This document shows, piece after piece, positions 1-64,000 of a DNA stretch of 64,000 nucleotides. The DNA is taken from positions 1 to 64,000 of the forward strand of contig CAMYKK010000002.1 in assembly GCA_947258975.1 (NCBI GenBank), given 5' to 3'. The position numbers and the translations under genes were made by a program. Below the pieces are notes generated by a model. The model was not told the DNA's origin, did no database searches, and was given only the letters and a program-made list of their open reading frames with translations. The stretch's first letter is position 1; each line of letters opens with the position of its first letter. The DNA is from an uncultured Gammaproteobacteria bacterium (GTDB lineage Bacteria; Pseudomonadota; Gammaproteobacteria; Arenicellales; JAANXG01).

Positions 1-1
1 G

Positions 2-664
2 AACGGTCTCACCTGGCTCGAGTCCGCGCCGTTGATTCAGATGCTGCCGACAACCGATGCCAGAAAGCCGTATCCGCTGTCCTGGAACGAGCAGCAGCGG
101 TTGTTTCAGGCGCTGCCGGCGCACCTGGCGAGGATGTGTCTGTTCAAGGTGAACACCGGTTGCCGGGAACAGGAAGTGTGTAACTTAACCTGGGACTGGG
201 AAGTGCCGGTGCCGGAGCTGGACACCTCGGTGTTCATCATTCCCGGCGCGTCGGTCAAGAACCGGGACGACCGGCTGGTGGTGTTGAACGACACCGCCAT
301 GTCGATCGTGGAGGAGCAGCGGGGACAGCATGCGAGTCATGTGTTCTCGTATCAGGGACACCCGGTGACCAAGATCCACAACAGCGCCTGGAAGCGCGCG
401 CGGGTCGAGGCGGGATTACCGCAGGTGCGGGTGCATGATCTTAAGCACACACTGGGTAGACGCCTGCGTGCCGCGGGGGTTTCCGTGGAGACGCGCAAGG
501 TGTTGCTGGGGCATCGTAATGGCGACATTACGACGCACTATTCGGCGCCCGAGTTGGAGGAGTTGATCGTTGCCGCCAACAAGGTGTGTCGAAAAAAGTC
601 CGGCAAAACTCCGGCACTGGTGGTTTTGCAACCAAGAGGGATGACGCGCGTTCGCGCAAAATGA
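2..664 (+). CDS. tyrosine recombinase/integrase, 5' end cut by window edge
   Basis: C-terminal catalytic part of a tyrosine site-specific recombinase. The frame is open to the left edge, so the N-terminal DNA-binding part is missing; the first in-frame start-like codon is TTG at 32. Numbered from there, I see the first catalytic Arg in TGCREQEV (R45), the box II motif HDLKHT (H135, with Lys where most relatives have Arg), LLGHR (H161) and the nucleophile Tyr in TTHYS (Y170). The stop lies 21 bases before the 3' end of the tRNA-Lys, the usual place for the integrase of a tRNA-integrated element. The family is clear; whether the protein is active is inference. Confidence 0.9.
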   Translation, partial: NGLTWLESAPLIQMLPTTDARKPYPLSWNEQQRLFQALPAHLARMCLFKVNTGCREQEVCNLTWDWEVPVPELDTSVFIIPGASVKNRDDRLVVLNDTAMSIVEEQRGQHASHVFSYQGHPVTKIHNSAWKRARVEAGLPQVRVHDLKHTLGRRLRAAGVSVETRKVLLGHRNGDITTHYSAPELEELIVAANKVCRKKSGKTPALVVLQPRGMTRVRAK

Positions 665-685
665 GAAGGGAATCAATTTGTTATA

Positions 686-761
686 TGGTGGGCCGTGCAG
701 GAATCGAACCTGCGACCACCTGATTAAAAGTCAGATGCTCTACCAACTGAGCTAACGGCCC
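686..761 (-). tRNA. tRNA-Lys, anticodon TTT
   Basis: Read on the minus strand, the sequence folds as a standard 76-nt tRNA including an encoded CCA (686-688). The acceptor stem GGGCCGT pairs with ACGGCCC, the D arm is TAGCTCAGTTGGTAGAGC, the anticodon loop is CTTTTAA with anticodon TTT, and the T arm carries GGTTCGATTCC. Its 3' end faces the integrase, so the 3' half is the likely attachment site of the element to the left. Confidence 0.97.
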
Positions 762-895
762 ATATTCACCGAAATTTGTTGTTTTCGCGATTACTTGTGC
801 TGCGAGTAGTTCGCAGTAAAAACCGCTCCCACATCCGGCGAACGAGTTATAGGACTCAAGGGAGGCGGGATTATCCAAGGCGGCACCGGGGAGTG

Positions 896-2413
896 TCAAA
901 TGAGTAATACGTCGAGGGCGAACAGCAGTTCGGTGATTGAGATCGCGACGGTGGTGTAGATGATGGCCTTGGTGGTGTGGATGGCCACGGTTTCGGTGCT
1001 GGTCTTCGGCGCCATGCCGAAACTGGTGATGAAAAACGTCAGCAGTATGCTGTAGATCGCGATCTTATAGTGCAACCGGCTGTCCCAGATCAGGGCCTGG
1101 GGGAAGCGCAACAGATCCGCGGCATTGCCGACATCAAACAAGTATTCGGCGGTGGTGACGCTACCAACCCACATGCCGATTCCGAACACGAGTGCGGCGC
1201 CGAGATAGGCGAGCCACAGCGACAGGATGACCGGGGCGCGCAGATAACGATCCGGATCCACGCCCAGGCTCTTGAGGGCCTTGGTCTGCTTACCGAGCAC
1301 CAGCACCCCCAGCCAACTGGTCATGATGCTACCGGAACGGGCCACAAACAGCACCGCACCAATCGCCGGCACCAAGTAGACGATATAGGAGCCGTTGATG
1401 ATTTTTAGAATGACCTTCGGCGTGAGCACATATTTCAGGAAGCCGCCGAGGGCGTTGTCGGCGAGCACCTTGACCACCGCGATGGTGGTCGCACCCAGCA
1501 TGCCGCCGACCAGAAGGAAAAACAGTGCGCCGGTGATGAATGCGATGTAGAGCGTGCGGCCAAACACGCGCAGATAGTCCCGATACGAACGGGTGATCGG
1601 GAACACGCTGGTGAGATACGGGATGACCGCGCGCACCAATTCCAGTGGCGCAAAGCTGCGCCGGGACCGCCGTCGCGCCGGCGCCGCCGGCCGCTCGAGA
1701 TCCTGATGCAGATGCGCTTCCAATTCGCCACGTCGCGCGTCGACGGCGGCCAGGTCGTCGATGTCCACGGGTTCCGGCCACGCGCTGACGGTGGCGAGCT
1801 TGCCCGCAAGCAGCTCGTATACGCGTTGCGCGACCAGGGCCGCAAACCAAGGATTGTGGGTGACGATGACCACACCGCAACCCTGTTCTTCTTGCAGTCC
1901 GCGGATGGCACGCGCTAGTTCGCGAATGTTGCCGGGGTCGAGGCCGGTGTCTGGCTCGTCGAACATTAACAACTGCGGCCGGCGCATCAATGCGCGGGCG
2001 ATGGCCACCCGGCGGCGTTCTCCACCGCTTAGGCTGTTGACCGGCTGATCGTGCAGCGGCGTATCGATGTTGAGGGATTGCAACAATGCGCCGGAATCGG
2101 GTGATCTCTTCCGGGCATTAAAACGCCGCACCAGGCGCAAGTTCTCGATGACACTCAAATGATCGAGCAGCGAGCCGTCCTGGGTGAGCAGCGCAGTGTG
2201 TTCGCGATCGAGTTCGATATTGCCTTGCGACGGATGCCCCCGGGGATCCATGACGGCGTCGAGCAAGGTCGACTTACCCATGCCGCTCGCGCCGACGATG
2301 GCAACGCACTCGCCGGCGAGCACTTGCAGATCGATGCCGTCCAACAACCGCGCGTCCGCGGCACCGTAACACAGGTCGTGTAGATCCAGAAGGATGTCCG
2401 GCTTCCGACTCAT
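896..2413 (-). CDS. fused ABC ATPase-MlaE family permease
   Basis: One polypeptide carries a complete ABC ATPase followed by an MlaE/YrbE-type permease, which are separate MlaF and MlaE chains in the E. coli phospholipid transporter. Counted from ATG 2413: Walker A GASGMGKST at about 41-49, signature LSGGE at about 128, Walker B LLMFDEP at about 150. From about residue 260 there is a hydrophobic permease domain with the MlaE-like motif ARSGS and LGVDPDRYL. A TTG at 2485 would add 24 residues and start right after the yeeE stop; neither start has a good ribosome site. No mlaD, mlaC or mlaB is nearby, so the substrate is unknown; lipid or another hydrophobic substrate is inferred from the family. 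Confidence 0.85.
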   Translation of the reverse strand: MSRKPDILLDLHDLCYGAADARLLDGIDLQVLAGECVAIVGASGMGKSTLLDAVMDPRGHPSQGNIELDREHTALLTQDGSLLDHLSVIENLRLVRRFNARKRSPDSGALLQSLNIDTPLHDQPVNSLSGGERRRVAIARALMRRPQLLMFDEPDTGLDPGNIRELARAIRGLQEEQGCGVVIVTHNPWFAALVAQRVYELLAGKLATVSAWPEPVDIDDLAAVDARRGELEAHLHQDLERPAAPARRRSRRSFAPLELVRAVIPYLTSVFPITRSYRDYLRVFGRTLYIAFITGALFFLLVGGMLGATTIAVVKVLADNALGGFLKYVLTPKVILKIINGSYIVYLVPAIGAVLFVARSGSIMTSWLGVLVLGKQTKALKSLGVDPDRYLRAPVILSLWLAYLGAALVFGIGMWVGSVTTAEYLFDVGNAADLLRFPQALIWDSRLHYKIAIYSILLTFFITSFGMAPKTSTETVAIHTTKAIIYTTVAISITELLFALDVLLI

Positions 2414-2486
2414 GTCGCGATGATTTGCGCTGGAATCAAGCTCCGCGTCCTGCAGGGGACCGGAAAGATTGGGTGAGGCCGGCAAC

Positions 2487-3626
2487 TTAGGTGGATTTCT
2501 GCGGCGACCGCAGCAGTTTGAAATCCGCCAGAGTCTGGCGCAGGGACGGCAGGAATCCTTCGTCGAGCATGTAGTACTGCATCTTCAAAGTGGTCGCAGA
2601 TCCCAGGACGATCGAGACCAGGGTGATCAATGAACCGAGCGCCAACGTAGACATGCCCGACACGCCCTGGCCGATGGTGCACCCGAGCGACAGCACCCCG
2701 CCGACGCCCATGAGTGCGCCCGCATACAGGTGGTTGATCATATCGCCCCTGGAGACAAAGGTCTCGATACGAAAGGTGCCGCTAGCGATGGCGTACACAA
2801 ACGAGCCGGCGATCATGCCCAGCACGACGGCGACGCCGAAGTTAATCACCGATCCGGTATAGGTCATGAGGTAGTTCAAGGTATTACCGGCAGGGGCGAT
2901 GAAACTCACGGCCTCCAGCGGCACCGGTTCGAATTCGTCATTGCCGATCACCCCGGTGACATACCAGGCGGCGGCGATCAACGTTCCGACCACGACGCCG
3001 ACCAGAACATTATCAAAGCTACGGCGAAAGGTTTTGTCTTTCAGGGCGTAGATAATGGCGCCCAAACCGAAAACCCCGGCTGTGACATATATCGCCCAGC
3101 GCGGAGACAGGCCGGTAAAGGCGGACAAGAACGTCGCGATGCTTTGGTCGACAAGACCGCGCTCACTGAGATCGATATTGCTGGCCTGAATCACCTCGAT
3201 GCGTAACACGGCAAACAAGCCGCGCAGCGTCATATAGGCGGTGAGCGCCAAGACGAGAAGCACGATCAAGGACTTCAGGTTGCCGCCCCCGACACGCACC
3301 AAGGTGCGTTGACCACATCCCGCACCCAGGGTCATACCGACCCCAAACATAAAACCACCGAGCAAGTAACCCAGCCAACCGAAATCGGTGCGCAGATAAA
3401 TCGACTGCCGCAGGTCGAACCAGCCCATGGCGCTCATGAGTTGAGTCCCCACAACGGCGATACCCAACGCCAGCATCCACGCGCGAAATCGTGTCTTGGA
3501 ACCCATATTGATCCAGTCGCTGATCGAGCCCATGATGCAAAAATGGGTCTTGCTGGCGATCGCGCCGAACACCATGGCGCCGAGAAATCCGAGCACCGCG
3601 ACGGTGTGAACGGTATCGAGTTCCAT
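2487..3626 (-). CDS. YeeE/YedE family sulfur transporter
   Basis: 379-residue polytopic inner-membrane protein of the YeeE/YedE family, which imports thiosulfate or other reduced sulfur species. The family's conserved Cys-containing repeats are visible: THFCIMG near residue 28, LGAGCGQRTLVR near 100 and LGCTIGQGVSG near 310. At least eight hydrophobic segments can be counted. The ATG at 3626 is the natural start. The downstream ABC-permease fusion begins within or just after the stop, so the two are probably co-transcribed; whether they work together is unknown. Confidence 0.85.
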   Translation of the reverse strand: MELDTVHTVAVLGFLGAMVFGAIASKTHFCIMGSISDWINMGSKTRFRAWMLALGIAVVGTQLMSAMGWFDLRQSIYLRTDFGWLGYLLGGFMFGVGMTLGAGCGQRTLVRVGGGNLKSLIVLLVLALTAYMTLRGLFAVLRIEVIQASNIDLSERGLVDQSIATFLSAFTGLSPRWAIYVTAGVFGLGAIIYALKDKTFRRSFDNVLVGVVVGTLIAAAWYVTGVIGNDEFEPVPLEAVSFIAPAGNTLNYLMTYTGSVINFGVAVVLGMIAGSFVYAIASGTFRIETFVSRGDMINHLYAGALMGVGGVLSLGCTIGQGVSGMSTLALGSLITLVSIVLGSATTLKMQYYMLDEGFLPSLRQTLADFKLLRSPQKST

Positions 3627-3777
3627 AGCTTAATTATTCAACATTCAAAATAGTTTCCAAACCCCGGCCCTAGCCGGGCGTAATAACCTCAGACAATGCA
3701 GGGGCGTTATGATAGTGAGTTCGGCCCGGTTTGTTGATTAAACCCTTGTATGGACGCATAGAAATTTACCGACCGGC

Positions 3778-4473
3778 TCACCCCGCGGCGTTGGTCACTA
3801 TCGGGTCGCGCAGACCTGCTTCCGCAAAGCCCTTGGCGCGCAGCCGGCAGGCGTCACACACGCCGCACGGCGCACCGTAGCTACCTGGTTGATAACAAGA
3901 CAGGGTCAACGCGTAATCCACGCCGAGCTGCATCCCACGCTGGATGATCTGTGCCTTGGTCATGCGAATGAGCGGCGCGTGAATGCGTATGCCGCCGTGC
4001 TCCACCCCGGCTCGCGTGGCCACATTGGCAAGCCTTTCAAAGGCCTCGATATATTCCGGGCGGCAGTCGGGATATCCGGAATAATCCACCGCATTGGCGC
4101 CGATAAATAGGTCCATAGCTCCCAGCACCTCGGCCCACGACAGCGCAATGGCAAGCAACACGGTGTTGCGCGCGGGCACATAGGTGGTGGGAATACCGTC
4201 GGTCGGCCGATCGGGCACCGGCAGCTGCGGGTCGGTCAACGCAGACCCGCCGAATTGACCAAGATCCAGGGTCACGGTGCGCTGGCCGGCTACGCCCACG
4301 GCAAGTGCGACCTGCTGCGCCGCCGCGAGCTCCAACCGGTGCCGCTGCCCATAGTCCACGGTCAAGGCGTAGCAGTCGAACCCCCGGTCGCGGGCCATAG
4401 TCAGCACCGTGGCCGAGTCCAGGCCGCCGGATACCAGCACCACCGCCGGCAAGCGATCAGCGGCCGCGCTCAT
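3778..4473 (-). CDS. queC: 7-cyano-7-deazaguanine synthase QueC
   Basis: Makes preQ0 from 7-carboxy-7-deazaguanine, ammonia and ATP for queuosine tRNA modification. The N-terminal PP-loop [13 protein letters not shown] (residues about 11-23) binds ATP, and the C-terminal cysteines in SCYQPG...CGVCDAC (about 191-207) form the zinc site. Length, 231 aa, is typical. The ATG lies inside the end of queE (17-base overlap), so the two are translationally linked in one operon. Confidence 0.96.
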
Positions 4474-5131
4474 TGCCCCACAGATATTTGTGCAGTTGAA
4501 TCTGCAGGCGCACCTGCAGCCGGTCGGCCAAAATCCAGTCCGCCAGCTCGGTGGCGTTCATATCCTCGTGTTCGGGGGAGAACAGGACTTCGCAAGGCGT
4601 GTCGCGCAGAAGTGTATCGATTTTTTCGCGCGCCCACTCGTAGTCGGTGCGGTCGCAAATCACGAACTTCAACTGATCCTTGGCCGCGAGCAGGGGGAGA
4701 TTTTGATATAGGTTCCGCGACGCCTCGCCCGAGCCGGGCGTTTTGATATCCAGCACTATCGACACGCGCGAATCGACCCCCGCCATATCCATGGCGCCGC
4801 TGGTCTCCAACGACACCTCGTAACCCGCATCGCACAATGCCGGCAACAAACGCCGGCACGGTTTCTGCGCCAACGGTTCACCGCCGGTGACGGTAACGAA
4901 ATGCGGATGCATGCCGGCCACCGCATCGAGGATAGCGGCCACAGTCATCCAGTGGCCGCCTTCGAACGCATAGGGCGTGTCGCAGTAGCCGCAGCGCAAC
5001 GGGCACCCGGTCAGGCGCACGAACGCCGTGGGCCAACCGACGGTGCGCGCCTCGCCCTGGAGCGAGTAGAAGATCTCCGTGATACGGAGACACTCGGAGG
5101 TCCCGTTTGCCAATTGATTAACGGTTGACAT
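4457..5131 (-). CDS. queE: 7-carboxy-7-deazaguanine synthase QueE
   Basis: Radical SAM enzyme that contracts carboxytetrahydropterin to 7-carboxy-7-deazaguanine, the step before QueC. The cluster motif CPLRCGYC (CX3CX2C) follows FYSLQGE, the family signature, at about residues 22-50; TVTGGEP follows. I chose ATG 5131 (MSTVNQ). A GTG at 5170 would add 13 residues encoded entirely by a repeat element that begins four bases upstream of the ATG, so that extension is probably not real. No strong ribosome site is visible at the ATG. The order cpoB-queE-queC is shared with pseudomonads. Confidence 0.95.
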
Positions 5132-5134
5132 ACC

Positions 5135-5244
5135 TAACCCATATATTGCACCAGCAGGGGAACCAGCCACACGATCCCCTTGTGCTGCGCGTAGTCGCAG
5201 TGTGCGCCATCATCCGGGATCCTTGGTGCAGTATAGACGGGCTA
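5135..5244 (-). mobile_element. short MITE-like element upstream of queE
   Basis: 110-bp element with inverted ends: TAACCCATATATTGCACCA at the left and TGGTGCAGTATAGACGGGCTA at the right, which are imperfect reverse complements. CTA occurs at both borders, which could be a 3-bp target duplication. The interior carries the dispersed core TTGTGCTGCGCGTAGTCGCAG (5180-5200). About 50 bases around the core and the right arm match the reverse complement of the element at 17518-17735 at roughly 90 percent. There is no coding capacity. Confidence 0.6.
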
Positions 5245-5274
5245 CAACAGCCGCACACCGGCGGCCGACCAAGG

Positions 5275-6306
5275 CTAGCCGCCGTCGCGCTCGATACGCT
5301 TCAGGCGCGTCTGTGCGGAGATCGCCACCCGGCTGCCCGGATAGCGGGTTACCACATCGTTGAGCGTGACGCGGGCCTGCTCTTTGGCGCCGACTTCGTA
5401 TTGAATATACCCGACCTTCAGCAACGCCTCCGGCGCCCGCGGGCTATCCGGATAGCGGACCACTACGCTGCGGAAACCGTTGAGCGCCGATTGAAAGTCG
5501 CGCGTCACATACTGGGCTTCGGCTATCCAGTAATTGGCATCATCCGCCAACGCCCCGTTTGGATAGCTGCTCAGCAATGCCTGAAACGCCTGGATCGCCT
5601 CGGCATAGCGGCTCTGCTTCAACTTGTCGAATGCCTCGTCGTACGCCAACTGCTCATTGGCGTCCGCCAGCCGCGGACCTGCCGGTGCCGGACCTGCGGC
5701 GGCAACTGGCGCGGGCGCTGTTGGCCTTGCAGCGGTTGCAGGCGGCGCGGCTGCCGGTGCGTCCACCGCCGGTTGCCGCGACCGCCATGGGTCCACGGTC
5801 ACCGTTGACGGCCGCTGCACCGCGCCGGTGGCAGACGGCGGACCCATCGACGGGCCGGCGCCTGTGTCCGCTCCCGCCGTCGGATCTTGGGTCACGCCGG
5901 CCATGGGCGGAAGGCCGCCACCGGTCGCATCTTGCGGCGTGGCGATGGGCGGATAGGTCGTTTGACCCGGGACCGGCGGTCCACCGGCCTGCCCCGGAGG
6001 CAGTGTACTTCGCTCCCGGGCTCGGAGCCGGTAATCGAGATCGTCATAGAGTTCACGCTGCCGGCGTTTCATGCTGTCCATGTCGTTGCGCTGCAATTCG
6101 AGTTCATTGCGCAATCGCGCGAGCTCCACTCCCATGGCTTCCAGCTCAACCAGCGCCCTCACGAACTCCGGCTGTGGTTTTCCGCCCGGCGGCACCGTGG
6201 TCTTTACCGCACCACCGGGCGCCGCGGAAGGGGTGGATTGGCAACCCGAAACCGCTCCCAGCAGGGCAAGCGCGGTTACCAGGATGCGAAGATATGTTCG
6301 CTGCAC
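5275..6306 (-). CDS. cpoB: Tol-Pal system protein CpoB (YbgF)
   Basis: Periplasmic protein that links the Tol-Pal machine with peptidoglycan synthesis. From GTG 6306 the protein has a signal peptide ending LLGAVSGC, which reads as a lipobox with Cys22. A coiled-coil stretch (about 45-90) follows, then a long Pro/Ala/Gly-rich linker (about 95-215) and C-terminal TPR repeats (about 220-340, ANEQLAYDEAFDKLK onward). The lipobox is unusual, because E. coli CpoB is soluble. It lies 3 bases downstream of pal. Length is 343 aa. Confidence 0.92.
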   Translation of the reverse strand: MQRTYLRILVTALALLGAVSGCQSTPSAAPGGAVKTTVPPGGKPQPEFVRALVELEAMGVELARLRNELELQRNDMDSMKRRQRELYDDLDYRLRARERSTLPPGQAGGPPVPGQTTYPPIATPQDATGGGLPPMAGVTQDPTAGADTGAGPSMGPPSATGAVQRPSTVTVDPWRSRQPAVDAPAAAPPATAARPTAPAPVAAAGPAPAGPRLADANEQLAYDEAFDKLKQSRYAEAIQAFQALLSSYPNGALADDANYWIAEAQYVTRDFQSALNGFRSVVVRYPDSPRAPEALLKVGYIQYEVGAKEQARVTLNDVVTRYPGSRVAISAQTRLKRIERDGG

Positions 6307-6309
6307 GAA

Positions 6310-6828
6310 TCAGTTTCCGTAAAGAATTTCAACCCGTCGATTCAATCGCCACGCGGACTCGTCGTGCTCAACCGACTCCGGGCGCTCTTCGCCATAGGAT
6401 ACGTTCTGGATCCGGTTGCCGGCAACACCCATCGCACCCATAAGATCCGCAACCGCTAGCGCACGCCGCTCTCCCAGCGCCAGGTTGTATTCCCGCGTAC
6501 CGCGCTCGTCTGCATGCCCTTCCAGCACCAGCGTGACGGTGGGATTGTTCACCAGATAGTTGGCGTGGGCCTCCACCAGCATCCGGGAATCATCATCCAA
6601 GGCCGAGCTGTCGAACTCAAAATATACCTTGCGACGGCCGAGCATGTCCCCGCTCTCACCCGCGCCTATCGGACGGCCATAGGCGTCGACGCCGGTACCG
6701 GTACCGGCGGCGCTGACTCCCCTGTCCTCGACCGAAGCACCCTCGTCTTTCACGCCTTTTTTGCCGCCGCACGCGGCAATAGTGACGCTCATTAATACTA
6801 CCAACACATACAGGTAGGGCTTACGCAT
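6310..6828 (-). CDS. pal: peptidoglycan-associated lipoprotein Pal
   Basis: Outer-membrane lipoprotein that binds peptidoglycan and TolB. It has a lipoprotein signal ending TIAACGGKKG (Cys20) and a C-terminal OmpA-like domain with VYFEFDSSAL and the peptidoglycan-binding stretch GHADERGTREYN...RRALAV. A clear ribosome site, GAGGAGA, lies 5 bases before the ATG. Length, 172 aa, is usual. It sits between tolB and cpoB in the standard order. Confidence 0.97.
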   Translation of the reverse strand: MRKPYLYVLVVLMSVTIAACGGKKGVKDEGASVEDRGVSAAGTGTGVDAYGRPIGAGESGDMLGRRKVYFEFDSSALDDDSRMLVEAHANYLVNNPTVTLVLEGHADERGTREYNLALGERRALAVADLMGAMGVAGNRIQNVSYGEERPESVEHDESAWRLNRRVEILYGN

Positions 6829-6841
6829 CTCAATCTCCTCA

Positions 6842-8146
6842 CTACAGTTTACGATTATAAGGTGACCAGGCAGGTTCGCGAACGTCCCCCTGCTGGAATT
6901 TCAAGGTTTGTTTGACACGGCCATCCGACGATACTGCGGCAAGCACGCCTTGCCCCCCCTGCCTTGTGGCATAGAGGATCATGCCTCCGTTAGGGGAGAA
7001 CGAAGGTGACTCGTCCAGCGTGCTATTGGTGAGCACCAACAATCCCTTGCTGTCCAACTCCAGAACGCCGATATGGTAGCCACTGTTATGGCGGGTCACC
7101 AAGGTCAGACGCTTTCCGTCACGTGAATACGAAGCACGTAAATTCTCTATGCCCTCAAAGGTCAAACGTTCCACGTTAGTGCCGTCCGCACGCATGCGAT
7201 AAATCTGCGCGCGGCCGCCGCGTGAGGACGTGAATACGATCTGCCTGCCGTCCGGCGACCATGCGGGCTCGGTGTCGATGGCGTGGTGGTTGGTCAATCG
7301 GCGCAGCTTTCGCGTTGCCAACGAAAAGGTATAGATTTCGGCGTTGCCGTCACGGCTCAACACCATCGCCAGCGTATTCCCGTTCGGCGACCACGCCGGG
7401 GCGCTGTTGGAACCGGGAAAGTTTGCAACCTTGTCGCGCGCCCCGTCGACCAGCCGTTGGACAAACACCATCGGGCGCCGATTTTCAAACGACACATAGG
7501 CGAGCTTGGCGCCATCCGGTGACCATGCCGGAGAGATGATCGGCTCCTTGGATTCTAGGATCGTCTTGGCTCCGTAGCCGTCGGAATCCGCAATGCGTAG
7601 CAAATAACGTGGCTGGCGGTTGGCGCCTTCTACCGTCACATAGGCAATGCGCGTATCGAAGGCGCCTTTTTCACCGGTGAGTTTGAAATAGATGATGTCA
7701 CTAATCTGATGCGCGAGCTTACGCAGCTGGCCGCCATTGACGACATAACTGAATCCGCTGAGTTGCTTGGCCTTGAACACATCGAATAAACGGAACTCGA
7801 CGCGGAACTGATTCGCCTTCAGCTCCTGCACTCGCCCGACCACCAGGGCTTCGGCCTTGATCAAGCGCCACTCCTTGAATTTGACCTCGGTATGGTCATG
7901 GGGCCGGCTCAAAAAATCCCGGCGTGGAATGGTGTCAAACCGCCCGCTGCGGTATAGATCCGCCTCGATGATGTCACTCATCGCCTGGGGCGGGGGCGTC
8001 GATCCCCGCCACGCAAAGGGGACGACGGCGATCGGCACGCCAGCCTCCACCCCCTGGGTGATCTCGATCTCTAATACCGCATGGGCGTCGACCGCCCAGG
8101 TCCAACCCACCAGCATGCACAAGCCAATACGCAGAATTTTACTCAT
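6842..8146 (-). CDS. tolB: Tol-Pal system beta-propeller protein TolB
   Basis: Periplasmic partner of Pal and TolA. An N-terminal signal (residues about 1-23) precedes the TolB N domain (IAVVPFAWRG...), followed by repeated propeller blades with the motif AWSPDG or SFSPNG (five or more copies between about 205 and 425), as in WD40-like PD40 repeats. 434 aa is normal. tolA ends just before its start. Confidence 0.97.
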   Translation of the reverse strand: MSKILRIGLCMLVGWTWAVDAHAVLEIEITQGVEAGVPIAVVPFAWRGSTPPPQAMSDIIEADLYRSGRFDTIPRRDFLSRPHDHTEVKFKEWRLIKAEALVVGRVQELKANQFRVEFRLFDVFKAKQLSGFSYVVNGGQLRKLAHQISDIIYFKLTGEKGAFDTRIAYVTVEGANRQPRYLLRIADSDGYGAKTILESKEPIISPAWSPDGAKLAYVSFENRRPMVFVQRLVDGARDKVANFPGSNSAPAWSPNGNTLAMVLSRDGNAEIYTFSLATRKLRRLTNHHAIDTEPAWSPDGRQIVFTSSRGGRAQIYRMRADGTNVERLTFEGIENLRASYSRDGKRLTLVTRHNSGYHIGVLELDSKGLLVLTNSTLDESPSFSPNGGMILYATRQGGQGVLAAVSSDGRVKQTLKFQQGDVREPAWSPYNRKL

Positions 8147-8148
8147 CG

Positions 8149-9021
8149 TCAGGAAATCAATTTCTCATCAGGATCAAAGTTGAATTGAATATCACGAAAT
8201 TTTTCATTGACCCCCCGTTCCCGGGGTATCGGCAGCGGCGACGCCTTCAATACCGCGTTCTCCACCGAGCGGTCAAATACCGGATTGCCGCTGCTGCGCA
8301 CCACCGTGGCCGAAATGACCTCGCCATTTGGCGTGAGACGCACGCGGACCCCGGCGTTCAAGCCCGTCAAGCCAGAGGGCCGGGTCCAGTTGCGGTCCAC
8401 CTTTTGCTGAATAATCGGTATGTAACGACCGCGCGCGGCATCGACCGCCCGCGCCAGCTGGCGTGCCTGGGCCTCGGCCTCCAGTTGGGCCTTGAGCTGT
8501 GCCTTACGCTCTGCTTCCAGCCGGGCCTGACGCTCTTGCTTCTTTTTCTGCGCGAGCTCGGCGCGCCGTTTCTCATCGGCTTTGCGCTTTTCAGCCTCGC
8601 GCTGCTTGCGTTGTTTTTCCTTTTTCGCCTTGGCTAGGCGCTGTACTTCTTGCTTGCGTTTTTCCGCCAATGCCTTGGCCTTTTTCTCTTCCTGTCGCTT
8701 TTTCTTTTTCAGATCCGCCAGGCGCTTTTTCTCCTGTTCCTGCTCTTTCAACAGATCCGCCAAGCGCTTTTTCGCCTGCAACTCTTCCTGTTTTTTCTTT
8801 TGCTCCTTGGCCTTGAGGCGCTCCATCTGTTTTTTAACGTCCGCCTCGCTGATCATCTTCGCCTTGATCGGTTCAACTTGCGGCGTCGCCGCGTTGGTTT
8901 GCAAGCTCGTTGGGCCCCAATCAAAACTGACCAGCAACAGGGCACCCACCGCCACGTGGATGACGATGGCGTACACCAACGACTTGGTGTTGATGAAATA
9001 TTGCTTGAATCGTCCCGCCAT
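8149..9021 (-). CDS. tolA: cell envelope integrity protein TolA
   Basis: Inner-membrane protein that spans the periplasm. There is one N-terminal transmembrane segment (about 13-34, YAIVIHVAVGALLLVSF). A very long Lys/Glu/Ala-rich helical domain (about 60-200, runs such as KEQKKKQEELQAKK) follows, then a compact C-terminal TonB-like domain from about 205 with RVRLTPNGEVISATVVRSSG. 290 aa is shorter than the 421 aa of E. coli TolA, mostly in the helical region. Confidence 0.95.
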   Translation of the reverse strand: MAGRFKQYFINTKSLVYAIVIHVAVGALLLVSFDWGPTSLQTNAATPQVEPIKAKMISEADVKKQMERLKAKEQKKKQEELQAKKRLADLLKEQEQEKKRLADLKKKKRQEEKKAKALAEKRKQEVQRLAKAKKEKQRKQREAEKRKADEKRRAELAQKKKQERQARLEAERKAQLKAQLEAEAQARQLARAVDAARGRYIPIIQQKVDRNWTRPSGLTGLNAGVRVRLTPNGEVISATVVRSSGNPVFDRSVENAVLKASPLPIPRERGVNEKFRDIQFNFDPDEKLIS

Positions 9022-9029
9022 AGTTGCGT

Positions 9030-9446
9030 TCAGCTTCCCGGATCGGTGATCAATCCCACACTTTCGACCCCGCCTTGCTGCAATAACACCATCGCATTCA
9101 CCACCAGTTGATATGCGGCATCTTTGTCGCCGCGCACCACAAACTGTGCTTTGGGATTGCGGCGGAGCACGGCTTGCGCGTAGGGCCGGATCTGATCGGC
9201 CGGCTTTTCTTCATCGTCAATATAGAATTTACCGTCCTTATCCACGGTCACAATTACCGGCTCTATCTCTTTGGTATCCAGTGTTCTGGCATCCGCCTGC
9301 GGTAGATCGACCTTGACGCCCTCGGTCAGCAGTGGTGCCGTAATCATGAAGATAACCAATAGTACCAGCATCACATCGATATAAGGCACCACGTTGATTT
9401 CCGCCATTAACTTTTTACGATGTTTTTTATACGTGGCCACGATCAC
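9030..9446 (-). CDS. tolR: Tol-Pal system protein TolR
   Basis: ExbD/TolR family stator of the proton-driven TolQR motor. A short cytoplasmic tail leads into EINVVPYIDVMLVLLVIF, one transmembrane helix with the essential Asp (D24), then a periplasmic domain ending SVGLITDPGS. The GTG start at 9446 gives the basic tail expected for TolR and overlaps the tolQ stop by 4 bases. Length is 138 aa. Confidence 0.96.
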   Translation of the reverse strand: MIVATYKKHRKKLMAEINVVPYIDVMLVLLVIFMITAPLLTEGVKVDLPQADARTLDTKEIEPVIVTVDKDGKFYIDDEEKPADQIRPYAQAVLRRNPKAQFVVRGDKDAAYQLVVNAMVLLQQGGVESVGLITDPGS

Positions 9447-10159
9447 GATGCCTTTTGCATGGTAAAGCTCTGCCGATTTACGATACTCAAGAATTCCTCA
9501 CCGAACACTTCGTAGCGCGAAACCAGCCGTTCGACATGGCTGGAGTACCGGTTATAGGCGATTACCGCTGGAATTGCGGCGAACAGGCCCATGGCGGTGG
9601 CAATCAACGCCTCGGCGATCCCGGGGGCCACACTCGCGATCGTCGCTTGCTGCGCCACACCCAGCGAGCGAAACGAATTCATTATTCCCCACACCGTGCC
9701 AAACAGGCCGATGTAGGGACTGGTTGACCCGACCGTGGCCAAAAATGGCAGATGGGTCTCCAGGGATTCGATCTCGCGGCTCATGGCGACGCGCATCGCA
9801 CGCTGCACGCCGTCGAGCATGTCGCCCCGATCGATATCATCCTTGCCCGCCAGACGTTTGTACTCCCGGTACCCGGCCACAAAAATGCTCGCGACCCCGG
9901 CGACCTCGCGCCGCCGTTCCGACCAATGGGAATAGAGGTTGTTCATGTCGCCACCGGACCAAAACTGGTCCTCAAAATCCTCCAAGGAATTCACCGCCTC
10001 CCGGATCGCGTGACGCTTTGCGAAAATCATGGTCCAGGAGATCATCGACGCCAACAACAATACCAACATCACTAACTGCACCAGCAGGCTCGCCTGCGCG
10101 ATCAACGCTATCAACGACATGCTATCGTTCGATGCTGCAATTTTTATGGCATTTTCCAC
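9443..10159 (-). CDS. tolQ: Tol-Pal system protein TolQ
   Basis: Three-helix proton-channel protein of the MotA/TolQ/ExbB family. ASLLVQLVMLVLLLASMISW forms the first helix, and helices two and three lie at about 135-200, with the family signature STSPYIGLFGTVWGIMNSF. GTG 10159 was kept because AAGGA sits 9 bases upstream; it overlaps ybgC by 16 bases. ATG 10120 is an alternative that removes 13 residues and has no ribosome site. Confidence 0.95.
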   Translation of the reverse strand: MENAIKIAASNDSMSLIALIAQASLLVQLVMLVLLLASMISWTMIFAKRHAIREAVNSLEDFEDQFWSGGDMNNLYSHWSERRREVAGVASIFVAGYREYKRLAGKDDIDRGDMLDGVQRAMRVAMSREIESLETHLPFLATVGSTSPYIGLFGTVWGIMNSFRSLGVAQQATIASVAPGIAEALIATAMGLFAAIPAVIAYNRYSSHVERLVSRYEVFGEEFLSIVNRQSFTMQKAS

Positions 10160-10557
10160 GTATTGATTCCTTCAAGGATTTCGGTTGGTATGGGTTGTGG
10201 GCGAAAACTATGCGCATCGAGCATGGCCAGCTTCACAACCCCCTGGCTCAACAACTGATCTTCGCGGCGCACCTCGTGTTTCACCGCGAGGCTGACTCGC
10301 CCGCAGTCAGCCACTGCCATGCTCACCGACAGCAGGTCGCTCAGGCGCGCTGGTTTGAGATAACGGATGTCCGCAGAATGGACGGCGAATATCACGCCAC
10401 AGCGTTCGCTTAGTTCGCGGACGTCAAAACCGATGTAACGAAGCCATTCCGTACGGCAACGTTCCATGAAACGGAGGTAGTTGCCGTAGTATACAACGCC
10501 GGCCGCGTCGGTATCCTCATAATAGATGCGAATCGGAATCGAGAATTCGACGGTCAT
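10144..10557 (-). CDS. ybgC: acyl-CoA thioesterase YbgC
   Basis: Hot-dog fold thioesterase, first gene of the tol-pal cluster in most gammaproteobacteria. It carries the signature YYEDTDAAGVVYYGNYLRF with the catalytic Asp. 137 aa is normal. Its 3' end overlaps tolQ. A 50-base spacer separates it from ruvB, so the tol genes may be read through from ruvCAB or from a local promoter that I cannot place. Confidence 0.95.
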   Translation of the reverse strand: MTVEFSIPIRIYYEDTDAAGVVYYGNYLRFMERCRTEWLRYIGFDVRELSERCGVIFAVHSADIRYLKPARLSDLLSVSMAVADCGRVSLAVKHEVRREDQLLSQGVVKLAMLDAHSFRPQPIPTEILEGINTWKMP

Positions 10558-10607
10558 CTAAGATTTACCGACAAACGGCGTGACGGCTGCGGTCATGCAC
10601 TGTGCGC

Positions 10608-11651
10608 TCACGACCCATTGTTGAACAGCGTTGACTGTTCCACGGCGGCGGGCACGGGTAACCCAAAATGCCGCCACGCGTTTTTGGTCGCCACCCGACC
10701 CCGGGGGGTGCGCATCAAGAATCCTTGTTGGATCAGATACGGCTCGATCACATCTTCGATGGTACCGCGCTCCTCGCCGATCGCTGCCGACAAATTATCG
10801 ATGCCGACGGGTCCACCGTCGAATTTCTGAATCACCGCCTCCAGCAGACAGCGGTCCAGCATGTCCAATCCATGCTCATCGACCTCCAACATGTTCAACG
10901 CGCGCCGGGCGACGTCGCCAGTCAGGCGTCCATCGCTCTTGATCTCGGCGTAGTCGCGGGCGCGGCGCAACAGACGATTGGCAATTCTCGGCGTGCCCCG
11001 GGAACGCTGCGCCACCGTGTTTACACCGGATCCGTCAATCGGTACGCCGAGGATGCTCGCCGACCGCTTGACGATATGCGCCAGGTCGGCGGCGGTGTAA
11101 TATTCCAAGCGATGGACGATACCGAACCGGTCGCGCAGCGGCGACGTCAGCAACCCGGCACGGGTGGTGGCGCCCACCAGGGTGAACTCCGGCAGATTGA
11201 GTTTCAGCGACCGCGCGCCGGGCCCTTCCCCGATCACGATATCCAACTGATAATCCTCCATCGCCGGATACAAGATCTCCTCCACCACCGGACTCAAACG
11301 GTGAATTTCATCCACGAACAATACGTCCTGGGGTTCCAGATTAGTGAGGATCGCCGCCAGATCACCGGCCTTCTCCAACACCGGGCCCGACGTCTGCCGC
11401 AAGGTCACATTGAGTTCATTAGCGATGATGTGCGCCAGTGTCGTCTTACCAAGCCCCGGCGGACCGAACAACAATACGTGATCCAGGGCCTCCTGCCGTT
11501 GCCGCGCGGCACGGATGAAAATGTCCAGTTGCTCGCGCAGTTTCGGTTGGCCGACGAACTCATTCAGACTACCGGGCCGCAGACTTCGATCAAAGGTCCG
11601 TTCATCGCTGGACGGCTGCGCCAGGGGCGATATAACGCGTTCGTCACTCAC
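10608..11651 (-). CDS. ruvB: Holliday junction helicase motor RuvB
   Basis: Hexameric AAA+ motor that drives branch migration with RuvA. Walker A is [13 protein letters not shown] (about residues 60-72) and Walker B is [10 protein letters not shown] (about 110). The sensor region is [18 protein letters not shown], and the winged-helix DNA-binding end has [16 protein letters not shown]. 347 aa is typical. The GTG start overlaps the ruvA stop by 4 bases. Confidence 0.98.
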
Positions 11652-12253
11652 GACACGGCTCCGGATAACGACCGCAAGGCGTGACGAATAATTTGCTCAC
11701 TGGTCAGATCCTCACCCGCGACGCTGCGCACTACGCGGCTGGCCTCCACCGGTTTGTAGCCGAGTGCAATCAGCGCGCTCACCGCGTCCCCGACCGGGTC
11801 CGTCCGCGGGGCCGATTCCGCATGGCGCGGGGCGGCGAGGTTTGTTTCCGCCTCCGCCAGCCGGTCGCGCATTTCCACGATAAGGCGCTGCGCGGTCTTG
11901 CGACCGATGCCCGGCACCCGTGTCAGCCGATCGACATCCTGATCCGTCATACAGGCGATAAACTCATCATTGGACAGGCCGGAAAGAATTGCCAGCGCCA
12001 CCCTCGGTCCCACCCCGTTCACCCGCAGCAGGCTGCGAAACAAGTCGCGCTGCTGGGGCAGACTGAATCCATATAATCGCTGCGCGTCTTCCCGCACTAC
12101 GAGATGCGTGTGCAACACCACATCGGCGCCCGGGGCCGGTAAATCATAGAATGTCGTCATCGGCGCCTCGAGCTCGTATCCCACACCCATGACGTCGACA
12201 ATCAGGTTCGGTGGGCGCTTTTCCAGCAATTTGCCGCGCAATAACGCTATCAT
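11648..12253 (-). CDS. ruvA: Holliday junction DNA helicase subunit RuvA
   Basis: Binds four-way junctions and loads RuvB. Begins MIALLRGKL, matching the family. Two HhH motifs are visible at about 70-130 ([17 protein letters not shown] and [16 protein letters not shown]), and a C-terminal RuvB-binding domain ends the protein. Two adjacent ATGs (12256 and 12253) overlap the ruvC stop; GAGGAG lies 6 bases before the second, so I chose it. About 201 aa. Confidence 0.97.
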
Positions 12254-12798
12254 CATCCGCTCCTCGTGCCGCCCAAGCCGACCCGCAGACGATGCGCGTT
12301 GTCCCAGGTATGAATGTGACAGATGCCACACGCCAGAGCATCGGCCGCATCACTTGGCGGCGCCTCGCGTAATCCGAGCAATACCCTGATCATGTGCTGC
12401 ACCTGAGCCTTGTCGGCCTTGCCGCTTCCAACCACCGCTTGCTTCACTTGCAGCGCGGTGTATTCCTCGACATCGATGTTCTCAGCGGTTGCGGCGACTA
12501 TCGCCGCGCCCCGGGCATGGCCCAGAATCAGCGCCGACTGCGCGTTACGGGCGACAAACACCTTCTCCACCACCATCACCTGGGGCCGATGCTCACGGAT
12601 GATGCCGGATAATTCCGCATAGATTCTGTGCAGACGGGTCGGGAAGGGCTGATCGGCGACCTGGATTCGGCCACAGTCGACATAGTGCAAGTGGCGGTCT
12701 TCAAAGTCCACCACACCGAAACCGGTGACGCGGGACCCCGGGTCTACGCCCAGGACCCGCAGACTGCATTGATCCGTCGCCGCAGTCGATGACGCCAT
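12253..12798 (-). CDS. ruvC: Holliday junction resolvase RuvC
   Basis: Endonuclease that cuts Holliday junctions symmetrically. The acidic catalytic residues appear in VLGVDPGSRVTGFGVV (first Asp), VMVVEKVFVARNAQSAL (Glu) and the C-terminal APPSDAADALACGICH (two Asp). 181 aa from the ATG. It starts the ruvCAB operon, 34 bases after yebC. Confidence 0.97.
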   Translation of the reverse strand: MASSTAATDQCSLRVLGVDPGSRVTGFGVVDFEDRHLHYVDCGRIQVADQPFPTRLHRIYAELSGIIREHRPQVMVVEKVFVARNAQSALILGHARGAAIVAATAENIDVEEYTALQVKQAVVGSGKADKAQVQHMIRVLLGLREAPPSDAADALACGICHIHTWDNAHRLRVGLGGTRSG

Positions 12799-12832
12799 TC
12801 AGGCGGCTCGACGTTGGTGCTGATAAACCAAG

Positions 12833-13582
12833 CTAACTCGCCTCCGATTGCAACAGTGAGTCTGGAAAATCGGCGTTGGTATAGACGTCTTGCACGTCAT
12901 CCAATTCTTCTAATGCATCTAACAGCTTCAATACCTTTTCACCCTCAGTCTCGCTCAATGAGACTTCGGTGCTTGCCCGTTGTATCACATCGGCACTGTC
13001 CGGCTGCATTTCAGCCTTGGCGAACGCAGCACACACAGTGTGCAGCGTGTCCGCAGATGTGACAACTTCAATCGTGCCGTCCGCATCGGAACTGACGTCC
13101 TCGGCGCCGGCATCGATGGCGATCTCCATGATGTGGTCTTCGTCGCTGCCGGACGGAAAGGTGATGAGGCCGAGCTTGGTGAACAGGTAGGCGACCGATC
13201 CGTCAGTACCAAGGTTGCCGCCATGCTTGCTGAATGCATGACGCACCTCGCTGACGGTACGGTTCCGGTTGTCCGTCGTACACTCTATCAACACGGCGGT
13301 GCCGCCCGGGGCGTAACCTTCGTATCGCACTTCTTCATAATTGACCCCCTCCAACTCGCCGGCACCGCGTTTGATCGCGCGCTCGACGTTGTCCTTCGTC
13401 ATATTGGCGGTGAGGGCCTTGTCGATTGCCGCCCGCAACCGTGGATTGGCGTCAGGGTCGCCGCCGCCCGCGCGGGCGGAAACCGTAATCTCACGAATCA
13501 ATCGAGTGAACAGTTTGCCTCGCTTGGCGTCCTGTGCGGCCTTGCGAAATCGGATATTAGCCCATTTGCTGTGGCCAGCCAT
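12833..13582 (-). CDS. yebC: YebC/PmpR family regulator
   Basis: Begins MAGHSKWANIRFRKAAQDAKRG, which is diagnostic, and has the usual 249-aa length with three mixed domains and an acidic C terminus (ALEELDDVQDVYTNADF). Members act as transcription regulators or as factors that relieve ribosome stalling at proline-rich stretches; which applies here cannot be read from sequence. It immediately precedes ruvC, the common gammaproteobacterial arrangement. Confidence 0.96.
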   Translation of the reverse strand: MAGHSKWANIRFRKAAQDAKRGKLFTRLIREITVSARAGGGDPDANPRLRAAIDKALTANMTKDNVERAIKRGAGELEGVNYEEVRYEGYAPGGTAVLIECTTDNRNRTVSEVRHAFSKHGGNLGTDGSVAYLFTKLGLITFPSGSDEDHIMEIAIDAGAEDVSSDADGTIEVVTSADTLHTVCAAFAKAEMQPDSADVIQRASTEVSLSETEGEKVLKLLDALEELDDVQDVYTNADFPDSLLQSEAS

Positions 13583-13680
13583 CGTGAGTCAAAACACTGT
13601 TATATTGATTGACAAAGCGTACTCTGAATTTCGGTTGCGCGGAGTTTAACACCGCCACCTTCGATGCCCAACCTCAACGT

Positions 13681-14181
13681 TCATTCATCCCCGCCGCCCT
13701 CGGCATCGATGTGCGGCACACTATCATGGGCTATAAGCTGCTCAATGGCAGCGCGGTTAGTCCAGGACCACACTTTCCGCGCCGCAGCCCGCGCAGACAT
13801 CCAACAGTATTCATCATGTTCCTCGGGGTTGAGCGTCACCACGGCCTCCTCCATCAGTTCTAAAGAAAACACGTGTTCAATGTTATGCGTTACCCCGGGG
13901 GCAAAGCGCCGGCTCCAGCCGGGCAGTATTTCGAAGCAAAAGCTCTGGTGCCGGTCTCGCAACCGCCCTGCTCCGTCGAATCCGGTTTCTTCTTTCAGTT
14001 CACGAACCGCAGCGGTCATCGGCGCCTCATCCCATTTCAGGCTGCCGGTTACGGATTGCCAGAAATCAGGGGGGTCCACGCGGCGCAGCAGCAGCATCCT
14101 ACCGCCCCGGGTGTGGACGACGACCAGCACGGATTCGGGACGCTTGTACTGTTCTTCGTGGATCAATGTGTTAATCCTCAT
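13681..14181 (-). CDS. nudB: dihydroneopterin triphosphate diphosphatase NudB
   Basis: Nudix hydrolase that removes pyrophosphate from dihydroneopterin triphosphate in folate synthesis. The Nudix box GSLKWDEAPMTAAVRELKEE runs into TGF and fits GX5EX7REUXEEXGU. ATG 14181 (MRINTLIHEEQYKRPESVLV) matches the NudB start; the frame is open further upstream, but that part looks non-coding. 166 aa. It lies between aspS and yebC, as in many gammaproteobacteria. Confidence 0.9.
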   Translation of the reverse strand: MRINTLIHEEQYKRPESVLVVVHTRGGRMLLLRRVDPPDFWQSVTGSLKWDEAPMTAAVRELKEETGFDGAGRLRDRHQSFCFEILPGWSRRFAPGVTHNIEHVFSLELMEEAVVTLNPEEHDEYCWMSARAAARKVWSWTNRAAIEQLIAHDSVPHIDAEGGGDE

Positions 14182-14398
14182 GCTGCGTCGAATTTCGCGC
14201 CGCGGCGGCGAAAGTAATGGCAAACAGTTTGTTCGGATTCGAAATTCGATGCATGTTCGGCGTGGCGGCACAATCTTCGCGGCTGCTTGTCCCCGCGTAG
14301 CAGGGGGAAAGCCGCTCCCATGCCCAGTCGCCCCCACAGCCACTTGACGAATTAGGAAATGACATCTCTCCTTAGCTGCGCGGGGCTCGGAGGAGCGT
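14182..14398. other. spacer between aspS and nudB
   Basis: 217 bp with no credible gene. A short imperfect palindrome, CTTGTCCCCGCGTAGCAGGG (about 14287-14310), resembles part of the dispersed repeats seen elsewhere in the window, but the match is too short to be sure. Confidence 0.35.
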
Positions 14399-16177
14399 TC
14401 ACTGCGTGCCGGTTTTCGGTTTTCGCAGGCGGATATGCAGCTCACGCAGTTGGTCGGCATCGACCTCGCTTGGGGCCTCGGTCATCAGGCATGCCGCCTT
14501 CTGGGTCTTGGGAAACGCGATCACTTCGCGGATCGATTGTGAATCCGACATCATCGCTACCAGCCGATCGAGACCGAACGCGATACCGCCATGTGGCGGC
14601 GCGCCGTATTTGAGGGCGTCCAACAGGAATCCAAATTTTTCACGTGCTTCATCGATCTCGATACCGAGCACTTGGAATACCTTTTCTTGAATCGATTCTT
14701 GGTGAATACGCACCGAACCGCCGCCGATCTCGACGCCGTTTAGCACCATGTCATAGGCCCGCGACAGCGCCGCCCCGGGGTCCGTGTCGAGCCGCTCGGC
14801 GTGTTGCAGTTGTACGCCGGTAAACGGATGGTGCAGGGATTGCCAGCGCTTGGTCTCGGCATCATATTCGAACATCGGGAAATCGATGATCCACAGCGGC
14901 CGCCAACCCGGTTGCGTCAGCCCCAGGTCCGCACCCAGCCTGGCTCGCAATGACGACAATGACTCATTCACCACGTCTGCGCGGTCGGCCCCGAAAAAGA
15001 TCAAATCACCCTGCTCGCTGGCGGTGCGTTCGAGCAGTGCGGCAATCACGTCGTCGGGCAAAAACTTGAGAATCGGGGACTGCAGGCCGTCGCGGCCCTG
15101 ACCGAGTTCATTGACCTTGATATATGCCAATCCCTTGGCGCCGAACTGTTTGACGTACTCGGTATATTGGTCGATTCGTTGCCGCGTCAACTGACCGCCG
15201 GCAGGCACGCGCATCGCGGCCACCCGGCCGCCCGTTTTGGCGGGTTCGGCAAATACCTTGAAGTCGACCTTGTCCATGAGGTCCTTAAGCTCTACCAGTT
15301 GCAGCGGGATCCGCAGGTCGGGCCGGTCGGTGCCGTACTTGTCCATGGCCTCGCTATAGCTCATGTGTGGAAACGGATCCGGAAGTTGCGCGTCGAGGAC
15401 ATCCCGAAACAGCGCACGGACCATGGCCTCCATTAGCGCCATGATACCGGTTTCATCCAAAAACGAAGTCTCGATGTCCAGCTGCGTAAACTCCGGCTGA
15501 CGGTCGGCACGCAGGTCTTCGTCGCGGAAACAACGCGCAACCTGAAAATAGCGCTCAAAACCGGCGATCATCAGAATTTGCTTGAACAACTGCGGTGACT
15601 GCGGCAACGCGAAGAAATGACCCGCCTGGGTACGGCTTGGCACCAGGTAATCGCGGGCTCCCTCCGGCGTTGAGCGCGTCAACACCGGAGTTTCGATCTC
15701 GATGAAGTCATGGATCTCGAGAAAGGACCGCAGCGATTGGATCACCCGGTGTCGCAGACGAAGTTTCTGCTGCATGTCCGCGCGCCGCAAATCCAGGTAC
15801 CGGTATTTCAAACGCACCGCCTCGCCCATATCGGTATCGTCGAGCTGGAACGGTAGTGGCAGCGATCGATTCAAGATCTCGAACTCTTTGGCGTATACCT
15901 CGACTTCGCCGGTGGCCAATTCGGGGTTCACGGTCCCTTCCGGCCGTTCGCGGACGCGGCCGGTGACGCGAAGCACGAATTCACTGCGCACCGCATCGGC
16001 GGCGGCGAAGGCCTGCGATTCATCCGGGTCGGCCACGATTTGCAGCAGTCCGGTTCGATCCCGCAGATCGACGAAAATGACACCCCCATGATCGCGACGC
16101 CGGTGCGCCCACCCGCACACGGTGACTGTCTCATTGACCAGTGATCTGTCAACCTTTCCGCAGTAGTGGGTACGCAT
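14399..16177 (-). CDS. aspS: aspartyl-tRNA synthetase
   Basis: Class II synthetase of the bacterial 590-aa type. It starts [23 protein letters not shown] (OB-fold anticodon domain), has the class II core with [21 protein letters not shown] and [18 protein letters not shown], contains the bacterial GAD insertion and ends with [10 protein letters not shown] (motif 3). 592 aa. Whether it is discriminating or also charges tRNA-Asn cannot be told here. Confidence 0.98.
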
Positions 16178-16225
16178 GGGATTACGGCCTCGTTGGTATG
16201 GTTCTTAGCTAGAGCGGCCCGAGAA

Positions 16226-16867
16226 TCAATTTATGTTGGCGACTTGCGGCAGCTTGCCGGGCTCCTGGTCGGCCTCGGGAATGACCACGCCGGTGGATAG
16301 AATCATCTTGAGCCCCGCCTCGACCGACATCTCCAATTCAACAATGTCCTTCTTCGGCACCATCAAAAAAAATCCCGAGGTTGGATTCGGAGTCGTGGGA
16401 ACGTAGATATTCACCAGACTCTCCCCGGTGATGTCTTCGAATATCGGCACGGCAGGACCGGTGACAAACGCCAGGGTCCACAGGTCGCGGCGCGGGTATT
16501 CAACGAGTACCACCTTGCGAAAAGACTTGCCCTTGGCGGAAAACAGCGTCTGGGTGATTTGTTTGACGGAGGAATAGATCGACCGCACCAAGGGAATGCG
16601 GGCGAGTATTACTTCCCAGATGCGCACCAGTTTGCGGCCAAACAAGTTGGCGAAGATCATGCCGGTAACGATGACCACCAACACCGTGAGCGCGACACCC
16701 AAACCGGGGATCTTGAATCCAAGCAGATTCTCCGGCCGATAGGGCGCGGGAATCAGCACCAGGGTACGATCCATCAGGTCGATGAGCAGCTTGATGACCA
16801 GAAACGTCACCCCCAGCGGCACCCAGATCAACAATCCGGCAACTATATATCGTCTCAACGCACTCAT
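16226..16867 (-). CDS. DUF502 family inner-membrane protein
   Basis: 213 aa with two transmembrane segments near the N terminus (about 8-30 and 52-77) followed by a soluble domain, the DUF502 layout. Conserved-looking stretches are GLLIWVPLGVTFLV and YVPTTPNPTSGFFLMVPKKD. Function is unknown in the family. It is nine bases downstream of fmdB and 49 bases upstream of aspS, a common fmdB-DUF502-aspS order. Confidence 0.9.
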   Translation of the reverse strand: MSALRRYIVAGLLIWVPLGVTFLVIKLLIDLMDRTLVLIPAPYRPENLLGFKIPGLGVALTVLVVIVTGMIFANLFGRKLVRIWEVILARIPLVRSIYSSVKQITQTLFSAKGKSFRKVVLVEYPRRDLWTLAFVTGPAVPIFEDITGESLVNIYVPTTPNPTSGFFLMVPKKDIVELEMSVEAGLKMILSTGVVIPEADQEPGKLPQVANIN

Positions 16868-16876
16868 GGAATTGAA

Positions 16877-17200
16877 TCAGCCGCCATTGGCGTCGGACGT
16901 GGATTTCTTCTTGGCGGTTTTCGTATCGCCGGGCTTGTCCGATTTCGCGGAATCACCGCCGCTCTCCTTGGCGGATTTTTTATCCTTGTCCGTCTTTTTG
17001 CCTGCCGGCTTCTGGTCCTTGTTCTTGAAGTCGGTCTCATACCAGCCGGTGCCCTTCAGGCGAAACGCCGCCGCGGTGACTTGCTTCTGGAGCGTCGGAC
17101 TCTCGCAGGCCGGACAGTCTTTGAACGGTGGGTCGCTGATTTTTTGCAACGCCTCCAGTTCGTGCCCGCAGTTGTTACACACATATAAGTATATTGGCAT
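16877..17200 (-). CDS. FmdB family zinc-ribbon protein
   Basis: Small protein starting MPIYLYVCNNCGHELEAL with a second Cys pair in KDCPACESP, making a four-Cys zinc ribbon in the first 40 residues. The C-terminal half is Lys/Asp/Ser-rich and probably disordered. 107 aa. Known as FmdB or CxxC_CXXC_SSSS family; often next to DUF502 and aspS. Role unknown, a regulatory role has only been suggested by name. Confidence 0.9.
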   Translation of the reverse strand: MPIYLYVCNNCGHELEALQKISDPPFKDCPACESPTLQKQVTAAAFRLKGTGWYETDFKNKDQKPAGKKTDKDKKSAKESGGDSAKSDKPGDTKTAKKKSTSDANGG

Positions 17201-17731
17201 AGGGTGCTTACTCTCGCGGAATGCGTAGTGGGAACCTGAAAAACAGGGGTCGGAGTCGCAGGCTCCGACCCCTGTTTTTCATAGCCGCAGCGTTGGGTTG
17301 AGTGAAGCGCAAGTACCGGCATTCCGGATCGGGCCTGGGCCGGGACCGGGAATCTCCGGGGCACAACGTGTCACCTCCAACGCTGACAGATTTGCTTATT
17401 TCAATCAATGCGATAACTCCATATGTCGCCTTCTTCGTGCAATACGGGTTACATGGGCCCCCAACCCCGCGATATCAAGCGCGCATTATAGCCAGTGAGC
17501 ACTGAATTCCCAGGGGTTTAGCCCGCATTTCTCACCAGGATCCCGGATGCTGACGCACACTGCGACTACGCGCAGCACATGGGGCTCGCACAGCTGAGCC
17601 CCCCCGCTGTGCGGGGACAGGCGCCGGGATAGGCGTGATTGCCGTAACACCCTGTAATTCATCATTTCGACTCAATCCCTTCAGTATCACCGCGGACTCG
17701 GAGTTCGGCGCCGCCTGGTGAGAAATGCGGG
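17201..17731. other. gene-free 531-bp spacer filled with repeats
   Basis: No supported ORF. The spacer holds a 19-bp-stem palindrome (17237-17281), a segment at 17302-17350 about 73 percent identical to 42323-42371 (GTGAAGCGC, CCGGC, GATCG and GCCGGGA blocks), and a MITE-like element (17518-17735). The promoter of fmdB-aspS must lie within or to the right of these repeats; I could not place it. Confidence 0.6.
17237..17281. repeat. REP-like palindrome, possible bidirectional terminator
   Basis: Perfect 19-bp stem, arms 17237-17255 and 17263-17281, with a 7-base loop. The GC core GGGGTCGGAG/CTCCGACCCC is flanked by A and T runs, so on either strand it looks like an intrinsic terminator. The same core recurs at 22073 and 42790, which argues for a dispersed repeat and not only a terminator. 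Confidence 0.75.
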
Positions 17732-17735
17732 TTAA
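17518..17735. mobile_element. 218-bp MITE-like element with terminal inverted repeats
   Basis: Left end TTAGCCCGCATTTCTCACCAGG (17518-17539) and right end (17714-17735) are reverse complements at 21 of 22 positions. TTA at both outer borders could be a 3-bp target duplication. Inside lie ATCCCGGATGCTGACGC and the inverted core CTGCGACTACGCGCAGCACA. No ORF of useful size. The right end contains the TAA stop of pmbA. Related elements are at 5135, 21974, 42155 and 48645. Confidence 0.65.
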
Positions 17736-19081
17736 GCGCCAGCGATGGTCATTTTTTCGAGCAAAATCGATCCGCAGCGGATGTTGCCCCGCTCATCAAC
17801 GTCGTTGCCAACCCGGGCGATGTGCTGAAACATCGTTTTAAGATTGCCGGCAATGGTGATCTCCTCGACGGGATACTGAATCTCACCACCTTCCACCCAG
17901 AAGCCGGCCGCTCCGCGCGAGTAGTCGCCGGTTACCACATTGACCCCGAACCCAATCAGTTCCGTAACCAATAATCCAGTATCCATCTCCCGTAGCAGGC
18001 CCGTCAGATCCAATGCGCCGGGTTCGATAGTGAGATTACGGACCCCGCCGGCGTTGCCGGTGGTTTGCATACCCAACTTACGGGCAGAGTAGGAGTCCAG
18101 GACATAACCGCGCAAAACACCCCCGGTGACCAGGTCCCGGTTTTCCGTGGTCACACCTTCGTTGTCAAACGCCGCGCTGCCCACCGCCTTGGGCAGATGC
18201 GGCTGTTCGTGGATGCGGACAAACGATGGAAACACCGATTGGTCCAGTTGGTCGAGCAAGAACGACGCCTTACGGTACAAGCTGCTGCCCCGCACCGCAG
18301 ACAAGAAATGCGACAACAGGCTGCTGGCGATGGGCGCCTCGAACAACACCGGGGCCTCACGCGTAGAGATTTGGCGCGCTCCCAGCCGGCGCAGCGTGCG
18401 CCGTGCCGCCGTCTCGCCGACAAGCGGCGGTGACTCCAAGTCAGCCGGATCTCGCGTTGCGCTATACCAGTAGTCACGTTGCATGAGTCCGTCCTGCTCG
18501 CCGATCACCGCACAGCTCATGCTGTGGCGAGTGCCGGTAACGAGGCCTGCGAACCCATGGGTATTCGCATAGGCCTCGGAGCCACGGTGTGTCGATATCG
18601 ACGCACCTTCCGAATTGGTGATGCGCTCGTCCAATTGGCGTGCATGGTCTTCGCACTCCCGGGCCATTTCAATGGCCCCGTCGAGGGCCAATTCCCAGGG
18701 ATGATCCAGGTCAAGTTCGATGATATTCGTGGCCAGGCGATCCCGATCCGCCAATCCCGCGCATTCATCCTCCGCGGTATATTTGGCGATGCTGGACGCA
18801 GCGCGCACGGTATCGGCAACCGCGTGCGGCGTGAAATCCGATGTACTGGCGGAGCCGGATCGATGGCCGAAGTACACATTCACCACCAAGGTCTTGTCAC
18901 GGTTGTACTCCACCGTTTCCACAGCACCCAGCCGCACTGTCACCGTGAGCCCTTGGCTGCGACTCACCGCGGCGTCGGCCGCACTCGCACCACGCCGCTT
19001 GGCCTCATCCAGCGCCTGCTGTGTCACATCAATCAGTTGTTGATTGCTGGTTTGGTCGTTAACTTGTTCGGTCGCGGTCAT
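17732..19081 (-). CDS. pmbA: metalloprotease-related protein PmbA/TldE
   Basis: Partner of TldD in a heteromeric protease that matures modified peptides such as microcin B17 and processes unfolded peptides. The sequence lacks the HEXXXH zinc motif, as expected for TldE, and has family stretches GDYSRGAAGFWVEGGEI and SLLSHFLSAVRGSSLY. ATG 19081 (MTATEQ) was preferred over GTG 19090. 449 aa. The stop codon is inside the end of a MITE-like repeat. Confidence 0.95.
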   Translation of the reverse strand: MTATEQVNDQTSNQQLIDVTQQALDEAKRRGASAADAAVSRSQGLTVTVRLGAVETVEYNRDKTLVVNVYFGHRSGSASTSDFTPHAVADTVRAASSIAKYTAEDECAGLADRDRLATNIIELDLDHPWELALDGAIEMARECEDHARQLDERITNSEGASISTHRGSEAYANTHGFAGLVTGTRHSMSCAVIGEQDGLMQRDYWYSATRDPADLESPPLVGETAARRTLRRLGARQISTREAPVLFEAPIASSLLSHFLSAVRGSSLYRKASFLLDQLDQSVFPSFVRIHEQPHLPKAVGSAAFDNEGVTTENRDLVTGGVLRGYVLDSYSARKLGMQTTGNAGGVRNLTIEPGALDLTGLLREMDTGLLVTELIGFGVNVVTGDYSRGAAGFWVEGGEIQYPVEEITIAGNLKTMFQHIARVGNDVDERGNIRCGSILLEKMTIAGA

Positions 19082-19244
19082 AAGATTCACTTAATTTAAT
19101 TTCATTCGCTATCGGGTATTCGCTCTATCGAGCGAGCGATCATGGCACGTTCTTATGTTTCGCTCTGAGGAGCGCGTGGCTTTGCTTTGGGCGCGCCAAG
19201 GAAAGTCACTCCCCCCAATAGGGGCGAAATGCAATGTTTCAACA

Positions 19245-20690
19245 TTAAACCTGCACCCCGCCCACCGTAATTCCATCGATACGCATGGTGGGTTGACCGA
19301 CACCCACCGGGACGCTCTGGCCCTCCTTGCCACAAGTCCCCACTCCCGGGTCCAACTCGAGGTCGTTGCCGACCATGCTGACCCGCGTGAGCACGTCCGG
19401 GCCGTTGCCGATTAGTGTCGCACCTTTGACCGCGTGCCCCAGCCGGCCGTTCTCGATCAAATAGGCCTCACTGGCCGAAAAGACGAATTTACCCGAGGTG
19501 ATATCAACCTGCCCGCCGCCGAAGTTCACCGCGAAAAGTCCGTTTTCGACCGACGCGATGATTTCCTGGGGGTCCATATCGCCGGCCATCATGTAGGTGT
19601 TGGTCATGCGCGGCATTGGCAAATGCGCGAAGGATTCGCGGCGTCCGTTGCCAGTCGGCGCCATATCCATCAACCGTGCGTTCATCGTGTCCTGCATGTA
19701 CGTCGCCAGAATTCCGTTTTCGATCAACACCGTCTTCTGTGCGGGGTTGCCCTCATCGTCTACGCTCAACGACCCGCGGCGGTCGAGCATGGTGCCGTCG
19801 TCCACCACGGTGCACGCGGCAGACGCGACCCGTTCACCGATACGGCCGGCAAACGCCGACGTGCCTTTACGATTGAAGTCTCCTTCCAAGCCATGGCCAA
19901 TGGCTTCATGCAGTAAGATACCCGGCCAACCGGGGCCAAGCACCACGGTCATCGTCCCCGCCGGCGGATCTTGGGCTTCCAGGTTGGTCAACGCTTGACG
20001 CGCCGCCTCACGGGCATAGCCCAGGGCGAGCGCGTCGCTAAAGTAATCGTAGCTCACCCGCCCGCCGCCTCCGCTGCTGCCCTGCTCGCGCCGGCCGTCG
20101 TGTTCGGCGATCACGGTGACATTGAGTCGCACCAGGGGTCGAATATCGGCGGCCAGCGCACCGTCATTGCGCGCCACCAGGATGACCTCGTGCACGCCGG
20201 CAAGGCTCGCGATCACTTCCTTGACGCGGGGATCCTGACGCCGAGCCTCCTGTTCCACGCGCTCCAACAGCTTGACCTTCTCGGTGTCACTCAGGCTCGC
20301 TAACGGGTCCTCCGCGCGGTACAACTGGGGCGCGCGGCCGGTCGACCAACTGATGGCATGCGCGGCGCTATCTCCGCCCTGCCGACTGATGGCGCGCGCC
20401 GCCGTTGCCGCTTCGCTGAGTGCCGGCAAGATGATCTCGTCGGAATAGGCCAACCCGGATTTTTCGCCGCTGACCGCACGCACGCCGACGCCCTGCTCGA
20501 TGCTGTGACTGCCGGATTTCACTCTGCCCTCTTCGAGCATCCAAGATTCCTGCCGTACGTATTGAAAATACAAGTCCGCATAGTCGACACTGGGCGTGAT
20601 GACCTTTCCAAACACGGCATCGAGATCACGAATGTCCAGTCCCCCGGGGGACAGTAAGGTATTCTTGGCTGTCTCTATCAGTTCTGTCAT
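19245..20690 (-). CDS. tldD: metalloprotease TldD
   Basis: Catalytic subunit of the TldD/TldE protease. The zinc motif [11 protein letters not shown] (about residues 260-270) is intact, and the protein ends with [23 protein letters not shown], with a conserved Cys nearby. 481 aa, normal length. tldD and pmbA are adjacent here, separated by a 163-base spacer. Upstream is the nitrilase gene, a common gammaproteobacterial neighbour. Confidence 0.97.
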
Positions 20691-20787
20691 TAGTCATACC
20701 ACTCAAAAATAGAATTATCCGCCGCCCTGATATCGCAAACGGGACATCCCCGGCTGGGTTCGCGTCATGGTCCTGATCGGCCCATGC

Positions 20788-21606
20788 TTACAGTCGCCGA
20801 TGATTGAGGCTGGGAAATTCGTCACGTAGACGCTGCAGATGCTCCAAGTCCACATCCGCCACCGCCATACCCTGTTGCGCCGCAACCTCATCGATTACCT
20901 CGCCCCAGGGGCCGATCACCATCGAGTGCCCGTGGGTGCGACGTCCGTTGGCGTGGGTGCCGGACTGTGCGGCAGCAACGACATAGGCGAGATTCTCCAC
21001 CGCCCGAGCTCGCAGTAACACCTCCCAATGCGCCTCACCGGTGGTCGCGGTGAACGCCGACGGCACTGTGAATACGCATGCGCCATCCCTGGACAGCGCC
21101 CGGTAAAGCTCCGGGAACCTGACATCGTAACACACCGTCAATCCCAACCGTCCGACCGGACTCGCGACACTGATCTGATTTCCCCGCACCGGCCCCGGTT
21201 CGATGTAATCCGATTCCCGATATGCCTCTTGATCAGTGACCAGCACATCGAACAGATGCATCTTGTCGTAGCGGGCCACTTGGCGGCCGCGATTGTCGTA
21301 CACCAAACTTGCGGCCCGGACAAGGCCGCGGTCATGCGTAACCATTGGGATGGTGCCGGCAACGATCCACAGAGCGTGCCGCGCCGCCTGCTCGCTCAAA
21401 AAGGCCTGCACTGGCCCTCGCCCGGGCGACTCCGCGGCGCCCAGCCGATCACCGTCGCGGCGCGGCATGAGGCTGAAGTTCTCGGGCAGGACCACCAACT
21501 GTACAGCGTTATTGACCGCCTGCGCCAACAGACGTTCAACGGTGCCCAGGTTTGCGCCCATCTCAGGACCTGAATTCATCTGCAAGGCGGCCACCCGCGG
21601 CATCAT
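20788..21606 (-). CDS. carbon-nitrogen hydrolase (Nit-type amidase)
   Basis: Nitrilase-superfamily amidohydrolase close to Nit1, which deaminates damaged glutathione. The Glu-Lys-Cys triad is in LPENFSL, YDKMHLFD and TVCYDVRFPELY. I chose ATG 21606 (MMPRVAALQMNSG); it overlaps the stop of the upstream small gene, and AAGAG lies 8 bases before it. 272 aa. The longer frame to 21705 runs over the neighbouring gene in another frame and is unlikely. Confidence 0.92.
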   Translation of the reverse strand: MMPRVAALQMNSGPEMGANLGTVERLLAQAVNNAVQLVVLPENFSLMPRRDGDRLGAAESPGRGPVQAFLSEQAARHALWIVAGTIPMVTHDRGLVRAASLVYDNRGRQVARYDKMHLFDVLVTDQEAYRESDYIEPGPVRGNQISVASPVGRLGLTVCYDVRFPELYRALSRDGACVFTVPSAFTATTGEAHWEVLLRARAVENLAYVVAAAQSGTHANGRRTHGHSMVIGPWGEVIDEVAAQQGMAVADVDLEHLQRLRDEFPSLNHRRL

Positions 21607-21950
21607 CGAGACCGCTCTTTGGCATGGATCACCATGGTATCTGGAAATCCTGATCCCGGTTCGAGCAGCACTTGCTTCGACGCTACTCCCAGCGCCACCA
21701 ACCAATCACGCAGCTCCAGGGCCCATTCGTTGCCACGATCCCCACCGGGGTATTGAATGACAATGATTCCTTGCTTCATGCCCGCAAACTGGCGCATGAC
21801 TCGCTGCAGTGCCGGAATTCGTACAATAGCCGTACCGCTGCGCACCGCCGGCCACTCCGCGCGGGTCAGCAATTCCGCCGCCGTCGCCGGTTGCTGAGTT
21901 AAGAGCATACAAACTGCGATGGCTTGCAGGGGAAAGCCACGAATGTTCAT
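21603..21950 (-). CDS. small exported protein of unknown function
   Basis: 115 aa. The first 24 residues look like a signal peptide cut after ATA (MNIRGFPLQAIAVCMLL...TAAEL). The mature part has GTAIVRIPALQRVMRQF and GIIVIQYPGGDRGNEWA, then LRDWLVALG, an alternating alpha/beta pattern that loosely recalls small OmpA-like folds, but I do not recognise the family. The stop overlaps the nit start, so it is probably in the yhdP-nit-tldD transcription unit. Confidence 0.75.
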   Translation of the reverse strand: MNIRGFPLQAIAVCMLLTQQPATAAELLTRAEWPAVRSGTAIVRIPALQRVMRQFAGMKQGIIVIQYPGGDRGNEWALELRDWLVALGVASKQVLLEPGSGFPDTMVIHAKERSR

Positions 21951-21973
21951 GATTCGCCCGTATACTGCAGCGC

Positions 21974-22077
21974 GCCCGGATTTTTCACCAGGATCCCGAA
22001 AGCTGGCGCAGGACTCGCGCAGTGGAGCCCCCTGCTGTGCTTGTGCTGCGCGTAGTCACATTGCGTGGCAATACGGG
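21974..22077. repeat. degenerate copy of the MITE-like repeat
   Basis: GCCCGGATTTTTCACCAGGATCCCGAAAGCTGGCGCA (21974-22010) parallels the left end of the 17518 element. It is followed by CCCCCTGCTGTGC and the dispersed core at 22041-22059. The right end merges with the palindrome at 22073. No matching border duplication is seen, so the copy is decayed. Confidence 0.5.
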
Positions 22078-22098
22078 GTCAGAGTCTGTGACTCCGAC
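22073..22098 (+). repeat. REP-like palindrome followed by a T run
   Basis: CGGGGTCAGAGTC and GACTCCGACCCGG form an imperfect stem with an A-C mismatch, followed on the plus strand by GTTTTTTCTT. It is a diverged copy of the 17237 palindrome. It could act as a terminator for plus-strand transcripts, although no plus-strand gene ends here. Confidence 0.5.
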
Positions 22099-22208
22099 CC
22101 GGTTTTTTCTTGGCAAGCCGAATGTTCTCATTTCCGGGACCAAACGCTGTGGGTGTCTCCAATTGTGCACCATGAATAAGGGCGGGAAGCCTTCGTGCCA
22201 GGCACGGA

Positions 22209-25200
22209 CTATGGTTGCTCCAGGTTGTCCTCCAGATCCCCGGGGTCCTGTTTGATACGAGTGATGTCCGGGGATTCCCAGGGTCCAGTAACTTGATAAC
22301 GGTAGCGCACCAAGTTTGCAATCTGTTTCTTGAACAGCTTCTGCACGACAAAAACCAACGCCCCCGCCGCGGGGCTCGCAAGGGCGCTCAAGAGGCTGAG
22401 ATTACCGCCGACATGCGGGGCAACGATGACCTCCATGTCATAATCCTCCTTCGCCAGTCCCGCTCGGCCGTGGACATCGATCAGCGCTGCCGGTCCGATC
22501 ACATAAAACTCATCACTAAACATGTTGCCGTCCTGCAGCGTCCCCGTGGCACTTATCCGGTCGAACACCAGGCCTTTGGCAAATACATCGGAAAAATCAA
22601 ACGTCAGCCGCCGCATCAACGCCTCGACGTTGAGTAGACCAAACAATCGCCCCGAACCGGGGTCGACACGTATAAAGCTTCCCTTCTTGGCCGAGAATTC
22701 AAACTCGCCATTGAGTTTGTCATAGGCGAACGCGCCGGGCGAGCCATCCCACTCAGCGCGGAGTTCCAAGGCGGCTTCCCCTCCGGCGATTTGCTCCCGC
22801 AGCGCCAAAGCCGCCATCGCCTTACCCAGATCATTGCTGCCGGCTTTGACCTTCAACTCGGTGTGCTGTGTGGCCGCTGACCGCCGCCACAGACCGTCGG
22901 CCTCGATCAGCAACTCGGGTTGCTCGCAGCGAAATTTGGCGATACGCCAGCCCTCCGCCACTGGTGTCGCCTCGAAGTCGAGAGCACCCAGTGACGCGGC
23001 ATCGTAGTGGAATGTTTCAACCCTCGCGGTCACCGCCGGCAAGTTTCGCTGATCGCCAGCCGCTTGAGAACTCGCTGACTGCTTCGATCGGGGCCAGTAC
23101 AATCGCGACAGCTCGAGACCATACCATGGCGCGCTCGCATCGAGCCGCGCACGGGCGGTTCCCTGAACCGCTGCACCATCGACATCCGCCTGCCAGTTGC
23201 GGCCGTCTTCGGAGACCGCGTGCATGATCACGGTTCCGAAGTTCCGCTGCAGAAAAGTGAGCTCTTCCACTTCCAGCGAAACCCGGCGCAAGGCGTCAAC
23301 CATGGTCTGAGGATCGGCTTCGATTCCGGTCCCGGGTTCACTCAACAGCACCTCCAACCAGGCGTCCAGGTCCAAGGCATCCGCCTCGGCCCGGAAGCGA
23401 AGTTCCCGCGCCTCGGGCACCGACGCAGTCCCCGGCCCGAGGACCAAGTCCCCGGCGAGAAATCGCCAACGGCCGGGATCCGAGCGATACAAGAGGGCGC
23501 CCTTTAACAGTTGGTTGACATCAAAGTCCACGCTGCGTTGATCGGCCCCCGAGTAACGAACCAGGGTGGAAAAAGGCAGCGGCGAATCAGCCGGCTTACC
23601 CAGCGGAGGCGGAAGGTCTACATTTACACCGAGCAGCTCGGACGTCACTTTCAAATCGGCATCGCCCCGATCCACGGTCAACCGCGCCGACCAATGGGCA
23701 CTTCCGTCCATGGGCTCCACCAAGCGCTCCCCAAGTATCACCCGCAAGCGTTTCACGTCGACCTCGCCGTGGCCATCGATGGCAAAGATCGGCGGTATAC
23801 GCGGCTGCAGGGTTTTCACATCCAAGCTCACCGGCCCGTGTAGTAAGCGGGCTGACACGCCCGCACCGGATACCGAGTCCTCGGTGAATCGCACCGTGCC
23901 CTTGATTTCGTCCATGGTCACGCCATTGGGCCAGCGCAAGGTGCCGTTATCAGTGCGGTAATCACCCTCGACACGAGACTTTTTCAATTGCGACAACGGC
24001 AGCATGAGATTCAGTCGCAAGCCGCCATCTCCGGATCCGGCTACATCCATGACGCGATCTTTATCTTTAATGAACGGCCCTTGACGCAGGAAATCGACTA
24101 CATCGCCCACCTTGGCGTCGAGCATCCCCTCGACCGTCAAGGTGCGCGCCCGCGTGTAGAGGTTTTCGCCGAATGCCGAGGCCCGGAGAATACTTGAATT
24201 CAAAACTTTGCCGGTGGTGGTGGTCACGCGTAACGTGGCATTGTTGAACAAAACATCGGCATCGATTTCGGAAACCGCCGGCCACTTCTCGTGGTAATCC
24301 AAAACTCCGTCTTCGATCTTGAAACGGGCACTGAATGCGCCGTCACCGTCGGTAAACGGAAACCGATCCACGGCCCCACGCCACGTCACGTGACCCTCGG
24401 AACCGTGTCCCGCAACCAGGGCACGGCGCAACCAACGCGCGGTCTTGGGCGGCATCTTCTTAGGCAGATAACCCGACACCCCGGCAACATTCACGCGCGG
24501 TACGTCGGCCTGCAGTTCCAGGTAAGGTGCGTGATCCGAGATAACTACTTTGCCCGCACCATCGGCGATCACGAAATCCTTCGTGTGAACCTCTAACTGC
24601 GGGACTGTGATCTCCCAGCCGGTCTGCGTGCGCGACCAGCTGGCCTGTGCCTGCAACGCATCCATTGCCAGCGGCTCCTCAAACAGGCGCGGCAGCGAGA
24701 CCTCGCCGTCGGTCGCGTCAACCGTCACGCGTCCGCCGTGACTGCCGATGGACATGCGGCCCTCGATACCCCGCACTCCCGGCCACTGCCCCACTGGTTT
24801 GCTGACCACGCCAGCGAACTCCGTATCCAACCAAAAGCCCACCGGGTATGCCAGCGGCCCTAGGACATTAAAAGACACGTGCCGCAAATGCGCTTGGGGA
24901 CCGGCGGCTTGCAACTTGCCCCACCATCCCTGCTCACCAAACAAGGCCAGCCCTGCATTCACGATGGACTGCAACGCAACGTCGTCGGCTTTAACCTCCG
25001 TGCGCGCCCCGGTGCGGGATATGCCTATCTTGTCCAGGGCCAAATCAACGCCATTCAAAGACAGGCTGGGATTCATCAGCGCCAGGTCCCAACCGTCGTC
25101 GTTTCGCGACCACGATAAGTCGGTGGATAAACTATCGATATGGCGCAGCGGCTCACTCTTTTTCAGGAATAGTTCAGCCTCCGAAAAGGCGGCGTGGGCG

Positions 25201-26018
25201 CGCGCGGCGGCCAATTTTCCACCTTGCCAAGTGGTGGTGATGCGTGTGTTCAGCTCGCCGCGCACCAGTTTCGGAAGCAACTCATGAATCACCAATGGCG
25301 CGTTACCGAGATTGACCCGATCCAGGTTGACATCGATGCGGCCACCCCACTTGCGCCGCACCGGCTCGCCGGTAAGTTGGGCCGCGATGTGGATGTTCGT
25401 GCACACAGGCTCGGGACAGCGCGCAGTGCCGTCGAATCGATGTGTGTCTGCGAGATTAGAGAAATTCATATTGATCGACGACAATTCCAGGAACCCGGCG
25501 GTATCGCGCTCGTCGCGCCAGATGAGAGTGCCGTTTTCAACGCTCAGATCCTGCTGTCGAAACAACCAGCGCAGATAGCCTAATTCCTCCCCTGCTTCCG
25601 CGGTTCCGGGCACCAGGTCTCCGATGCGCACGCCGCCTTCTTTTAGTCGGGTGATTTCAACGGTTGGAGACAGCAGTGTGAAGCGTTCAAAGATGAGATC
25701 GCCCACCAGCAAGCTCCACGGGCTCACTTGCACTTCGATCCCACCCAAGCGCAGGGACGACTGGGTGTTCTCCTTGCGGCGCACGCGTAAGCCTCCGGTC
25801 TTGAACGACGGCGACCAGCCATCCCAGCGCGCCTCGAGACGCTGAATTAGAACCGGTCTTCCGAGTTGATCGGTAATGTAGGCCTCGATTCGCGCCTTGT
25901 GATCACTGAGATTCGGCCACCACGCCCGCAGTCCCACTAACGCGGCGATCACCACCATCAACAATACACCCGCGGTATAAAACGAGTAACGAAGGACGCG
26001 CAAGGTGGCTGGAATCAT
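22209..26018 (-). CDS. yhdP: AsmA-like envelope protein YhdP
   Basis: 1269-aa AsmA-family protein of the YhdP type. In E. coli, YhdP with TamB and YdbH moves phospholipid between inner and outer membrane. One transmembrane helix near the N terminus (about 12-32, YTAGVLLMVVIAALVGL) is followed by a very long beta-rich periplasmic part. The C terminus has the typical DPGSGRLFGLLNVEALMRRL and a hydrophobic LSLLSALASPAAGALVF segment. The ATG is unambiguous. Repeats fill the downstream spacer. Confidence 0.95.
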   Translation of the reverse strand: MIPATLRVLRYSFYTAGVLLMVVIAALVGLRAWWPNLSDHKARIEAYITDQLGRPVLIQRLEARWDGWSPSFKTGGLRVRRKENTQSSLRLGGIEVQVSPWSLLVGDLIFERFTLLSPTVEITRLKEGGVRIGDLVPGTAEAGEELGYLRWLFRQQDLSVENGTLIWRDERDTAGFLELSSINMNFSNLADTHRFDGTARCPEPVCTNIHIAAQLTGEPVRRKWGGRIDVNLDRVNLGNAPLVIHELLPKLVRGELNTRITTTWQGGKLAAARAHAAFSEAELFLKKSEPLRHIDSLSTDLSWSRNDDGWDLALMNPSLSLNGVDLALDKIGISRTGARTEVKADDVALQSIVNAGLALFGEQGWWGKLQAAGPQAHLRHVSFNVLGPLAYPVGFWLDTEFAGVVSKPVGQWPGVRGIEGRMSIGSHGGRVTVDATDGEVSLPRLFEEPLAMDALQAQASWSRTQTGWEITVPQLEVHTKDFVIADGAGKVVISDHAPYLELQADVPRVNVAGVSGYLPKKMPPKTARWLRRALVAGHGSEGHVTWRGAVDRFPFTDGDGAFSARFKIEDGVLDYHEKWPAVSEIDADVLFNNATLRVTTTTGKVLNSSILRASAFGENLYTRARTLTVEGMLDAKVGDVVDFLRQGPFIKDKDRVMDVAGSGDGGLRLNLMLPLSQLKKSRVEGDYRTDNGTLRWPNGVTMDEIKGTVRFTEDSVSGAGVSARLLHGPVSLDVKTLQPRIPPIFAIDGHGEVDVKRLRVILGERLVEPMDGSAHWSARLTVDRGDADLKVTSELLGVNVDLPPPLGKPADSPLPFSTLVRYSGADQRSVDFDVNQLLKGALLYRSDPGRWRFLAGDLVLGPGTASVPEARELRFRAEADALDLDAWLEVLLSEPGTGIEADPQTMVDALRRVSLEVEELTFLQRNFGTVIMHAVSEDGRNWQADVDGAAVQGTARARLDASAPWYGLELSRLYWPRSKQSASSQAAGDQRNLPAVTARVETFHYDAASLGALDFEATPVAEGWRIAKFRCEQPELLIEADGLWRRSAATQHTELKVKAGSNDLGKAMAALALREQIAGGEAALELRAEWDGSPGAFAYDKLNGEFEFSAKKGSFIRVDPGSGRLFGLLNVEALMRRLTFDFSDVFAKGLVFDRISATGTLQDGNMFSDEFYVIGPAALIDVHGRAGLAKEDYDMEVIVAPHVGGNLSLLSALASPAAGALVFVVQKLFKKQIANLVRYRYQVTGPWESPDITRIKQDPGDLEDNLEQP

Positions 26019-26264
26019 GGGTTGGCACCGGCGCCACAGTGACCATGGGTACGCATGGAAGCGTCAATCCATCGCGTGCACGCGCACTGCGTGACGCGAA
26101 CTGATCGAGGGACCTCTCCATTCCGGCGGCAGACACCACTCGTCCGTTGAAAAATGGGTTCCATCAGTGTGAAATTTACTCGCAACCGGCTTGGCCTACG
26201 CTAGATAATACACACCCAGACACCGTCTGGACGGTAATGTCCGGACAAGGTAGTATCCGAGAGG
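26019..26264 (+). other. spacer with two alternative hairpins ahead of a small ORF
   Basis: Between yhdP and the small ORF, the plus strand can form hairpin 1 (CCAGAC 26216-26221 with GTCTGG 26225-26230) or hairpin 2 (GTCTGGAC 26225-26232 with GTCCGGAC 26239-26246, one G-U pair). They share 26225-26230 and exclude each other. A GATAAT at 26204-26209 could be a -10 box, but no -35 at proper spacing is seen. On the minus strand this is the yhdP leader; its promoter was not identified. Confidence 0.35.
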
Positions 26265-26465
26265 ATGTCAGCGATGATGCCGCCGAAAGACCCCTTTGCC
26301 CAGGTACTTTGTGATCTGGCTGCCAGTGTACAGATCTCAAACCAATTAGAATCGGAACTCGACCGTTTAAAACAGGCCGCCAGTTGCGGAGGTGAACAGG
26401 AGGTTCTCGCCACCCACCATAATTTATGCCTTATCGCGGCTCACGCGAAACCAGCCACGTTGTAA
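26265..26465 (+). CDS. possible small ORF, unknown function
   Basis: 66 codons (or 63 from ATG 26274, which has AGAGG 9 bases upstream and is the better start). The protein is soluble, with a predicted helix rich in Leu, Glu and Gln (ISNQLESELDRLKQA) and three Cys. It ends only five bases from the convergent rng stop, the tight packing typical of a real gene, and the upstream leader can fold. I recognise no family. It is the only plus-strand candidate in a 34-kb minus-strand block. Confidence 0.4.
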   Translation: MSAMMPPKDPFAQVLCDLAASVQISNQLESELDRLKQAASCGGEQEVLATHHNLCLIAAHAKPATL

Positions 26466-26470
26466 GCCAT

Positions 26471-27949
26471 TCATAGCAGCACCACATCGTATTCTTCCTG
26501 GTGATAGGTGGCCTCGACCTGCAGGTGGACCGGTTTGTTTATGAAATCCTGTAAGTCTGCCAGAGTTGTCGCCTCCTCGTCGAGCAACATATCAGTTACG
26601 ATTTGGGAGCCAATGATCAGAAACTCTTTGGCATCGAATTGCCGCACTTCGCGTAATATCTCGCGAAAGATCTCATAACAAATCGTCTGCGGCGTTTTCT
26701 GAACCCCGCGTCCATCGCATACGTTGCACGGCTCACACAAGGTTCTTTCGAGACTCTCGCGCGTGCGTTTTCGCGTGACCTCAACCAATCCCAGTGGCGA
26801 CATGTGGGTGACAAAAGTCTTGATTCGATCGCGGGCAAGCGCTTTCTCGAGCGCACGCATGACCTGGCGCCGGTGTTCAGGATCCTTCATATCAATAAAA
26901 TCGATAATGATAATCCCGCCGATATTTCGCAAGCGCAACTGCCTCGCAATAACCTGCGCCGCCTCCAAGTTGGTCTTAAAGAGTGTTTCTTCCAGATTGC
27001 GCCGACCGATATAGGCGCCAGTATTCACATCGATGGTGGTCATGGCTTCCGTACGATCAATCACCAGATGACCACCCGATTTAACCGAGACCTTGCGATC
27101 CAAGGCACGTTTGATTTCATCTTCCACGGAATACAAATCAAATATCGGCCGCTCACCCGGATAGTACTCAATCCGGCTCGCGACTTCCGGTATTAGCTCC
27201 TTTGCGAAGTTGATCGCCTTCGCATAGGTTTCCCGGGAATCTATACGAACTTTCTCAACGTCGCTGCGCACTATGTCGCGCATGGTACGCATCGCCAGCG
27301 GTATGTCTTCGTGTATTAATCCGGGGGCTGGTATGGTTTCGATACTTCGTTGAATACGCTGCCACACCTTTTGCAGGAAATTGACATCAAGCCGCAATTC
27401 TTCTTCAGCGGCGGATTCCGCTGCGGTGCGCACGATCACCCCACCTGCTTGCATCTCTTGTTTGAAGATCTGCGCAACAGTCTGCCGTAACCGCTCGCGG
27501 TCCTCAGGATCCTCAATCTTTTGCGACACGCCGAAGTGCTGGCCATAGGGCATGAACACCAAGAATCGCGCGGGGATACTAATTTGTGTCGTCAAGCGCG
27601 CACCCTTGGATCCGAGCGGATCCTTCAGTACTTGAACCACGATCTCCTGGCCATCCGCCAACAGACTGTGAATGGATTCGTTGCGCCTCGATTCGAGGTC
27701 GCCGTCGTGATTGTCATCATTGCGGCGAGTGATGTCCGTAGCATGCAAAAAAGCGGTGCGCTCCAAGCCAATGTCGATGAACGCTGCCTGCATCCCGGGT
27801 AATACGCGTACTACGCGACCCTTGTAGATATTTCCCACGATCCCGCGGTATTTGACACGCTCGATCTGCACCTCTTGCAGGACGCCGTTTTCCACCGTCG
27901 CAACACGAGTCTCCTGCGGCGTGACATTGATCAATACTTCTTCACTCAT
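26471..27949 (-). CDS. rng: ribonuclease G
   Basis: RNase E/G family endoribonuclease acting on 16S rRNA 5' ends and mRNA. The N-terminal S1 domain has GNIYKGRVVRVLPGMQAAFIDIG (about 37-60). The catalytic DNase-I-like part has TIDVNTGAYIG and IIDFIDMKDPEHR with the metal-binding Asp residues, and the Zn-link Cys are in CEPCNVCDGRG. 492 aa fits RNase G, not the longer RNase E. The start overlaps maf by 4 bases. Confidence 0.97.
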   Translation of the reverse strand: MSEEVLINVTPQETRVATVENGVLQEVQIERVKYRGIVGNIYKGRVVRVLPGMQAAFIDIGLERTAFLHATDITRRNDDNHDGDLESRRNESIHSLLADGQEIVVQVLKDPLGSKGARLTTQISIPARFLVFMPYGQHFGVSQKIEDPEDRERLRQTVAQIFKQEMQAGGVIVRTAAESAAEEELRLDVNFLQKVWQRIQRSIETIPAPGLIHEDIPLAMRTMRDIVRSDVEKVRIDSRETYAKAINFAKELIPEVASRIEYYPGERPIFDLYSVEDEIKRALDRKVSVKSGGHLVIDRTEAMTTIDVNTGAYIGRRNLEETLFKTNLEAAQVIARQLRLRNIGGIIIIDFIDMKDPEHRRQVMRALEKALARDRIKTFVTHMSPLGLVEVTRKRTRESLERTLCEPCNVCDGRGVQKTPQTICYEIFREILREVRQFDAKEFLIIGSQIVTDMLLDEEATTLADLQDFINKPVHLQVEATYHQEEYDVVLL

Positions 27950-28572
27950 ATCCAGTCGATACCGGCGCGGACCAATAATGCACGTAGTTCAAACATAGGT
28001 AATCCCACCACGCCAGTGTAACTGCCCTGTAGATGCTCGACAAAACCACTTGCCAGACCTTGTATGGCATAGGCCCCAGCCTTGTCCAAAGGCTCTGATG
28101 TGCGGCAATAGCGGATAATCTCATCATCGTTCAAGGTCTTGAATTTGACCCGGCTGCGGCTGACGGCACCCAGGGAATCAACGCCTTGTTGCATCACCAC
28201 CGCGGTCAGCACTTCGTGCGGCCGCCCGGACAGCCGCCGCAGCATCTGTGCGGCATGCTCACGATGACGGGGTTTACCGAGCACCTGCCCGCCGATTACA
28301 ACGCACGTGTCCGCCGCGATCACCGGGTGAATCACGCGATTTTGACGTACCAATCGCGCCGCGACATGCTGCGCTTTTTCCGTGGCGAGCCGCTGGACGA
28401 ACTGCTCCGGAGGTTCACCGGCACGGTGGGTTTCGTCAATGTCGGCGGTGATCGTCTCAAACCGCAGGCCCACTGATTGCAGCAACTCGCGACGGCGCGG
28501 CGAAGCAGACGCTAGATATACTTGCACCTCGGTTGATGAATCGGATTCGCGCGGTTGTTCTAGTTTACCCAT
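27946..28572 (-). CDS. Maf family nucleotide pyrophosphatase
   Basis: House-cleaning enzyme of the YhdE type (dTTP/UTP and modified pyrimidine triphosphates). The family motif is YLASASPRRRELLQSVG (residues about 19-35), with IAADTCVVIGGQVLGKP in the middle. ATG 28572 gives 208 aa, with about 17 extra residues before the conserved start. It sits between rlmH and rng as in many gammaproteobacteria. Confidence 0.94.
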   Translation of the reverse strand: MGKLEQPRESDSSTEVQVYLASASPRRRELLQSVGLRFETITADIDETHRAGEPPEQFVQRLATEKAQHVAARLVRQNRVIHPVIAADTCVVIGGQVLGKPRHREHAAQMLRRLSGRPHEVLTAVVMQQGVDSLGAVSRSRVKFKTLNDDEIIRYCRTSEPLDKAGAYAIQGLASGFVEHLQGSYTGVVGLPMFELRALLVRAGIDWI

Positions 28573-28605
28573 GGAGTGGTATGGGAGGCACGCCCATTTG
28601 CCCGC

Positions 28606-29085
28606 TCAGTTTGCGTGCCCCCTGTGATAAGGAAGGTTGTTGATGATACTCCATGCCCGGTACAGTTGCTCGGCGACGATGACACGAACCAGCGGGTGGG
28701 CAAAGGTGAGCGCGGACAACGACCATTTGTCGTCCATTTGCTCGAGACATGCCGGGGCCAGGCCGTCCGGCCCGCCGATCAACAAGGCGACGTCACGTCC
28801 CTCTCCCATCCATTGCTGCAATCGGTGCGCCAATTGTTCGGTGGATAATTCACGTCCGGAACGTTCCAAGCCAACACGGCGGCAGTGTTTGGGAACCGCG
28901 GACAGTAAGGCACTGGATTCGCGCGCTCTCAGCCGCGATGGATCGGACGACTTGGTCCTTTTTTGACTGGCCACCTCAACGAGCTGTAATCGGCATTGCC
29001 GGGGAAATCGTGCCGCGTACTCGCGGTACGCACTATCTACCCACGGTGGCATGCGGTTGCCCACCGCAACCATATGAATCTTCAT
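28606..29085 (-). CDS. rlmH: 23S rRNA pseudouridine1915 N3-methyltransferase RlmH
   Basis: SPOUT methyltransferase of the large ribosomal subunit. Shows MKIHMVAVGNRMPPWVDSAYREYA at the start and the cofactor knot LLIGGPDGL, with a C-terminal LPYHRGHAN. 159 aa is the normal length. Ten bases after rsfS, in the conserved rsfS-rlmH pair. Confidence 0.97.
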   Translation of the reverse strand: MKIHMVAVGNRMPPWVDSAYREYAARFPRQCRLQLVEVASQKRTKSSDPSRLRARESSALLSAVPKHCRRVGLERSGRELSTEQLAHRLQQWMGEGRDVALLIGGPDGLAPACLEQMDDKWSLSALTFAHPLVRVIVAEQLYRAWSIINNLPYHRGHAN

Positions 29086-29094
29086 GCGGCCTGC

Positions 29095-29460
29095 TTATTC
29101 GTTGTGTTGCTCTCTTTGGGCAAGGACCATTTGCCTGACGTGGTCGCCCCACAATCCCTCCAGATCATAAAACGAGCGATCCTCCGGGTGCATCACATGC
29201 ACCACAACATCACCAAAATCCAACAGTATCCAGGTGCTTTTGTCCATGCCTTCCACCCCCAGCGGGCGTATCTTGCGCTCGCGAAGCGCATCTAACACCT
29301 TATTGGCAATGGCTTTCACATGCCGATTTGAAGAGCCACTGGAGATGACCATGTAATCGGTGATGTCCGTCAGTTCACGCACATCCATCAACTGGATATC
29401 AATAGCCTTCATGTCTTCCAGCGTCGCTATCGCAATGTTTTTGATCTGTTCAGACTGCAT
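29095..29460 (-). CDS. rsfS: ribosome silencing factor RsfS
   Basis: Binds ribosomal protein uL14 and blocks subunit joining in poor growth conditions. Contains ALEDMKAIDIQLMDVRELTDITDYMVI and SSGSSNRHVKAIA, the DUF143 core. ATG 29460 (MQSEQI) overlaps the end of nadD by 11 bases; the frame continues upstream inside nadD and those starts are unlikely. 121 aa. Confidence 0.95.
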   Translation of the reverse strand: MQSEQIKNIAIATLEDMKAIDIQLMDVRELTDITDYMVISSGSSNRHVKAIANKVLDALRERKIRPLGVEGMDKSTWILLDFGDVVVHVMHPEDRSFYDLEGLWGDHVRQMVLAQREQHNE

Positions 29461-30109
29461 GTTCGTGTCTTGAGTTCGCGGCGCATCCATATAATCCGTG
29501 CTGTTGTATATAGGCCCACACCGCATCGGGAACATCGGCAGACGCATTCTCGTGCGCCCCGATCTTTTCCCTGATCGATGATGCCGAAACATCAATCAGC
29601 GGCGTATTACTGACATAGATCCGCCCCGCCGAGACGCGCTCGAGTTCGCAAACATCGATGCTCAACGCGTCCCGGTACCACGCGTCAGCGACATACGCTA
29701 CCGACGAGCCGGGTCTTGGCAAAACAATTAGATGTGTCAGCGCCAAGATCTGCTGCCAACAAAACCACGTATCCAACTTCAAAAACGCATCGGCCCCGAG
29801 CAACAGGGCCAGGGGTTGCTGCGGTAGTTCCGCGCGCAATGATCGCAATGTCCACACTGTGTACGAAGGACCGCGGCGTTGCTGTTCCCGATCGTCCACC
29901 ACGAATCCGGCTTCGTTCTCAACCGCCAGGCGCAGCATCTGCGTGCGATCATCGACCGGAGCCACCGGGGCAACGCGATGCGGTGGCCGTGCGCTGAGCA
30001 CGAATCGCACGTGATCCAGTCCCAAGGTGGTGTAAACGTGGCGGGCGGTTTCCAAGTGCCCGCAATGTATCGGATCAAAGGTCCCACCAAAGATCCCAAT
30101 GATCCTCAA
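29450..30109 (-). CDS. nadD: nicotinate-nucleotide adenylyltransferase NadD
   Basis: Adenylylates nicotinate mononucleotide in NAD synthesis. GIFGGTFDPIHCGHLE carries the HXGH motif (residues about 5-20) and SASSIREKI is the second signature (ISSTXXR type). The start codon is TTG with GGAG close upstream; no ATG fits. 219 aa. Overlaps rsfS at its 3' end. Confidence 0.95.
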   Translation of the reverse strand: MRIIGIFGGTFDPIHCGHLETARHVYTTLGLDHVRFVLSARPPHRVAPVAPVDDRTQMLRLAVENEAGFVVDDREQQRRGPSYTVWTLRSLRAELPQQPLALLLGADAFLKLDTWFCWQQILALTHLIVLPRPGSSVAYVADAWYRDALSIDVCELERVSAGRIYVSNTPLIDVSASSIREKIGAHENASADVPDAVWAYIQQHGLYGCAANSRHEHAV

Positions 30110-30160
30110 TCTCCGACCCCGTTCAATGCGTCATCATCCAGGCGCATAAGCCGTTTCAAT

Positions 30161-31438
30161 TTACTTGCGTATATGACCGTCTCCCACGACGATAAATTTT
30201 TGTGAGGTCAATCCTTCCAGGCCCACCGGTCCGCGCGCGTGCAGCTTATCGGTGCTGATGCCAATCTCCGCGCCAAGGCCGTACTCAAAGCCATCTGCAA
30301 ACCGCGTCGAGGCATTGACCATCACCGAACTCGAATCGACCGCGGTCAGGAAACGGCGCGCCTTGACAATATTGTCGGTAATAATCGCGTCAGTGTGTTG
30401 TGATCCATAGCGATGTATGTGATCGATCGCCGCGTCTAGATCAGTCACTACGCGAATTGACAGTATCGGCGCCAGGTATTCGGTGCTCCAATCCTCCTCA
30501 CTCGCAGAGCTTGCCTCGGGAATGATTTGCGTGGTGCGCGCACAACCGCGCAGCTCTACACCGGCGTCAAGGAACATCGGGGCCAGCACACCCAACACGG
30601 ATTTCGCCACCGGCTCGGCGACCAGCAAGGTCTCCATGGTATTGCACGTACCGTACCGTTGAGTCTTGGCGTTAAAGGCGACGGCTACCGCCTTGTCGAA
30701 ATCAGCATCCTCGTCCACGAACACGTGGCACACACCGTGCAGGTGCTTGATCACCGGAATCGCCGATTCCCGGCTTATGCGTTCAATTAATCCCTTCCCA
30801 CCGCGAGGGATGATCACGTCGACGAATTCGGGCATGCGCAATAACGCTCCCACTGCATCTCGATCGGTGATCTCCACGACTTGCACCGCATCACCGGGAA
30901 ATTCATTTTCCGCCAGCGCATGCGCGATGCACTCGGCGATAGCCAGGTTGGAATGTATGGCCTCCGAACCGCCGCGCAAAATCGCGGCATTTCCCGATTT
31001 CAAGCACAGCCCGGCAGCATCGGCCGTCACGTTGGGGCGCGACTCGTAGACAATGCCGATCACACCCAACGGTACGCGCATTCGGCCCACCTGAATACCC
31101 GAGGGCCGATAGTTCATCTCCGACACCGACCCCACCGGATCAGGCAGGGCAACAATCTGCCGCAAGCCCTCGGCCATGGCGGATATCCGCTCATCGGTGA
31201 GTTCGAGTCGGTCCAGCAGCGCGCTGTCCAAACCACGTCCCCGGCCAACCTCCATATCCTGGTGATTGGCGCCCGCCAAGGTCTCACGGCTGTGCTCGAT
31301 GTGATCAGCGATCGCCAGCAGCGCAGCGTTCTTGGCGCCGGCATCGGCGCTCGCCATGTACCGCGCCGCTTCGCGGGCGCGCTGACCCAACCCCCGCATG
31401 TAGGCGGCTAAATCATGTTCTGGTCGTACTTGGGACAT
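30161..31438 (-). CDS. proA: gamma-glutamyl phosphate reductase
   Basis: Second step of proline synthesis, giving glutamate semialdehyde. Aldehyde-dehydrogenase fold with the catalytic Cys in [14 protein letters not shown] (about 290), [18 protein letters not shown] near 120 and [13 protein letters not shown] near 220. ATG 31438 (MSQVRPEHD) was chosen over GTG 31456. 425 aa. It is placed between holA and nadD, the usual gammaproteobacterial order; no proB is in the window. Confidence 0.96.
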
Positions 31439-31471
31439 GGGCTTCAACCTATTCACTGCTCCGAACCCGAT

Positions 31472-32497
31472 TCACTGTGCCGCGGTCACGGTTTTCACAC
31501 CACAAAGGGTCAGACAAATACGCTCCAGCGCCAACCAAACGTCGCCCCCCGCCCAACCCTTGGCGATGCGGTCTACGCGACCGGCGTCCTGTAACAGATC
31601 CCACCAACCGGACACATCCACACGTTCAAGCGCCGCGGTGACGATGGCGCCGCGCCGCGCCCATACATTATAATCCCGAAACAGCTGCGCGCGGGGGGTC
31701 CCGCGCGCCAATCCCGCCGCGACCCGCGCCAAGACGCGGATTTCACGGGTCAGGGCCCAGTTCACCAACACCGGCTCGGTGCCGTCCGCGCGCAGCGAAT
31801 CCAGCATGCGCAGCGCCTTGGGGGGGTTACCAGCCAGACAGACATCCACCAACGCGTACACATCGAATCGGGCCTGATCGCCGATGCTCGCCATGATCTG
31901 ATCCGCCGACACCCGACCGTCCACGCGCAGCAAAACAAGTTTGTCGATCTCTTGTGCCGCGGCCAACAGATTGCCTTCCAGGTAATGGTTCAGTAGTTGA
32001 ACGGCTTCGCTGTCTGCATGCAAGCCGCGCGACGCAAGCCGGGTGCGGATCCAGCCCGGAAACCGATCGGCACCGATCGCTTTGTGTTCAATGATCACGC
32101 CGCACTTGTCGATGGCTTTTACCCACCGGCTCTGTTTGACCCGCGCTTCCAATCGACCGGCGATGATGAGCAACCCAGTATCAGCGGGCGGCCGTGCGCA
32201 AAAATCGGCAATGGCGCCCGCACCAGGCTCTCCAGGACGGCCGGAAGGCAACCGCAGTTCCAACAGTTTGCGGCTGGAAAACAGCGATAAAGACTGCGAA
32301 TGTTCGTGGATTTGATTCCAATTGAAACCGGGTTCCACAGACATGCGGATCCGCTCATCATAGCCATTCTTCAGGGCAGCCTGGCGTATCGTGTCGCAGG
32401 ATTCCTCAACCAACAGCGGTTCGTCACCGTGCAGCAACAACACGGCGGGCAAATCCCTTGCCACGCGTTTCGCAAGTTGGTCAGCAGCGATTCGCAA
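31472..32497 (-). CDS. holA: DNA polymerase III subunit delta
   Basis: Clamp-loader subunit that opens the beta clamp. N-terminal AAA+-like domain with AVLLLHGDEPLLVEES (about 19-34), and LLELRLPSGRPGEPG and PPKALRMLDSL later. The only plausible start is TTG 32497 (reads MRIAADQL). 341 aa, normal. Follows lptE by 40 bases. Confidence 0.93.
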   Translation of the reverse strand: MRIAADQLAKRVARDLPAVLLLHGDEPLLVEESCDTIRQAALKNGYDERIRMSVEPGFNWNQIHEHSQSLSLFSSRKLLELRLPSGRPGEPGAGAIADFCARPPADTGLLIIAGRLEARVKQSRWVKAIDKCGVIIEHKAIGADRFPGWIRTRLASRGLHADSEAVQLLNHYLEGNLLAAAQEIDKLVLLRVDGRVSADQIMASIGDQARFDVYALVDVCLAGNPPKALRMLDSLRADGTEPVLVNWALTREIRVLARVAAGLARGTPRAQLFRDYNVWARRGAIVTAALERVDVSGWWDLLQDAGRVDRIAKGWAGGDVWLALERICLTLCGVKTVTAAQ

Positions 32498-32537
32498 CGC
32501 GATATGGGAGTGATAACGGCGGTGCCACGACGAATCC

Positions 32538-33083
32538 CTAGGCCGGACGACCGGACTCCGCTTTCAGCGGGCGGCCGAAAGCGGCGTTCCGTAGCGGCGT
32601 GGTGCGGCTGGCGATGGTCGCTAACTGGCGAAGGATGCGTTGCGTCATATCCCGGACCATGTCCTCACGCAGCACGCGTTCTTCGTTTTCCGTCTGCAAC
32701 AACTGGTTGCTGTCGAAATTGAAGTCGCGCTCCAGCCGCAGCGGCCTCGATTTCCGGAGTTCCGCACCGTCTCGACCGGTAACCGTGTACGTGACGCTGT
32801 ATATCAGCCGGTAACCGTTGACCTTCCCCCGTGTATCCAGGGTGCGCACCTGCCGCTCATAGGTAATATCGTGCAATTTGAGCACTGATTTGGCCGCCGC
32901 ACCGCCGACCACCGTCGCCCCGGCGCCCTCCAAGGCCTCAATCATCTCCTGCCGCAGGCCGCTGTCGCCGCTCTCCACCGCAATCACCAACAAGGATTCC
33001 GGGAGCGGTATGTTCCCGCGTAAATGAAATCCGCATCCGCTGATTAGAATGCCGGCGATTAACGAGATGGCGAGAAAACGCAT
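32538..33083 (-). CDS. lptE: LPS assembly lipoprotein LptE
   Basis: Outer-membrane plug of the LptD lipopolysaccharide translocon. Lipoprotein signal ending GILISGCGFHLRG (Cys about 17), followed by the CGFHLRG signature. ATG 33083 or 33089 are equally possible. About 181 aa. It lies between leuS and holA, the standard location. Confidence 0.94.
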   Translation of the reverse strand: MRFLAISLIAGILISGCGFHLRGNIPLPESLLVIAVESGDSGLRQEMIEALEGAGATVVGGAAAKSVLKLHDITYERQVRTLDTRGKVNGYRLIYSVTYTVTGRDGAELRKSRPLRLERDFNFDSNQLLQTENEERVLREDMVRDMTQRILRQLATIASRTTPLRNAAFGRPLKAESGRPA

Positions 33084-33147
33084 AAGCATAAATCGATACC
33101 GAATTGTCAGTTTGAGTGATGTGGGGAGATTATAAACGGCTTGGCGT

Positions 33148-35625
33148 TTAGCTCACCACCATATTCACCAATTTACCCGGCACCACGATCATTTTTTTGA
33201 TGGGCTTATCCCCCACGTGGCGCCGGACCTTGTCGTTAGCGAGCGCAGCCTCTCGGATCGTGTCCCGGGTCGCATCCAGCGCCACCTCGATGCGTCCGCG
33301 TAATTTGCCGTTGACCTGCACCACCAGTTGCACGGTATCTCGGAGCAAGGCGGTCTCGTCGACCTGCGGCCAGGGGGCATCGATGAGAGGGTCCGCATCA
33401 CCAAACCCCCGCCACAGCTCATGCGTAATATGGGGCACAATGGGCGCCAACACCTTTACCAGGATCATCAGCGCTTCACGGAGCACCGCTTCGGCGTCGG
33501 GATTGTCTTCGGCCCAGGCAAATCGATCCACCGCATTGGTCAGCTCCATGCAAGCCGCCACGACGGTATTGTATTGGTAACGCTCATAATCGTTTTGCGC
33601 CCTGGCCAGCATCTTATGGGTCTGTGCCCGCAGCTCCCGCAACGCCGGATCGGTGATTTCGGCGAGATCGATGTCGGGCGAAGTTGATCTCGCTACCACG
33701 TTGCGGTGTCTGTAGAACAAACCCCACAGCCGTCGCAGATAACGATACGAGCCGGCCACCGCATCATCGCTCCATTCCAAGGACTGATCGGGTGGTGACG
33801 CGAACATTATGAACAAACGCACCGTATCCGCCCCATACCGATCGATCATATCCTGGGGATCAACCGTGTTGCCCTTGGACTTGGACATCTTGGTGCCGTC
33901 TTTTAACACCATACCCTGCGTGAGCAGCCTGGTGAACGGCTCATCCGTAGTCACCAAGCCTACGTCGCGCATCAGTTTATGAAAAAAACGCGCGTAGAGC
34001 AGATGCAGCACCGCGTGCTCTATGCCGCCCACATATTGATCCACCGGCAACCAGTAGTCCGCTCTTTCATCCAGCATCGCCTGGTCATTGTCCGGACAAC
34101 AGAAGCGTGCATAGTACCAGGAGGATTCGAAGAATGTATCGAAGGTGTCGGTCTCACGCACAGCCGGTCCGTCGTCTCCAGGACAGCGGGTCTGATAAAA
34201 ATCCGGCATCTTCTTAATCGGCGATCCGACTCCCTGGAAATCCACATCCTCGGGCAGTACGACCGGGAGCTGGTCGGCGGGCACTGGAACCGCCGCGCCG
34301 CTTGCGTCGGGACAATTCACAATTGGAATCGGACACCCCCAGTATCGCTGCCGCGACACGCCCCAATCCCGCAAACGATAGTTCACCTTGCGGGCGCCCT
34401 TGTTATGCTGGGTGAGATAGCCGGCGATGGCGTCGAACGCCTGGACAGACGAAAGTCCGTCAAACGGACCGGAATTCCTCAACACGCCATATTCCTCATA
34501 CGCACCGGCCCCGATGTCGAGCTTCGAGCCGTCGCTTGGATAGATTACCGGGGCAATGGGCAACTGGTATTTGCGGGCAAATTCCCAATCACGTTGATCA
34601 TGGCCGGGCACCGCCATCACCGCCCCGGTGCCATAACCCATGAGCACGAAGTTAGCGACCCAGATCGGCACCGGTTGACCGGAAATCGGATGGATCGCGT
34701 TGCGCCCAAGGGGCATACCTTTTTTTTCTATGGTCTCGATGTCGGCTTCCGACGTGCTCGTTCGACGACACTCCTGAATGAACCCGGCAAGTGCCGGGTC
34801 GTTTTCGGCAGCCGCCAACGCCAGCTGGTGTTCGGCGGCGACCGCCATGTAAGTCACCCCCATGATGGTATCCGGCCGGGTGGTGAATATGCGCATACTT
34901 TCCGCAACACCCTCCACGCCGAAATCGGCCTCCACACCCTCGGACCGGCCGATCCAGTTCCGCTGCATGGTGCGTACGGCTTCCGGCCAACCTTTCAGCT
35001 TATCGATATCGCTGAGCAACTCCTCCGCATAGTCGGTGATCTTGACGAACCACTGTGGAATTTCGCGGCGCTCGACTATCGCTCCGGAACGCCACCCCCT
35101 GCCGTTGATCACCTGTTCGTTGGCCAGAACTGTCTGATCCACCGGGTCCCAGTTGACCTCGGCCTTTTTCTTGTAGACCAAGCCTTTTTTGAACAGCTCG
35201 GTGAAAAACCACTGCTCCCATCGGTAGTATTCAGGCTTGCACGTCGCCAGCTCCCGGTCCCAATCGTAACCGTACCCCAAACGTCTGAGCTGGGAGCGCA
35301 TGGCGCCTATGTTCGCATAGGTCCACCGCGCTGGAGGGACTTTGTTCTCTATCGCCGCATTCTCCGCGGGCAGTCCAAAGGCGTCCCATCCCATCGGCTG
35401 TAAGACGTTCTTGCCGCGCATGCGTTGATAGCGGCTGATAACGTCGCCGATCGTGTAATTGCGCACATGTCCCATATGCAGCCTTCCGGACGGGTACGGG
35501 AACATGGACAAACAGTAGAATTTTTCGCGGCGCGGGTCCTCGGTGGCGCGGAAACTGTGGTTATGCTCCCAAAACGCCTGCACCGAACGCTCAATCTCGC
35601 CGGGCTCGTAGTGCTCATCAATCAT
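33148..35625 (-). CDS. leuS: leucyl-tRNA synthetase
   Basis: Class I synthetase. HIGH motif [15 protein letters not shown] (about 40-55), editing domain in the middle ([15 protein letters not shown]), KMSKS motif [14 protein letters not shown] (about 580) and anticodon domain to the end. ATG 35625 ([12 protein letters not shown]) matches the family; the 12 extra codons to 35661 are probably not used. 825 aa against 860 in E. coli. Confidence 0.98.
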
Positions 35626-35679
35626 GGCGGCGTATTGTAGCGGCTCAAGCGTCCTCATCAACTCCTAAAGCGATAGGCC

Positions 35680-35708
35680 TTCATGTCCAACGCACATGGG
35701 ACTAGAAT
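35680..35708 (+). promoter_or_regulatory. possible sigma70 promoter for the DUF4124 gene
   Basis: TAGAAT (35703-35708) matches five of six -10 positions and TTCATG (35680-35685) is a weak -35 at 17-bp spacing, 33 bases before the GTG at 35742. It is the only candidate in this divergent spacer. Confidence 0.3.
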
Positions 35709-35741
35709 ACACGGCATCCACCACCGTGAGGGCGGCACATC

Positions 35742-36116
35742 GTGCGCCACTTGGCATCGCTGCTGTGCCTGGCAGCTTTTTGTACCGGCTCAACACCGGC
35801 CCACGCGCTGAAGCTGTATAAGCTGACGCAACCGGACGGCTCGGTAATGTACCAAACCGACCCGCCGAAAAAAGATTCCGCCGCACGGATCGAGGAAAAA
35901 GTGATCAACCCCAACGCCAATGTCGTGCCCATTGAACAATTCCCCATGGACGGCGGCTACACGGTCCCTGAGGGCCCCGCAGGATCTGTCCAACCCGTTG
36001 GACCGGCGGCCAGATCCAAGGTGACGCCCGCACTCGGGGATGATGCCGGGAAGGCCGCGCTGCCACCGGAGGCACCGGCACCAGCAACCCCGCGGGCGCC
36101 GGCGGATGGTAGGTAA
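35742..36116 (+). CDS. DUF4124 domain exported protein
   Basis: 124 aa from GTG 35742. Signal peptide of about 22 residues (MRHLASLLCLAAFCTGSTPAHA), then the DUF4124 motif LYKLTQPDGSVMYQTDPPK, and a long Pro/Ala-rich tail from about 85. Family members are periplasmic and of unknown function. Divergent from leuS and followed at 28 bases by a GST gene on the same strand. Confidence 0.8.
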   Translation: MRHLASLLCLAAFCTGSTPAHALKLYKLTQPDGSVMYQTDPPKKDSAARIEEKVINPNANVVPIEQFPMDGGYTVPEGPAGSVQPVGPAARSKVTPALGDDAGKAALPPEAPAPATPRAPADGR

Positions 36117-36143
36117 ATTCCCTTGTGTGCGCTCGCAGGCAGC

Positions 36144-36815
36144 ATGATTGAACTCTACACCGCGGCGACACCCAATGGTTACAAGGTCTCAATTCTGCTG
36201 GAGGAAACCAGCCTGCCGTACACATTCCATCATGTACGACTCGAGGAGAAAGAACAGAAGCAGGATTGGTATCTGAAACTGAATCCCAATGGGAGGATCC
36301 CGACGATCGTCGACGGCAACAATGACGGCTTCGTCGTGTTCGAATCCGGGGCAATTTTGATCTATTTGGCCGAAATGACCGGCCGGTTCTTACCCCCTGA
36401 CGCCGATCGCCGCTCCCAGGTAATACAGTGGCTGATGTTTCAGGTCGCCGGTCTCGGCCCCATGCAGGGACAGGCACATGTGTTTTACCGCTACGCGCCG
36501 CAGCGGATTCCGTATGCGATCCGACGCTACCAGCAGGAAACGTTACGCCTGTATCAGGTCCTGGACCGCCGGCTCAAAGATCATGAATACCTGGTGGACG
36601 ACATCTCCATTGCAGATTTTTCGACCTATCCCTGGGTGCGCAGCTACAGATGGGCGGGCGTATCCATCGACGACTTGGAACACCTGCAACGCTGGCTGAG
36701 TCTCATGCGGGCGCGCCCGGCAGTGCAGCGCGGGCTCGACGTGCCGGTCCCGCGCGAACAGATAAAAACCCGGACCGCCGATGAGAGAGCGCAGTTGGGA
36801 CGGAGCATCATCTAG
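36144..36815 (+). CDS. glutathione S-transferase family protein
   Basis: Nu-class-like GST (YfcG/YghU group). Thioredoxin-like domain starts [21 protein letters not shown] with the TPNG motif, [11 protein letters not shown], and [17 protein letters not shown] for glutathione binding. The C-terminal helical domain contains [14 protein letters not shown] 36144 was chosen; the upstream codon at 36123 only adds a few residues. 223 aa. The TAG stop is part of a short palindrome shared with the convergent gene. Confidence 0.9.
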
Positions 36816-36830
36816 CCCGCAGGCGGGTTA
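36813..36830. terminator. palindrome holding both convergent stop codons
   Basis: TAGCCCGCAGGCGGGTTA: the first three bases are the TAG of the GST gene and the last three, read on the minus strand, are the TAA of the TPR gene. The arms can pair as CCCGC/GCGGG. No T run follows, so terminator function is only inferred from the position. Confidence 0.35.
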
Positions 36831-37247
36831 GTTGTCTATCCGCTCCGCTCGTTCTTTGGCCATCCTCGCTTTGGCGTGATTACCCACGCGTTTGTAGGCA
36901 GCAGAGATCAACAGCCAGTTGGCCGCCTGCAGGCGTGCATCGCGGGACAATGCATTGGACTTCGCCGCGAGTTGCACCGCTTGATGATAGCGCTGCTGCT
37001 GACTGCGGACCTTTGCCAATTCGTGCCACAGCCAGGGATTGCGGGGCTCGATGCGCAGCGCCTGCTCAATCGCGAGCGCCGCTTGCGGATATTGTCCTGC
37101 AGCCGAGGACCGAGTCGAGTCACGCATCAGATTGAGCACTACCGGTTTGGCGGACGCCGGGGCCGGCACGGGCGCGGTCGGCGTGCCCACCGACGCGCAG
37201 CCCGCCAGCGCCACGGTGATCAATCCGGTGACAACCAGACTGCGCAT
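36828..37247 (-). CDS. TPR-containing lipoprotein
   Basis: 139 aa from ATG 37247. Lipoprotein signal ending TVALAGCASVG (Cys about 17), then a short linker and two to three TPR-like repeats (AAGQYPQAALAIEQALRIEPRNPW, then QRYHQAVQLAAKSNALS and residues after). Probably an outer-membrane or periplasmic scaffold. It is 140 bases downstream of mrcB on the same strand, and could serve the peptidoglycan synthase, but that is speculation. Confidence 0.8.
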   Translation of the reverse strand: MRSLVVTGLITVALAGCASVGTPTAPVPAPASAKPVVLNLMRDSTRSSAAGQYPQAALAIEQALRIEPRNPWLWHELAKVRSQQQRYHQAVQLAAKSNALSRDARLQAANWLLISAAYKRVGNHAKARMAKERAERIDN

Positions 37248-37387
37248 GACGCCCCGGCGCCCCAGCGCCGACCTGTTCGCGAACGCCCGAACTTGTGTCC
37301 CGCGGCACGGCCCTGCGACTCCGCGTAGGACAAGTCCCGTCGCCATTAGCCGCGATCCCGGATGCAACCCATCAATTCGATGCCTCA

Positions 37388-39769
37388 TCAGTTGCGGAAC
37401 AGCCGTTTCAACCAACTACGTAATTTTCCACCGCCCGCATCGTTGCTTTGCGGCGACGCACAGGGGGCCCGCTCCGTGGGAGCGGAGCCCACGATAAACG
37501 GCAACTCGATCACATCCTCGCAGTGCGTATCTGCCAGACGACCGGTGCCTTGATCCACCGCCACCAGTTCCACATCCAGGGGCAGCGGGAACTCCTCGCT
37601 GTGTAAATCCAGCCGGCGCATGATGTCTGCCCATACTAACATCGCTCCGGATGCGCCACTCAATCCGACAGGCTCGTTGTCGTCGCGGCCCAACCATACC
37701 ACCGTTAGATAGCCGCCTGCGTAGCCCGCAAACCAGCTATCCCGGTAGTCGTCGGTGGTTCCGGTCTTACCAGACACGCGTATACCGTCGGGGAACCGTC
37801 CGCGCAGGACCTGGGCGGTGCCAGAACGCACAACTTCCTGTAGACCATGGTTCAACAGCGCCATGGGGCCGGGTTCTATTACCTGCTCGACCGACAACGG
37901 ATACCGCGCCAGAGGCTGTTGGTCCTGGGACAATACCGAGCGGATTGATCGTAATGGGGTACGAAATCCCCCGCTGGCAAATGTGAGATACATCTGCGCC
38001 ACCTCTATCGGCGTCAGCTCTACGGCGCCCAACAACAACGATGGAAACGCTTGCAAGCGGCGACTTATGCCGAGTTGTCTTATTACCGCGATGACGTTGT
38101 CCACCCCGACTGCCATGCCCAAACTCGCCGTCGACACGTTATAGGACTGCGCCAGCGCCTCAATCAGCAACACCTGGCCGTGGAATCGCCGATCATAGTT
38201 CTGCGGCGCCCACACTGGACTACCGGCTTGCTTGACCCGCAGCGGCGCATCCTCCAGCAAGGTCGCCAGGGTATAACGATGCGGTTGTTGTAACGCGGCG
38301 AGATAGACCGCCGGTTTAATCAACGAACCCACCGGTCGCCGTGCTTCCAGTGCCCGATTGAAGCCCGCGAACCGCGACCTTCGCGCGCCTACCATCGCCG
38401 CCACCTCTCCACTGTCGCTACGCACCACCACCGCCGCCGCCTCCAATGTGCCCGCAGCCAATTTGCGGGCGCGTTCTATGGCCGTAACACGCCGGCGCAG
38501 CGCGGCTTCGGCCGCTTGCTGGACGTCGGGATCAAGCGTGGTAAAGATGCGCAGCCCTTCACTGCGCAGGTCCTGCTCCCGGTAATCCTGACGCAATTGT
38601 TGGCGCACGAACCCCAGATAGGCGGGGTATGCGAGTGCTGACTGCACGGCGTCACTGGACACGCCCAGCGGCGCCGTTGTCGCCCGTTGCCGGGTCCGCC
38701 GATCAATAAATCCCAATTCGGCCATCTTATCCAACACCAGATCACGCCGTTCGCGGCTACGCTCGGGATGGCGGTGAGGATTATAGAACGAGGGCCCCCG
38801 CACCAGGCTCACCAGCAGCGCGATCTCGGGAAGATCGAGTTCGGTCAACGGGCGACCGAAATAAAACAAACTGCCGAGACCAAAACCATGGATCGCGCGG
38901 CCGCCGGCCTGGCCCAAGTACACTTCGTTCAGATATGCCTCCAGGATTTCGGTTTTTTCATAATGTATCTCCAGCAATACCGCCATTATCATTTCATTGA
39001 GCTTACGGACCAATGTCCGTTCCGCGGTGAGGTAAAAATTCTTGACCAGTTGTTGCGTGAGCGTGCTGCCTCCCTGGACGACGCGTCCGGCGCTGAGATT
39101 CGCCCACAGCGCACGCGCAAGCCCTCTGGGATCTATACCAACATGGCGGTAAAAATCCCGGTCCTCGACCGTCAGCAACGCATGAATCAATTTCTGTGGC
39201 ACTTGATCGAGTCGCACCAGGGTTCGGTCTTCGTGATCCATTGACGACACGCTGCCGAACAGCCGCGGCTCTAGGCGCACCAGGTCGACGGGCTCACCGT
39301 CATGGGTCAAACGAGCCACTTTGCCGCCGCGGAACTGGACTGCGAACGGCAGCTCCGGCCGGGTGCCATCCCAAAACACGAATGGCCGCGCCACGACTCG
39401 TATGACATCATGTTCCATGGCGTAGCTTCCCTGCTGCCGGGCATGTTCAACGCGGCGGTATCCCAATTCCTGCAACTCTTCGATAAAGCGTTGGCGGCTG
39501 AGACGCAGTCCTTGGTACAGCTCCAACGGGCGCGTGTAAACGTGAGCCGGTATCGGCCAACGTTGACCTTCAAAACGATTGCGGATGGTGATATCGAGGT
39601 AAACGATATAGGCAAGACCAATCACCGCGAGAACAATGCCGAGGCGCGAGATCACAGACACCGCGCCTGTCCACCGCCGGTGCGATGTGCGTTTACGCCG
39701 TCGTCGGGGGCGTGTGCCGGTTTTGCTTTTTCTCCTGGACGACGCGACGCTTTTTGTTGATTTGGGCAT
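37388..39769 (-). CDS. mrcB: bifunctional penicillin-binding protein 1B
   Basis: Peptidoglycan glycosyltransferase and transpeptidase. Basic cytoplasmic N terminus, one transmembrane helix (about 40-62) and a UvrB-like (UB2H) region with GYRRVEHARQQGSYAM. The GT51 domain has VEDRDFYRHVGIDPRG (catalytic Glu) and GGSTLTQQLVKNFYL. The transpeptidase has RPVGSLIKP (active Ser), SYN and SGKTGTT. ATG 39769 (MPKSTKS) was preferred over TTG 39790. 793 aa. Confidence 0.97.
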   Translation of the reverse strand: MPKSTKSVASSRRKSKTGTRPRRRRKRTSHRRWTGAVSVISRLGIVLAVIGLAYIVYLDITIRNRFEGQRWPIPAHVYTRPLELYQGLRLSRQRFIEELQELGYRRVEHARQQGSYAMEHDVIRVVARPFVFWDGTRPELPFAVQFRGGKVARLTHDGEPVDLVRLEPRLFGSVSSMDHEDRTLVRLDQVPQKLIHALLTVEDRDFYRHVGIDPRGLARALWANLSAGRVVQGGSTLTQQLVKNFYLTAERTLVRKLNEMIMAVLLEIHYEKTEILEAYLNEVYLGQAGGRAIHGFGLGSLFYFGRPLTELDLPEIALLVSLVRGPSFYNPHRHPERSRERRDLVLDKMAELGFIDRRTRQRATTAPLGVSSDAVQSALAYPAYLGFVRQQLRQDYREQDLRSEGLRIFTTLDPDVQQAAEAALRRRVTAIERARKLAAGTLEAAAVVVRSDSGEVAAMVGARRSRFAGFNRALEARRPVGSLIKPAVYLAALQQPHRYTLATLLEDAPLRVKQAGSPVWAPQNYDRRFHGQVLLIEALAQSYNVSTASLGMAVGVDNVIAVIRQLGISRRLQAFPSLLLGAVELTPIEVAQMYLTFASGGFRTPLRSIRSVLSQDQQPLARYPLSVEQVIEPGPMALLNHGLQEVVRSGTAQVLRGRFPDGIRVSGKTGTTDDYRDSWFAGYAGGYLTVVWLGRDDNEPVGLSGASGAMLVWADIMRRLDLHSEEFPLPLDVELVAVDQGTGRLADTHCEDVIELPFIVGSAPTERAPCASPQSNDAGGGKLRSWLKRLFRN

Positions 39770-39802
39770 GAGTCGGTGGGCAAGAATCAACTCGCCGTCT
39801 CG

Positions 39803-40108
39803 CTAAGGCCGAGACGCACCGCAATTCCAGCATAGGTCGAATGTTTCCGGGTTCTGCTCGCCGCAGTGTGCGCACTGAAAAGATTCCAGCGGCCCTTGGG
39901 GGAGTTCGAACTGGGTGACAACGCGGCGCGCACGATCAAAATCGTAATCCTCCACCCAAAGTTCGGGATAGGTATGGGTGAACGGTAACTCGCCGACACC
40001 CCCTTGCGCATTTTCATTGAATACGTGTGCCACGATCCCTTCGGATTCCAACATGTGCAGCAGCAGGTACGCTTCGGGCAGGTTGCCGGCTGTGTATAAT
40101 CGTCGCAT
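39803..40108 (-). CDS. DUF2007 protein with C-terminal zinc ribbon
   Basis: 101 aa. The N-terminal DUF2007 (putative signal-transducing, PII-like) fold has MRRLYTAGNLPEAYLLLHML and PELWVEDYDFDRARRVV. Two CXXC pairs follow (CAHCGEQ and CWNCGA) at about 79-97. Function unknown. Divergent from the isomerase gene at 40181. Confidence 0.85.
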   Translation of the reverse strand: MRRLYTAGNLPEAYLLLHMLESEGIVAHVFNENAQGGVGELPFTHTYPELWVEDYDFDRARRVVTQFELPQGPLESFQCAHCGEQNPETFDLCWNCGASRP

Positions 40109-40180
40109 GCGGGCGTATCTTCGGTGACGTGTTAGTTTAACTCAGTCACCGCCTTATCGACTAAATCCAGAGACCAGCGC

Positions 40181-40783
40181 ATGAACAATACCATTGAATT
40201 CTATTTCGACTTTTCGTCACCCTATGGTTACATCGCCAGCACACAAATAGATGCATTGGCCAATCGCTTCGACCGCACCGTGATATGGAGGCCGTTTCTG
40301 GTCGGCGCCGCCTTCAAACTCACGGGCCGCAAGCCCCTGCTCGAAGTGCCGCTAGTTAGAGAATATATGGCCCATGACATTGAACGCTTCGCGCGCTTTC
40401 TGGACATGCCCTTCACGCTTCCCGATCGCTTCCCGATTGCGGCGATCGCCGCGAGCCGGGGTTTTTACTGGCTGCAAGAGCGGGATTCGGAGTTGGCCAT
40501 ATCCTTCGCCAAACGGGTCTACCACGCATACTTCGCCAAGAACCGGGACATCACCAGCAAAGAAGGCCTGGCGGACTTGGCAGCATCGCTAAGGGTGGAC
40601 CGCGATGAATGGATCGCGGCGGTGCAATCACCAACGAGCAAAGACCGGTTCCGGCACGAGAATGATCGCGCACTGGAGCGGGGCGTGTTCGGATCACCGT
40701 TTTTTATCATTGATGATGAGGCATTCTGGGGCGCCGATCGACTACCGCAGGTCGAACAGTGGTTGGCACGCAGCGGATGGTAG
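40181..40783 (+). CDS. 2-hydroxychromene-2-carboxylate isomerase family protein
   Basis: DsbA-fold, kappa-class GST-like protein of 200 aa. The active-site stretch FYFDFSSPYGYIAS carries the Ser used by HCCA isomerases, and GVFGSPFFIIDDEAFWGADRL is the C-terminal signature. No naphthalene or aromatic degradation genes are nearby, so the true substrate is unknown. Start ATG 40181. Confidence 0.9.
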   Translation: MNNTIEFYFDFSSPYGYIASTQIDALANRFDRTVIWRPFLVGAAFKLTGRKPLLEVPLVREYMAHDIERFARFLDMPFTLPDRFPIAAIAASRGFYWLQERDSELAISFAKRVYHAYFAKNRDITSKEGLADLAASLRVDRDEWIAAVQSPTSKDRFRHENDRALERGVFGSPFFIIDDEAFWGADRLPQVEQWLARSGW

Positions 40784-40811
40784 TGGTGGGTCGTTATCCG
40801 CGGCCGGCAAT

Positions 40812-42086
40812 TCAGTCGGCGCGGTAGATATACTCCCGCGACCACGGCAGCTTATTGTCGCTGCTGCGAGTGAACACCAGTTGGAATAACTGCAGGTCGC
40901 CGAGTTTGAAGGCGGCGATAGATCCGGTCAGATACAGACGCCATGCGCGCACGAACCGCTCATCGAACGCCTCGGATATGTCCGTGCATTGCTCTTCGAA
41001 GCGCTGCGACCAGTGCTCCAGCGTCTTCGCATAGTGCAGACGCAGGTTTTCGATATCGAGAATTGAAAAATCATAAGGCTCGAAAATGCCCATCATTTCG
41101 CTCAGGGCCGGCGGATACGCACCGGGGAAAATTCTCTTTTCGATCCAACGGTTCATCAGACGCGGCGCGTTGCGCCCGATGGAATGGATCAGCGCCCGGC
41201 CATCCTCCTTGAGGCAACGGTCGATGACGCCCCCGAGGGCCCTGTAGTTGCGTCTCCCCACGTGCTCCAACATGCCGACGGAAACAAAAACGTCGTACTC
41301 ACCGGTGATATTCCGATAGTCATCCTCAATGTACTCGACCTTTCCCAGCAAACCGGATTTCCGCGCCCTGTCGATCGCAAAGCTGACCTGCTCTTGAGAA
41401 ATGTTGTAGGCCCGCACCGTCACGCCGTGATGTTCCGCCATGTAGTGCGCCAAACCGCCCCAGCCACAGCCTGCCTCAACGACCGTGTCACCCGGCTTGA
41501 GTTGCAACTTGCGGCATACGTGTTCCATCTTTGCTACCTGAGCGTCCTCCAGGGTCATGGCCCGATCAGGAAAATAAGCGCAGGTATACTGCATATACGG
41601 ATGGTCCAACCACAACCGGTAAAAATCGTTACCCAGGTCATAGTGATGATGTATGTTGTGCCGCGACGCCTTCAGGTTATTCCGGCGGGGGGTGGGAGCA
41701 AACAGCCTGATTGAGAGCCCCAGCGGACCGCTCTCGCCGACCAGCTGCGGCTTGTGGAGGGTCGCAAGTTCGATCATGCGCAGGAGCTCCCCGTCCACCT
41801 CAATCGTGCCGTCACTGTATGCATCCCCGAAATATAGATCCGGATTGGCCAAGATCCCCCACAAAGCTCGGGGTTCCTTGATGTGCAGGGTCACGTCGGA
41901 GTGCCCTGTGGAACCATGTATCTGTTCGCCACTCCATAGCCTGACAGTCAGGGGCGGATCGCGCATCGCCTTCAATAATCTGCGCAACAGCCATATCTCC
42001 AACCCGTAGGCCGGACGTACGTTGGGCGCAAATCGCTCTGCACGATGCTCGAAGTTTAGCGGTACGTCTTTTGTCTTAGTGGTCAT
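40812..42086 (-). CDS. cyclopropane-fatty-acyl-phospholipid synthase family protein
   Basis: SAM-dependent enzyme that adds a methylene bridge to unsaturated acyl chains. The SAM site is VEAGCGWGGLAHYMAE (about 225-240), followed by GVTVRAYNISQEQ. HHYDLGNDFYRLWLDHPYMQYTCAYF and VSVGMLEHVG match the Cfa family. ATG 42086 (MTTKTKDV) was chosen over a TTG/GTG-type start at 42131. 424 aa. A repeat block (42155-42376) lies just upstream, so its promoter must be inside or next to it. Confidence 0.93.
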   Translation of the reverse strand: MTTKTKDVPLNFEHRAERFAPNVRPAYGLEIWLLRRLLKAMRDPPLTVRLWSGEQIHGSTGHSDVTLHIKEPRALWGILANPDLYFGDAYSDGTIEVDGELLRMIELATLHKPQLVGESGPLGLSIRLFAPTPRRNNLKASRHNIHHHYDLGNDFYRLWLDHPYMQYTCAYFPDRAMTLEDAQVAKMEHVCRKLQLKPGDTVVEAGCGWGGLAHYMAEHHGVTVRAYNISQEQVSFAIDRARKSGLLGKVEYIEDDYRNITGEYDVFVSVGMLEHVGRRNYRALGGVIDRCLKEDGRALIHSIGRNAPRLMNRWIEKRIFPGAYPPALSEMMGIFEPYDFSILDIENLRLHYAKTLEHWSQRFEEQCTDISEAFDERFVRAWRLYLTGSIAAFKLGDLQLFQLVFTRSSDNKLPWSREYIYRAD

Positions 42087-42154
42087 CGGCGTCAACCCTT
42101 TCCGCAAATATCCTATAGCGAACTTGCGCAACTGACAATACGCAATGAACAGCC

Positions 42155-42376
42155 TAACCCGAGTATGACCCTAAGGATTCCGACAGCCGGCGCCGAGACT
42201 TGTCCTGCGCGTCGTCGCTGGGTCGGGCGGCTGAACCCCCTGCTGTGCTTGTGCTGCGCGTACTCGCAGCGCGGGGACAAGCGCCGCGCCTGCAACGAAT
42301 CCCGCAGCCGGCTATGGCTTGCGTGAAGCGCGAGTGCCGGCGTTCACGATCGAGCTGGAGCCGGGATAGGCCCGCG
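42155..42376. repeat. composite dispersed repeat upstream of the cyclopropane synthase
   Basis: Left end TAACCCGAGTATGACCCTAAGGATTCCGACAGCCGGCG resembles the MITE-like ends. CCCCCTGCTGTGCTTGTGCTGCGCGTA is nearly identical to 22029-22055, with the core at 42249-42269. GTGAAGCGCGAGTGCCGGCG to GCCGGGATAGG (42323-42371) recurs in diverged form at 17302. The matching right inverted end was not found. No ORF. Confidence 0.5.
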
Positions 42377-42377
42377 T

Positions 42378-42740
42378 CTATTCGCGGTTCAGAACCTCCA
42401 ACCGCTCCCCGGCGCCCAGCATGATACTGCGACCGTCCACAGTTTGCAGGTGTCTGCCCTCAATCGAGTGGCGGTAGACCTGGTAGGTAGTCAGGTTTCC
42501 GGTGCCGCCGTCGATCACCCGGACCGACACCACTTGCTGCTTCGACTGCCAGTGGAAATAGTAGCCGATCGCAGAAATCGCCAGCAGTACCCCGACAAAG
42601 CCATAGCTGACCAGGCGTCCAAAGCGGTTATCCGCTGGATTGCGGGGTTTCAATGGCTGCGCCCCGGTCCGGCTCCGAAAGCGGTAAAGCGCGAACACAC
42701 CGGCGACAACGAGTGCGGTAAACAACAGCTTGGTAAGCAT
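42378..42740 (-). CDS. two-helix membrane protein, unknown
   Basis: 120 aa from ATG 42740. Hydrophobic segments at about 4-19 (LLFTALVVAGVFALYRF) and 45-62 (LVSYGFVGVLLAISAIGYYFHW), separated by a basic loop. A soluble tail (TTYQVYRHSIEGRHLQTVDGR) ends at GERLEVLNRE. I do not recognise the family. It lies between two repeat blocks and has no obvious operon partner. Confidence 0.65.
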   Translation of the reverse strand: MLTKLLFTALVVAGVFALYRFRSRTGAQPLKPRNPADNRFGRLVSYGFVGVLLAISAIGYYFHWQSKQQVVSVRVIDGGTGNLTTYQVYRHSIEGRHLQTVDGRSIMLGAGERLEVLNRE

Positions 42741-42789
42741 AGTGCGCACCCTAGCACACTTGCCCCTCTAGCCCGGAAAGTGAAAAATA

Positions 42790-42859
42790 GAAAAATAGGG
42801 GTCGGAGTCACGAAGAAAAATAGGGGGGACGGAGTCACAGACTCCGACCCCTATTTTTC
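42790..42859. repeat. REP-like palindrome with a duplicated left arm
   Basis: Left arm GAAAAATAGGGGTCGGAGT (42790-42808) pairs perfectly over 19 bp with 42841-42859. A second, imperfect left arm (42815-42835) with an extra GG competes for the same right arm. The right arm covers the TAG stop and the last two sense codons of the radical SAM gene. Confidence 0.7.
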
Positions 42860-43912
42860 ACAAGGCCGGGAAAACAGGTCGGTAATGAGCGGCGGCAGCG
42901 ACTGTTCCAGCCCGGCGCGTTTGACCGCCAGTGCGAAACGCTTCGCAATCATTTCAGCAAATATCCCGGTGCCGTGTTTTCGGGCACCGAAGCGGGGGTC
43001 GTACTCGCACCCACCCCGTGATTGACGAATAATGCTCATTACGTGCTCGGCCTTGTGCGGATAGTGCGCTGCCAACCACTCCTGAAACAATCCGTTCACT
43101 TCCAGCGGTAAGCGTAACAGGATATAGCTCGCCGACACCGCGCCGGCATCGGCGGCCGCGGCGATGAGCGTTTCCAACTCCAAATCCGTCAATACCGGCA
43201 CGATGGGCGCCACCGAGACGTGTACCGGAATACCCGCTCCCGCAAGGCGGCGGATGATCTCGATGCGCCGACGCGGCGCCGTGGCGCGCGGTTCCAGACG
43301 GCGCGCCAGTTGATGGTCGAGGGTTGTCACCGAGATGCTGACTGTGGCCAAACCGCGCCGGGCCATGGGCGCCAAGAGATCGATGTCGCGCTCCACCAAA
43401 CTGGATTTGGTGGTTACGCATACGGGGTGATCGCTCACGGCCAACAACTCCAGGATGCCGCGCGTAATCCGATAGCGGCGCTCCACAGGTTGATACGGGT
43501 CGGTATTGGTACCCAATGCCAATACCTGGCAACGATATGAGGTTCGCCCAAGTTCCTTGCGCAACAAACGCGGCGCGTCCGGTTTGGCCAACAGCTTAGT
43601 TTCAAAATCCAGGCCCGCAGACCAGCCCAAATAGGTGTGGGTGGGTCGGGCAAAACAATACACGCAGCCGTGTTCACAGCCGCGGTACGGATTGATGGAT
43701 TGTTCGAAGGGTACGTCCGGCGATTGATTGCGCACCAAAATGGATTGTGACTGGTCGACGGTCACCGTTGTCTTGAATGCAGATTCGGGATCCTCCTGTG
43801 GCGTCCACCCATCGTCACTCCGGACATGTCGATAGGGCTCAAAGCGGCCATCATCGTTGCTGAGCGCGCCCCGTCCCTTGCGCGGCGGTTTGGGGTCGTA
43901 ACGGTCGATCAT
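42851..43912 (-). CDS. PA0069 family radical SAM protein
   Basis: 353 aa. The radical SAM cluster motif CEHGCVYC (CX3CX2C, about residues 82-89) lies in NPYRGCEHGCVYCFARPTHTYLG, typical of PA0069/SplB-like proteins of unknown substrate. The family is related to spore photoproduct lyase but lacks demonstrated activity. The C-terminal residues PCEK and the stop codon are encoded in part by the REP-like palindrome at 42790, so the C-terminal end may be acquired. Confidence 0.9.
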   Translation of the reverse strand: MIDRYDPKPPRKGRGALSNDDGRFEPYRHVRSDDGWTPQEDPESAFKTTVTVDQSQSILVRNQSPDVPFEQSINPYRGCEHGCVYCFARPTHTYLGWSAGLDFETKLLAKPDAPRLLRKELGRTSYRCQVLALGTNTDPYQPVERRYRITRGILELLAVSDHPVCVTTKSSLVERDIDLLAPMARRGLATVSISVTTLDHQLARRLEPRATAPRRRIEIIRRLAGAGIPVHVSVAPIVPVLTDLELETLIAAAADAGAVSASYILLRLPLEVNGLFQEWLAAHYPHKAEHVMSIIRQSRGGCEYDPRFGARKHGTGIFAEMIAKRFALAVKRAGLEQSLPPLITDLFSRPCEK

Positions 43913-43978
43913 GCGGGCGGTGATTCGCAGTTAGCTGGGCTGTCGTCCAACTCTATCGTGAGACACTGGCGCGAAGAA

Positions 43979-44464
43979 TTATTTCCCCCGCGTATAGTCG
44001 ATACGGTAATCCCAATTCAGCTCACCCTTGGGACGCATGTTGTCGAACGCAAATTGGTTGGTGATGTCCCTAGCCTGCAGCGGTGGTATCACGATGTGAA
44101 TCTCTTTGGATCGCTGGCCGATGACGACGCATTGCCCAGAGGCCGCAGCGCCGGTACAGTCGGAGCCAATGACGGTGAGCGCAAAACGAGTGAGCGTGCG
44201 ATCCGGCGAGGTATTTTTTACCCTCGCGTAGAGTTTGAAACTGCCACCATAAGCAGGCTTCATTGTGGTATTTACTAGCTGCACCGCCGCCACCGGTATC
44301 AAATCGGATTTTTCATCTTCACCGACTTCCGCATACCAAATCAATCCGATAACTGATATTACGACCACTGCCAAGATCAGCAATATCGACTGACGTGGTC
44401 CAAGCACAATAACCAAAGTTGCCACGGTGAGAGCCGCAGCAATAACCAACAGCACCCAAGCCAT
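43979..44464 (-). CDS. membrane-anchored protein, unknown
   Basis: 161 aa. Two hydrophobic segments at the N terminus (about 2-20 and 27-45, ILLILAVVVISVIGLIWY) precede a periplasmic-looking domain with FKLYARVKNTSPDRTLTRF. The latter recalls FxLYD-type beta-sandwich domains that modify secreted proteins' surroundings; function not known. Single gene between the radical SAM gene and a divergent ATPase. Confidence 0.7.
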   Translation of the reverse strand: MAWVLLVIAAALTVATLVIVLGPRQSILLILAVVVISVIGLIWYAEVGEDEKSDLIPVAAVQLVNTTMKPAYGGSFKLYARVKNTSPDRTLTRFALTVIGSDCTGAAASGQCVVIGQRSKEIHIVIPPLQARDITNQFAFDNMRPKGELNWDYRIDYTRGK

Positions 44465-44654
44465 TCTTAGTTTTCTACGCCAATTGTCTGTGTCATTTTT
44501 CCTGATTCATCCCAGCTTTTTATATCACATAGCGCGGTGGAAATTACATACAAGACCTTTTGCCCCGTTTTCATTAGTTATCTGGATCAAAATGCGCGCG
44601 TGATCTACTATCAGCATAACAGCCAACGAGGCATCTCACCGAAGCTGGTTCAAA

Positions 44655-46454
44655 GTGGTTTCGACCTCCCCCATCAAATCCATCGAAATCGACAACGCCC
44701 TGTCGGTTCGCGGCCTGCTCGAGGACCTGGTGGCGGACGCCATAATTTCGCCGGAGGAGGCTAAAAGGGTATACACGAACAGCCGCTTGAAGGCCGATAC
44801 CGGTAAACATCCGCTGGTCATCATCGCGGAACTGCAACCGGCGGACGCGCGCAATCCCGGCAAGATTCTGTTATTGGAACATCTCGTGGCCTGGTTGGCA
44901 AAGCGCATCGGTATTCCCTACGAACGCATCGATCCCTTGAAGGTCGACGTACGCAAAGTGGCCCATTTGATTTCCTACGCGTACGCCGCGAAACGACACA
45001 TCCTGCCGATACACATATCCCACGATACCGTCGTCATCGCCTGCGCCGATCCCTTCAAAGCCGATTGGAAAGACGAAATTAGTCAATTGCTGCGTAAGAA
45101 TGTGTTGCTAGTACTGTCAAATCCTCTGGACATCGCACGTTACCTCGACGAATTCTACGATATCGCCCGCTCTATCAAGCGGGCCACACGCGAAGGCGAT
45201 GAGTCGGGACGGCAGATCATCCAAAATCTGGAGCAGCTCGTCGAGCTTGGCCGGCTGGGCAAACTCGATGCCGAAGATCATCATGTCGTGCACATTGTCG
45301 ACTGGTTGCTGCAATACGCATTCGAACAACGTGCCAGCGATATTCATTTAGAGCCGCGCCGCGACCAGGGAGAAATCCGGTTCCGCATCGACGGCGTTTT
45401 GCATTCCGTATACCAAGTGCCTCCCAATGTCATGAATGCCATTATTGGACGCATCAAGATCTTAGGCAGGATGGACATCGCGGAAAAGCGCCGGCCTTTG
45501 GATGGGCGCTTGAAAACTAAAACGCCGGAAGGCAGTGAGATAGAACTGCGGTTGTCGACGGTCCCGACCGCGCTCGGCGAAAAAATGGTTCTGCGCATCT
45601 TCGACCCGGCGGTGATGCGGCGCAGCTTCGAGGACTTGGGGTTGTCCCGCCAAGAGTTGGACATCTGGGAGAGCCTGGTGCAGCAACCGCATGGCATCGT
45701 TCTCGTTACCGGTCCCACCGGGTCCGGCAAGACGACCACCCTGTATTCCACGCTCAAGCAGCTGGCCACCCCCGACGTCAACGTGTGCACCATTGAGGAT
45801 CCTATTGAAATGGTGGAGCCTGCTTTCAACCAGATACAGGCTCAATCAAATATCGACCTTACCTTCGCGGCCGGTGTGCGCGCGTTGCTGCGGCAGGACC
45901 CGGACATCATTATGATTGGTGAAATTCGTGATATGCAAACGGCGGAAATGGCGGTGCAGGCCGCGCTGACCGGTCATCTGGTATTTTCCACCCTGCATAC
46001 CAACGACGCATGCTCCGCGATCACCCGACTGCTCGAGGTCGGCGTGCCGGCATATTTGATCAACGCCACGGTGTTGGGAGTGGTAGCACAACGCCTGGTG
46101 CGTACGCTCTGTCCGCACTGCAAAACAGAGGCCCCGCTTGCCGCGGACACATGGCAGGTATTGGTCGAGCCCTGGGACCTATTGCTACCCATGCCGGCAT
46201 ACAGCCCCAAGGGGTGTCTGGAGTGCCGAAATACCGGGTACTACGGGCGCATCGGCCTGTTCGAGATGGTGCGCATGACGCCGCTGCTGCAAAAGCGGGT
46301 GACATCCGCCGCGGATCTTGCGGCCATCCGCGAACAGGCACTCAAGGACGGTATGCAGCCATTGCGGATCAGCGGAGCGAGAAAGATCAGCGCCGGTGTG
46401 ACCACACTCACTGAAGTCATGCGGGTGATACCCAAAAACAACGCTGACACCTAA
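44655..46454 (+). CDS. GspE/PilB family secretion or pilus ATPase, orphan
   Basis: 599 aa from GTG 44655. N-terminal MshEN-like domain (about 20-170). The catalytic core has FRIDGVLHSVY, Walker A GPTGSGKTTTLYS (about 352), the Asp box near IEDPIEM, Walker B DIIMIGEIRD and the His box HLVFSTLHTND. The zinc site CPHC...CLEC is near 487-518. All catalytic parts are present. No GspF, pilin or secretin gene is near, so it either works with a machine elsewhere or powers an unknown one. Confidence 0.9.
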   Translation: MVSTSPIKSIEIDNALSVRGLLEDLVADAIISPEEAKRVYTNSRLKADTGKHPLVIIAELQPADARNPGKILLLEHLVAWLAKRIGIPYERIDPLKVDVRKVAHLISYAYAAKRHILPIHISHDTVVIACADPFKADWKDEISQLLRKNVLLVLSNPLDIARYLDEFYDIARSIKRATREGDESGRQIIQNLEQLVELGRLGKLDAEDHHVVHIVDWLLQYAFEQRASDIHLEPRRDQGEIRFRIDGVLHSVYQVPPNVMNAIIGRIKILGRMDIAEKRRPLDGRLKTKTPEGSEIELRLSTVPTALGEKMVLRIFDPAVMRRSFEDLGLSRQELDIWESLVQQPHGIVLVTGPTGSGKTTTLYSTLKQLATPDVNVCTIEDPIEMVEPAFNQIQAQSNIDLTFAAGVRALLRQDPDIIMIGEIRDMQTAEMAVQAALTGHLVFSTLHTNDACSAITRLLEVGVPAYLINATVLGVVAQRLVRTLCPHCKTEAPLAADTWQVLVEPWDLLLPMPAYSPKGCLECRNTGYYGRIGLFEMVRMTPLLQKRVTSAADLAAIREQALKDGMQPLRISGARKISAGVTTLTEVMRVIPKNNADT

Positions 46455-46511
46455 CCCGCATGCTGTCCGCATCCGAGGGCGGACCAGGTACGCGCCCTTG
46501 GCTACGGCTGA
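46455..46511. other. convergent spacer with short hairpin
   Basis: Begins CCCGCATGCTG directly after the TAA of the ATPase gene, resembling the MITE-like end. GTCCGC and GCGGAC can pair over an eight-base loop. Could serve as a terminator for either convergent gene; no T run is seen. Confidence 0.3.
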
Positions 46512-48173
46512 TTATCTTGCGTGAAACACCATCTCGTGGGCCCGTCGCTCGATGTCGGCGCCAAACACCCGCCTGAGGACCAATGGCAACGCCATGGATC
46601 CGCCGGAAAGCAGCCGATCGTGGAAGCTGCGCAAGTCAAAATCCGGGTCTTCCGCACGACAGCAATCGCGCGCCGCGTTAATCAAAGACCATCCGGTGGC
46701 GTAGCCCAGGGGCACGGTGGGCGCCCGGCTGTACCAGGTCAAATCCGCCATCGCCTGCGACGGATGAAATCCAAGGTGCCGCTGCATGCGGTCGCAGGCG
46801 TCCGCGAGCTTTGTCCCCCGTGTGTGGATCTCGACGTCAATCATTATTCGCATTGCGCGCCACAGGCGGTCCTTTAACAGTATGAACTCGTGCTCCGGCT
46901 GATCGAGGAAACCTTGCTCCCGCATCATTTGCTCGCAGTACAACGCCCAGCCTTCATACAGGGTGGCCGAGGCGTTGATCAAGCGAGGATGGGTGCGCGC
47001 CACCGGATTGAGATTGGCGGTGACGAACTGCAGATGATGTCCGGGATACGCTTCGTGCGCACAGGTCGACATCAACCCAACGAAATTGTGCTCTGCCAGG
47101 GTCTTGGGCTGATCTGCAGGAGTCACGTAATAATAGCCGTGTTGATTGACATCGTCTGGCGAGGGTTCCACATAAGCCGCAAACGGAATCTCGTGGCGGA
47201 GAAACAACGGCGTTTCGACTACGGTGAGCGCCTCGCGCTCAGGCAGCGTGACCAGATCTTTTCTCGTCAGAAACTCCCGGGCCGCGTTCATTTGCACGCG
47301 ATAGCTATTAATCAATGTATTCGGTTGCGGATGGTCCGCCTGAATCTTGGCCATCAAGGCATCCACGTCATCACCACCGCTCAGCTCCCTGCACACCCGC
47401 TTGAGATCACGGCTCGTGTGCTCGAACAACTCCGCGCCAAGAGCGTGCAATCGTCCGGCATCGACGTCGAGGAAATGTCGCAGTTCGAGCAACATATCGA
47501 ATCGCTTGCGTCCGCAGGCAAAATCACCGCCGACCCGAGGACCCAGATCTTTGTGCAAGAAATTCGCAAAATTGTGCAACGATTCGATACCCTGATTAAT
47601 GAGCGGGTTCAGCTCTCGATGCCGCTTACCGACGTCAGAGACCTTGGGATGTGCAGTCAGTCCGCGCAGATAGTGCATGCCCGACTCCGCCGCAAGCACC
47701 GATGTTTCGAGCCATAGCGGGGGGATCTGCTCCGGTTCCTCCAGCAGAAATTGCCGCGCATCGCGCAGATAAACAGGGATGGCCGTCAACCGGCCCAGCA
47801 GCGCGGTTGCAAAATCATCGATGTCCCGAATGGTCAGTTGATAGATTGCGTTCAGCGGCAGGTAGCGTTGCGGATCGCGATGGCGCCAGTCATGTTCGGA
47901 CGCTGCCTCGATTTCGAGAACCGCCGCACCGACCATGATCTGCGCGTCGACCCGCTGATCAGGGTCGAGTTCAGAATGGTCCAGCTCTTCCAGACTGTCG
48001 AGGAGTTTCTCGTTGAGGGAAAAAAGGGCACCGATATCGTCATCTGCATAGGGAGTGAGGTGGTCGGCGCAACCTTGAATGCCCAGGTCCACCGCGATCT
48101 CCGGATGATACCGGAACCAGGCCCGATAATAGCTATCTCGCAGGAGTTCGAACTGGTGATTGGGTGCTGCCAT
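46512..48173 (-). CDS. DUF885 family putative metalloprotein
   Basis: 553 aa of the DUF885 family, likely zinc hydrolases or peptidases. The signature TCAHEAYPGHHLQFV (HEXXPGHH, about 376-390) is intact, and NASATLYEGWALYCEQMM carries a further Glu. No signal peptide is visible, so it is probably cytoplasmic. Single gene convergent with the ATPase. Confidence 0.85.
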   Translation of the reverse strand: MAAPNHQFELLRDSYYRAWFRYHPEIAVDLGIQGCADHLTPYADDDIGALFSLNEKLLDSLEELDHSELDPDQRVDAQIMVGAAVLEIEAASEHDWRHRDPQRYLPLNAIYQLTIRDIDDFATALLGRLTAIPVYLRDARQFLLEEPEQIPPLWLETSVLAAESGMHYLRGLTAHPKVSDVGKRHRELNPLINQGIESLHNFANFLHKDLGPRVGGDFACGRKRFDMLLELRHFLDVDAGRLHALGAELFEHTSRDLKRVCRELSGGDDVDALMAKIQADHPQPNTLINSYRVQMNAAREFLTRKDLVTLPEREALTVVETPLFLRHEIPFAAYVEPSPDDVNQHGYYYVTPADQPKTLAEHNFVGLMSTCAHEAYPGHHLQFVTANLNPVARTHPRLINASATLYEGWALYCEQMMREQGFLDQPEHEFILLKDRLWRAMRIMIDVEIHTRGTKLADACDRMQRHLGFHPSQAMADLTWYSRAPTVPLGYATGWSLINAARDCCRAEDPDFDLRSFHDRLLSGGSMALPLVLRRVFGADIERRAHEMVFHAR

Positions 48174-48205
48174 GTAATGCTGCGCGGGGATTATACAGCG
48201 GGTGT

Positions 48206-48625
48206 CTATTCCGCAGTTACGATTTCGTAGCTATGGGTAATGTTCGCAGTCTTACCCAACATAATCGATGCCGAACAATATTTCTCCGCTGAGAGTTCCA
48301 CCGCACGCTTTACCGCTTTCTCCCGCAGATTTTTACCGCTGATGAAATAGTGTACCCGTATGTCGGTAAACACCTTGGGCACCTGGTCGGCCCGATCGGC
48401 TTCCAGCTCGAGCCGGCAACCGGTGACCTCGAGGCGGGATTTGCGCAGGATGTGCACGACATCGAAGGCGGTGCATGCTCCCATACCGAGCAACACCAAC
48501 TCCATGGGCCGCGCCCCCAGATTGCGGCCACCGTGTTCCGGCGGTCCGTCGATGGTTATTTTATGGCCGCTGCCTGCAGTGCCCTCAAAGTTGACACCGT
48601 CTACGAGCTCGATTGTCGCTTTCAT
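48206..48625 (-). CDS. OsmC family protein (YhfA-like)
   Basis: 139 aa. The redox Cys pair is at GACTAFDVV (about 53) and AEKYCSASIM (about 116), typical of OsmC/Ohr proteins; the pattern MELVLLGMGACTAFDVV fits the YhfA branch. The family includes thiol-dependent peroxidases; the reaction here is not known. Repeat-derived sequence starts 20 bases upstream of the ATG. Confidence 0.9.
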   Translation of the reverse strand: MKATIELVDGVNFEGTAGSGHKITIDGPPEHGGRNLGARPMELVLLGMGACTAFDVVHILRKSRLEVTGCRLELEADRADQVPKVFTDIRVHYFISGKNLREKAVKRAVELSAEKYCSASIMLGKTANITHSYEIVTAE

Positions 48626-48644
48626 TCACTATCTCCGTGAGTTC

Positions 48645-48770
48645 TAACCCACATATTGCGCCAAGAATCCCGGATTATGGCGAAGGTATGGGACGGCTGG
48701 TCGCAAGCGCCCGGAGCGGGACCCATAGCGGGCTCTGGGTCGAGCGCAGTTGCGCGACCACCACCCAGGG
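48645..48770. repeat. diverged repeat and hairpin upstream of osmC
   Basis: CTAACCCACATATTGCGCCAAGAATCCCGGATTATGGCG (48645-48683) parallels the ends at 5134 and 17518. The right inverted end is missing. A hairpin-prone segment, CTGGGT...ACCCAG with GCGCA/TGCGC inside, lies at about 48735-48768. The 249-bp spacer to trpC holds no supported gene. Confidence 0.45.
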
Positions 48771-48874
48771 CCGGAATGGGCGCATGCTCGGTCTCGAAAT
48801 GTCACACAAATTCCTTATCTCCAACAAACTGTTCGCCCTTCTTGTCGCTGCCTTGGCGCCATATTCGGACGCGG

Positions 48875-49678
48875 TCATGGAAGCTCAAACAGTTCCGCCA
48901 GCTTGGCGCCGGGCTCGGCAGCGCGCATAAACGCCTCACCGACCAGGAACCCGAACACGTCGTGCTCATACATGAGCCTAACGTCATCAGGCTTACGAAT
49001 TCCACTTTCGGTGATCACAATACGGTTATCGGGAATGTGCGCAAGCATATCGAGAGTGGTCGTGAGCCGGGTTTCGAAAGTTCTCAGGTCGCGGTTGTTG
49101 ATCCCAATCATCGGTAACTGCAGAACCAACGCCCGTTCCAGTTCGTGCTCATCATGCACTTCCACCAACACATCCATGCCCAACTCCAAAGCCAAGCTCG
49201 ATAACTCCATCAGTTGCGCGTCGCCGATCGCGGCAACGATCAATAATATGCAATCGGCGCCGATCACCCGCGCTTCCCAGACCTGATATGCGTCGATGGT
49301 GAAATCCTTGCGCAACACCGGCAGCGCGCAGGCTTGTTTGGCTTGATCAAGGTATTCGTCCGCGCCTTGAAAAAACATCTTGTCGGTCAATACGGACAGG
49401 CAGGCCGCGCCGGCCGCCGCGTAGCTCTCGGCAATCGCCACCGGGTCGAAATGTTGACGAATCACCCCCTTACTGGGGGAGGCCTTTTTGATCTCGGCGA
49501 TGATCGCGGCTTGTTTGACCGCAACGCGGGTCTCCACGGCTTCCAGAAAACCACGTGGGTGAGGCATGTCCTTCACTCTTGCGCGCAATTCCGGCAGCGG
49601 TTGGAGGCGCGTGCGTTGGGTGATTTCCTGCGCCTTATGGCGTACAATCTGACGGAGAATATCGAGCTGACCGGACAT
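48875..49678 (-). CDS. trpC: indole-3-glycerol phosphate synthase
   Basis: Tryptophan pathway, closes the indole ring. TIM barrel with IAEIKKASPSKGVIR (about 40-54), VLRKDFTIDAYQVWEARVIGADCILLI and IGINNRDLRTFE. 267 aa, monofunctional (no TrpF fusion). Ends the trp block, three bases after trpD. Confidence 0.97.
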   Translation of the reverse strand: MSGQLDILRQIVRHKAQEITQRTRLQPLPELRARVKDMPHPRGFLEAVETRVAVKQAAIIAEIKKASPSKGVIRQHFDPVAIAESYAAAGAACLSVLTDKMFFQGADEYLDQAKQACALPVLRKDFTIDAYQVWEARVIGADCILLIVAAIGDAQLMELSSLALELGMDVLVEVHDEHELERALVLQLPMIGINNRDLRTFETRLTTTLDMLAHIPDNRIVITESGIRKPDDVRLMYEHDVFGFLVGEAFMRAAEPGAKLAELFELP

Positions 49679-49681
49679 CCC

Positions 49682-50695
49682 TCAACGCCTGGTAAAGGCG
49701 ACGAATTGTTCGAATTTTTGCCGCGCTCCACCGTCCGCAATCACCGCCATTGCCTCGTTCACCCCTGACTGGAGACCATCAGCGACACCCGAAGCGTATA
49801 TCGCGGCTCCGGCATTCAGCGCCACGATGTCCCGTGCCGGTCCCGGATCATTGTCCAGCACCCCGCGTATCATCTGCAGGCTATCATTCGCGGTTGTCAC
49901 CGTTAGCCGGTCTATGCCGCCGGGCTCCAGACCGAAGTCTTGCGGACGAATCACATAGACGTCGACTGAACCATTTTTCAATTCCGCCACGTGCGTGGGA
50001 GCGCCGATGCTGATCTCATCCATGCCATCCTCCGCGTGCACGACCAACACGTGGCGGCTACCGAGTTGGCGTAGCACCTCCGCTATAGTTTCGAGCAAAG
50101 TCGCGTCAAACACCCCCAACACCTGATTCGGCGCTCCGGCAGGATTCGTCAGCGGACCGAGCACATTGAAAACCGTGCGTACGCCCATCTCGCGCCGCGG
50201 ACCGATGGCATGCTTCATCGCGCCGTGATGCAGCGGTGCAAACATGAACCCAATGCCGATTCGTTCTATGCACTGCGCCACCTGATCAGCATCAAGTTCC
50301 AAGTTGGCGCCGGCCGCCTCCAACAAATCCGCGCTGCCGGACTTGCTCGACACCGAACGGTTGCCGTGCTTGGCGACATGGGCGCCGGCGGCAGCGGCCA
50401 CGAACGCCGCAGCGGTGGAAATATTGAAGGTGTTGCGCGCATCACCGCCGGTCCCGCAGGTGTCCACGAGATGCGCTGCCGACACCGACACCTTGGACGC
50501 CAAGGACCGCATCACCTCGGCAGCCGCCGTTATCTCATCTATGGTCTCACCCTTCATGCGCAGTCCGATCAGGAACCCTCCGATCTGCGCAGGAGTCGTC
50601 TCACCGCTCATGACCGCTTGCATCACGGAGTGCATTTCCTCACGCGATAGATCGCGCCGTTCAATAACTGCGTTAATAGCTTGCTGGATATTCAT
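49682..50695 (-). CDS. trpD: anthranilate phosphoribosyltransferase
   Basis: Second tryptophan step. [17 protein letters not shown] (about 78-94) is the PRPP-binding signature, with [19 protein letters not shown] and [12 protein letters not shown]. 337 aa. A 130-base spacer separates it from trpG; nothing clear is seen in that spacer. Confidence 0.97.
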
Positions 50696-50825
50696 GTTCC
50701 GAATAACAATCTTGAAGTGAAAAAATTACCATAGAAAACGCAGCTCGCGGTATCACCGCTCACGCACCGCTGCGCCTTGCAAGTCATCAGTTGAATCACA
50801 GAATTCACGCCCATGGTCCGCGCCC

Positions 50826-51392
50826 TCAACTGTGCAGGAAATTGCGCAACAAATCGTGGCCATGTTGCGTCAGGATGGACTCCGGGTGGAACTGCACGCC
50901 TTCCACGTTCAGGGATTCGTGCCTGAGTCCCATGATCTCACCGTCTTCGGTCCACGCCGTGATCTCCAAACACTCCGGCAGGGTCTCGCGCTCCACTACC
51001 AATGAGTGATACCGCGTCGCCGGGAACGGGCTTTCGAGATCGCGAAACACGCCTTGGCCATGATGATGAATCAAGGAGGTCTTTCCATGCATGAGCTCCC
51101 TGGCATGCACGATTTGCCCGCCAAACGCCTGACCAATGCTTTGATGGCCGAGGCACACACCAAGGATTGGCAGCTTACCACTGAACTGGTGAATCACCTC
51201 CACCGATATGCCGGCTTCATTCGGGGTGCACGGCCCCGGGGATATGACGATGTATTCCGGTTGCATGCGCGCAATCTCCGCAACGGTGATTTGATCGTTG
51301 CGATACACCGCAACGTCTTCGCCGAGCTCACCCAGGTATTGAACCAGGTTATAGGTGAACGAATCATAGTTGTCTATCATCAGTAATGACAT
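50826..51392 (-). CDS. trpG: anthranilate synthase glutamine amidotransferase subunit
   Basis: Supplies ammonia to TrpE. Class I GATase with catalytic Cys in [15 protein letters not shown] (about 79) and catalytic His/Glu in FHPESILT near the end, plus [20 protein letters not shown] at the start. 188 aa. The channel gene ends three bases upstream. Could also serve folate synthesis, as PabA, which cannot be ruled out. Confidence 0.96.
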
Positions 51393-51395
51393 GAG

Positions 51396-52208
51396 TCACC
51401 CGCGCGAACCGTCTTCCTCGAGTCGCGTTTCCAATCTCGTCAGCGCCTCTCTGAGAGCTTGTATTTCCGACCCAACTGGGTCCGGGTCCGATGCCGCCGG
51501 CTTTATCTGCATGTTGCGCTCCTTCTTGGCGTCCTCGAGATTATTGATCACCACGGCGATGAAGAGATTGATAACGACAAACGTCGCCACAACTACGAAG
51601 CTAATGAAGAACACCCACATGTTTGGATTCATCTGCATCGCGATGTACATGATGTCCGTCCAATCTTCGAGAGTCAGAACCCGAAACAACGTCAACAGGG
51701 ATAGTCCCAAAGTGCGCCAGTGCGCTGGATCGTGCTCATGTAACAGGTAAAAACCGGCAATCGCATATATATAAAAAATAATAAACAGCAGCAACAACAC
51801 ATTGGCGAAGCCGGGAATAGACCTCACCAAGGTGGATACGATCAACCGCAGCTCGGGCAGCGTCGACATCAAGCGCATCACTCGCAGCAGGCGTGCGAGT
51901 CGTGCGACCATGGCATACTGACCCGTCATCGGGATCAGCGATAACACGACAACGGAAAAGTCAAAAACATTCCAACCATCTCCAAAATATCTTCCGACAC
52001 GGGGCGCCACAACCGTGATCTTCATGGCGGCCTCGAGCACGAATACGACGAGCACAATGTGGTTGACCCACAACATCACCCCGCCGAAACGCGACTCCAG
52101 AGATGGGTACGTCTCCATGCCGAGCACGATCGCATTGACGATGATCAGCAGCACGATAGTCCGCTCGAACCGTGGATCGCTGACGATCTTGTTGAGCACC
52201 GCCTGCAT
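51396..52208 (-). CDS. bacterial voltage-gated cation channel (NaChBac/NavAb type)
   Basis: 270-aa single-domain six-helix channel, the length of NavAb-type channels. S1 to S3 at about 15-100. S4 carries four Arg at every third position (VARLARLLRVMRL, about 105-118). S5 follows, then the pore loop with filter TLEDWTD (about 180) and S6 (FVVVATFVVINLFIAVVINNL). The C terminus is a short heptad-rich helix ending LTRLETRLEED, as in NaChBac tetramers. The filter lies between NavAb TLESWSM and the engineered calcium-selective TLDDWSD. The gene sits three bases from trpG and from trpE. Confidence 0.92.
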   Translation of the reverse strand: MQAVLNKIVSDPRFERTIVLLIIVNAIVLGMETYPSLESRFGGVMLWVNHIVLVVFVLEAAMKITVVAPRVGRYFGDGWNVFDFSVVVLSLIPMTGQYAMVARLARLLRVMRLMSTLPELRLIVSTLVRSIPGFANVLLLLFIIFYIYAIAGFYLLHEHDPAHWRTLGLSLLTLFRVLTLEDWTDIMYIAMQMNPNMWVFFISFVVVATFVVINLFIAVVINNLEDAKKERNMQIKPAASDPDPVGSEIQALREALTRLETRLEEDGSRG

Positions 52209-52211
52209 AGC

Positions 52212-53711
52212 TCAATTCAGACTCGAGTCACGATCGAGGCCGGCGCTGGCCATCGTCACGGCCTGAAAGATGGCGCGTCCCTTGTTCATGGTTTCCATCC
52301 ACTCGCGGCTCGGTATCGAATCGGCAACGATACCGGCACCGGCTTGGATATATAAAACATTGTCTCGAATGACTGCTGTTCGTATTGCGATGGCGGTGTC
52401 CATGTTTCCGTTCCAGCCGATATATCCCACGGCTCCGGAATAGACTCCACGTTTATCGGGCTCCATTTCATCGATGATCTCCATCGCCCTGACCTTGGGT
52501 GCGCCGGTCACCGTGCCCGCGGGAAACGTGGCGCGCAGCACATCGATCGCGTCAAGCCCGTGGGCCAATTCGCCTTGCACATTGGAAACGATGTGCATGA
52601 CGTGAGAGTAACGCTCCACCATCATTTTTTCTGTGAGGCAAACAGAGCCTATCGTTGCCACCCTGCCAACATCATTACGGCCCAGGTCAACCAGCATCAA
52701 GTGCTCAGCCAGTTCTTTGGGATCCGCCATTAACTCGCGCTCGAGGCGAATGTCGTCATCCATATCCTTCCCGCGTCGACGGGTACCGGCGATCGGACGC
52801 ACGGTCACCACACCCTCCTCTAAACGCACCAGGATCTCCGGCGAGGAACCCACGATCTGGAAATCGTCCATATCCAGGAAATACATGTACGGCGATGGAT
52901 TGACGGTACGCAGTGCCCGGTACATATTGATGGGCTCGGCATGGAAGGGAATCGACAAGCGCTGCGACAATACGACTTGCATGATATCCCCGTTGCGGAT
53001 GTATTCGCGGGACCGCTCTACCGCGTCCTCGAAATCCGCCTGTGTAAATTCAGATGTGAAATCCGCTTCGGCGACGTCTGTTGGATCGTAATCCCGAGAT
53101 ACCAATGGCGGAATTTCGCGAAGATCCACTATCAGTTCGTCCAGGCGTTGATGCCCCTTTTTCCAGCTCCTGGAATCCGCCGGATCGACATGGGTTATCA
53201 CGTGCAGTCTTCCGGTCAGATTGTCGAACACCAGGACATCTTCCGAGACCATGAGCATGATATCGGGAGCTTGAACGGGGTCCGGCTTGTGCGAGAGACC
53301 GAGATGGGTTTCGATATAACGAACGGTATCATAGCCGAAATAACCGACCACACCTCCGGTAAACCGCGGTAATCCATCGATCTCCGGCACCTGGTAACGC
53401 CGCTGAAAATCACCGACTGCGGCCAATGGATCGTCGACCGTTTCCTGCTCGATGACCTCATTTTCGTGCATCACCTGTAACTCGTTGCCCCACACCCGCA
53501 ATACCGTACGGCACGGCAAACCAATTATGGAGTAGCGGCCCCATTTCTCGCCGCCATGAACCGATTCGAGCAGGTAGGAGTAGGGACCGTTTGCCAGCTT
53601 GAGGTAGGTGCTGACCGGCGTATCGAGGTCAGCCAACACCTCGCGCATCAGCGGAACGCGGTTGAAGCCTTGCGACGCGAGATTAGAGAGATCGGACTTT
53701 TGAACGGGCAT
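52212..53711 (-). CDS. trpE: anthranilate synthase component I
   Basis: Chorismate to anthranilate with TrpG. Feedback-site region near [15 protein letters not shown] (about 45-60), chorismate-binding core with [26 protein letters not shown] and [19 protein letters not shown]. 499 aa. A GGTGAT box lies 6 bases before the ATG. A Trp-rich frame is in the leader (53764-53829). Confidence 0.97.
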
Positions 53712-53763
53712 GTATCATCACCGGGTATGGCGTGTTTTTAGCGATTTAGAAACAAGGATAAGC

Positions 53764-53829
53764 TCAGCGTCGCCAGCGGCGCGCTGTACCGTTCCATGTC
53801 CAATCCTGCCCAATGATGAAAATGTTCAC
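53764..53829 (-). promoter_or_regulatory. candidate Trp-rich leader frame upstream of trpE
   Basis: A 22-codon frame from GTG 53829 to TGA 53764 codes 21 residues with three Trp (DWTW and RRWRR). It ends inside a hairpin (53766-53785, 8-bp stem with one mismatch). This resembles the leader peptides of attenuated trp operons, and trpE attenuation is known in Pseudomonas putida. Against it: no ribosome site at the GTG, the frame stays open upstream, and no T-run terminator is seen before trpE. Confidence 0.35.
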
Positions 53830-53842
53830 GTTCTGAATCGTG

Positions 53843-54556
53843 TCAATTGAACTTCTGGAGAATGCCGGCAAGCTCTTTAAACGACGTTATGATTGCGTCC
53901 GGATCGTATTTCGTCAAGTCCACACCCTGATTGTAACCGTAGCTGACGCAAATCACCGGCATACCCGCCGCCTTGGCGGCCTTGACATCGTTGACCGAAT
54001 CACCGACCAGGATAGCATCCCGTGGGGCGATGCCGAAAAGGTCACAAATATGCCGTAACGGCAGCGGGTCCGGTTTTTTCTTGGCCAGGCTGTCGCCGGA
54101 AATAACCGCCTCGAAAAATCCGTCCAGTTCCAGCTCTTCCAACAGCGGATCGGTAAAGGCCTGCGGTTTATTTGTCACACAGGCCAACCTGAATTCCCGG
54201 GCTTTGAGTTTAATGAGTGCCTCGCGAACATCGGGGTATGGTTCGCTGTGATCACAAACGCCCTCCAAATAGTGCCGGTGAAACAGCGCATGACCATGCG
54301 CGAATAGTTCGGCGTCCGGTTCTCCATCCCAGGTTTCGGTCAACGCCCGCTTGACCAGACGCGTCACCCCGTTACCGATCCAATTCATCACGTCGCTCTC
54401 CGGCAGGCTGGACATTCCCAAATCTTCGCGCATGCGGTTTACCGCATGGGCAAGATCGGGGGCGGTATGGATCAAGGTGCCGTCGAGATCGAACACCACG
54501 GCACCGACCTCGAACTCGGATCCAGCGCCACCGGTTTCCGGCGTAATAGCCGTCAT
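53843..54556 (-). CDS. gph: phosphoglycolate phosphatase (Gph)
   Basis: HAD-superfamily phosphatase. Motif [17 protein letters not shown] (about 20-35), a cap domain, VTNKPQAF for motif II, and [20 protein letters not shown] for motif IV. 237 aa. Overlaps the rpe end by 4 bases; rpe-gph-trpE is the pseudomonad-like order. Its stop codon overlaps a TTGACA box (53841-53846) of uncertain meaning. Confidence 0.94.
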
Positions 54557-55227
54557 CGCACGGCCTTCGCGATCTCCGCGCGCATCGCCTCGATGGTGGC
54601 TTGGTAATCCTCGGTACCAAAGATCGCCGACCCGGCAACAAAGGTGTCGGCGCCGGCGGCGGCGATTTGCCCAATATTGTCGATCTTTACGCCACCGTCG
54701 ACCTCCAGCCTGATATCCCTGCCGCTGCGATCGATGATATCTCTCACTTCTTTCAGCTTGTCCAAGACGTAAGGAATGAATTTTTGCCCGCCGAAGCCGG
54801 GATTGACCGACATCAGCAGCACCATATCGATCTGCTCAACCACATGGCGAAGGTAGTCGACGGGGGTCGCCGGATTGAATACCAAGCCACATTTACATCC
54901 CGATTCCTTGACGAGCTGCAGTGAACGGTCGACGTGCTCGCTGGCCTCTGGATGAAACGTAATATAGGTGGCTCCGGCATTGGCAAAGTCCGGAATGATG
55001 CGATCTACCGGCTTCACCATCAGATGCACATCGATAGGCGCACTGATTCCGAAATTTCGCAACGCCTCGCAAACCAGAGGCCCGATAGTAAGATTTGGAA
55101 CATAATGGTTGTCCATAACGTCGAAATGAACGATATCGGCTCCCGCGGCCAATACGTTGTCAACTTCCTCGCCCAAGCGGGCGAAATCCGCGGAGAGAAT
55201 TGATGGAGCAATTGCGTAATCTGCCAT
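54553..55227 (-). CDS. rpe: ribulose-phosphate 3-epimerase
   Basis: Interconverts ribulose 5-phosphate and xylulose 5-phosphate. TIM barrel with [16 protein letters not shown] (about 5-20), [31 protein letters not shown] and [14 protein letters not shown] 55227 (MADYAIAPS) fits the family; the frame to 55272 is probably not used. 224 aa. Confidence 0.97.
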
Positions 55228-55296
55228 AGGGTTTCCTTGACTAATTTTCAGGTTTGGATAGACGTCATCCAAAGGTTAACGAAATTTGCCGGTAAG

Positions 55297-55335
55297 GGAA
55301 AATAAAACACTGCCGATCGATCCGTAGCCGTCGGC
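55297..55335 (-). terminator. weak terminator-like hairpin downstream of the Do-family protease
   Basis: On the minus strand after the protease stop, GCCGA pairs with TCGGC over a 14-base loop, and AGTG then TTTTATTTT follows. The stem is short and separated from the U-rich tract, so this is only suggestive. Confidence 0.3.
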
Positions 55336-55352
55336 CTCTATTCTTTGCATTC

Positions 55353-56732
55353 TCAACGAATAGCCAGAAACAAAGCGCCGTTACCGCGGCGGATGTTCAT
55401 TAAAATCCCGTTTCGTGATGCTCCCAGAGCCGCTCGCATCGCGTCGACATCTCGCACCGTAATCCGGTTGACCGACACGATCACATCGTCCTTTCTGAGA
55501 CCGGCGCTCCACGCTTGACTGCCCGGCTCTATGTCGGCAACCAACACGCCCGGTTGCTCTCCGATTCCCGAATCATCGGGCTTGTTGGTAAACTGCGCCC
55601 CGGCGAGACGGCGGCTGAGCGTCTTGCCGTCGATAGCCGCCAGTTTCGGTTGTTCGATTTTAGCCGTAACCTTACGCTCCTGGCCGCGTCGTAATACAGT
55701 CAGTTCAACAACCTGACCGACGCGCAGCAACCCCACCGCATTGCGCAAGTCGGCGGCATCTTCAACCACTTTACTGTTGACACGCACCACTACATCACCT
55801 TCGCGCAGGCCCGCTTTATCGGCAGGAGAATCCGGAACAATCTGTGCAACGACCGCGCCGCTCGTTTCCGGGATCCCAAATGCACCGGCCAATTCCGGCG
55901 TGAGATCTTGGATGTGCACACCCAATCGGCCACGGCGAACTTCGCCATACTCCACCAGTTGATCTTTGAGCTGTTTTGCCATATTGATGGGGATCGCAAA
56001 ACCAATACCGACATTGCCGCCGGAGGGCGCCAAGATCGCGGTATTGATGCCTACTAATTCACCGCGGAGATTAACCAATGCGCCGCCCGAGTTCCCGGGA
56101 TTAATCGACGCATCTGTTTGAATAAAATCCTCATATCCTTCAATACCGAGGCCACTGCGCCCCAATGCGCTGATGATCCCTGAGGTAACGGTCTGATTGA
56201 GCCCGAACGGATTGCCGATGGCGACCACAAAATCTCCCACCCGCAGCGAATCCGAGTCTCCCAGCCGGAGCGCCGTGAGGTCCGTCGCCGCGATGCGAAT
56301 CACCGCAACATCGGAATCGGGATCGGCGCCAATGAGTTCGGCGGTGAAGTTGCGGCCGTCCTGCAAGGTGACGGTAATTTCATCGGCCTTATCGATCACG
56401 TGGGCATTGGTCATCACGTAACCTTTTCCGGCATCGACGATGACACCGGAGCCGAGGCTTTGCGTACGCCGCCGCCGCGGCCGTGGCTCCGGCAGATCGA
56501 AGAAGCGCCGGAAGAAAGGGTCCTGCAGCAGTGGGTTTTCGCGAATGCGAATATTGCTGCGTGTGGCGATATTGACCACCCCCGGCGTTATTCGCTCCAG
56601 CATGGGGGCCAATGTTGGCAACGGTGCGCCTTCAACCATGGCCGGCAACGCAGCATTGACAATGGACCACGGGAACCAGACCAAGATCAAAACGATGGAT
56701 AGCCGCCCGTTACGAAATCGCCGTTTACGCAT
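55353..56732 (-). CDS. Do family serine protease (DegP/DegQ/MucD type)
   Basis: Periplasmic quality-control protease. Signal peptide of about 27 residues (ends VNAALPA). Catalytic triad: His in [10 protein letters not shown], Asp in DSDVAVIRI, Ser in [12 protein letters not shown]. Two PDZ domains follow (about 270-355 and 375-455). ATG 56732 was chosen over GTG 56738. 459 aa. The gene stands alone, and I cannot tell whether it is DegP-, DegQ- or MucD-like. Confidence 0.95.
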
Positions 56733-56792
56733 GTTCACTCTCGAGAATTGCTTTTTTCCTTTGGTTCGCTGCGGCCGGTCGACGATCGCAGC

Positions 56793-57173
56793 TCACTGGC
56801 CACCCGCCGGGATGAGTGTCAATTGATACCACGAATCACCCAACGGCAACCAGTCCTTCCCCGCCGAAGCCGGGTCTTTGGGGGCGGGTGGCTTGGCGTT
56901 GGGCGAGAACGCCAACACCAGATGGGAGTCGCTTTTTGGCGCAAACGTGACATAGGTGTCATAGGCCTCGATCACTGAATGGGTCAGTGTTTCAGGTATC
57001 GGCACCTTTGCTCCCCGACCCGGACCCAATACCTGTCCCGCGTAGTCTCGCGCAGCGCCGTCATTCATGTACAACCATTTTTCGCTGGCCGGCTTGCTTT
57101 GCCAGCAATTGTGCAGGGCGAAGAAGGCGACCGCCAACACGGTGATGAATATCAGCACCCGATTAGTGTTCAT
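56793..57173 (-). CDS. small membrane-anchored protein, unknown
   Basis: 126 aa from ATG 57173 (MNTNRVLIFI); the longer frame to 57317 overlaps the next gene and is unlikely. An N-terminal hydrophobic helix (about 6-22, LIFITVLAVAFFALHNCW) is followed by a soluble periplasmic domain with DTYVTFAPKSDSHLVLAFSPN. I do not recognise a family. It lies between the protease and the 5'-nucleotidase on the same strand. Confidence 0.7.
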   Translation of the reverse strand: MNTNRVLIFITVLAVAFFALHNCWQSKPASEKWLYMNDGAARDYAGQVLGPGRGAKVPIPETLTHSVIEAYDTYVTFAPKSDSHLVLAFSPNAKPPAPKDPASAGKDWLPLGDSWYQLTLIPAGGQ

Positions 57174-57198
57174 TAGAAACATGATTCGACAGCCACCC

Positions 57199-58086
57199 CT
57201 ATTCGTTCGATATCCCATGGGGCACGTGCCCCGTCGGCACGTGCTGCCGCGCTGAATCACAATGGTCACGTTGATCGTCAAAGAATATATCGGCGCCGAA
57301 GGTGCGCAAAAATTCACCCTTCTTCATCCCTCCTAAGAACACCGCTTCGTCGATGCGGATTTTCCAGGCACGTAAGGTGCGAATCACGCGTTCGTGAGCG
57401 GGTGCCGAACGGGCGGTGAACAAGGCAGTGCGAATCGGCGCATTGTCGGATGGGAACTCCGATTGAATGCGGTGCAATGCGCTCAAGACGTCTTTAAACG
57501 GCCCGCCTAGCAGCGGTTTTCTCGCCGCCGCCACCTCGGACGCGGTGAACGCGTCGAGCCCGCCGTCCTTGAACACCCGCTCCGCTTCGTCAGCGAACAA
57601 CACGGCATCACCGTCGAAGGCGATGCGCAGCTCATCGCTCTCATTCATCCCCACATTGGACGGCAAGATAGTGGCTGCCGCGAATCCGGCATCCAGGGCA
57701 GACCGCACATCCAACGGATCCGCGGACAAAAATAGATGGGCATTGAACGGACGCACGTACCGGTACGGACTGATTCCGCCAGTAAACGCCGCGCGGCTGA
57801 TATCCATCCCGTAGTGTTGAATCGAATTGAAAATACGTAATCCGGTATCCGCGCTGTTGCGGGAAATCAGTATCACCTCTACGCGATCCCGTTCGTGATC
57901 CAGCTGGTTCAAGCGCAGCAATTTTTGCACCAGGGAGAACGCCACACCCGGGTCGAGAACTTCGTTTTCGTGTTCGATCTGATAACGGCAATAGGCATCG
58001 ACGCCGTTTTTCTCAAACACCCGATGGCTCTCCTCGAGATCGAATAGCGCCCGCGAGGAAATGGCCACCACCAGCTTCCGATTCAT
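57199..58086 (-). CDS. 5'-nucleotidase, cN-I-like family
   Basis: 295 aa from ATG 58086. The motif VVAISSRALFDLEESHRVF at the start (about 6-24) and AFTGGISPYRYVRPFNAHLFLS are typical of the 5_nucleotid (cytosolic IMP/AMP nucleotidase) family; ILISRNSADTGLRIFNSI lies between. A HAD-type fold is assumed. Substrate not determined. The GTG/other codon at 58140 is a weak alternative. Confidence 0.87.
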   Translation of the reverse strand: MNRKLVVAISSRALFDLEESHRVFEKNGVDAYCRYQIEHENEVLDPGVAFSLVQKLLRLNQLDHERDRVEVILISRNSADTGLRIFNSIQHYGMDISRAAFTGGISPYRYVRPFNAHLFLSADPLDVRSALDAGFAAATILPSNVGMNESDELRIAFDGDAVLFADEAERVFKDGGLDAFTASEVAAARKPLLGGPFKDVLSALHRIQSEFPSDNAPIRTALFTARSAPAHERVIRTLRAWKIRIDEAVFLGGMKKGEFLRTFGADIFFDDQRDHCDSARQHVPTGHVPHGISNE

Positions 58087-58149
58087 TGCATCCGGCATAT
58101 CGTCCTGATCACGTTCCAAGTCACCCGCATATTGCGCCAAGGATGTCGT

Positions 58150-61100
58150 CTAAACGGCCTCGAAAGACCATTCCCGCCAGCGCTTGAGCAGCGGAAAATA
58201 TAACCCAAGGCGGGTCTCCCGGTCTTCCATGGCCCCGACCATCCGCGCGTAGGATTCCAATTGCGGCCGGTACCGGCCCACCTCGCGGTCAATAAACTCA
58301 TCGATACGTCCTCCATGGTGGGAGCTGCTCTTGAAGTCCACAATCCAGCGAACACCGCGACAATCTATGAAGGTCCTATCGATACGCACATGCCTTACCG
58401 AACCATTGACCACGCCACTCAACGCGTATTCACTACGCACGTCGCGGTGACCGGGGTCAAACAACCACCGCCCCCGCGGATCCTCGCCAACGTGCCGCGC
58501 GACGTCTTCCAATTGTGTCAAACAGCGCTCCAGTTGATTCTCTGACACACCGCACCCCAACAGGGCTTTTCGCCACCGGCCGCGCTGCCGCTCAAGGCCC
58601 GCGCCACGCAGCATGAGGCTTTCTTGCGCGTCCAGCCGTTGTAGATACTCGTGCACTAGTATACCGATATGCCGCATTGTCTCACCTACCCACGAAAACT
58701 CGATGTTCACGTTGACCTCGAGAATCGGAGCTGGGTCGGCACCAAGCGCCGCGGCCACCGGCTCGGGGACACGCCAATCGACGGGTAATCGCTGCAGTAC
58801 TCGTGGGCCCGGCGCCGCTAGCGTGGATGCGGCGGATGGCGGTTGCCCACCGCGTACCACCGCAAACTCCCCCTGCATCACATGCCACAGTCGTCCCAAG
58901 AAGCTTGTTGACCGCGGCGCGCCTATGCGCCCATCCGCGGCGGTCTTGGCGGTCGCGAGCAAGTGCAGGCTATGACGCGCGCGGGTGCAGCCTACGTACA
59001 GCAGGCGACCGGTCTCCCGGACGTCTTTGTCCGCACGAAGTTGGCGCAAGTAATCATAATGGGGATCGGTGGATTGCCCGATCTCCGACATGGGCGCCAA
59101 CAACAGACGCTTCTCCTGCGATGTTGCTTCCTCTTCCCACAGCAGCAACTTGGCCTCTTCGCCGCGCGGCGTACGCTCCAGACCAGGGATAATAACGGTA
59201 TCGAATTCCAGGCCCTTCGCCTTGTGCACGGTCATGATTTGCAACGTGGCGTCGGGATCAACCTCCGGTCGCACCCAGGTGTCGTGCAGCGCGCGCTGAA
59301 AGGCGGGCAGGTCCACGATACGGCCCCCGGCATCGTGGTCGTCAAGCAATTTGAAAAATTTGTCAGCGTAAGCAAGGTCTTCCGGCAATATGCACGCAGG
59401 CCCGCCAAGTCGCTCCCAGGTCCATGCGACCCACTCCCGGAGCGCGCCGCGGCCGCGATTCGCCAGCGATTCAGCGATTACCGCGGCCAACCGCGCGACG
59501 CGTCGTTGGCCGTCGGAGCCAAGTCCGGCCACTACACGCTGCGTACAAAGCTGGTCCCATACGCGGTTTTCGGCACCGTTCGACACCAACAAAAAAAGAT
59601 CCCGCAGCGTGAGTCCGCACCAGGGCGCTCTCAAAATCGCAAGCCATGCCATCCGGTCTGCGGGGCTCAGCAATGCACGGGTCAGGGACAGGATGTCCTG
59701 GACAACGGGTTGGTGCACCAGCCTGTCGATCTCCACGCCGACATAATCGAAACCTGCGTCATTCAGCGCCGGTATAATCTCGCGCAGTTGCGCCCGGCTT
59801 CGCACCAGCACGGCGACGCTCGCCTGTTGCCGCTGACGGCGAGTTTGGGCGATGATGTCCACAACACGCTGCGCCTCTATGTCACGCCCTTCATCCAACC
59901 AGGGGTGGATGGTGACACCGGCATCGGAAACGGGTGCGACGACAGCGTCCGACGCAGCGAATTTCACCGCGCCCCGCCGCGCTTCGTGCGGTGTAGGCGG
60001 ATCGTGGTAAAAACACTGGTTAACCCATTCGACGATGGCGGGATCGGAGCGAAAATTCGCCGCCAGCGTGAGGGGTTCCATGCGCACACTGCCCAGACCC
60101 TGCTCCACCACCTGTGGGAACAATCCTACCTCGGCCTCGCGAAAGCGGTATATGGACTGCATGGGGTCGCCAACCAGAAACAGCGTGCGGCCGTCCCCTG
60201 GCTGCCATCCCGCGGTCAAACGCTGCAATAACTCAAATTGGGTGAGCGAGGTGTCTTGAAACTCGTCCACGAGCAGGTGTTGGGTGCGGTAATCCAACAC
60301 CAACGCGAGCTCGGTGGGATCATCGAGGTCTCCGAGCGCTAGATTTGCACGTCGATTGAGTTCCGTGAAATCCACACATCCTTGCTCTGCGAACAACACG
60401 TCGAGTTGCGCCACCGCCACCGGCAATAGCTGGGTCAGCGCGGAAACGATTTGCCATTGATCTTCCGTAAAGCTCGACTCCGGCAAGCGACGTACCGTAG
60501 CCAAGGCATGCCGAAACGGCTCCTCGGCCGCCAGGGCCTGCAACAGTTCGTGCATACGCTGTCGCATTGATTGCGCATGGGGCGCTTTCCCGGCCGGAAA
60601 TCCGTGGCGCTTGTCCACCCTCCGCCGCCAATCCTCTTCCTTGCTCAACAGCAACTCGGCCACGCCCCGCCAGGCGGGTAGATCGGCGATTGCCGCATCG
60701 GGAAGTTGACCGCCATCCCGCCACGCCATGATCGGCGAGGCGGGTCGCGACCGCGCCAGCTGCTCGGCGGCGTAGACCGCGCACGCCACCAGATCCGGCA
60801 CGCTTTCCTTCGGCACTGCCGCGCGCGCCGTGGACAACTCACGAACCACTGCACTTTCCCACGCCGCTTCCAGTGAACGCCGCCAGTTCGAGGACCGGGA
60901 ATCCCGTGCACCGCCAATATGCCGCAACCATTGGTCGCGATGACGCAGCATGGCGATGATCAGTTCGACGGCGCGGGAGACGCGATTGTCTACATGCGCC
61001 AACAGCGCCGCGACCGCTGCCGACCAGGATTGGCGGGTATCGCCGAGCAATAACACCGTGTGCAGCGCGGCTTCGCGGTACAGCTCGGAGGCATCTTCCA

Positions 61101-61524
61101 TTACCGACAGCGGGGCACCGGAACGGGACAGCCACGGCATCTGCCCCGTCAACGCCGCGCACAGGGCATCGACAGTTTGAATCCGCAGCCGCGCCGGATG
61201 TTGCTCTAATTGCCAATCCCGGGCCTGATTGTTACGCCATGCCGGCTGTGCGATATGCCAAAGTTCCCGGTCGAACTCGTCGTGCGGACTTGACTGCCGC
61301 GCCAACTGCAGCGCGTCAAGCACCCGCTCACGCATCTCCGCGGCCGCTTTTCTGGTGAAGGTGATCGCGATCACTTCCTCGGGATGATTGACGCGTGCCA
61401 GTAACGCCATAAAGCGGCGAATGAGCAGCTCGGTCTTTCCCGAGCCGGCCGGCGCCTGCACGATAAAAGAAGTGTGCGGATCCAGGGCCCGCTCTCTCAC
61501 CGCCATGTCCCCAGGGTCAACCAT
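58150..61524 (-). CDS. AddA-like UvrD-family helicase/nuclease
   Basis: 1124 aa. Superfamily 1A helicase with Walker A QAPAGSGKTELLIRRF (about 20-33), VDEFQDTSLTQFELL, FLVGDPMQSIYRFREAEVGLF and MTVHKAKGLEFDTV, ending with a RecB-like nuclease domain (WIVDFKSSSHHGGRIDEF, Gln and Tyr in RYRPQLESYARM). ATG 61524 overlaps the upstream gene by 8 bases, so translation is coupled. It forms the motor subunit of a helicase-nuclease pair for end resection. Confidence 0.93.
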   Translation of the reverse strand: MVDPGDMAVRERALDPHTSFIVQAPAGSGKTELLIRRFMALLARVNHPEEVIAITFTRKAAAEMRERVLDALQLARQSSPHDEFDRELWHIAQPAWRNNQARDWQLEQHPARLRIQTVDALCAALTGQMPWLSRSGAPLSVMEDASELYREAALHTVLLLGDTRQSWSAAVAALLAHVDNRVSRAVELIIAMLRHRDQWLRHIGGARDSRSSNWRRSLEAAWESAVVRELSTARAAVPKESVPDLVACAVYAAEQLARSRPASPIMAWRDGGQLPDAAIADLPAWRGVAELLLSKEEDWRRRVDKRHGFPAGKAPHAQSMRQRMHELLQALAAEEPFRHALATVRRLPESSFTEDQWQIVSALTQLLPVAVAQLDVLFAEQGCVDFTELNRRANLALGDLDDPTELALVLDYRTQHLLVDEFQDTSLTQFELLQRLTAGWQPGDGRTLFLVGDPMQSIYRFREAEVGLFPQVVEQGLGSVRMEPLTLAANFRSDPAIVEWVNQCFYHDPPTPHEARRGAVKFAASDAVVAPVSDAGVTIHPWLDEGRDIEAQRVVDIIAQTRRQRQQASVAVLVRSRAQLREIIPALNDAGFDYVGVEIDRLVHQPVVQDILSLTRALLSPADRMAWLAILRAPWCGLTLRDLFLLVSNGAENRVWDQLCTQRVVAGLGSDGQRRVARLAAVIAESLANRGRGALREWVAWTWERLGGPACILPEDLAYADKFFKLLDDHDAGGRIVDLPAFQRALHDTWVRPEVDPDATLQIMTVHKAKGLEFDTVIIPGLERTPRGEEAKLLLWEEEATSQEKRLLLAPMSEIGQSTDPHYDYLRQLRADKDVRETGRLLYVGCTRARHSLHLLATAKTAADGRIGAPRSTSFLGRLWHVMQGEFAVVRGGQPPSAASTLAAPGPRVLQRLPVDWRVPEPVAAALGADPAPILEVNVNIEFSWVGETMRHIGILVHEYLQRLDAQESLMLRGAGLERQRGRWRKALLGCGVSENQLERCLTQLEDVARHVGEDPRGRWLFDPGHRDVRSEYALSGVVNGSVRHVRIDRTFIDCRGVRWIVDFKSSSHHGGRIDEFIDREVGRYRPQLESYARMVGAMEDRETRLGLYFPLLKRWREWSFEAV

Positions 61525-64000
61525 CCGCGTCCTCCCCGTAGGCCATGCTGACATTCTCGAACACGCGACACACCGCGTACACGTCACAGTATTCGCATTC
61601 GCGCGGCGATTTTGGATCCACGGCCGCGTCACCAGCGCTTATCGCGGCAACCAGTTTCTCGACCACCGTGCGCCAGCGCCGCTGCTGTCCGTTCCAGTCC
61701 CGCCCACCATGGTACCTGCTGTCTGTAAATGATTGGATACCAGGCGCCATGGCAACGGCCCCCAAACCCTTCAGCGCACATTGCCCACGGCGCACTTGGG
61801 CGAATGCGAGGGCGTTAACCGGCTCCCGGATCGACAGTAAATAGACCGGCAGTTGGGGGTCACCGGGCCGGTCATCGAACCACCGGGAAACACTGGTGTC
61901 GCGACCGGTTTTGTAATCGATTACGATCAACGACCCGTCCTCGCTGCGGTCCACGCGGTCGGCACGCAAGAAAAATTGTATGCCCGCCGACATGAACGTG
62001 ATCTCCTGCTCGCACGCGATGACTCGAAAGGGCGCACGTGATCGGTCGATATCAAGCCATTCATCGATTAACGCCGCCAACCGGCGGCGTTCCAGTTTGA
62101 CAAACTCGCGGCGGAACTGCGCGTCGTCCGCGACCGCCAGCTTTGACAACACGGCGCTGACTTCATCGGAGATCAATGCGCTCAATTCCTGAGACGACAC
62201 ACGCAGTAGTGTCGACTGATCCTCGAGACGGCGCCAGATACGCGCCAAACACTGGTGCACTATAATACCGCGTTCGGCTGCGCTCAATCCCAGCGTGATC
62301 TCAGGGAGGGAGGCGGCGCGCAAGCGGTGACGCGTAAAGGCCCGGAACGGACACGCCGCTTGATCGCGGATCACGCTGACACCGCCTGACGCCGCCTGCG
62401 CGGTCGACAACCGCGGACCATGGCGATCTGTCAGCTGTTCCAGCGACGGGCGTTTCCGGTTGAGCTGATGGTTATAGCCGTTGAATTCGCTCACCGGGAT
62501 CACGCCCGGCGCTGCCTCCGGGATGTGCGCAAACAGCGGGCTGAGCTTGAGTGGTTGCTCCCCGCGCCGTTGAGGGTAACTGATCACGATCTTGGCGGCG
62601 CTGCCCAGCAAACGGCGGGTGACGATTGCCGCGTGTTCCAAAGTAGACTTCGCGCTCGCGCCCGGCATCTCATGAAGGCGTTGCAGCGTGTGGGGTAGGA
62701 ATGGATTCGGGCGCGGCACGGGGGGCCATTGCTCATCGCTCATACCGGCAAGCCACAGGTGCGTGAACTCCATACCGCCCGCTTCCATGCTCCCCATGAT
62801 CTGCACCGGTGCGGGTGGCGATCGTGGTTGAAAGATGCGTCCGCCGGCCATTCTCGTCAACGCCCGGATTGCCTCAGACAATCGCAGCTCCTTGGCAACC
62901 GCACCCAATCCCGCGAAGCGCGCCAGCAGATCGCGCCATGCCTCGATGGCTGGATACTCGCTGCTGTTCGGGACCCGATCACCCGGCCATCCCATCACCT
63001 GCAACCAGCTGGCGAACAAGTCCGCCCAAGCTGCCGGCGATCGCGGTTGGGAGCGGTTGGCGGCCAGATCCCCGATGCGGCCGAGACATTCGTAGAGAAC
63101 CGGGCAATCCACTGGTAGGGCCTTCAAAATCGGCAGCAGACGGTCCAAGCGGATACGCTCCAATCCCGATGTGCGCAGCTCGGTATCGAGCTGGCCGCGC
63201 GCCGGGTATTCGCTCATCCCACCACGGATAAAGGGGCTGTGGATTAGATCCGATATGTCGCCATAAGGCCGCGCCTCGGACAGACTGGTCAACACCAACA
63301 AAGCGTGCGCGACGACCGGAATTCGAGCCAGCGGTTGTCTCATTGATAAGTCAAATGTCCTGAGTTGAGCGGGATCGCCGCCTGCGGGCTGTTCAGGATA
63401 GAGAATCTTGCGAAAGCTGTGCTCCACCTCATCGCGTACCGGCCCAAGATCAAGAAACACCACGCCAATGGGCCCTGGTTCTCCCTGCTCGAGTAAAGCA
63501 CGGGCCCAGCGCGCCGCCGACTCGATTTCGTGACCGGCGTCGCGGCAGGACTGATGACAAGCTGCGCCGGCCGTCCCCACGCCGGCAGCAACCTCCACTT
63601 GCATGCCGTTGTCGACAAGTCGACGGCGTAACGCCTGTTGCGACGGTGTCAGCGTGTCAAAACCCAACCACATTACCGGCGTATTGACACACCAAGCGGC
63701 GGTGCTTCCTATGTGTTCTCCAAGTTCGCTCTGACTCAACCATTCGCGCTCGTTGACGCGCCGCGAAAACTCCCGCGCCCAAGCGCGAAATGCCTCGGTG
63801 TCCTGATTGATATCGCGACCCAAATCCGCCACGCCCAGATTCCAGCTTCGCAGCAGATGCCACGCATTGCTCGCGGACTGGCCGGTCGCCGGCAGTTGCA
63901 TCAGGCTGAAATCCGGCCGTTGCTCCAAATCGTCGCGAATCACCGTCTCCCACAGCCAGAGTTCTTGGTCCTCATTGAGCAGCATCGGTCGCGCGGATCG
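61517..64000 (-). CDS. AddB-like PD-(D/E)XK nuclease, 5' end outside window
   Basis: 822 codons from the ATG at 63985, but the frame continues to the right edge without a stop, and the residues before it (RSARP) look coding, so the N terminus is missing. The helicase-like fold is inactive in appearance: no Walker A is seen. The C-terminal nuclease has IVIDYKTGRD (Asp, Lys) and the cluster Cys CEYCDVYAVC, as in AddB and the family called probable DNA repair protein (TIGR03623). Partner of the AddA-like gene that it overlaps. Confidence 0.9.
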   Translation of the reverse strand, partial: RSARPMLLNEDQELWLWETVIRDDLEQRPDFSLMQLPATGQSASNAWHLLRSWNLGVADLGRDINQDTEAFRAWAREFSRRVNEREWLSQSELGEHIGSTAAWCVNTPVMWLGFDTLTPSQQALRRRLVDNGMQVEVAAGVGTAGAACHQSCRDAGHEIESAARWARALLEQGEPGPIGVVFLDLGPVRDEVEHSFRKILYPEQPAGGDPAQLRTFDLSMRQPLARIPVVAHALLVLTSLSEARPYGDISDLIHSPFIRGGMSEYPARGQLDTELRTSGLERIRLDRLLPILKALPVDCPVLYECLGRIGDLAANRSQPRSPAAWADLFASWLQVMGWPGDRVPNSSEYPAIEAWRDLLARFAGLGAVAKELRLSEAIRALTRMAGGRIFQPRSPPAPVQIMGSMEAGGMEFTHLWLAGMSDEQWPPVPRPNPFLPHTLQRLHEMPGASAKSTLEHAAIVTRRLLGSAAKIVISYPQRRGEQPLKLSPLFAHIPEAAPGVIPVSEFNGYNHQLNRKRPSLEQLTDRHGPRLSTAQAASGGVSVIRDQAACPFRAFTRHRLRAASLPEITLGLSAAERGIIVHQCLARIWRRLEDQSTLLRVSSQELSALISDEVSAVLSKLAVADDAQFRREFVKLERRRLAALIDEWLDIDRSRAPFRVIACEQEITFMSAGIQFFLRADRVDRSEDGSLIVIDYKTGRDTSVSRWFDDRPGDPQLPVYLLSIREPVNALAFAQVRRGQCALKGLGAVAMAPGIQSFTDSRYHGGRDWNGQQRRWRTVVEKLVAAISAGDAAVDPKSPRECEYCDVYAVCRVFENVSMAYGEDADG

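Follow-up and report, generated by a model that had tools for sequence, protein, structure and literature searches.

Within the window, the whole stretch of 64,000 nucleotides that was analysed, a gene for a voltage-gated cation channel lies inside the trp operon; the genes on the minus strand run in the order rpe, gph, a 131-bp gap, trpE, 3 bp, the channel gene, 3 bp, trpG, trpD and trpC. The product of trpE (52212–53711), anthranilate synthase component I, was identified with TIGR00564 (579.2 bits against a cut-off of 517.7), that of trpG (50826–51392), the anthranilate synthase glutamine amidotransferase, with PF00117 and TIGR00566, that of trpD (49682–50695) with PF00591 and PF02885, and that of trpC (48875–49678) with PF00218, all on the minus strand. 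The two genes upstream of trpE, at 53843–54556 (minus strand) and 54553–55272, were recognized by position and translation and are taken to be gph-like and rpe-like, respectively; their homologues keep this order before trpE in many relatives.

The channel gene itself (51396–52208, minus strand) starts with ATG, is intact and encodes a single-domain protein of 270 residues of the ancestor-like BacNav (AnclNav) type. The first-pass annotation had placed it three bases from both trpE and trpG on the same strand, and the coordinates bear this out, the trpE end being at 52212 and the trpG start at 51392. In its strand, its coupled spacing and a position that recurs in other genomes, the channel gene behaves as a gene of the trp operon, and the spacing fits both co-transcription and coupled translation with trpE. 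A consensus promoter scan returned four sites against 5.1 expected by chance, which is no excess and says little, and none of the four lay between trpE and the channel gene. The corresponding terminator scan (11 sites against 7.0 expected) picked out a terminator-like hairpin of 11 pairs inside the channel coding sequence, at 51802–51830 on the minus strand. A recent import of the channel gene was rejected on its base composition, which is similar to that of its neighbours (GC 0.533, compared with 0.557 for trpE and 0.550 for trpG). We did not find the trpE–channel arrangement described in the literature searched.

That this is a genuine voltage-gated channel gene, as first annotated, was confirmed by the match of its product to the Ion_trans family in Pfam (PF00520, 2e-48), by the S4 arginines and by the predicted fold. 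The AlphaFold2 model, for which a 46-sequence alignment was the input, has a mean pLDDT of 88.1 and a pTM of 0.68, and the best solved structures matched by Foldseek were CavAb (5klb, E 2.1e-13), NavAb, NavMs and NaChBac, with the channel 36–40% identical to the NavAb, CavAb and NaChBac chains. It resembles these three proteins in fold, in its S4 arginines and in its C-terminal helix, and thus has the single-domain, six-helix, voltage-gated architecture of AnclNavs. The S4 voltage-sensor stretch (51873–51902, minus strand) carries Arg103, Arg106, Arg109 and Arg112, the last three of which are invariant and the first at least 90% conserved in the 46-sequence alignment A1. The channel also carries Glu59, Asn80 and Asp83, which in this channel family lie in S2 and S3, and the model predicts a C-terminal helix at residues 244–269 (51402–51479, minus strand), presumably a coiled coil as in BacNavs.

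The selectivity filter and the permeant ion

The selectivity filter, residues 179–185 (51654–51674, minus strand), reads TLEDWTD, in contrast to the TLESW motif of the canonical BacNavs NavAb and NaChBac; it has the form expected of an AnclNav filter, TLESW-like with more acidic residues. CavAb, the engineered Ca2+ form of NavAb, carries TLDDWSD. TLEDWTD is the commonest filter of the channel family, being present in all 23 of the intact copies linked to trpE that are described below and in most of the unlinked ones. In a quick tree, built without the NavPp and CavMr sequences and subject to a long-branch warning, nine rows with the filter TLESWSM stood apart with a support of 100; L168 (TFEDWTD, with a very long branch), the tenth row carrying the canonical label, did not group with them.

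The first-pass annotation described the filter as mixed between sodium and calcium types and suggested possible calcium permeability. It is not an unstudied intermediate, because the identical filter of NavPp from Plesiocystis pacifica has already been recorded; that channel is Na+-selective, with low-affinity block by Ca2+ and a PCa/PNa of 0.308 (PMC7041947). NavPp shares with the channel not only all seven filter residues but also the single-domain voltage-gated build and perhaps a place apart from the canonical TLESW group; it differs in that the channel of the window lies in a gammaproteobacterial trp operon. The protein would form a homotetramer that is most likely Na+-conducting, with a NavPp-like block by external Ca2+.

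An alternative is that the three acidic residues of the filter give a Ca2+ permeability sufficient for Ca2+ signalling. The artificial NavAb mutant TLEDWSD is Ca2+-selective, and NavPp has been suggested to pass a larger fraction of Ca2+ than canonical BacNavs (both PMC7041947); a review likewise counts one-domain channels with an Asp after the filter glutamate as Ca2+-selective, contrary to the NavPp recordings (PMC10120453). We gave those recordings more weight than the review because they were made on the identical native filter, and the T6S mutant of NavPp (TLEDWSD) remains blocked by Ca2+ (PMC7041947). That study gives, for the native bacterial Ca2+ channel CavMr from Meiothermus ruber, the glycine at position 4 of TLEGWVD as the key determinant of Ca2+ selectivity (PMC7041947). 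The channel of the window shares with CavMr a filter of the AnclNav kind, including Glu3 and Asp7, but its position 4 is Asp182 rather than glycine. A dedicated Ca2+ channel is therefore weakened as a reading by the recordings on the identical filter, the suggested calcium permeability is not supported, even though some Ca2+ may permeate, and we consider a role in Ca2+ signalling quite improbable.

Relatives that do have glycine at this position (TLEGWTE/D/V/N/I) arise inside the TLEDWTD tree, in Chloroflexota records, and are candidate natural Ca2+ channels; examples are L049, L056, L058, L064, L071, L073, L078, L081, L085, L089, L093, L094, L095, L099 and L101, of which L078 has the exact CavMr filter, TLEGWVD.

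Recurrence and decay of the trpE–channel junction

The insertion is conserved in related genomes rather than unique to one strain, a question that the first-pass annotation had raised. The trpE–channel junction was found in 25 genomes, spread over six family codes and eight named MAG records, with 23 copies intact, one frameshifted (G004) and one cut by a contig end (G008), and this conservation rules out a strain-specific accident. In the order (109 genomes), 21 genomes match the channel at E 1e-60 or better and 12 of these are linked to trpE, 11 with intact copies together with the frameshifted G004; the other nine, all of family f10, have trpE on another contig or not beside the gene in the stretch covered. 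Besides that of the window, 14 of the 369 genomes sampled from the class have a copy at E 1e-90 or better, four of them linked (G204, G215, G272 and G325) and ten without trpE in the stretch covered. Among the best 80 of 395 loci, nine are linked (L072, L074, L075, L079, L083, L086, L092, L107 and L077, the last being that of G004), a number that may miss some cases since several of the 80 loci have little upstream sequence. L074/L075, L009/L010 and L148/L153 are pairs of near-identical loci.

The geometry of the junction is tight on the trpE side. With start codons picked automatically, so that single distances may shift, the distance from the trpE stop to the channel start was −8 to +33 nt in 22 of 24 loci, and 54 and 129 nt in the other two; the genes overlap in six of the 24, in four cases by 4 nt (ATGA three times and GTGA once). 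By contrast, the distance to trpG varies: of the 23 loci with an intact channel, eight have trpG no more than 100 bp away, six have it at 0.5–6 kb, and in nine it is outside the stretch covered. In G017, G215, G325 and G204 the stop of the channel gene reaches into the start of trpG as aligned. Because the trpG side is looser, the unit is trpE–channel, with trpE rather than trpG as the constant partner. The intact linked copies all keep Glu59, Asn80, Asp83, Asn214 and the seven filter residues (23/23), and 22 of the 23 keep Arg103, the alignment having a gap there in the other copy.

In quick trees of the channel, which carried long-branch warnings, the linked rows form two separated groups with unlinked rows among them, and linked channels as one clade were rejected by the AU test (p 1.1e-6; 78 rows, with L057, L110 and the canonical rows left out). 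The linkage thus has either several origins or a long history of frequent breakage, two gains and one old gain with losses or transfers being alike to the AU test. The TrpE tree largely tracks the family codes. A second kind of trp neighbourhood was seen in family f64, at L156/L196 (G353), where trpG-trpD-trpC has as its divergent neighbour a channel gene of 45% identity.

Within the window's own genus, the picture is one of decay. Of its six genomes, only that of the window has an intact channel; the other five comprise one frameshifted copy, two remnants with internal deletions and two without a copy. The copy in G004, a metagenome assembly in which the frameshift could be an assembly error, has a 49-bp deletion that shifts the frame and is 90% identical to the channel over its first 149 residues. 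Compared with the window's gene, omega is 0.11 and 0.15 in the two parts of this copy, against 0.067 for trpE and 0.058 for trpG, values that point to purifying selection on the channel. In G002 (L113) and G005 (L114), an internal deletion joins the first ~20 residues to residues ~213–270 in an open frame of ~75 codons; these remnants sit between trpE and trpG, the end with the C-terminal helix survives, and the frames perhaps stay open since translation into trpG needs an open reading frame there. G001 retains only a short stretch resembling the 3′ end of the channel gene, and G003 shows no clear trace. The concern that relatives might lack a working S4 or filter is thus justified for all five other genomes of the genus, which have no working copy, but the arrangement extends beyond one strain. 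The loss or damage in all five argues against an essential role in tryptophan metabolism. Elsewhere in G002, G003 and G005 there is a channel with the filter TLESWSM (36–37% identity). No such channel was found at E 1e-5 in G000 (the window's genome) or G004, G000 having one 29% match at E 1.1e-5 on C8, and G001 has neither an intact trp-linked channel nor a TLESWSM channel.

A candidate Trp-codon leader before trpE

Upstream of trpE lies a candidate leader open reading frame (53764–53829, minus strand) of 21 codons, VNIFIIGQDWTWNGTARRWRR, which begins with GTG 118 nt before trpE and contains three Trp codons. A peptide with such clustered Trp codons occurs in ~1% of 200 base shuffles of the region, and related Trp-containing peptides begin ~100–130 nt before trpE in 12 further genomes. 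Inside the reading frame, a 5′ arm, TCATCATTGGG (53809–53819, minus strand), is complementary to a 3′ arm, CCCGGTGATGA (53715–53725, minus strand), that covers the trpE ribosome-binding region (p ~0.02, 100 shuffles). In a strict test, two Trp codons within five were found at 10 of 39 loci (G000, G001, G004, G008, G012, L127, L131, L140 of G053, L141 of G046 and L187, the last five being of other families), and reading by eye adds G003, G005, G006, G010, G011 and G017, whose peptides contain between one and three Trp codons. The region is covered in 12 genomes of family f1, and all but G007 and G009 have both the peptide and the arm.

Complementarity of the arms gave p ≤0.07 in G000, G001, G003, G004, G006, G008, G010, G011, G012 and G017 (100 shuffles each), and 0.04 and 0.24 in G046 and G053; single shuffle values are weak, as L129, L079 and L083 also gave p ≤0.04 with unlike helices (39 loci of sufficient length, G005 not among them). 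The hand-listed arms of 11 genomes, which were put in register manually, pair in 118 of their 121 cells, and whole arms re-dealt among the eight distinct pairs matched this in 55 of 2000 trials. An earlier leader alignment, A2, in which a repeated TCATCA motif was out of register in several rows, paired in 81.8% of cells; in alignment A3, which like the hand-listed arms leaves out two f8 genomes, 97.0% of cells pair, compared with at most 67.8% after shifts of as many as three columns. Nine of 500 shuffles reached the covariation score of A3, but 77 reached its number of pairs changed on both sides and 134 its number of further pair types, so that covariation between the arms is modest. When the leaders are folded by themselves, the minimum-energy structure contains the arm helix in G001, G004, G008 and G012, but not in the window.

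Beyond the 11 genomes, the element occurs in variant form in two more, and one f168 genome has a peptide with two close Trp codons; the strict test detected no clustered-Trp leader at the linked loci of f11 (of the same order), f105 and f157 or at seven named MAG loci. No Rfam match was found up to E 1 in 50600–56000, and the consensus scan gave no minus-strand terminator-like site, such as an E. coli-type attenuator has, in 53712–53842. The leader looks like translational attenuation of a kind without an Rfam model, in which stalling at the Trp codons would free the trpE start. Because the element occurs both with and without the channel, it is best seen as trpE's own control, by way of which channel expression may follow tryptophan supply.

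Hosts of the channel family and the meaning of the linkage

In order to see which genes the channel family adjoins elsewhere, we collected 116 AnclNav rows by filter pattern, dropping duplicate loci, remnants, the frameshifted copy, rows below 120 bits and other filters; genes were called automatically, and near-identical species remain, so that the rows are redundant. Of the 112 rows away from an edge, 61 have as their nearest upstream neighbour a same-strand gene at a distance of at most 150 bp, 17 have a same-strand gene farther off, and in 34 the neighbour is divergent; the close same-strand class makes up three of 13 TLESWSM rows. Sampling concentrated on relatives of the window, and the host counts are therefore not natural frequencies. 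The partners in the 61 close rows are diverse: trpE in 23, ppc in eight, FTCD in eight, an FTCD-neighbouring CBS gene in seven, an M23 peptidase in two, a gene in two Acidobacteria records in two, a gene that we take from its motif to be UvrD-like in two, and singles, two of which are purL (0 bp) and a DsbA-like gene (9 bp). Partner clusters were searched against Pfam with one member each; the FTCD identity comes from L032, tied to the others by clustering with crude gene calling (the channel reading frame was recovered at 61 of 80 loci), and one or both of the singles L053 and L100 probably stem from faulty gene calling. All partners that emerged from clustering the neighbours were specific to a lineage, with no functional partner conserved across all phyla. 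The trp operon is therefore one host among several, since relatives also immediately follow ppc, purL, FTCD and other genes.

Little is settled about what voltage-gated channels do for bacteria in nature. For NavBP of Bacillus, a role through flagellar motility has reportedly been proposed; as a general role it was rejected here, since flagellin was found in only one (G000) of 13 linked-gene genomes, among the window's own and 60 relatives and with G004 and G008 counted.

We consider it probable that the locus holds an ancestor-like BacNav Na+ channel carried as a translationally coupled passenger of trpE. Transcription would come from the trpE promoter, and ribosomes finishing trpE would start on the channel and, in some genomes, continue into trpG; the 3′ junction of trpE would be one of several housekeeping 3′ ends used by the family, and the linkage would mainly supply the channel with steady, growth-coupled expression. 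In the window's lineage, the channel would also come under the control of the probable leader with Trp codons, through its action on the ribosome-binding site of trpE. Its physiological role may be Na+ re-entry for membrane-potential or pH homeostasis, and the RNF/NQR-type subunit in the window's own genome is compatible with a Na+ economy. What can be read in the DNA itself is the intact channel, its filter, the coupling geometry, the conservation, the alternative hosts and the complementarity of leader and ribosome-binding site. The channel belongs to a known kind; its place in the operon is unexpected, recurs in other genomes and is tightly coupled. With its relatives behind other metabolic genes, it has more the look of a passenger that is co-expressed than of a device dedicated to tryptophan. 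Against this reading, trpE is the commonest host (23 of 61 close rows, in a biased sample), few other junctions are as tight as that with trpE, a closeness for which a neutral passenger would have no need, and the repeated association with one gene could mean function.

Such a function might be a coupling in which low levels of charged tRNA-Trp cause leader stalling, which opens translation of trpE and the channel, so that Na+ entry and a change in membrane potential follow as a response to tryptophan shortage or to anthranilate or indole chemistry. Three points speak for this: in 11 genomes of the order, the Trp-codon leader, which stands before trpE with and without the channel, can base-pair with the ribosome-binding site of trpE; trpE ranks as the most frequent and tightest host in the sample; and the association is scattered over distant parts of the channel tree. 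However, none of the five other genomes of the genus has an unbroken channel gene, although all five keep trpE, and the leader persists in the four of these with the upstream region covered (G001, G003, G004 and G005; G002 is cut at 57 nt); relatives use unrelated hosts, and the linked loci tested outside f1 and f6 showed no clustered-Trp leader, bar the one f168 genome. We regard functional coupling as unlikely, and its specific form as a tryptophan-gated excitability switch, in which a shortage of charged tRNA-Trp would stall ribosomes on the leader and expose the ribosome-binding site of trpE, so that coupled translation yields more voltage-gated Na+ channels, as rather unlikely. The link between tryptophan supply and membrane excitability that the first-pass annotation left unexplained is possible at the level of expression, but it is unproven, and the same family lies elsewhere behind ppc, purL, FTCD and other genes. 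At the other extreme, the channel might be an accidental, decaying insertion at a tolerant trpE–trpG junction with no selected expression link, as the remnants and the frameshift in the genus could suggest. Breaks between trpE and trpG are frequent in any case: eight of 20 channel-less trpE loci have no trpG in at least ~1.3 kb downstream (a ninth, L133, has ~140 bp covered), and in Pseudomonas aeruginosa PAO1 and PA14 the R/F pyocin genes are likewise foreign genes between trpE and trpG, albeit as a large phage-tail cluster rather than a coupled single channel gene (PMC8609362). The 23 intact copies with their motif residues, the omega of 0.11–0.15 and the exact 4-nt overlaps in separate loci make mere accident very improbable.

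A channel welded repeatedly to the 3′ end of trpE, and in other groups to those of ppc, purL or FTCD, should have an expression that tracks a known metabolic operon, and the intact, truncated and missing copies at one junction offer a natural comparison. If the leader does regulate the channel, membrane excitability would be tied to amino-acid supply, and, if the switch were true, a signal of that supply would directly set the electrical excitability of the cell. One locus of the family, L190 (G130), carries both a canonical-type channel gene (35% identical; 3400–4251) and an AnclNav gene (6679–7500), on the same strand and with starts ~3.3 kb apart.
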